Shown piece by piece: positions 1-22,465 of a stretch of DNA of 22,465 nt. Below the pieces are notes generated by a model, which ran no database searches, was not told the origin of the DNA, and worked only from the letters and a program-made list of their open reading frames with translations. Both the position numbers and the translations under genes were made by a program. The stretch covers positions 34,366 through 56,830 of the IMG/VR virus record IMGVR_UViG_3300047649_000007. The stretch is one strand, 5' to 3'. The first letter of the stretch is position 1; each line of letters begins with the position of its first letter. The stretch is from a virus.

Positions 1-135
1 TTTATTAAATACCGTTGGGTCTGCCAGTCCATTCGTCATTCCGTTAATTGCGGCTGCATTCGTCGGATAATTTGCATCTGGCGTCATGTTTGCGTTTGCT
101 GAATCGAATGGAATAATGTTGTTTGTTCCTGCCGT
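1..135 (-). CDS. Tail-fibre-type protein, N-terminal 45 codons (runs off the window), apparent ACG start
   Basis: The open frame begins directly after the stop of the DUF2612 gene and runs off the window edge. Read with methionine at the first codon it begins M-A-G-T-N-N-I-I-P-F-D, then NANMTPDANYPT and later NGMTNGLADPTVFNK. From memory, this resembles the conserved N-terminus of tail-fibre or tail-associated proteins of contractile phages, which attach the fibre to the baseplate. No ATG, GTG or TTG lies between the upstream stop and this conserved block. The codon where ATG is expected is ACG (135-133), 5 nt after a strong Shine-Dalgarno AGGGGGTGA. The first in-frame ATG (87-85) has no visible ribosome site and would remove the conserved start. 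Either ACG is used, or the gene is silenced by a T-to-C change, or this is a sequencing error. Confidence 0.6.
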
Positions 136-714
136 TTAGCTCACCCCCTGTGGTAGCCAGTAGCCTTCGCCCCAACCACCAAATGCTTCTGTTTCAAGTC
201 CCCAAGTAAATATCTTGTTTGATGTAATGTTGATTATCAAGTTAACACCCTCTGGGCGTGGAACAATTACACCGTGTGAAATCAGATCACTTATAATTGA
301 AGTTGTCACGCCGTATACAATGACGTTAAGTGACATGTCTTGATTGTCCTGCACATAAAAATACAGCCCCGTGTTACCGAGAGCTGTTTGAAATAGGCCG
401 TAAAGTCCGGGCGCGGTACCATCAAACTGTGCCTCTGCGATTGTGGACTTTAGCACTAATCGATATGTGGTATCATCCATAAGAGCCGATACACCGTCAG
501 ATGGTTGGAATGGTAAAAGGCGCGGCCTGTTGAGAATAACCCCCAGCGCGTCAAGCTGCACACCTACAGCAGTATCAAGATCATAATTGGTGTAAAAGTT
601 AATCAAAAAGTTTTGAATATCATTCACAATGCTTAACGCTGAGGTAAGCCACGCGATAAATTTGGGCTTTGTGGCATGTTCGGAAGTAATGAGGTTCAAA
701 TAATCATCAATCAT
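136..714 (-). CDS. Baseplate/tail protein of the DUF2612 family
   Basis: This 192-aa protein matches the DUF2612 family of phage proteins. It sits between baseplate J and the tail fibre, the position held by P2 gpI and Mu gp48. By analogy it probably links the baseplate wedge to the fibre. Recognisable features are the N-terminal helical stretch (residues 1-50), the segment with AVGVQLDALGVILNRPR at about 50-66, and the aromatic, glycine-rich tail (WGLETEAFGGWGEGYW). The ATG overlaps the TAA of baseplate J by one base (TAATG), which indicates translational coupling. The family call is from recognition of sequence and position; no catalytic activity is expected. Confidence 0.8.
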   Translation of the reverse strand: MIDDYLNLITSEHATKPKFIAWLTSALSIVNDIQNFLINFYTNYDLDTAVGVQLDALGVILNRPRLLPFQPSDGVSALMDDTTYRLVLKSTIAEAQFDGTAPGLYGLFQTALGNTGLYFYVQDNQDMSLNVIVYGVTTSIISDLISHGVIVPRPEGVNLIINITSNKIFTWGLETEAFGGWGEGYWLPQGVS

Positions 715-1883
715 TAATATCCCCCCAAAACTGTAATTGTGCCAGCCTCCGCAACTTCATTCCATGCAACCGTAACTGAACTGCCGAAGCTGCCGCCATT
801 TTTATTAATGGCTAGAGAAGTAATGGCAAAGGTTGGGGTTGACATATCCGGTGTAGCAGAAAAGGCAGGAATATAAAGTGAAGATGCTTGCACTGACGTT
901 CCAATTGGTAGTGTATTAAGATAGTCCTGAATATTGGTTATGATTTGAGCTTGAATTGCTTGCGTGTACCCTACAAGCTGCAAAACTGTAATGTCAACCC
1001 CGATAGTGTCATAAATAGGTCGTGAAAAGTTGGTTGTGCCGCCGATAGAATAAGTGAGCGGCAAGGTAACCGCTGTTGTACCGTAAGTGCCGCAGCCCTC
1101 TGTTTTGCCTATTGCTATCGCCGCCGCCACGTCATCGTCAGTGCCACCCTCGGCCACCGGTGCAATAGAATGAGCCGGAACGCCGTTGCTGTCGGTAGAG
1201 CTTGTATTGTTTTCGTAAATATTCGCTCTTGTCACACCGTCTACCGCTTGCACCGCAGCGGTTGTACCATTGATAGGAGTCTGTGACGGTAACGAAACAC
1301 TTGTGCTTTGTCTTAGTCGTAGCTCTGTGTCTGTCTCAACTGGAACGCCTACCGTTGGAGTAGCGGGGTTTGTAACACTGCTCCATCCGTATTGAGGTGT
1401 TACTGTACTCTGAATATCCCCTATTGCTGCTGTGATTGCTCCGCTTGTTTCACATGTTACCGTAGCGGTCAAAATACCGCCGGTAGGGATTGTAGTGTTT
1501 AAAGGTAAATCCCACAGGTATCCCGAAACATCCTGCACAACGCCCGCCGGAATAACCGTTCCTGCCGTACCCGTAATGGTCACAAGGCATGTAGAATAGG
1601 TTGCCGCAAGTCTCTGCAAGCCGTTCAATTTTATCAAGCTGTCAAGAGCCGAACCAATTGCAAGTGAGGGTGATTGATTGTTTACAGCCAATTGGCAGAG
1701 CTGCATAGCATCGTTTAAAGCGGACGATATAGCACTAAGGTATTGATAGTCTTGACTGTCATTTGCAAGGTAGATATCAGTGCCAAATATGCTCTGCGCT
1801 TGGCTGACTAACTGGTTAAGAATATCATTGTAAGAGGGCATTACAAGTCCTGCATTCGAAAGGTAAGGCACCACATAAGCCAT
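714..1883 (-). CDS. Baseplate J-like protein
   Basis: This 389-aa protein has the features of the baseplate J family (P2 gpJ, Mu gp47, related to T4 gp6), which forms the wedge ring of contractile baseplates. The N-terminus carries the typical block with SIFGTDIYL near residue 35, followed by helices with ALDSLIKLNGLQRL. The middle has ETDTELRLRQ (about residues 184-193), a family hallmark, followed by the segment with VQAVDGVTRANIYEN. The C-terminal third is beta-rich. The start is ATG immediately after the TAA of the preceding gene, with GGGGGTGA as SD. Length is normal for the family. Confidence 0.9.
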   Translation of the reverse strand: MAYVVPYLSNAGLVMPSYNDILNQLVSQAQSIFGTDIYLANDSQDYQYLSAISSALNDAMQLCQLAVNNQSPSLAIGSALDSLIKLNGLQRLAATYSTCLVTITGTAGTVIPAGVVQDVSGYLWDLPLNTTIPTGGILTATVTCETSGAITAAIGDIQSTVTPQYGWSSVTNPATPTVGVPVETDTELRLRQSTSVSLPSQTPINGTTAAVQAVDGVTRANIYENNTSSTDSNGVPAHSIAPVAEGGTDDDVAAAIAIGKTEGCGTYGTTAVTLPLTYSIGGTTNFSRPIYDTIGVDITVLQLVGYTQAIQAQIITNIQDYLNTLPIGTSVQASSLYIPAFSATPDMSTPTFAITSLAINKNGGSFGSSVTVAWNEVAEAGTITVLGGY

Positions 1884-2234
1884 TTATTGATTCACCCCCA
1901 CTGTAACATTTCCGTAAGTTGTGTTTACCACTGCGGATGCTGTATAGGTTTTATTTTTGTAGCTACTCAAGTAAGATACAATACTATTTACACTCGGTGT
2001 CTCCATAATCCGCGATTGTACAATAAGGTCAATGGCCGTGACATTCGGTGCGCCACCGTTTGTACCTAGAATCTGCTGAAACATTGGTAGGCCGTCTGTG
2101 GTGTCTTCCCACCACTCGCCTTGAAACATAAGTAATTTGGTTTGAATGGCCTGAGTAACTGCATCTGCATCCGTGTAAAAACTGCTAAATCCAAAAGTAT
2201 AATCTCCATTGGAATCAAGTTTTCTATATCTCAT
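1884..2234 (-). CDS. Baseplate wedge protein, gp25/Mu gp46-like
   Basis: This 116-aa protein starts MRYRKLDSNGDYTFG and continues with the block GEWWEDTTDGLPMFQQILG. That N-terminus is typical of the small baseplate protein in the gpW/gp25-like slot (Mu gp46) directly upstream of baseplate J. Such proteins join the inner baseplate to the start of the sheath. A frame extending upstream to 2351 overlaps the lysozyme gene. I chose the ATG at 2234-2232 because the family block begins there and a GGGTGA SD, which includes the stop of the spike gene, lies just before it. The gene ends directly against the ATG of baseplate J (TAAATG). Confidence 0.82.
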   Translation of the reverse strand: MRYRKLDSNGDYTFGFSSFYTDADAVTQAIQTKLLMFQGEWWEDTTDGLPMFQQILGTNGGAPNVTAIDLIVQSRIMETPSVNSIVSYLSSYKNKTYTASAVVNTTYGNVTVGVNQ

Positions 2235-2238
2235 CGTG

Positions 2239-3192
2239 TCACCCGTTACCCGAATATGTGCCGTTGCAATACATTCCCCATTCTGCATCACGGCGCCGTA
2301 AAAGACCTGATACAAGTTCACCGTTTGCATTGGCGTATGCATCAAAATCACTTTTTAAAGTAGTAGAATCTGCACCCTTTAACATATCAGTTTTGAGAGT
2401 TGAACCTGAAAGGTTTCCTGCACCGAGGTTATAACAAAAGTCCACAAGTGCATCAAACTGGTTTTGCTTCAAAGTAAAATCTATGAAAATAGACTGAACA
2501 GAGCTTACATAAGATGCTAAATCACATATTAACAGTTGTTCGCCTGTTCCTCCCTCTCCCCCTGTCAACGGAGGTGTGAAGCTCGAAGGCAATGTACCTG
2601 TATGCCCATATCCAATTGTCTGATTTCCAAATCCGTCATCATACCAGTTGGCTTCAAAACCCTCCCAACTTTCAATAAATGACAGCAGTGCATTACTTAC
2701 GCCAAGAGAAGCATTTACACCTGTTCGCGTGATTTCACTATAGTTGGCGGGAGAGACTATATTGCTTGCAGGAGCTGAGGGAAATAAAATAGCTACAGCG
2801 TGGTTTAAACTGTGACTTTGCTGTATCTGCACGTTTTGACTCTGCGGTGTTCCTGAACCTGTCAGACCACCTAAATTAAGTATGGCTGAAATATCATGGT
2901 CACAGTAAATAAGTAGGCAGTAACCGCCCTGCTGCGGGCTAGAGCCAATGTAAGGTGTATCGGATATAGTAGGTTGGTCTACCGTCTGATTGTTTCCTTG
3001 ATTGTCAACTAAGGCAGTAGTAGCAATGGGTTTGACTGTGAGTGTATTGGTATCTGTATCAACTGCTGTAATGGTTGCTATGTCAGCAACATGAATACTT
3101 TGCATAGCGTAATTTTTAGATGCTTCAAAGGCGAGTGCCTGCCCTACCGTGTCGGGGTTTGCGGCTGCTATGCGTTCTGTTGGTGTAAACAT
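2239..3192 (-). CDS. Baseplate spike: Gp138-type OB domain fused to T4-type lysozyme
   Basis: This 317-aa protein has two parts. Residues 1 to about 150 look like the N-terminal OB-fold domain of phage Gp138-type spike proteins, ending near NHAVAILFPSAP. Residues about 165-317 are a GH24 (T4-type) lysozyme: Glu177 in SWEGF, Asp186 in YDD and Thr192 in NQTIGYGH have exactly the E-9-D-6-T spacing of T4 lysozyme Glu11/Asp20/Thr26. It probably punctures the outer envelope and cleaves peptidoglycan glycan strands during infection. It follows the hub gene, as expected for a gp27/gp5-like pair. In T4 gp5 the lysozyme is central and a beta-helix follows. Here the lysozyme is at the C-terminus and no needle is visible. 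Confidence 0.88.
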   Translation of the reverse strand: MFTPTERIAAANPDTVGQALAFEASKNYAMQSIHVADIATITAVDTDTNTLTVKPIATTALVDNQGNNQTVDQPTISDTPYIGSSPQQGGYCLLIYCDHDISAILNLGGLTGSGTPQSQNVQIQQSHSLNHAVAILFPSAPASNIVSPANYSEITRTGVNASLGVSNALLSFIESWEGFEANWYDDGFGNQTIGYGHTGTLPSSFTPPLTGGEGGTGEQLLICDLASYVSSVQSIFIDFTLKQNQFDALVDFCYNLGAGNLSGSTLKTDMLKGADSTTLKSDFDAYANANGELVSGLLRRRDAEWGMYCNGTYSGNG

Positions 3193-3212
3193 ATTTCACC
3201 TCAATTCCTTAT

Positions 3213-4289
3213 TTAATTTAATCCCTGTAAATATTCTGGGATGTTTCCCGCTTGTGAAACCGCCGTAATGTCAGAATACCATGCGTTGCCTCTTGTATCG
3301 CCATTGTGGTTGATGGATATAACACGGTATAGCCCCTCGGGGTCAAGCGCCCATTTTACGCCTATGCCTGCTGAAAAGCTGCCTACCGTAACCATTTGCT
3401 CCGTGATTTCCGAATTAGAGACGTGCACGAAACCGTAAAGTTGAATTGCAGGGTTTAGAAGTGATCGTGCTGCTATTCCTTGATCTTGCTGTTGTGGATT
3501 GCCTATAAGCCCTGTTTTTTCGTTTAACTCTATCGCTTGCTTCAAGTTTCCGGGTAGAGTGTCAGCTGCATCTGAATTGGCAATTATATAGAGCTGCCCG
3601 CCCTCAATAAACCAAGTACCGTTTATGGTCTTTGCCATGTCTGACAGTGTTTCTCTTGCCAAATTGTGAACTGAGAAGCCTTTGGCAAGCTGTATTTTAT
3701 CAAGCGCAGGGCTGGCATAAGCTAGTGTGACGGGCACTGCTGCTTTATTCGCAATGTTATTTACAATTGCGCGCGCCGATTGCCCTTTTGCAACTGTGAA
3801 ATTTGCAAATCCGTATTGATAGAACTGCCCGCCGTCCATAGCCAAAACATTAAGTACCATTTCGGTTCCGTTGAGCTTTGAACGGGTACACATCAAAATA
3901 TCACCATCAAAGATTTCGCCGGGGTTATTACTATATCCGGCTTGCAAGACTAATCTGTAGCCCTCTTGTATAATCTGATTTTCAGTTTCGGCATTTAGAT
4001 TATAGATTGTGATGTTACAGATATTTGGATAATACAGAGCGTAATGTTGTGCGCTGAACGTGCATCTTAGCTGTGAAACGTCTATAATTTGGTCAGTAGA
4101 TTGCGGCTTTGTAAAATCTTGCATGGCTTGTTGACTTGCAACAGTGGAACTAAATTGAGGGTACTGGATAGCAGATGATGCGTGCTTATATATTTGGCAT
4201 TTATAGCTCCGCATCCAGTTTGCGGTAGAGGAAATAACTTTGGGCGTTTCACCAGTTGTATAGGTTGGTAACCCGCTTGTATTTGCCAT
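3213..4289 (-). CDS. Baseplate hub protein (gp27/gpD-like)
   Basis: This 358-aa protein has the composition and motifs of phage hub proteins that form the trimeric ring below the tail tube and carry the spike. An early beta domain carries NICNITIYNLNAETENQII, followed by LQAGYSNNPGEIFDGDIL, both typical of the hub family. Later come a DMAKTINGTWFIEGGQLYI block and the C-terminal GLYRVISINHNGDTRGNAWYSDI. The spike-lysozyme gene follows after 20 nt. The start is ATG with GAAAGGAGTG upstream. It is the first tail gene after the RDD moron, so its 5' region carries stem-loops (4320-4450) that may affect its expression. Confidence 0.85.
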   Translation of the reverse strand: MANTSGLPTYTTGETPKVISSTANWMRSYKCQIYKHASSAIQYPQFSSTVASQQAMQDFTKPQSTDQIIDVSQLRCTFSAQHYALYYPNICNITIYNLNAETENQIIQEGYRLVLQAGYSNNPGEIFDGDILMCTRSKLNGTEMVLNVLAMDGGQFYQYGFANFTVAKGQSARAIVNNIANKAAVPVTLAYASPALDKIQLAKGFSVHNLARETLSDMAKTINGTWFIEGGQLYIIANSDAADTLPGNLKQAIELNEKTGLIGNPQQQDQGIAARSLLNPAIQLYGFVHVSNSEITEQMVTVGSFSAGIGVKWALDPEGLYRVISINHNGDTRGNAWYSDITAVSQAGNIPEYLQGLN

Positions 4290-4325
4290 GATGCACTCCT
4301 TTCATTAAAAATGGGCATAAAAATA

Positions 4326-4341
4326 GCACCCTTTCAGATGC
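4326..4341 (-). terminator. Stem-loop with TATTTTTATGC tail upstream of the hub gene
   Basis: On the minus strand GCATC pairs with GGTGC (one G-U) around a 6-nt loop and is followed directly by TATTTTTATGCCC (4325-4313). The same T-rich tail follows hairpins at 12534-12546 and 20286-20306. The stem is short, so termination would be weak. It is the last of three hairpins between the moron and the hub gene. An alternative hairpin, ATGCT-CGAA-AGCAT, overlaps it. Confidence 0.45.
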
Positions 4342-4355
4342 TTTCGAGCATAATA

Positions 4356-4381
4356 AAAGCCTCACCATAAGGTAAGGCTTT
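4356..4381 (-). terminator. Rho-independent-type terminator, second after the moron
   Basis: On the minus strand AAAGCCT and AGGCTTT form a 7-bp stem that continues, across one mismatch, into ACC/GGT around a short TTAT loop. TTTTATTATGC follows. This is a good minus-strand terminator about 70 nt below the RDD gene, and it would stop moron transcription before the hub gene. Confidence 0.6.
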
Positions 4382-4411
4382 AAAATAATATCAGAAATAA
4401 TTTTTGAACAT

Positions 4412-4445
4412 GAAAAAGCTCCCAATTTATGGTCGGAAGCTTTTC
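4412..4445 (-). terminator. Terminator hairpin directly after the RDD gene
   Basis: Only a few bases past the stop of the RDD/zinc-ribbon gene, the minus strand has GAAAAGCTTCC and GGGAGCTTTTTC arms around an 11-nt loop. One mismatch and one bulge interrupt the stem, which ends in TTTTTCATG. This is terminator-like, with A-rich and T-rich flanks that could work on both strands. Confidence 0.55.
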
Positions 4446-4448
4446 ACA

Positions 4449-5030
4449 TTATTTTGTTTGAACCCCACAGTCGGGGCAATACATAGTATCCGGTGTAAAA
4501 GCTCTACCACATTTCGGACATTGCCTATTAGGTGTCCCTATTTTTGTACCGCATTTACGGCAGTATACAGTTCCTGTAGGATTTGAATTATAACAATTTG
4601 GGCATATAGCTGGGCTATTAGCTTCTTGGTGAGTTGCTTCCCACACCACTTTTTGGCATACTAAAGTTCCTGCTATTTTATCATGTAGTGCTTGTTTGCG
4701 CCCATCAAATGCAGCTATTATGTATCCAATAAGTAATATGATAGCCGAAATATACTTGGAAAAATATCTTCCGGTTGCTTTCCCAAAAGAAATTTTATTA
4801 CCGTTTAAATCGGTTACAACAATTCCCATTGCCGTTTTCCCTAATGTTGCTTGCAAATCTGATGATTCCATTAACGAAAAATATAACCACGAAATACCCA
4901 TTATTATAAAAAAAGAGAAAGACCCACAGACAAATACTGCAATCAGTTCTGGAATAAGAAGCACTAATGAATCTATTATATATGCCACAAATCTTGTAAA
5001 AAATCCTGCATACCATCCTATACCGTTCAC
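4449..5030 (-). CDS. RDD-family membrane protein with two C-terminal zinc ribbons (moron)
   Basis: Residues 1-127 form an RDD membrane domain: Arg13 and Asp20 in the first helix (TRFVAYIID), a second hydrophobic helix at about 27-55, LQATLGKTAMGIVV at 59-72, SFGKATGRYF, a third helix at about 92-108, and the closing block with Asp117 in LHDKIAGTLV. A C-terminal tail carries two CxxC...CxxC zinc ribbons (Cys143/146/157/160 and Cys171/174/185/188). RDD proteins are small integral membrane proteins, mostly of unknown function. This one has no virion role I know of. It interrupts the tail operon and has its own promoter and terminators, so it is best read as a moron expressed from the lysogen. 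The GTG start is chosen because AAGGAG lies 8 nt upstream. Confidence 0.88.
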   Translation of the reverse strand: MNGIGWYAGFFTRFVAYIIDSLVLLIPELIAVFVCGSFSFFIIMGISWLYFSLMESSDLQATLGKTAMGIVVTDLNGNKISFGKATGRYFSKYISAIILLIGYIIAAFDGRKQALHDKIAGTLVCQKVVWEATHQEANSPAICPNCYNSNPTGTVYCRKCGTKIGTPNRQCPKCGRAFTPDTMYCPDCGVQTK

Positions 5031-5067
5031 GCCACAATCTCCTTAAACACAAATAAAGTCTATTTGA

Positions 5068-5096
5068 ATTTTATACCATTGTTAGGAGAGTGTCAA
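5068..5096 (-). promoter_or_regulatory. Sigma-A-type promoter for the RDD moron
   Basis: On the minus strand a perfect -35 TTGACA (5096-5091) is followed after exactly 17 nt by TAAAAT (5073-5068, five of six matching the -10 consensus). Transcription would start near 5061, giving a leader of about 30 nt with AAGGAG and then the GTG start. The -35 lies 4 nt past the stop of the plug gene, so the promoter came with the moron and does not overlap the tail genes. Confidence 0.8.
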
Positions 5097-5099
5097 TAA

Positions 5100-5423
5100 T
5101 CAAACTTCATAATCCCAATAAAGGGCAAAATTAGTTGCAAGGTTCGTATTATCTGGAACTAGAACTGACTGGTCTCCAATGTTCCACAGTACCGCCGAAC
5201 CTATGCCCATGTATTGATATTGTTCTAAAAGGTTTGTCCCCGGCAAAAGTGGAATACCTAAAACAAGTGGATTTTTATTAGAATCATAAATGCCCAGTAC
5301 CCAATAATTAGCCATTGTGTTATAGGATAAAGTGAAATTCAAAGTTAAGTTTTTAGTGTTGCCGGGGATGTTACAGTAAAAAGTTTGGTTGGGGTCAGTT
5401 GTAAGCGGAATTTGAGATATCAT
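5100..5423 (-). CDS. Baseplate plug-type protein
   Basis: This 107-aa protein (MISQIPLTTDPNQTFYCNIP at the start) is beta-rich, with the block MANYWVLGIYDSNKNPLVLGIPLLPGTNLL split over its centre. This pattern belongs to small phage proteins called baseplate plug or tail-hub associated proteins. They are usually encoded between the Dit-like protein and the hub, as here. It probably closes or supports the central channel of the hub. The ATG at 5423 overlaps the upstream stop (TAATG). A TTG two codons earlier (5429) is the alternative and sits closer to GGGGAG, so the exact start is open. Confidence 0.7.
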   Translation of the reverse strand: MISQIPLTTDPNQTFYCNIPGNTKNLTLNFTLSYNTMANYWVLGIYDSNKNPLVLGIPLLPGTNLLEQYQYMGIGSAVLWNIGDQSVLVPDNTNLATNFALYWDYEV

Positions 5424-6013
5424 TACCAAAACTTCTCCCCACTGTTAAATTGTGAAAGCACGCCCGAGTTTATAGGAGCAAATGCAGGGCTTGACGGCGT
5501 TAAAACACTTACCTTGCCTTTGCTTTTTGACTGTGCAACCTGTGCAAAGATACTGGTTGCAGGAGCAGGGGCGGCGGGTATAGTCGATATTGAGACTGCC
5601 TGCGCATCAGTAATTATAAGTTGTTGCAATATTACCGTTGCCTTAATTGCACTCATGGTGGTGTTATCTTTGGTAATTATGCAGGACTTAATAATCATGC
5701 TTTGGTAAGTCTGCAATGATGTTTGAATGGTTAAAATTTGGGCTTTTTGCCACAAACCCATTAACATTGCCACTGCTGTCTGACTTCGCGTTAAACCACT
5801 AACGTCAAATTGACCGCGTACAATGCTTGCAAGACAATCAGACTGGAAAATCTGCATGGTGTATAAAATTGGCTGCGCAAATACATGGTCATTGACATTT
5901 GCCCCTGTTTGAACAGGATTTACAGTAATTTGATTCTCAAAATCATGGTTTTCGCTGATTGTCGCGTCGAAAAAATATCCGCCGATTGCGCATTTTACAT
6001 ACGCTAAGCTCAT
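5423..6013 (-). CDS. Dit-like phage tail protein
   Basis: This 196-aa protein begins MSLAYVKCAIGGYFFDATISENHD. It carries NPVQTGANVNDHVFAQPILY at about residues 32-51, a pattern of the N-terminal domain of Dit-like (distal tail) proteins of contractile phages. The last 55 residues are rich in Ala, Pro and Ser and look like a flexible tail. It follows the tape measure and precedes plug, hub and spike, so it likely joins the tail tube end to the hub. Its ATG overlaps the tape measure stop by 4 nt (ATGA), which indicates coupled translation. Confidence 0.75.
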   Translation of the reverse strand: MSLAYVKCAIGGYFFDATISENHDFENQITVNPVQTGANVNDHVFAQPILYTMQIFQSDCLASIVRGQFDVSGLTRSQTAVAMLMGLWQKAQILTIQTSLQTYQSMIIKSCIITKDNTTMSAIKATVILQQLIITDAQAVSISTIPAAPAPATSIFAQVAQSKSKGKVSVLTPSSPAFAPINSGVLSQFNSGEKFW

Positions 6014-7683
6014 CGTGATACCCCCTGTATGCTCTTAATAAGCGCCGCTGTATTATTGGATTGCTGAACTGCGGCGGCGGTGCTCTGCGCTATTGTTTGA
6101 GGGTCACTTGAATTAGCATTAACTGTAATTTGTGGAGCATTTGTATAATTTACGCTACTGTTGGATGTACTCGAATTAGAGGGGCTGTTTGGGGCGGCGG
6201 CGGTGTAATCGGGGACGGTATAAACTTGATTAGGACTGGTTGCTGTTGCATAAGATGAAGCAATACTTGTACTGGCGCTTGGTGTAATGCCTAATTTCTT
6301 ATCTATGTTGGTAAATAAAGCATTGGAACCAGATACAGTTGAAAGCCATTTTATAGCAGATATGAAGTCTTTCCAAGCCTGACTATTACCTATCGCATTG
6401 GCAAAGTTAGTCCAATCTGTACCAAGACTCATTATGCCACTCTGCAAATCCTCAACAACCTTTAAGACATCACTTAAAGGCCCAACTAATGCTTTTTCAA
6501 AATCATAGCCGGCCATTTCTCCCATGTACTGATTGGTAAGTTTTATTTCCTCCATTGGAAGTTGTATACTATCAGCCCATTGCTCATTTACCGTTTGAAA
6601 GTCAGCCGGAAGTTGTAAAGTTGTCTTTTGATATTGCTGTAATGCCTGAAATTGCTTGTTAAGTGTGGGGTTTAAAGCTATTGTGCTGAGGTCTGCTGTG
6701 GTTTTTCCCATTGATGATAAAGTATTATTGAGCTGCCATGCGGCGCCGTCCGTAATCCACATTTGAGCTGCCATACTTTCAACATTGGTATTAGCTGTAG
6801 ATACTCCGTTTGCAATGCTGATTGAAAGGCCTGCTACAGCGATGGACGCAGCCAGTAAACCCGCCAAGCCTCCCGCTGCTACAGCTGAAGCCGTGCCAAT
6901 TGCGGCAATCCCTCCGGCTGCCTCTGTTGCTTCTGCCCCTAACCCTGCTCCGGCTGCCTCTGTTGCTTCTGCCCCTAACCCTGCTCCGGCTGCATCAGTT
7001 CCTGCGCCAAATAAACTAGTGGTGATCTTTTTAAGGCCACCCATGTTTTTACTGGCGAGAACTACCGCATCGGAAAGCCCAAGAACTGATTTTTTAGAAT
7101 CATCGACATTTTCGTTGTTTACAGTTGTAGATTGTGCTTGCTGCGGTCCATTCGCGGGTGAGGCTTGCTCGGCGGGATTTGACGATTGCTTAGAAGATGT
7201 AACGTTTACATCTTCCGATACTTGTTGATTTACAAACTTAGTACGTCTGACGTCCTTCTCAAATTCAGCAGTTTCATTTTTTGCGGACTCTTTAGGTTCA
7301 ACCTGTGATTCCCCAGGCATTACGCCCTTGAAAGTAAATGCCCGTATTTCATCAAGTATACTTTTAAAGGCTTTTGCCCCCGCCATGCCCGATGCAAACG
7401 CCCCGAAAACATTTCCCGACCGAACATTTCCCCACACATTTTCTATCTGCTTTAGCGACTTTTGAAGTTCGGCGACGGAGTTTAACTCTTGCTTAGATTG
7501 AGTAACACGATTTTTAGAATTTTTGGAGCGCTGCTGTGCAGACCCATCCGACTTCTGCGCTCCTTTTTCTGCATCAGTGTTGCTCTTTTCAATTTTTTTT
7601 TGCAGTGCAAGGAACTTTTTAGCTTCATCGCTGTCAAGGTCGAAGCCGAGACCAATTAAATAGTCTTCTATATGAATTGACAT
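6010..7683 (-). CDS. Tape measure protein
   Basis: This 557-aa protein lies directly downstream of the tail chaperone pair, the invariant place of the tape measure. It has a charged, coiled-coil-prone N-terminal third with a low-complexity Ser/Gln/Asn-rich stretch. A strongly hydrophobic Gly/Ala segment follows at about residues 257-292, typical of the membrane-active part of tape measures. The helical region after that leads to a Ser/Asn/Thr-rich C-terminus. At about 1.5 Å per residue it predicts a tail near 84 nm, which is an inference. It contains a perfect tandem duplication of 12 residues just before the hydrophobic segment. The ATG overlaps the chaperone fusion stop (TAATG). Confidence 0.88.
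   Translation of the reverse strand: MSIHIEDYLIGLGFDLDSDEAKKFLALQKKIEKSNTDAEKGAQKSDGSAQQRSKNSKNRVTQSKQELNSVAELQKSLKQIENVWGNVRSGNVFGAFASGMAGAKAFKSILDEIRAFTFKGVMPGESQVEPKESAKNETAEFEKDVRRTKFVNQQVSEDVNVTSSKQSSNPAEQASPANGPQQAQSTTVNNENVDDSKKSVLGLSDAVVLASKNMGGLKKITTSLFGAGTDAAGAGLGAEATEAAGAGLGAEATEAAGGIAAIGTASAVAAGGLAGLLAASIAVAGLSISIANGVSTANTNVESMAAQMWITDGAAWQLNNTLSSMGKTTADLSTIALNPTLNKQFQALQQYQKTTLQLPADFQTVNEQWADSIQLPMEEIKLTNQYMGEMAGYDFEKALVGPLSDVLKVVEDLQSGIMSLGTDWTNFANAIGNSQAWKDFISAIKWLSTVSGSNALFTNIDKKLGITPSASTSIASSYATATSPNQVYTVPDYTAAAPNSPSNSSTSNSSVNYTNAPQITVNANSSDPQTIAQSTAAAVQQSNNTAALIKSIQGVSR
6916..6987 (-). repeat. Perfect 36-bp tandem duplication inside the tape measure gene
   Basis: Two identical 36-nt units (6916-6951 and 6952-6987) stand head to tail, with the first 6 nt of a third copy following. 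In protein terms the unit reads GAGLGAEATEAA and is duplicated in frame, adding exactly 12 residues. The absence of any difference between the copies suggests a very recent event or active slippage. Confidence 0.95.
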
Positions 7684-8230
7684 TATTCTTTAGGCCTCCC
7701 AGCTTCATAATCTCGCCATTGGTTTTCAGAATGAACCGACATAAGTTCCATGATATTCAGCCAGTCAATGTAATTGTAAGTACCGTCTGTCACTTCGTGC
7801 TGTTTCCAAAATCCCGCCATAACCGGCGCATATATTTCATCCCTTACATTTGGGGACTTTACGACACTGTATCGGGGGCTTCTGGGGCGGAAACTGACGG
7901 GGCGGCGCTGTGCCACCATTGGATAAAAAAACTTATGAATTGCACCGTAAGAGCTACCAATAGCGGAGCATCAACGTTTATGATCGCGGCGTTGCCCTGA
8001 GAGTCAACAACGGCCGGTTTATTTAATGCTAGTTCCTCATAGCAGTTCTGCAAGCAAAGTTTCTGAAATTCAATAAGTTTTTGAGTTGACATTGGAGTTT
8101 TTGGGGACAATCCAAAAAGAGCGGTTGCCCCAAAAGGGATATTGTAACTTATAATCGCATCATAAATCACACAGCCCGAAAAAGGATCCGGCACTTTAAA
8201 ATCAAATTTGCGGCCTTTATATTCAAACAT
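7683..8230 (-). CDS. Tail assembly chaperone, long form made by -1 frameshift (GT-type)
   Basis: This is the long product expected when ribosomes slip back one base at the T7 run (7931-7925) inside the short chaperone gene. The first 102 residues come from the zero frame. The next 80 come from the -1 frame, which is open through 7919 to the stop at 7685-7683, giving 182 residues. The extension contains RSPRYSVVKSPNVRDEIYAP and GFWKQHEVTDGTYNYIDWLN. In lambda (gpG/gpGT) and many contractile phages such a pair wraps the tape measure and recruits tube subunits. The -1 frame has no ribosome site of its own at its first ATG (7919), and the frame remains open back across the slip site. The stop overlaps the tape measure ATG. 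Confidence 0.82.
7859..8230 (-). CDS. Tail assembly chaperone, short form (G-type)
   Basis: This 123-aa protein begins MFEYKGRKFDFKVPDPFSGC. It lies between the tail tube and the tape measure, where tail assembly chaperones are always found. It probably binds the tape measure during tail assembly and is absent from finished virions. A frame extending to 8272 overlaps the tube gene; the ATG at 8230 is preferred because it forms a TAATG overlap with the tube stop. The last 21 residues, after SFF, are replaced in the frameshifted form. Confidence 0.8.
   Translation of the reverse strand: MFEYKGRKFDFKVPDPFSGCVIYDAIISYNIPFGATALFGLSPKTPMSTQKLIEFQKLCLQNCYEELALNKPAVVDSQGNAAIINVDAPLLVALTVQFISFFIQWWHSAAPSVSAPEAPDTVS
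7901..7931 (-). promoter_or_regulatory. -1 programmed ribosomal frameshift signal
   Basis: On the minus strand the zero-frame codons AGT TTT TTT contain the slippery heptamer T TTT TTT (7931-7925). After a 7-nt spacer (ATCCAAT) comes a stem of GGTGGC (7917-7912) and GCCGCC (7906-7901) closing a 5-nt loop. It has six pairs, one of them G-U. Slippery site, spacer and stem all have canonical geometry. The -1 frame is open on both sides and continues to the tape measure start. Confidence 0.85.
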
Positions 8231-8670
8231 TACACCGGCACCTCCGTAATATTGGCACACAAGAACGTCCATGTCACTGTATCGCCATTTTGAGCATTTT
8301 TGCGGTCTGGAAGTTTCTGAAATGCTGCTGCGGAAGCCGTTGTTTTTATTCCGTTGTCGTACAATTCATTAATAACGATTTGGAATTGTGCCCAATTATC
8401 ATCGCCCATAATGTCAACAGAGTTATATACATTAGTAAGCCACTGATTAAGCACTGATGTTTGCTGTATCTCAATTACGACTGTTCCAATGCTAGAATAG
8501 ATTTTGCTAGTCATAACGTTTCCATCTGCCGCAACATCCATCTTGGTTCTGTCGTTTGTCATGCTAACTGTAATTGTTCCTATACTTTGGCCGGTTGTTT
8601 GCTGCTGCCCAATTGACGGATGAGAAACTACACATGATATGCTTACAAAATCATAGGTTGTATTTAACAT
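8230..8670 (-). CDS. Tail tube protein (DUF3277-like)
   Basis: This 146-aa protein lies directly after the sheath and before the chaperones, the usual place of the tube subunit. It has the tube pattern seen in the DUF3277 family: an N-terminal strand TTYDFVSISCVV, the DRTKMDVAADGNVMTSKI segment at about residues 40-57, VVIEIQQTSVLNQWLTNVY, and the closing VTWTFLCANI. It should form the inner tube of the contractile tail. The start is ATG with GGGGGG 7 nt upstream. The stop shares a base with the chaperone ATG. Confidence 0.82.
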   Translation of the reverse strand: MLNTTYDFVSISCVVSHPSIGQQQTTGQSIGTITVSMTNDRTKMDVAADGNVMTSKIYSSIGTVVIEIQQTSVLNQWLTNVYNSVDIMGDDNWAQFQIVINELYDNGIKTTASAAAFQKLPDRKNAQNGDTVTWTFLCANITEVPV

Positions 8671-8683
8671 TTAAGTTCCCCCC

Positions 8684-9982
8684 TTACTGACTTACATCAA
8701 CGGTAAGTACAAATTTACGGATGTTTCCTGCCTTATAAATGCACACATAAACCGCCGGAGCATTGCCTGCCGACTTATCACTTGCTGATAGGCTTGCCAC
8801 ACTTCCAATTTGAATAGAGTACCCATTAGGCATCATAGTTCCGTTTGTGAGTGTGCCGACCGTTGAACCATCCCACACACCCGCCGCCAAGAATCCGGCG
8901 TTGGATGCGGCTGTAAGTGCCTGCGTTATCGCAGTGTCATATTGAGCCATTCCTGCATCTGTCAAGGGTATTTTTGCGGAGTTCATACGTAACTGCATAA
9001 CATTTGTTTGGATATTTTCAACTAATATGTCAATGCCGACAATGTCCCCGAAGCCTGCGCCACTTGCCATTACGCCAAGTTCAAGCAGGGTAAAGCGCGC
9101 AAGTCTGGTTGAATAGACATTGATATTTGCAGCTTCAAGTATTTGTAACTGCCCCTCGGTTATCAGTTCAGGCGTTACCCCTACAAGCGTTTTGTCTGCA
9201 AGCGTAAATGAATTGTACGCCCCTGTATTTGCGCCGGAGGCATAGCCCATAACCGCCGCTGCCGCGTCTGTGGTCAAAGTGCTGTAAATGCCCAATGAGC
9301 GGTTATAACTGGCTGCTTGCAACGTAAGAGCCACATTCCCCACTGTACCCGCCAATACTGCCGCGTCAGCAGTTGTATAGAATTGTACCGTGTTAGGCGT
9401 TGCTTCCGCGTACGCCGCTAAAGCCTCAATATCAGCATCTGCCGCACCCAATACGTCAAAGCCATACCATAAGTTGTTGGCAATTCTGCAAGCTGCTAGA
9501 GCTTCTACTGACGTTTCAGATATTGTCACGGTTCCCGAAGATTCAGTAGCGGTTGCAGCTTGTGACAAAGTAAGTGTAGTTGGGCTTACAACGGTAATGG
9601 TTGTTCCTAAAGGAATTCCGGTTCCGGCGATACTTTCCCCATTTGTCATACCCGCAGTGCTATTAACAACTAGAGATGTATTTCCGGTTGTCATTGTTAC
9701 AATTGTGGCTGTGGCGTTTGCTGCTCGAACCCCTACCGCTATTTGAGACGGTGCGGGGGATTGACTAAAATATAATGTTGCCGCGTTTACTTCGGCTGAA
9801 TTTGAAGCAAATCCCGCCGTAATCATTTCTGTGACCGAACTATAAGTTTTAACACGGTCGGTTGTTGAAATTACTGTATTCTGCGAAAGAATTAAGCCAA
9901 GAGAAAAAGACGGTGCCGGCGCGGCTACTGCTGGCATATTTACGGTTATATTTAAGATATCGCTAAGGTCTAAAGTTGGCAT
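8684..9982 (-). CDS. Tail sheath protein (DUF3383 family) with an inserted beta domain
   Basis: This 432-aa protein is a contractile sheath of the DUF3383 type. The N-terminal block has FSLGLILSQNTVI, then TTDRVKTYSSV, then NAATLYFSQSPAPSQIAVGVR. The C-terminal domain (about 290-432), with RFTLLELGVMASGAGFGDIVG and the final strand IRKFVLTVDVSQ, provides the linker contacts between subunits. Residues about 94-156 are an inserted domain with GTGIPLGTTITVV and LTLSQAATAT. The same domain type occurs in the neighbouring neck terminator and probably points out of the virion. The ATG lies 13 nt inside the end of the neck gene, with AAAGGAGTG upstream. Confidence 0.9.
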   Translation of the reverse strand: MPTLDLSDILNITVNMPAVAAPAPSFSLGLILSQNTVISTTDRVKTYSSVTEMITAGFASNSAEVNAATLYFSQSPAPSQIAVGVRAANATATIVTMTTGNTSLVVNSTAGMTNGESIAGTGIPLGTTITVVSPTTLTLSQAATATESSGTVTISETSVEALAACRIANNLWYGFDVLGAADADIEALAAYAEATPNTVQFYTTADAAVLAGTVGNVALTLQAASYNRSLGIYSTLTTDAAAAVMGYASGANTGAYNSFTLADKTLVGVTPELITEGQLQILEAANINVYSTRLARFTLLELGVMASGAGFGDIVGIDILVENIQTNVMQLRMNSAKIPLTDAGMAQYDTAITQALTAASNAGFLAAGVWDGSTVGTLTNGTMMPNGYSIQIGSVASLSASDKSAGNAPAVYVCIYKAGNIRKFVLTVDVSQ

Positions 9983-10728
9983 GTAACTATCACTCCTTTA
10001 TCGTCCTCAATTGTGATATTTGCGCTGTTAATAATTGGGCTTGGAACTTGCGTGGTGACAAGTTGATTGAATTTTGCAGACACATCATAACGATGATACC
10101 ATTGATTTCCCTTAAGTTCGGGAATAAACACCGGTTCGTTGATATTTGGAATTAAGGTTATCCCCTGTGCTGCAAATAAAGCCCTTATATCAGGGTCGTA
10201 TAACATAATACGGAGAGTATCAGACCATTCAAAGGCATCATCTCCGTAAATTTGCCAGTCTATTTTTAAGTTTCGCACATAAGTTGTGACACGGTTTCCT
10301 GCCGTGTCAGTTGAAACATCCATCTGCTTGTTAATGTTTTGGTCGGTAAACGTTAAAAGATAAAAAGTATAGTCGCTGTGGGCATTTTGAATACCGGCGG
10401 GGCTATCGGGATAATTAAGTGGGATAACGTTCTGTACATCACCAATAGAGACTGTACCGCCGTTAGCCGTTGCTGCTGCCGGTTGCGATATTGTAAGCGT
10501 CACGCCATCATCTAAAATATCGGTTATGACTGTATTATCAGGAATACCATTCCCAACAACTGTAGCCCCTATAAATGCACTAGACGTGCTTGACACAGTC
10601 AAAGTATCGGAGCCAATAACCATTGAGGTTACGTTTAAAATTGGCGGTGCGGGGGCATTTGTGACGTTTGCAAGCATCAGTATTGTTGTACTTTTTATAA
10701 GAGCCATAATGTCATTGTAAAGACTCAT
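9970..10728 (-). CDS. Neck/tail terminator protein (gp12-like) carrying a beta domain
   Basis: This 252-aa protein sits between the stopper-like protein and the sheath, where the tail terminator is encoded. The C-terminal two thirds resemble phage neck terminator proteins, with DYTFYLLTFTDQNINKQMDVS, VTTYVRNLKIDWQIYGDDAF and the segment IRALFAAQGITLIPNINEPV. Such proteins cap the finished tail and form the joint with the head. Residues about 32-97 form a separate domain with VVGNGIPDNTVITDI and TLTISQPAAATANGG, matching the sheath insertion. The ATG overlaps the upstream stop as ATGA. Confidence 0.75.
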   Translation of the reverse strand: MSLYNDIMALIKSTTILMLANVTNAPAPPILNVTSMVIGSDTLTVSSTSSAFIGATVVGNGIPDNTVITDILDDGVTLTISQPAAATANGGTVSIGDVQNVIPLNYPDSPAGIQNAHSDYTFYLLTFTDQNINKQMDVSTDTAGNRVTTYVRNLKIDWQIYGDDAFEWSDTLRIMLYDPDIRALFAAQGITLIPNINEPVFIPELKGNQWYHRYDVSAKFNQLVTTQVPSPIINSANITIEDDKGVIVTCQL

Positions 10729-11120
10729 ATTGCCCCCATTCTCACCGCTTCGGCTTTATAGAAGCCCCATGCTGCGCGATTAAATACATTGGTTACGCGA
10801 TAATTAACCTGATAAGGAGTACCATAGTTTTCAGCAATTATATCTGAAATATTATTGTGATTGTCTTCTCGGTCACGCGTAGTGTAAACCGGAGTGTTAG
10901 CATCAAAATAGACTTCAACAAAACCGGTTGCTTGATCGCCTTGTTCTGTAGGTTGAATTTCCTTTGAGTTCTTTGGACTTACAAGAATTCCTTTGACTTG
11001 AATAATTTCCTGTGTGCCGACATACTCTGTACCAGTCCAATGGCCACTGTGTGTGCGAATGATTGTAATATCCATTTCAAAGTTGCGAGAATGAATAATT
11101 CTTGATACATTAATCACCAT
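10725..11120 (-). CDS. Head-tail joining protein, stopper-like
   Basis: This 131-aa protein begins MVINVSRIIHSRNF. It contains the beta segments VKGILVSPKNSKEIQPTEQG and VEVYFDANTPVYTTRDR, and ends VFNRAAWGFYKAEAVRMG. I recognise no precise family. Its size and its place between the HK97-gp10-like gene and the neck terminator fit a head-tail stopper or connector ring. An upstream extension to 11174 would overlap the previous gene by 65 nt. The ATG at 11120 has GGAGGTG 4-5 nt before it and is preferred. Confidence 0.55.
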   Translation of the reverse strand: MVINVSRIIHSRNFEMDITIIRTHSGHWTGTEYVGTQEIIQVKGILVSPKNSKEIQPTEQGDQATGFVEVYFDANTPVYTTRDREDNHNNISDIIAENYGTPYQVNYRVTNVFNRAAWGFYKAEAVRMGAI

Positions 11121-11688
11121 TGCCACCTCCGTCGATGGTGTAGGAAATAGCTTGACGGAGCTTGCCTGTGTCAATCAAAGGTTGGCTAGAACCTTTTGCC
11201 TTAATTGTGGATGGTGCATTTGGTGCCCATCCATTTGCGGGATTGGTAAACCAGTTTTTAACTTCATCACGTGCGAATTGTCCGGCATTGTCAAGAAGGT
11301 GCATATAATCGTCACCATTCAAAGCGGCTTCCAACGCTTTTTTCATCTCGTCTGCAATATCTGCTTTTGCATTGTCAATTGCCGGTTCGATGATAGGGCG
11401 TGCAGGAACTTGATATATCTGACTGCCATGCTCATGTAAGTACATTTGTAATGCAATAGAATACTTGGTGCCTTTATCAATTTCGGGCTGCATTTCTTTA
11501 CGCATAGGCCGTGGTCTTACTCCGTGAGTGTGAATATAAATAAGATCGGCGTTTCCAACTCCATTGTCCTCACGTCCATTATCTTTCTGTGCCACGCCAA
11601 CCTCAATTTTGTGTGAGGCCAGTTCCTTAACACGTTTTAAAAGCCCCTCAGCACCGCCATTGTTGATTTTGTGCGTAACCTTAATCAT
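11110..11688 (-). CDS. HK97-gp10-like / virion morphogenesis neck protein
   Basis: This 192-aa protein starts MIKVTHKINN. It carries VPARPIIEPAIDNAKADI at about residues 94-111, the helix GQFARDEVKNWF, and PLIDTGKLRQAISYTI near the C-terminus. The PLIDTG.L...I motif and the ARPxxxPA motif are typical of HK97 gp10-like and Mu gpG-like tail-completion proteins at the neck. The ATG overlaps the previous stop by 4 nt (ATGA). A longer frame to 11769 has no ribosome site and overlaps the DUF4054 gene extensively, so it was rejected. Confidence 0.75.
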   Translation of the reverse strand: MIKVTHKINNGGAEGLLKRVKELASHKIEVGVAQKDNGREDNGVGNADLIYIHTHGVRPRPMRKEMQPEIDKGTKYSIALQMYLHEHGSQIYQVPARPIIEPAIDNAKADIADEMKKALEAALNGDDYMHLLDNAGQFARDEVKNWFTNPANGWAPNAPSTIKAKGSSQPLIDTGKLRQAISYTIDGGGNGD

Positions 11689-12197
11689 ACGAGCATACCG
11701 CCCATACCCGCTAATTTGGCGTATGCTATAAGTTGCAAGCCATATGATGTAGTTTTCCACATTCCCCAACCTTGCGCATCATCGGTCATTACGCTGGTGT
11801 CATAGGACGCAGATACATCACCCACAGATTCAGAGGTGGTTGGTTTAACTGGCTCTGCACCGCTTATAATACCGGTTGCCGTTGTACTCTGTGAAGCTGA
11901 TAAAAACAAAGTTATATTGTGAGCTATAAATAGTCCCATACAGTAAGTCCAGTTTTCAAAATATTTGCTATAAGACAGTGAGGCATTTGCACGGTCAATG
12001 AAGTTTTGTAAAAGAGCATCAGGCACTTGGGGAGGAACTTCTCCGGTTGCCGTACAAACTGCTGTAAACTGTGGAAAAAAAGATAAAAAATCAGTTGAGG
12101 CATAAGCAGGATTGCCACCGTATGGCATATTTGAGGCTTTTGCCTTGTCTGCCGTGAGTTTTTGAGTTGAAATGTTAGCCCAGTCATAACCGTACAT
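11685..12197 (-). CDS. Head-tail adaptor, DUF4054 family
   Basis: This 170-aa protein matches DUF4054, a family encoded just after the capsid gene in contractile phages. It acts as the adaptor ring on the portal. Diagnostic parts are FLSFFPQFTAV (about residues 37-47), VPDALLQNFIDRANASL, YCMGLFIAHNITLFLSAS and the following SVGDVSASYDT. The start is ATG with GAGGGGAGG upstream; the SD is partly inside a small hairpin (12209-12225). The peptide AEPVKPTT in this protein also occurs in the scaffold protein. Confidence 0.82.
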   Translation of the reverse strand: MYGYDWANISTQKLTADKAKASNMPYGGNPAYASTDFLSFFPQFTAVCTATGEVPPQVPDALLQNFIDRANASLSYSKYFENWTYCMGLFIAHNITLFLSASQSTTATGIISGAEPVKPTTSESVGDVSASYDTSVMTDDAQGWGMWKTTSYGLQLIAYAKLAGMGGMLV

Positions 12198-12208
12198 TGT
12201 AAGTGCCT

Positions 12209-12245
12209 CCCCTCAAAAAGAGGGGCAAGGTGTTTAGGCCTTGCC
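12209..12245 (-). terminator. Two adjacent hairpins overlapping a gene end and the next ribosome site
   Basis: A 7-bp stem (12245-12239 with 12230-12224; minus strand GGCAAGG/CCTTGCC) includes the stop codon of the 89-aa gene. A second 6-bp stem (CCCCTC/GAGGGG, 12225-12209) with a T5 loop follows, and its 3' arm is part of the GAGGGGAGG SD of the DUF4054 gene. On the plus strand the first stem is followed by T7 (12246-12252) and would be a good terminator for antisense transcripts. On the minus strand the second stem could mask the ribosome site. Confidence 0.5.
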
Positions 12246-12503
12246 TTTTTTTGCGTCTGCTGCCACTGTGGCTGCGTCTGTAGCGACTTGCGCTGCTTCT
12301 GCCGCTAGCTGGTCAGGCGTTTTCGTGACTGTTACTGCGGCGGGCGGTTGACCGACATAAGTTATGTTGCCGCTTTTAACTGCCCATTGAAACATTTTTG
12401 AATTAGTAATTGCATCCGGTACCGAACCGACATATTCTATAGGAATATCTGTGATTTGAGCACCGTATTTGCATTTATAGGCTCCTTTAGATTGGATAAA
12501 CAT
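12234..12503 (-). CDS. Small structural-region protein of unknown function
   Basis: This 89-aa protein starts MFIQSKGAYKCKYGAQITDI. The first 55 residues look like a small beta domain. The last 30 are Ala/Thr/Asp-rich and end in a lysine-rich tail (ADAKKGKA), probably helical. Small proteins of this kind often lie between the capsid and adaptor genes of such phages, and I know no established function. The start is ATG with GGAGGAAATTT upstream. A hairpin with a TATTTTTATGC tail separates it from the capsid gene. Confidence 0.65.
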   Translation of the reverse strand: MFIQSKGAYKCKYGAQITDIPIEYVGSVPDAITNSKMFQWAVKSGNITYVGQPPAAVTVTKTPDQLAAEAAQVATDAATVAADAKKGKA

Positions 12504-12533
12504 AAATTTCCTCCGCTTTTAAGCATAAAAATA

Positions 12534-12546
12534 CCGCCATTGGCGG
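12534..12546 (-). terminator. Stem-loop with TATTTTTATGC tail after the capsid gene
   Basis: On the minus strand CCGCC-AAT-GGCGG forms a perfect 5-bp GC stem followed directly by TATTTTTATGC (12533-12523). It lies 28 nt past the capsid stop and just before the next SD. It could partially terminate or stabilise the abundant capsid message. Confidence 0.6.
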
Positions 12547-12573
12547 GCAATAAAGAGTTGATTGAAAATTGGG

Positions 12574-13644
12574 TCAGATCCCGTCCCAATACGAGATCGA
12601 TTGAGGATACATGACCCTCAACTGTGAAATGTTGGCTGCATAGTTGGTATCAAATGTACGTGTCTTTGGGTCATGCATGCTGTACATTCTAGTCAACGGC
12701 TGCAATTCCTGCATGTCCATGAATTTTTCATCCATGCGGTATATTGCCATACGATCGGTGTTACCTTCGCCCGCGCCTTTGCCCCAAAGGCTAACGCCAA
12801 ATACAAGTTCCTCACCAAACTTATTACAAATGTTGTTTGTCATAAGATAATCCATGATAGATTTATCTGCATATTCGGAAACCTTACGAGAAATTAGCAT
12901 CTGATACTGCGCAAAAGGTAACAAAACATGATTTGGAATCGCACTCATGTCATTGCCACCTGCAGCCCATGTGTAAGCAATACCGTCGTTAATATCGGTG
13001 AGTATTTCATCGGCTGTTTTCAGTGCCCACGTTGTCGGCGAGCCTGTCCCGGCACCATCAGCAACAGCACTAGCATAAACGCCTGTATAGTTTAACAGAC
13101 CTTTCGTACTATACTTAGGCAAACCCATAAATCCGTTTTTGTCTAAATGCTTGTCGTAATTAAGCCTTACAAAGTCGGTCAAAAGCTGTTCAAGGCTGCG
13201 ACCTGTGATTTTTTCGTGGAGTATGTCGAATTCATCAATGGAAAGTGGCTGTACAAAAATATGCGTTGAATAAATATCCTTGCCGAAATTTGCCTGAATT
13301 GTCGGGGCTACCGTTGCACCACCGGATGAAACATTTGAATCATCATCGGCACCGGCTGAACCTGCATTGCCATACAGGTTAGATACATTTTCTACCCAAC
13401 CACCGCCAACCACCATCGGTATGTTCTTTGCATACGTGAAGGCCGTCAATGGCATACGGATTAATGGATCACGTTTTTCAAGCTCAGAAACAAGAAAGCT
13501 GTTTGTGGAAGAAACCGCTGCATCTCTTGCCCCTCCTGTATATCTGCCATAAAGCCCCTGTGATACGCTGTCTTTTGAAACTCCCCTAAAACTTACAGTT
13601 TTGCTATCAACTGCGCGATTTACAAATTGGTTGTTGTTTGCCAT
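12574..13644 (-). CDS. Major capsid protein (DUF2184 family)
   Basis: This 356-aa protein is recognised as a DUF2184-type major capsid protein with an expected HK97 fold. Supporting parts are the N-terminal segment SFLVSELEKRDPLIRMPLTA, the block DIYSTHIFVQPLSIDEFDIL (about 123-142), the helix with LEQLLTDFVRLNYDKHLDKN, then GFMGLPKYSTKGLLNYTGV, and the closing RTFDTNYAANISQLRVMYP. It is preceded by scaffold and cement genes. The start is ATG with AGGAGGGC upstream, one of the strongest ribosome sites in the window, fitting high expression. Confidence 0.88.
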   Translation of the reverse strand: MANNNQFVNRAVDSKTVSFRGVSKDSVSQGLYGRYTGGARDAAVSSTNSFLVSELEKRDPLIRMPLTAFTYAKNIPMVVGGGWVENVSNLYGNAGSAGADDDSNVSSGGATVAPTIQANFGKDIYSTHIFVQPLSIDEFDILHEKITGRSLEQLLTDFVRLNYDKHLDKNGFMGLPKYSTKGLLNYTGVYASAVADGAGTGSPTTWALKTADEILTDINDGIAYTWAAGGNDMSAIPNHVLLPFAQYQMLISRKVSEYADKSIMDYLMTNNICNKFGEELVFGVSLWGKGAGEGNTDRMAIYRMDEKFMDMQELQPLTRMYSMHDPKTRTFDTNYAANISQLRVMYPQSISYWDGI

Positions 13645-13663
13645 AATTATCTAAGCCCTCCTA

Positions 13664-14209
13664 TTAAGCGTTATTGCGAGTTTTGAGAATGAGTAATGCA
13701 ACTCCGTTTGAATCTGCCGTGCTGCCCCACGTTGCGTTTGTAATCTGAATTGTATTGGCTGGTGTAGTTCCGTCCGGCGCTGCTTCAAATTCGCCGACTG
13801 GCATACTGTCTGTACCACCTGCAATGCGAACATAAACATCGCCGTCAATAGCCGGAGCATTTACAGCCGAGTTACCGACATAAACTACAATACCACCTTG
13901 TTCAAAGCAGGGTACAGCATCGTTTGTCAGATATCCGCCCAAAGACTGCGCTATGTACTCATTTGCCCTTGTTACATGTGCTTCAGCAACGCCTTTGAAA
14001 TTAACTGCTGTTGGGGTTAATCCTGTTGAGCCTGCGGCTGCGACACCGTAAGCACCTGTAGTTGAACTGATTAGCCCAAATATAGGCGAGCCAAAGTTCA
14101 TTTCTGCATCGCCTGTGTTAGGAGCTGTGGAAACTATTTTGGGTCCCTGCTGCCCAAAGGTACCGGGAAAGCCGTTGTTAAAACTTGTTCCAATTGTTAC
14201 TCCTGGCAT
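13664..14209 (-). CDS. Capsid cement/decoration protein
   Basis: This 181-aa protein lies between scaffold and major capsid protein. It is rich in Gly, Ala, Thr and Asn, and has the pattern of structural cement proteins: an N-terminal GFPGTFGQQGPKIVST-type strand, FGSPIFGLISSTTGAYG, then FKGVAEAHVTRANEYIAQSL, and a C-terminal beta region with VYVRIAGGTDSMPVGEFEA. Such proteins bind the outer capsid surface and stabilise it. The start is ATG with GGAGG within the last codons of the upstream gene. Confidence 0.68.
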   Translation of the reverse strand: MPGVTIGTSFNNGFPGTFGQQGPKIVSTAPNTGDAEMNFGSPIFGLISSTTGAYGVAAAGSTGLTPTAVNFKGVAEAHVTRANEYIAQSLGGYLTNDAVPCFEQGGIVVYVGNSAVNAPAIDGDVYVRIAGGTDSMPVGEFEAAPDGTTPANTIQITNATWGSTADSNGVALLILKTRNNA

Positions 14210-14211
14210 AA

Positions 14212-14946
14212 TTATTTACCTCCGTTCATTTTTGCTTTTTTGTGCGGGTTCATAGCGTCATAGGCATTCTGGGATTCAGCATAACGCTGTTCAGGTGCTG
14301 TTGCGGCACTATCATGTGCATTCTGTTTGCTCGCTTTAGCGGTGAGCTTTGCAAAATTAGCATATCCGCTGTTGTCAGGTACGCCGATACCGTAAGCGGC
14401 TCTAATGGCTGATACAGCATCGTGTGCCGCAGCTTTAAATTCTGCTGGTTTGTCTTTGTAAACTTTAGCAAGTAGGCTACGAGTGCGCTTTGCCTCTGCT
14501 TTCATTGCTGACATTGAATCCGCGGCGGTTTGCGATTCCGGCACATTCTCCGGCGAAACAGTGACGGAGTTTTCACCCTCTATTGGGTCGTATTCTTCCT
14601 CTTGTATTCCCTCTGTAGGCGTTTCGTCACCCTCATCATGAGACTTTTCACCGATAAGCTGTTCAAGCTCGTCTTTGTCGTCTTCGGCTTTGGGAGCTGT
14701 AGCGGCTTCAAGTTTTTCAAGCCTGTCCATGATTTTTGCAAGGCATTCCATAATGGGATTTGGCGCTTCATCATGTATTTCAGGTTTAACCTCCAACGTG
14801 GTTGGTTTTACTGGTTCTGCATCGGTGACTTTTCCTTTGGGAACAACCTCCATTGCTTCTTCTATGTCCTCCGGTGTTGTGCCCTCGTCTGACGCAAATG
14901 CTTTGAACATGCGTCCAAGAATATTACCTTTTTTTTCGACTGACAT
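14212..14946 (-). CDS. Probable scaffold protein from an internal start
   Basis: Inside the protease-scaffold gene an in-frame ATG (14946-14944; residue 190, MSVEKKGNILGRMF) is preceded by AAAGGGG with a 7-nt spacer. It lies just after the protease domain. Translation from it would give a 244-aa acidic, helical protein with a C-terminal basic segment (HKKAKMNGGK), a typical scaffold layout. Nested scaffold genes of this kind are known from lambda (C/Nu3). The internal start is inferred from sequence only. Confidence 0.55.
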   Translation of the reverse strand: MSVEKKGNILGRMFKAFASDEGTTPEDIEEAMEVVPKGKVTDAEPVKPTTLEVKPEIHDEAPNPIMECLAKIMDRLEKLEAATAPKAEDDKDELEQLIGEKSHDEGDETPTEGIQEEEYDPIEGENSVTVSPENVPESQTAADSMSAMKAEAKRTRSLLAKVYKDKPAEFKAAAHDAVSAIRAAYGIGVPDNSGYANFAKLTAKASKQNAHDSAATAPEQRYAESQNAYDAMNPHKKAKMNGGK

Positions 14947-15513
14947 GGTTTTTCCCCTTTCGGCTGGCTTTGATTTTGAATCTTTTATGGCAATATGAGA
15001 ACCTGCACGCCCGTTATCTACAAGAGCTACATGATTCCCACAAATTGCTTGTTGGTCTATAACACCATTTTTTTGAGGTACCCATTTGCACCCATAACCG
15101 CAACTGATTTCGCGCTTGCCATCTTTTATGGCTTGAATAATATCGCGGTCAGCAGCAAATATATCTCCTACTAAACATCCTGCGTCTTTGCCTGTGCCTT
15201 TATGAACGTTTTCAACGTGCCCTTTGGCGTAATAGGCGAAGTTGTCAGGCGTAATAAGTGGTACTGGTGGGTGATCGTCTGTGAACGCCTTACCCTCAAA
15301 AGAAGCTATTGCAGCAAGTGAGAATACCTCTTCGGGGCGGCGTAATACGCGATACATTTTGTCGGGTTCTGCACTATCAAGCCCTATAAGGTCACGCCCT
15401 GCATATTCGTAGTATCCTGTTCGGGCAAGTGGAACATTGCGACAAATTAGATTTCCATCCGGTGTTTCTGTCATGTTTTCGCTTATCTGACTACCAAAAT
15501 AAGCGGTTGGCAT
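14212..15513 (-). CDS. Prohead protease (DUF2213) fused to scaffold
   Basis: Residues 1-175 match the DUF2213 prohead serine protease: FTDDHPP with His81, then REISCGY with the likely nucleophile Ser137, then AICGNHVALVDNGRAG with His161. Residues 176-433 are a charged scaffold region, acidic through 205-335, with a coiled-coil-prone segment near 255-275 (ECLAKIMDRLEKLE) and a basic C-terminus. The protein should guide capsid assembly and then cleave the scaffold, and perhaps other head proteins. It lies upstream of cement and capsid genes, as expected. Catalytic roles of the residues are inferred from family patterns. Confidence 0.85.
   Translation of the reverse strand: MPTAYFGSQISENMTETPDGNLICRNVPLARTGYYEYAGRDLIGLDSAEPDKMYRVLRRPEEVFSLAAIASFEGKAFTDDHPPVPLITPDNFAYYAKGHVENVHKGTGKDAGCLVGDIFAADRDIIQAIKDGKREISCGYGCKWVPQKNGVIDQQAICGNHVALVDNGRAGSHIAIKDSKSKPAERGKTMSVEKKGNILGRMFKAFASDEGTTPEDIEEAMEVVPKGKVTDAEPVKPTTLEVKPEIHDEAPNPIMECLAKIMDRLEKLEAATAPKAEDDKDELEQLIGEKSHDEGDETPTEGIQEEEYDPIEGENSVTVSPENVPESQTAADSMSAMKAEAKRTRSLLAKVYKDKPAEFKAAAHDAVSAIRAAYGIGVPDNSGYANFAKLTAKASKQNAHDSAATAPEQRYAESQNAYDAMNPHKKAKMNGGK
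14944..14960 (-). promoter_or_regulatory. Internal ribosome binding site for the scaffold
   Basis: AAAGGGG (14960-14954) stands 7 nt before the in-frame ATG at residue 190 of the protease-scaffold gene, exactly at the junction between the protease domain and the scaffold region. Confidence 0.55.
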
Positions 15514-15543
15514 AATATCACTTCCTTAAAATAGACATGAAAA

Positions 15544-15561
15544 AAGAGCCATAAGGCTCTT
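15544..15561 (-). terminator. Terminator-like hairpin before the protease-scaffold gene
   Basis: On the minus strand AAGAGCC-TTAT-GGCTCTT is a perfect 7-bp stem followed by TTTTCATGTC. It overlaps the stop codon of the 68-aa gene and lies about 30 nt above the protease-scaffold start. Its CTTTTTTCATG shoulder resembles that of the hairpin at 4412-4445. Confidence 0.65.
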
Positions 15562-15766
15562 AATGCTTTGATTCAATATCAGATATTTCTTTTTTCTTTT
15601 CCGTGTTATCAAATCCTGAAAACTGCATTATTTCTTCAAATGTATTGAAATGGCGTGTTCTACTCATATCGCCACATTTTACTGTAGATTCATAACTATC
15701 AACTTCAACAATTGTTCTCTGAACCAATTGACCACTTTCATATTTTTCAATCGTTGTCTTAGTCAT
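15560..15766 (-). CDS. Small protein of unknown function (68 aa)
   Basis: The protein begins MTKTTIEKYESGQLVQRTIVE and ends in a highly charged tail (NTEKKKEISDIESKH). I do not recognise a family. It has no signal peptide or membrane segment. The ATG at 15766 is chosen over one 5 codons upstream (15781) because GGAGG lies 8 nt before it, within the end of the previous gene. It overlaps that gene by 8 nt. Its 3' end forms part of a terminator-like hairpin. Confidence 0.7.
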   Translation of the reverse strand: MTKTTIEKYESGQLVQRTIVEVDSYESTVKCGDMSRTRHFNTFEEIMQFSGFDNTEKKKEISDIESKH

Positions 15767-16097
15767 TTTCAACGCCTCCAAGCTCGTTTTCCTCAGGTAA
15801 ATATCGCTTAATTATTGTTGAATAAATACGATCGTGGTCATTTTCATCGTTGGTTATTTCAGCAAGCTGCGGCAAATCCTCCGGTGGAGCTTTAAGCATA
15901 AGTTTTAGCCCTATTGATATAGCGTTATTCTCCATGTCACGGGCTTGGTTAAGTACATCAAGGTAAGTTTCTTCTGAATCTTCTTCGGCTTCGCTGTAGG
16001 CTATTGCAGCGGCTTGCTTTGGCGGTTTGCCGTTTTTTTCTTCAATCGCAATATTACGTGATATATCTTTTTCACTTTTTCCTTTAACAAGTGGCAT
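15759..16097 (-). CDS. Small acidic protein of unknown function (112 aa)
   Basis: The N-terminus, MPLVKGKSEKDISRNIAIEE followed by NGKPPKQAAAIAYSEA, is a motif I recall from many small phage proteins, with the shape 'MP...GxSxxxIxxNI...G.P.KQAxAIA'. The remainder is strongly acidic and helical. The function is unknown. It lies between the MuF minor head protein and the protease-scaffold gene, suggesting a head-assembly accessory role, but that is only inferred from position. Confidence 0.72.
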   Translation of the reverse strand: MPLVKGKSEKDISRNIAIEEKNGKPPKQAAAIAYSEAEEDSEETYLDVLNQARDMENNAISIGLKLMLKAPPEDLPQLAEITNDENDHDRIYSTIIKRYLPEENELGGVEND

Positions 16098-16101
16098 AAA
16101 A

Positions 16102-16947
16102 TCACCTCATTCCAAATTCTTTTTCAAATTGTGTTTTACTCATGGAAGTTATCGTACCATTTGCGTAAACATTGTGAGGCCACGAAACATTTTGCCATCT
16201 TATAATAACTTGGGCATAACATCGACATCTGAATATTTCACCCGGGCCGTAATGCCCATTGCTCTTTTCCCCCACAAGTTCTTCCGGTGCTGGCTTGTCA
16301 GAATATCGAAACATTACATTGTCCATTTTTACATGACTCTTGCGGGCACGCTGATCTTCCGAGGTATGCCATATGCACCAATCATGGTTGCCGTCCTCTG
16401 CCTGCGCTTGTATAAGTGCCGAATGCGCCTTAGATACTTCCGTGGTGGCTATAAGTTCAACGTGACTGGCTGTAAGTCCTTTGGCAAACTCTTTAAATTC
16501 TGCATTGTCTTCAAGGCTTCTACCACCCTCGATTGAATATTTAGCCGCTGTTTTTGTTATCTTTTCAGCTGCATCTTTGGGAACGCTTTTGATATACTTT
16601 ACATTGTCACCTATCAGTTCCCAGTACCGTTGACTTACTGTGTCCTGCTGATTAGCAAGCTTGGTACTAAGGTTCTGATACATCTTATTACCTTGCCCTG
16701 CCTCCGCCGCCGCCTGCCGCCATGTGTGCGAAGTCTCACTAAGGGTGTGTGTTACCATTGTCTTAGCAACCGCATTCGCCCAATCATCAAGCTGCGGAGA
16801 TTGCGAAAAGGTTTCAAGGGCGTTTTGAGCTTCCGAGATAGTATCTAATCCGCCCAAAAGGTCGAAAATAAACTTGCTGAGTTTGCTTAAGGCGGTTTTA
16901 TATTGTCGCTCAATGTTGCGCTTGGCATCCCATGCTTTAAATTTCAT
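16102..16947 (-). CDS. Phage minor head protein, MuF/SPP1 gp7-like
   Basis: This 281-aa protein has the C-terminal MuF domain: IATTEVSKAHSALIQAQAE (about residues 166-184), CIWHTSEDQRARKSHVKMDN (191-210) and GPGEIFRCRCYAQVI (234-248). The N-terminal half is helical. Members are head morphogenesis proteins located on the inside of the head near the portal, needed for proper packaging or ejection. Here there is no C-terminal toxin fusion; the protein ends shortly after the MuF domain. Its ATG overlaps the end of the 45-aa gene by 11 nt and lacks a good SD, so translation is probably coupled. Confidence 0.88.
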   Translation of the reverse strand: MKFKAWDAKRNIERQYKTALSKLSKFIFDLLGGLDTISEAQNALETFSQSPQLDDWANAVAKTMVTHTLSETSHTWRQAAAEAGQGNKMYQNLSTKLANQQDTVSQRYWELIGDNVKYIKSVPKDAAEKITKTAAKYSIEGGRSLEDNAEFKEFAKGLTASHVELIATTEVSKAHSALIQAQAEDGNHDWCIWHTSEDQRARKSHVKMDNVMFRYSDKPAPEELVGEKSNGHYGPGEIFRCRCYAQVIIRWQNVSWPHNVYANGTITSMSKTQFEKEFGMR

Positions 16948-17074
16948 TTTGCTTTTCTAACAGAATCAAATTTTTGATACGGCGGTTAAGTTCGTCCGGC
17001 ATAACTCCAAGCGGAGGCTTTGGCAATTCTGCATTGCCTTGAGAGTCACAAGAATAGATTTTAGATTTTTCCAT
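16937..17074 (-). CDS. Small protein of unknown function (45 aa)
   Basis: A 45-codon frame reads MEKSKIYSCDSQGNAELPKP, then PLGVMPDELNRRIKNLILLE and KQNEI. A strong SD, GGAGG (17088-17084), is 9 nt before the ATG. The end overlaps the ATG of the MuF gene, so it probably promotes translation of that gene. It is hydrophilic with a short C-terminal helix. I know no function. The ribosome site and overlap support it as a real gene despite its length. Confidence 0.75.
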   Translation of the reverse strand: MEKSKIYSCDSQGNAELPKPPLGVMPDELNRRIKNLILLEKQNEI

Positions 17075-17162
17075 TTTTTATATCCTCCATATCTTCACTT
17101 TAACAACAATTTGATTAAGAATTTGAACAACTGTAACAACTTGAATTGATATTTTCATATCT

Positions 17163-18044
17163 TCAATCTTCATCGTCTAACGAATCATAAAGATATGAAG
17201 AAATATCCTTGAGCCTTTCCTTAATTACATCAATATATTTTTGAAACTCATCTTGATTTTTTCCCATTGCTATTTGTGAACTTCCATTGTTGTTTACAAG
17301 TTTCAATCCATATCGGCTTATAATGTCTTTTACAGGCATTTTGCGTATTTGATTTTCAAAATTATATTGTTGTCTAGTCTCTGATACTTCGTTTTTTTCA
17401 GTACCAGTTGAAAAATCAACAATGCGGCCGTTTCTCAGCCCGTTATTGCCATTTACTAGTCGCAGTCCAATTCCTCGATTGTTGTTAATCCAATTGGATG
17501 CACTTTCTTCTTGCGATAGCATTTTTCTATTGTACTCGTAAAATGCTATCTTTTCTTGCAAATGCTGAATGCTTAAGTTTCGCGGTTCGCTTTCGCCTTT
17601 TTTATTATTGATATCTTTTGCTCTTTCGATTTCCAATCGTGCATCTTTAATGCCGCGATTTATATGGTCAAGCTCATCTTTTCTTATTTTCTCTGCCCAA
17701 GTTATTTGCTTTGGAGTACCTTTCAAGGGAGAATTATACTTTTCCTGCTCCATATTTGAAGATAGACTGCTAACCGGTTTGTCTTTTTTCCACCAGCTTT
17801 TAATGTTTTTCCCTTGTGCCGATTTTGGCACCGCACCGCCAACAATATTTCCATCATCGTCAATCTTGATGTGCCTGCCTGAATGTTCCCCATATTCGTT
17901 CTCACCACCACCAGTTGTTATCCAGTGGTCGGCATCGTGAGCAAAACCCGAAAGAGACATAAGTTTCGTATTCCACTGCAATAGATTTACGAAATCTTTC
18001 AATATCAAAACATATTCATGTATTGCTTCGCGTTGACTTATCAT
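17163..18044 (-). CDS. Unknown head-region protein, AT-rich (293 aa)
   Basis: The start is MISQREA, with GGGAGGG upstream, in a 29-nt overlap with the portal gene; an extension to 18062 is less likely. Residues about 36-75 contain DADHWITTGGG and then HIKIDDDGNIVGGAVPKSAQGK, a W-I-T...G...IDxxGNIVGG pattern I recall from proteins encoded near phage portals. A second motif, TPKQITWAEKIRKDEL (about 110-125), starts a long charged helical region, and the C-terminus is acidic. The coding sequence is visibly more AT-rich than the portal and MuF genes. It may be acquired cargo that is packaged in the head. I cannot assign an activity. Confidence 0.7.
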   Translation of the reverse strand: MISQREAIHEYVLILKDFVNLLQWNTKLMSLSGFAHDADHWITTGGGENEYGEHSGRHIKIDDDGNIVGGAVPKSAQGKNIKSWWKKDKPVSSLSSNMEQEKYNSPLKGTPKQITWAEKIRKDELDHINRGIKDARLEIERAKDINNKKGESEPRNLSIQHLQEKIAFYEYNRKMLSQEESASNWINNNRGIGLRLVNGNNGLRNGRIVDFSTGTEKNEVSETRQQYNFENQIRKMPVKDIISRYGLKLVNNNGSSQIAMGKNQDEFQKYIDVIKERLKDISSYLYDSLDDED

Positions 18045-19515
18045 TTTCAAACCCTCCCACATTGGTATTTTCTAAATTGAGGTCATTCTGCGGCGGTACA
18101 TCCCCAATATCCGGCACGTTGTCAGCCTGCTCGATGTCCTCGTCTGTAATGTTACCCCACATTCCGGTGCTATCAGACATGTTTTTAAGTTCTTTTAATG
18201 TTGTTGCTTGGGTTGTAGCTCCGGCTGTAAACGGTGCTAATATAGCCGTTGTGCGTGATGCTGCAATGTCTGACTTTTCCTTTTCAGTTGGGATTCTGAC
18301 TGGATTAAATGACGGATTAATATCATCTGGTACTGCACCAAATTCAGACATACAGATAATAGGCAATAATTGTTCCATGGGTGGTCTTATTCTGTTTTCT
18401 TGTATACCCTCAACTAGCGAATAATAGTTGTCCATGTCAGCATCGCCAGTAGCGTCCATGCCGCCTGGAGAACGCCCAAATAGAATTGTAATGGGTATGC
18501 CTGTGACGCTTGACAAGGCATACATAAAGACCTCAAATACATCTTTAAGTCCTGCAAAACTGTATTGACGTGTTGATAAGTCATCTTCTTTACCTATGAT
18601 TTGAGCGTGAAAACTTGAACGCAAAACAGATTGTGCGTGAAGCGTGTCCCACAATTTATTTTGTGCGGTTCGTGATCCCATTGCTATCATCTGTTCTAAA
18701 TCATCTGACTTCTGCACCCAAACATTGGCTTGAAAAAGAAGATTTGCAATGTTGAAGCGCGTATTGTCATACTGCTTTAATTCTTCAAGAACTGTTTCAA
18801 TGATAGAAGCACCCCAGTATTGTTCTGCAAGCATATCCCAATATGGCAATTCCTCACCTTGAAAACGTACTATACGGCTGTTGTGTACTTTCATATCCGC
18901 TGCGCCGTTTTCAGAGGTACGAACTTGATAATATTCAGGCAAGCCGAAAGCAGAGCTACCAATATCATCTACAATATTAAGGTCGGGATATATGCCACTC
19001 CAACGGTCGACTATGTAAATGCCCTTGAAACTGCCCGGCTCAATTGAATCAACGTCAAGCGGCTGGTCTAACATATCACCTTGACCATCAATCATAATCA
19101 GCCCTGCTGCGCCACCGAACAATCTTCCCCATTTCAAACCCGTTTCAATTTTCTTTTTTAATCCTGTTTGCTTTATGCAGCGTTCAACAGCGTCTTTTTG
19201 GTCGGGAGTAATTTGCGAGTCTATCTTAAGCCAATGAGCACAGGCATCTTCAATAGGCTTATTGACAATACGCTTTAATATACCCGAGCCACGATAAAGC
19301 GCTATTAATTGCATGTAGTTGAGCGTTTCTCTTGTGTACTGATATTCAACACTCTCTGCCATGCTTTCAGTGCCATAGCCAATATTAGCAGCAGGGTTAC
19401 TATAAGCATCTTGCGCGGCCTGCTGTGGCTCTGCGGCTGGCTGTGTAATATTCGGCTTTGTGTCTTTTGCTCGTTGCTGTGCCGCCGCCCGACGCTGTGA
19501 ACTGCGTTTGCTCAT
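18016..19515 (-). CDS. Portal protein (DUF1073 family)
   Basis: The 499-aa protein matches the DUF1073/Phage_portal family: LNYMQLIALYRGSGILKRIV at the start of the core, the following EDACAHWLKID, then KWGRLFGGAAGLIMIDGQ, RWSGIYPDLNIVDD, VHNSRIVRFQGEELPYW, and the C-terminal LSSVTGIPITILFGRSPGGM. It forms the dodecameric DNA channel of the head. The N-terminal 60 residues are Gln/Ala-rich and probably disordered. I chose the ATG at 19515 because GGAAGTG precedes it. The ATG at 19533, fused to the upstream TAA, has no SD but would only add six residues. Confidence 0.9.
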   Translation of the reverse strand: MSKRSSQRRAAAQQRAKDTKPNITQPAAEPQQAAQDAYSNPAANIGYGTESMAESVEYQYTRETLNYMQLIALYRGSGILKRIVNKPIEDACAHWLKIDSQITPDQKDAVERCIKQTGLKKKIETGLKWGRLFGGAAGLIMIDGQGDMLDQPLDVDSIEPGSFKGIYIVDRWSGIYPDLNIVDDIGSSAFGLPEYYQVRTSENGAADMKVHNSRIVRFQGEELPYWDMLAEQYWGASIIETVLEELKQYDNTRFNIANLLFQANVWVQKSDDLEQMIAMGSRTAQNKLWDTLHAQSVLRSSFHAQIIGKEDDLSTRQYSFAGLKDVFEVFMYALSSVTGIPITILFGRSPGGMDATGDADMDNYYSLVEGIQENRIRPPMEQLLPIICMSEFGAVPDDINPSFNPVRIPTEKEKSDIAASRTTAILAPFTAGATTQATTLKELKNMSDSTGMWGNITDEDIEQADNVPDIGDVPPQNDLNLENTNVGGFENDKSTRSNT

Positions 19516-19533
19516 GGTTTCACTTCCGTTCAT

Positions 19534-20223
19534 TTATGCTGTTAGTCTTGGCAAATATGCAAATCGCATTATTTGTTCGCCATATGATTTGCAGACTTTA
19601 TATATTTCCTTGTAGTGAGTACCTTTTTGCATTTCCTCATCAATGGTATGAAGAATCATATCTTCCAAAAATCCAATTGTTGAAATGACTTTGAAAGAAA
19701 CCGTTTCACGTTGTCCTGATTCTATACCGACAAGTGAATTGACAAGTTTTGAATAGATGTTATAGGCTTGCTTGCGCATGTTCCGACTGCCCTGCGTCTC
19801 TGAATATTCGATAAGGTTTGCAATTGTATCGGTTTCTGAACGGCGGATTAGCTTGCCTTGCTTGCGCGTCATGAGCCATTCACTGGATTGACGCTCTTTT
19901 ATAAACGATTCCATTTCATTAAAAACGTTAATATATTTGAGCTTCCATTGAAGTGCTTTTTGACCTGTAAATCCCATTGCAAGAAGTGAAAAACCATCAC
20001 GGGTGCATAAGTATTCGGGGTAACGCTGCCCGTTCTGCTCATTGACATATTCAGAGAAAATAAAATAGCGTTTGAGGGTGTCACCATTTTTGGATATACC
20101 CTCAATGAGACTTTTAATATCCCTCAACATATGGAAATGGTCTTTTTCAAATCTTTCTGCAACAGTTCGGCTACTTACAACCGCTTGCTCTTTTTGTTCA
20201 AAAATCATAAGTTCGTTTTTCAT
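19534..20223 (-). CDS. Rha-family phage regulatory protein
   Basis: Residues about 8-110 match the Rha (pRha) domain: VVSSRTVAERFEKDHFHMLRDI, FIFSEYVNEQNGQRYPEYLC, TRDGFSLLAMGFTGQKALQW and the closing INVFNEMESFI. The C-terminal part (WLMTRKQGKLIRRSETDTIA, then YSETQGSRNMRKQAYNIYSK) resembles C-terminal domains found on such phage regulators. Rha proteins act in early lysis-lysogeny control or as antirepressors. Its place between terminase and portal, in a late packaging block, is unusual. A hairpin terminator stands upstream, and the start has TTTAGGAGATATGTT before the ATG. DNA binding is inferred from the family. Confidence 0.87.
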   Translation of the reverse strand: MKNELMIFEQKEQAVVSSRTVAERFEKDHFHMLRDIKSLIEGISKNGDTLKRYFIFSEYVNEQNGQRYPEYLCTRDGFSLLAMGFTGQKALQWKLKYINVFNEMESFIKERQSSEWLMTRKQGKLIRRSETDTIANLIEYSETQGSRNMRKQAYNIYSKLVNSLVGIESGQRETVSFKVISTIGFLEDMILHTIDEEMQKGTHYKEIYKVCKSYGEQIMRFAYLPRLTA

Positions 20224-20285
20224 AACATATCTCCTAAATTTTTATTTGGCTGTGGAGTGTGAGCCTATAAACGGGCATAAAAATA

Positions 20286-20306
20286 GCGTGTAGCCGCAGT
20301 ACACGC
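20286..20306 (-). terminator. Terminator between the 108-aa gene and rha-like gene
   Basis: On the minus strand GCGTGTA and TACACGC form a perfect 7-bp stem with a 7-nt loop, followed by TATTTTTATGCCC. It begins 7 nt after the stop of the 108-aa gene and should end its transcript. Confidence 0.75.
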
Positions 20307-20313
20307 ATTGAAC

Positions 20314-20640
20314 CTATCTTTCAAGATAATAAGTCATCTGGTCATTTTCCTTAAACATTCCGGTCATAACCCATCCACCAAAATTAATCATTCTTGCAGC
20401 AGTTTCAAGACTAGTGGTACGTCTAAACATTGGAATGCCGTTAAAAATGTGCTTGTGGGTTTCGGATGCATTCATTAACGGTAAATATCTTTTGTCACCC
20501 TCAAATGGAGTTATACCTATTTGATTCTTTTCGGGAAATGGGATTTCGGCATGATCGGGAATAGAAAATGGGTCAACATCTTTTTTCTTGCTGATTATTT
20601 CATCGAATAGCTGATCCCTTGTTACTGTTATAGCTTTCAC
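20314..20640 (-). CDS. Unknown protein between terminators (108 aa)
   Basis: The protein begins MKAITVTRDQLFDEIISKKK and has IFNGIPMFRRTTSLETAARM, then NFGGWVMTGMFKENDQMTYYLER, at its C-terminal half. I recognise no family. The start is GTG with TTTGAGGTGA just upstream. It is separated on both sides by hairpin terminators and from the terminase by a 230-nt gap, so it is probably a separate insert, perhaps a moron with its own promoter. No signal peptide or membrane helix is visible. Confidence 0.65.
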   Translation of the reverse strand: MKAITVTRDQLFDEIISKKKDVDPFSIPDHAEIPFPEKNQIGITPFEGDKRYLPLMNASETHKHIFNGIPMFRRTTSLETAARMINFGGWVMTGMFKENDQMTYYLER

Positions 20641-20664
20641 TTTCTCACCTCAAAGCGTAAAAAT

Positions 20665-20680
20665 AAGGCCTTGCGGCCTT
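20665..20680 (-). terminator. Terminator-like hairpin upstream of the 108-aa gene
   Basis: On the minus strand AAGGCC-GCAA-GGCCTT is a perfect 6-bp stem with a stable tetraloop, followed by ATTTTTACGC. It could end transcripts coming from the terminase genes. It lies just before the SD and GTG of the 108-aa gene. Confidence 0.7.
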
Positions 20681-20814
20681 TAATTCAATTAGACAAAATA
20701 AATGTTTAGGATAATTAGGTTCGTCATTATCACAATAGGAATTATCTAGTTATGCGGCTTATTTTGCCCTTACCATTAAATAATCATTGTGATTTTGTAC
20801 AAACGCATAATGTA

Positions 20815-20827
20815 TATGCAATGCATA
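20815..20827. promoter_or_regulatory. 13-bp perfect dyad, possible operator
   Basis: TATGCA-A-TGCATA is a perfect inverted repeat with one central base. It lies in the AT-rich gap upstream of the 108-aa and Rha-like genes. It could be a binding site for a repressor, but a dyad this short in AT-rich DNA may be chance. Confidence 0.25.
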
Positions 20828-20871
20828 AAAGTTGAATAATTAAGGAATTTATGAATTATTATACGATTTGG

Positions 20872-20940
20872 TTAAATTTGCATCGGTTCACCTAAGAACA
20901 AGTATCCCCACCATTTACGCAATTTCTTAAACAGTTTCAT
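20872..20940 (-). CDS. 22-aa cationic micro-ORF coupled to the large terminase
   Basis: Its ATG shares one base with the terminase stop (TAATG), with GGAGG about 10 nt upstream in the last terminase codons. The peptide MKLFKKLRKWWGYLFLGEPM plus QI is amphipathic, with five or six basic residues and a Trp/Phe/Leu face. The function is unknown. The combination of overlap and ribosome site suggests it is translated, but the length makes chance possible. Confidence 0.45.
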   Translation of the reverse strand: MKLFKKLRKWWGYLFLGEPMQI

Positions 20941-22217
20941 TATCCGCTTATCCTCCATTTTGGTAATATTGTATAGACAAAATAGCGTAATGCGTCTTGG
21001 CTGTGATCCCCTACTTTTATAGGTTCTTCTTTGCCTGTCTGCTGGGCTTTCTTTTCATCCCACGAATAAGTGTGTACCTCTCGAATAAAGTTCACGCAGC
21101 ACTTATGTACCTTGATTTTACGCCGAAACAAAAGACTTGCTACAGCACTTATTCCGGCGGACACATCGTTGTTTGCTGATTTAACGATAAATCCACGCTG
21201 TTGCAGCATTGTTTTGAAGTTTAATGCAGACGGGTCGAGAATTATCCGCTGAGGTTCAGGTGTGTGTGCTATAAACGTTTTAAGATCATCTGCATACTGT
21301 GGGTCTGACTTTGGCTGCCGCTTCTCTCGCCCATCCCAGTAATACTCATTTTCAATCCAAATGGTATCTCCATCGTCATAAATGTCGAGGAAGCAACAAG
21401 GGTTTGCGGTGCCATAGTCAATTGTGATGTACCTAAGGGCATAAGATTCAAGGTGTGGCGGCCTTGTACTGTCATCGTATGTATTCTCAATGTCGCTAAA
21501 CATCGAATAAATAATGCCCTCTGCCGCACGCCAGAGACCTAATATATAACGGTCAAAAAACACGCCAGTAAACATGCGACGGTAATTTTCTTTGACACGT
21601 TCTGAAAGTGTGAGGTTATCATTGAGTGTAAAATGCAAATGAACTATCTTTTTTTCTGCGGCTTTTTGAATCATTTCAACATTCAAAAAATGATATGGAC
21701 TTTCGGGGTTGCAGTTAAACCATATTTTAAAGCCGTCTACAGAACAACGGGCTATTGCTTGTTCAACAAAACTTTGTGGCATCAACGCTGCTTCATCAAG
21801 CAACGTTGATGCCGCAGTAAGCCCTTGCAATGTGTCTTGTGATGCTTCTGTGCTACCGCCGAAAAGATAAAATGTAAGATTACCTATTTGAATGTGTGGG
21901 TCTTCTGAACGTATGTAACTGTGTTCCACACCCCATGCATTAAGTATTTGCCTCATGGGGTTAATTACGTTACGCTTGAGTGCGCCTGCCGATCTACCCG
22001 CCAGTATGAAATTGTACGCACCCGACTTATTGTAAAAGTTTTTAAATGCCCAATATAAAAAGCCCACAATCATGGCTATTGTTTTGCCTGAACGGATTGA
22101 ACCGTCAGCAATTACCATGTTGCAATCTTTATAATAATCAGGCCAGTATATAAGTTGCTGCTGCTTTATTGAAAATTGAGAAAACTCAAACTTGGAAACG
22201 GATTTATTTCTCCGCAT
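20940..22217 (-). CDS. terL: Terminase large subunit (PBSX/XtmB type)
   Basis: This 425-aa ATPase-nuclease packages DNA into the prohead. Numbered from the chosen ATG, the Walker A motif is GSIRSGKT (39-46) and Walker B is STLLDEA with Asp141-Glu142. The C-terminal nuclease has ITIDYGT (Asp267), IILDPSA (Asp328) and DHSQDALRY (Asp404, Asp408). The order and spacing fit the PBSX terminase family. The ATG at 22217 is preferred over one 20 codons upstream because the extension overlaps the small terminase, and GGTGAG lies before the chosen start. The resulting 14-nt overlap with the small terminase is typical. Confidence 0.92.
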   Translation of the reverse strand: MRRNKSVSKFEFSQFSIKQQQLIYWPDYYKDCNMVIADGSIRSGKTIAMIVGFLYWAFKNFYNKSGAYNFILAGRSAGALKRNVINPMRQILNAWGVEHSYIRSEDPHIQIGNLTFYLFGGSTEASQDTLQGLTAASTLLDEAALMPQSFVEQAIARCSVDGFKIWFNCNPESPYHFLNVEMIQKAAEKKIVHLHFTLNDNLTLSERVKENYRRMFTGVFFDRYILGLWRAAEGIIYSMFSDIENTYDDSTRPPHLESYALRYITIDYGTANPCCFLDIYDDGDTIWIENEYYWDGREKRQPKSDPQYADDLKTFIAHTPEPQRIILDPSALNFKTMLQQRGFIVKSANNDVSAGISAVASLLFRRKIKVHKCCVNFIREVHTYSWDEKKAQQTGKEEPIKVGDHSQDALRYFVYTILPKWRISG

Positions 22218-22465
22218 CAGGCTCACCGCCCAGCTTTTCAAATATGTTTTCAAGCGGCTGTTGAGGCGTAAGTGCATTCATGAGACTTGACAAGTCTTGA
22301 CTCGTTGGCGGTTCATCTTGTTTTGCTGCTTGCGCTTTGGCAAATTCAAGCTTCTGCTGTTCAAGCTGTAAATGTTCATCTTCTTGCTTTGTAAGCCCTT
22401 GATATTTTTCAAGGCGTTGGAGAGCCTTTTGCTTGTCGTGTATTTTAACTTCGCATTCAGTGCTA
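22204..22465 (-). CDS. terS: Terminase small subunit, C-terminal part (start beyond the window)
   Basis: The frame is open from the window edge to the TAA at 22206-22204 and gives 86 residues. It includes EVKIHDKQKALQRLEKYQGL near the start, the hallmark C-terminal helix of Terminase_2 (XtmA-type) small subunits. A long charged coiled-coil region follows (DEHLQLEQQKLEFAKAQAAK), then an acidic end. It recognises the packaging site and feeds DNA to the large subunit. The N-terminal DNA-binding domain is outside the window. The gene overlaps terL by 14 nt. Confidence 0.85.
   Translation of the reverse strand, partial: STECEVKIHDKQKALQRLEKYQGLTKQEDEHLQLEQQKLEFAKAQAAKQDEPPTSQDLSSLMNALTPQQPLENIFEKLGGEPDAEK

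Follow-up and report, generated by a model that had tools for sequence, protein, structure and literature searches.

An ACG codon at the start position of a phage tail-fibre gene, most likely a weak initiation site held by an extended Shine-Dalgarno sequence

Introduction

Some bacterial genes begin at codons outside the AUG, GUG and UUG set. In S. aureus, infC, cvfC1, ccpN and citZ start at AUU or AUA, in the first three together with an extended Shine-Dalgarno sequence (SD); in poor medium, output from the three non-canonical sites that were tested was about 10% of that from AUG (PMC13009471). The tail-fibre gene described here shares with these cases a codon other than AUG, GUG or UUG, an extended SD nearby and a lowered output, which for the fibre is predicted. 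It differs from them in that AUU and AUA carry their mismatch at the third position, whereas that of ACG lies at the middle one, and in that the infC, cvfC1 and ccpN starts are conserved across species, whereas the relatives of the fibre have TTG, ATG or GTG instead.

A phage parallel is the tail-spike gene 21 of Bacillus phage SPP1, the only gene of known function in that phage to start with UUG and not with ATG (PMC6316719). Like the fibre gene, it encodes a protein of the receptor-binding end of the tail; in contrast to ACG, UUG is a standard start, and SPP1 is a lytic phage.

Outside bacteria, ACG starts are known from AAV VP2, and in plastids and mitochondria ACG is edited to AUG. VP2 resembles the fibre gene in having ACG at its start position and is a weakly made structural protein; however, these examples depend on leaky scanning in eukaryotes or RNA editing in organelles, neither of which is known to operate in bacteria. 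Hecht et al. reportedly obtained initiation from all 64 codons in 2017. In a set of E. coli reporters, ACG reached 0.1–1.5% of the ATG output (PMC6925171), IF3 rejects non-canonical codon-anticodon pairing, and an SD raises re-initiation beside a stop codon more than threefold in E. coli (PMC2268962). A literature search found no natural ACG start for bacteria or phages.

The phage genome

The window, that is, the whole stretch of 22,465 nucleotides analysed here, belongs to a 56,830-base virus record. Its end (window 22339–22465) equals G000 C1:1–127 as a 127-bp direct terminal repeat, and because this repeat is shared by both ends, the record closes as a circle of about 56.7 kb. The gene for the terminase small subunit spans the circle join. 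An integrase, an S24-type CI-like repressor and an antirepressor are encoded, which together point to a temperate phage. Around the fibre the gene order is baseplate J, DUF2612, fibre, two small proteins, one more ORF and endolysin. In a mechanical survey of the minus-strand genes, an ATG, GTG or TTG start with an SD could be assigned to all except the fibre gene. The earlier note had considered a knockout in a decaying prophage; a genome closed by the 127-bp repeat, its integrase, repressor and antirepressor, and the start and SD kept by the other surveyed genes speak against such decay. A tie to host-range switching, also raised there, is conjectural.

Two decoding explanations were rejected. 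The genes of the window translate normally under table 11, which rules out an alternative genetic code. The sole phage tRNA is a tRNA-Thr with anticodon UGU (G000 C1:1609–1683, in L003, minus strand), and its fully paired acceptor end marks it as an elongator type, ruling out a phage initiator tRNA reading ACG. Among threonine codons, ACA is the most frequent (186 of 413 in a count over 15 genes of the window).

Viral contigs showed no further instance of this junction in a pattern scan that allowed any base at the first two positions of the start codon, and a protein search with the fibre for near-identical viral contigs gave distant C-terminal matches only and no second copy. DNA searches of phage and plasmid records yielded nothing relevant, and in prokaryote genomes from the phyla of two distant prophage relatives (398 each, largely overlapping) the best baseplate J match reached 49%.

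The fibre frame and its ribosome-binding site

The fibre frame on the minus strand opens at an ACG (window 135–133) that abuts the TAA (138–136) of the DUF2612 gene (Table 1). Read 5′ to 3′, the junction is ...CTACCACAGGGGGTGAGC-TAA-ACG-GCAGGAACAAACAACATTATTCCATTCGATTCAGCAAACGCAAAC-ATG...; the DUF2612 gene ends in ...CAGGGGGTGAGC-TAA and is followed in frame by ACG and GCAGGAACAAACAAC, which encodes AGTNN.... The two genes thus share one frame with zero bases between stop and ACG, and an upstream stop adjoining a downstream start that has an SD is the arrangement of a termination-re-initiation coupled pair. Translation from the ACG gives TAGTNNIIPFDSANAN-M17, and codons 2–16 contain no ATG, GTG or TTG. 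The frame is intact across 208 codons from stop to stop (G000 C1:34500–33874, extending past the window) and retains the conserved C-terminal NPxTNPxTYx. Its product matches the tail fiber profile phrog_11303 (E=2.8e-12, residues 3–111).

Table 1. Features at the DUF2612-fibre junction (window coordinates; energies are predicted anti-SD pairing).
Feature	Position	Strand	Evidence
Upstream DUF2612 baseplate protein gene, 192 aa	136..714	-	ORF; PF11041 E=2.7e-25
Extended SD AGGGGGTGA, within DUF2612 coding end	141..149	-	5 nt from ACG; duplex -15.3 kcal/mol
ACG, expected fibre initiation position	133..135	-	aligned with TTG/ATG/GTG starts of homologues
Tail-fibre gene, codons 1–45 of 208	1..135, on to G000 C1:33874	-	phrog_11303
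First in-frame ATG, codon 17, without SD	85..87	-	SD energy -1.8

The extended SD ahead of the ACG is not a chance match. It is of the GGAGGUGA type and is separated from the codon by the spacer GCTAA. By predicted pairing to the 3′ end of 16S rRNA it ranks second of the 79 sites in the survey, which average -9.8 kcal/mol; the corresponding value at ATT codons 7/8 of the fibre is -5.7 kcal/mol. In a blind scan of both window strands, four sites reached -14.5 kcal/mol or lower, and the three on the coding strand, the fibre site included, each lie ahead of a gene start. With up to 3 mismatches allowed, the 17-mer AGGGGGTGAGCTAAACG occurs once, against 0.05 occurrences expected, and CAGGGGGTG is identical in the relative L018, though the adjacent codons differ. 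The sequence therefore agrees with the earlier note on the fibre gene, on its expected start position, on the SD 5 nt before the ACG and on the lack of any ATG, GTG or TTG until codon 17.

In a structure model of the fibre (mean pLDDT 68, low in the C-terminal half), residues 1–20 reached about 90, so that a protein beginning at Met17 would lack a conserved arm that is ordered in the model. There is a weak resemblance between the model and chains of phage tailspikes and tail fibres, a match of low confidence that serves as a lead only.

Start codons of homologous fibres

Relatives were gathered via the baseplate J protein and via the fibre, using a profile of its N-terminal domain. This gave 53 distinct fibre frames, from which L037 was excluded for its longer N-terminus, leaving 52 placeable starts. 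The aligned start codon is ATG in 38, TTG in 11, GTG in 2 and ACG in the present phage alone; TTG or GTG is found in 13 of the 51 homologues. The fibre thus has a codon other than AUG, GUG or UUG at the homologous position, and this codon is not kept in the relatives. Whether homologues begin at a different codon had been raised as a possible objection; in position, they start exactly where the ACG stands. Their AGTNN motif begins immediately after the start codon, and the N-terminus is conserved up to the ACG here.

The closest relative, L018, is 92% identical in baseplate J and 87% in DUF2612. Its junction is CAGGGGGTGCATTAA-TTG-GTTGGCACAAAT, with an identical SD and TAA stop, and its fibre likewise sits directly behind UAA. 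A single T-to-C change from ATG, proposed earlier as the origin of the ACG, is possible, but the TTG of this nearest relative is two changes away. The two fibres differ further along: the N-terminal domain and the NPxTNPxTYx tail are joined directly in the 110-aa L018 fibre, whereas the fibre here is about 95 residues longer between them (L004:3877–4500 versus L018:3580–3909), which points to a domain insertion or loss.

TTG starts occur in the fibres of L018, L025, L026, L046, L066, L100, L110, L121, L127, L129 and L132. Ten of these (those listed other than L110) share with the present fibre a homologous N-terminus, the same start position and a strong SD, and differ from it in having TTG, not ACG. 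The TTG share was 11/52 for the fibre versus 4/76 for baseplate J and 6/84 for DUF2612 (10/160 for these two neighbours together), an excess with Fisher p=0.010 and p=0.030, respectively, when kinship is ignored. It is TTG alone that is enriched, as non-ATG starts overall did not differ significantly between fibre and J (p=0.065) or DUF2612 (p=0.53). Judged from these alignments, the ACG is in the correct position, and a weak start codon there is nothing unusual for this gene.

In L025, near position 5001, the frame of baseplate J carries an ATT at the place of the ATG in its homologues. This ATT is preceded by an extended SD (AAAGAGGTGATCAAT-ATT), and AAAGAGGTGATC-AAT lies ahead; a GTG three codons upstream of the ATT falls within this SD and is itself preceded by none. 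The ATT, seen on a single metagenomic contig, may be another non-canonical start in this family of tail cassettes, and it fits the same rule as the fibre ACG, an extended SD with a non-canonical codon.

Discussion

Our assessment is evenly balanced on whether the ACG is real and serves the tail-fibre gene as a working but inefficient start. If so, ribosomes ending DUF2612 translation would halt at the UAA touching the ACG, the extended SD AGGGGGUGA, with 9 potential base pairs to 16S rRNA, would keep the 30S placed so that the ACG occupies the P site, and fMet-tRNA, with its CAU anticodon, would start there despite one mismatch at the middle position. The product would be fMet-AGTNNIIPFD..., its rate of synthesis would be a fraction of that from ATG, and such low-rate initiation may be likened to the AUU and AUA starts with extended SDs in S. 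aureus. The site may work like a non-canonical start of that type, yet it is not a conserved member of the group. Few tail-fibre copies are needed per virion, from which we infer that low output can suffice. With somewhat less assurance, we suggest that this could be a natural functional phage ACG start, in which an extended SD and stop-adjacent re-initiation adjust how much is made of a receptor-binding tail protein whose gene tends to weak starts. Rare ACG initiation that lowers fibre output, one of the options in the earlier note, is in our view the best reading, although we infer the initiation itself.

A working ACG is supported by the homologues, which start at the equivalent codon and in L018 and L025 use TTG there, by a strong SD that is kept in L018 and whose coding-strand equals in the window stand solely at gene starts, and by a closed circular phage without any other lost start. 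Counting against it are the low activity of ACG in E. coli reporters, the rejection of non-canonical pairing by IF3 and the finding of ACG in no other homologue, unlike the conserved AUU and AUA cases.

A consensus error from assembly or sequencing, or the call of a minor variant, in a population that has a standard start, is a somewhat unlikely explanation, yet the leading rival. ACG and ATG are one base apart, the codon is unique among the placeable fibre starts, and the phage is represented by one metagenomic contig, for which the search of viral contigs gave no second copy. However, the genome shows no further start loss, and the non-ATG codon of L018 at the same site indicates that weak codons are tolerated there. 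The 77 genes offer 539 possible single-base start-loss changes versus 5,889 nonsense changes, so that random errors are about 11 times likelier at nonsense sites than in start codons: if a single random substitution broke a gene, it would do so by removing a start in 8% of cases (13% if only transitions are considered) and by a nonsense change in the other 92%. This 8% share gives a roughly tenfold argument against random error or decay, weakened by the fact that the site was chosen for its oddness.

Distinctly improbable is a true mutation of recent date that disables or impairs the fibre and is carried by a lysogen or a defective sub-population. Since the phage is temperate, with its integrase and S24 repressor, a tail gene that is damaged could survive in the prophage state, and the weakness of ACG in E. 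coli reporters would suit a crippled gene; against this stand the closed circular genome in which every other gene has a start and the intact 208-codon frame with its conserved C-terminal motif.

Very unlikely is a fibre start elsewhere in the frame, at ATT codon 7/8 behind the weak GGCAGGA or at ATG codon 17. Bacteria are known to start genes at AUU (cvfC1, pcnB; PMC13009471) and a weak SD lies ahead of both ATT codons, but either choice would lose the conserved AGTNN that directly follows the start codon in homologues, ATG17 has no SD, and residues 1–20 are modelled confidently. Readthrough of the UAA, which would append the fibre to the C-terminus of the DUF2612 protein and decode ACG as threonine, is scarcely credible: the genes share a frame with no intervening codon, as also in L018, but the ORF tables of the relatives show no fused DUF2612-fibre ORF, a strong SD at the junction would not be needed, and UAA is usually a tight stop.

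We conclude that the ACG is a real feature of the sequence and most likely a weak start, held by its SD and probably coupled to the adjacent stop. Standard gene finders take ATG, GTG and TTG alone and would thus annotate this fibre at least 16 residues short or miss it. If ACG works here, the natural start codons of bacteria would extend to a mismatch at the middle position, and the junction would provide a native test of the extent to which an extended SD and an adjacent stop can override start-codon checking. The TTG excess among the relatives suggests that fibre dose may be held low through weak starts.
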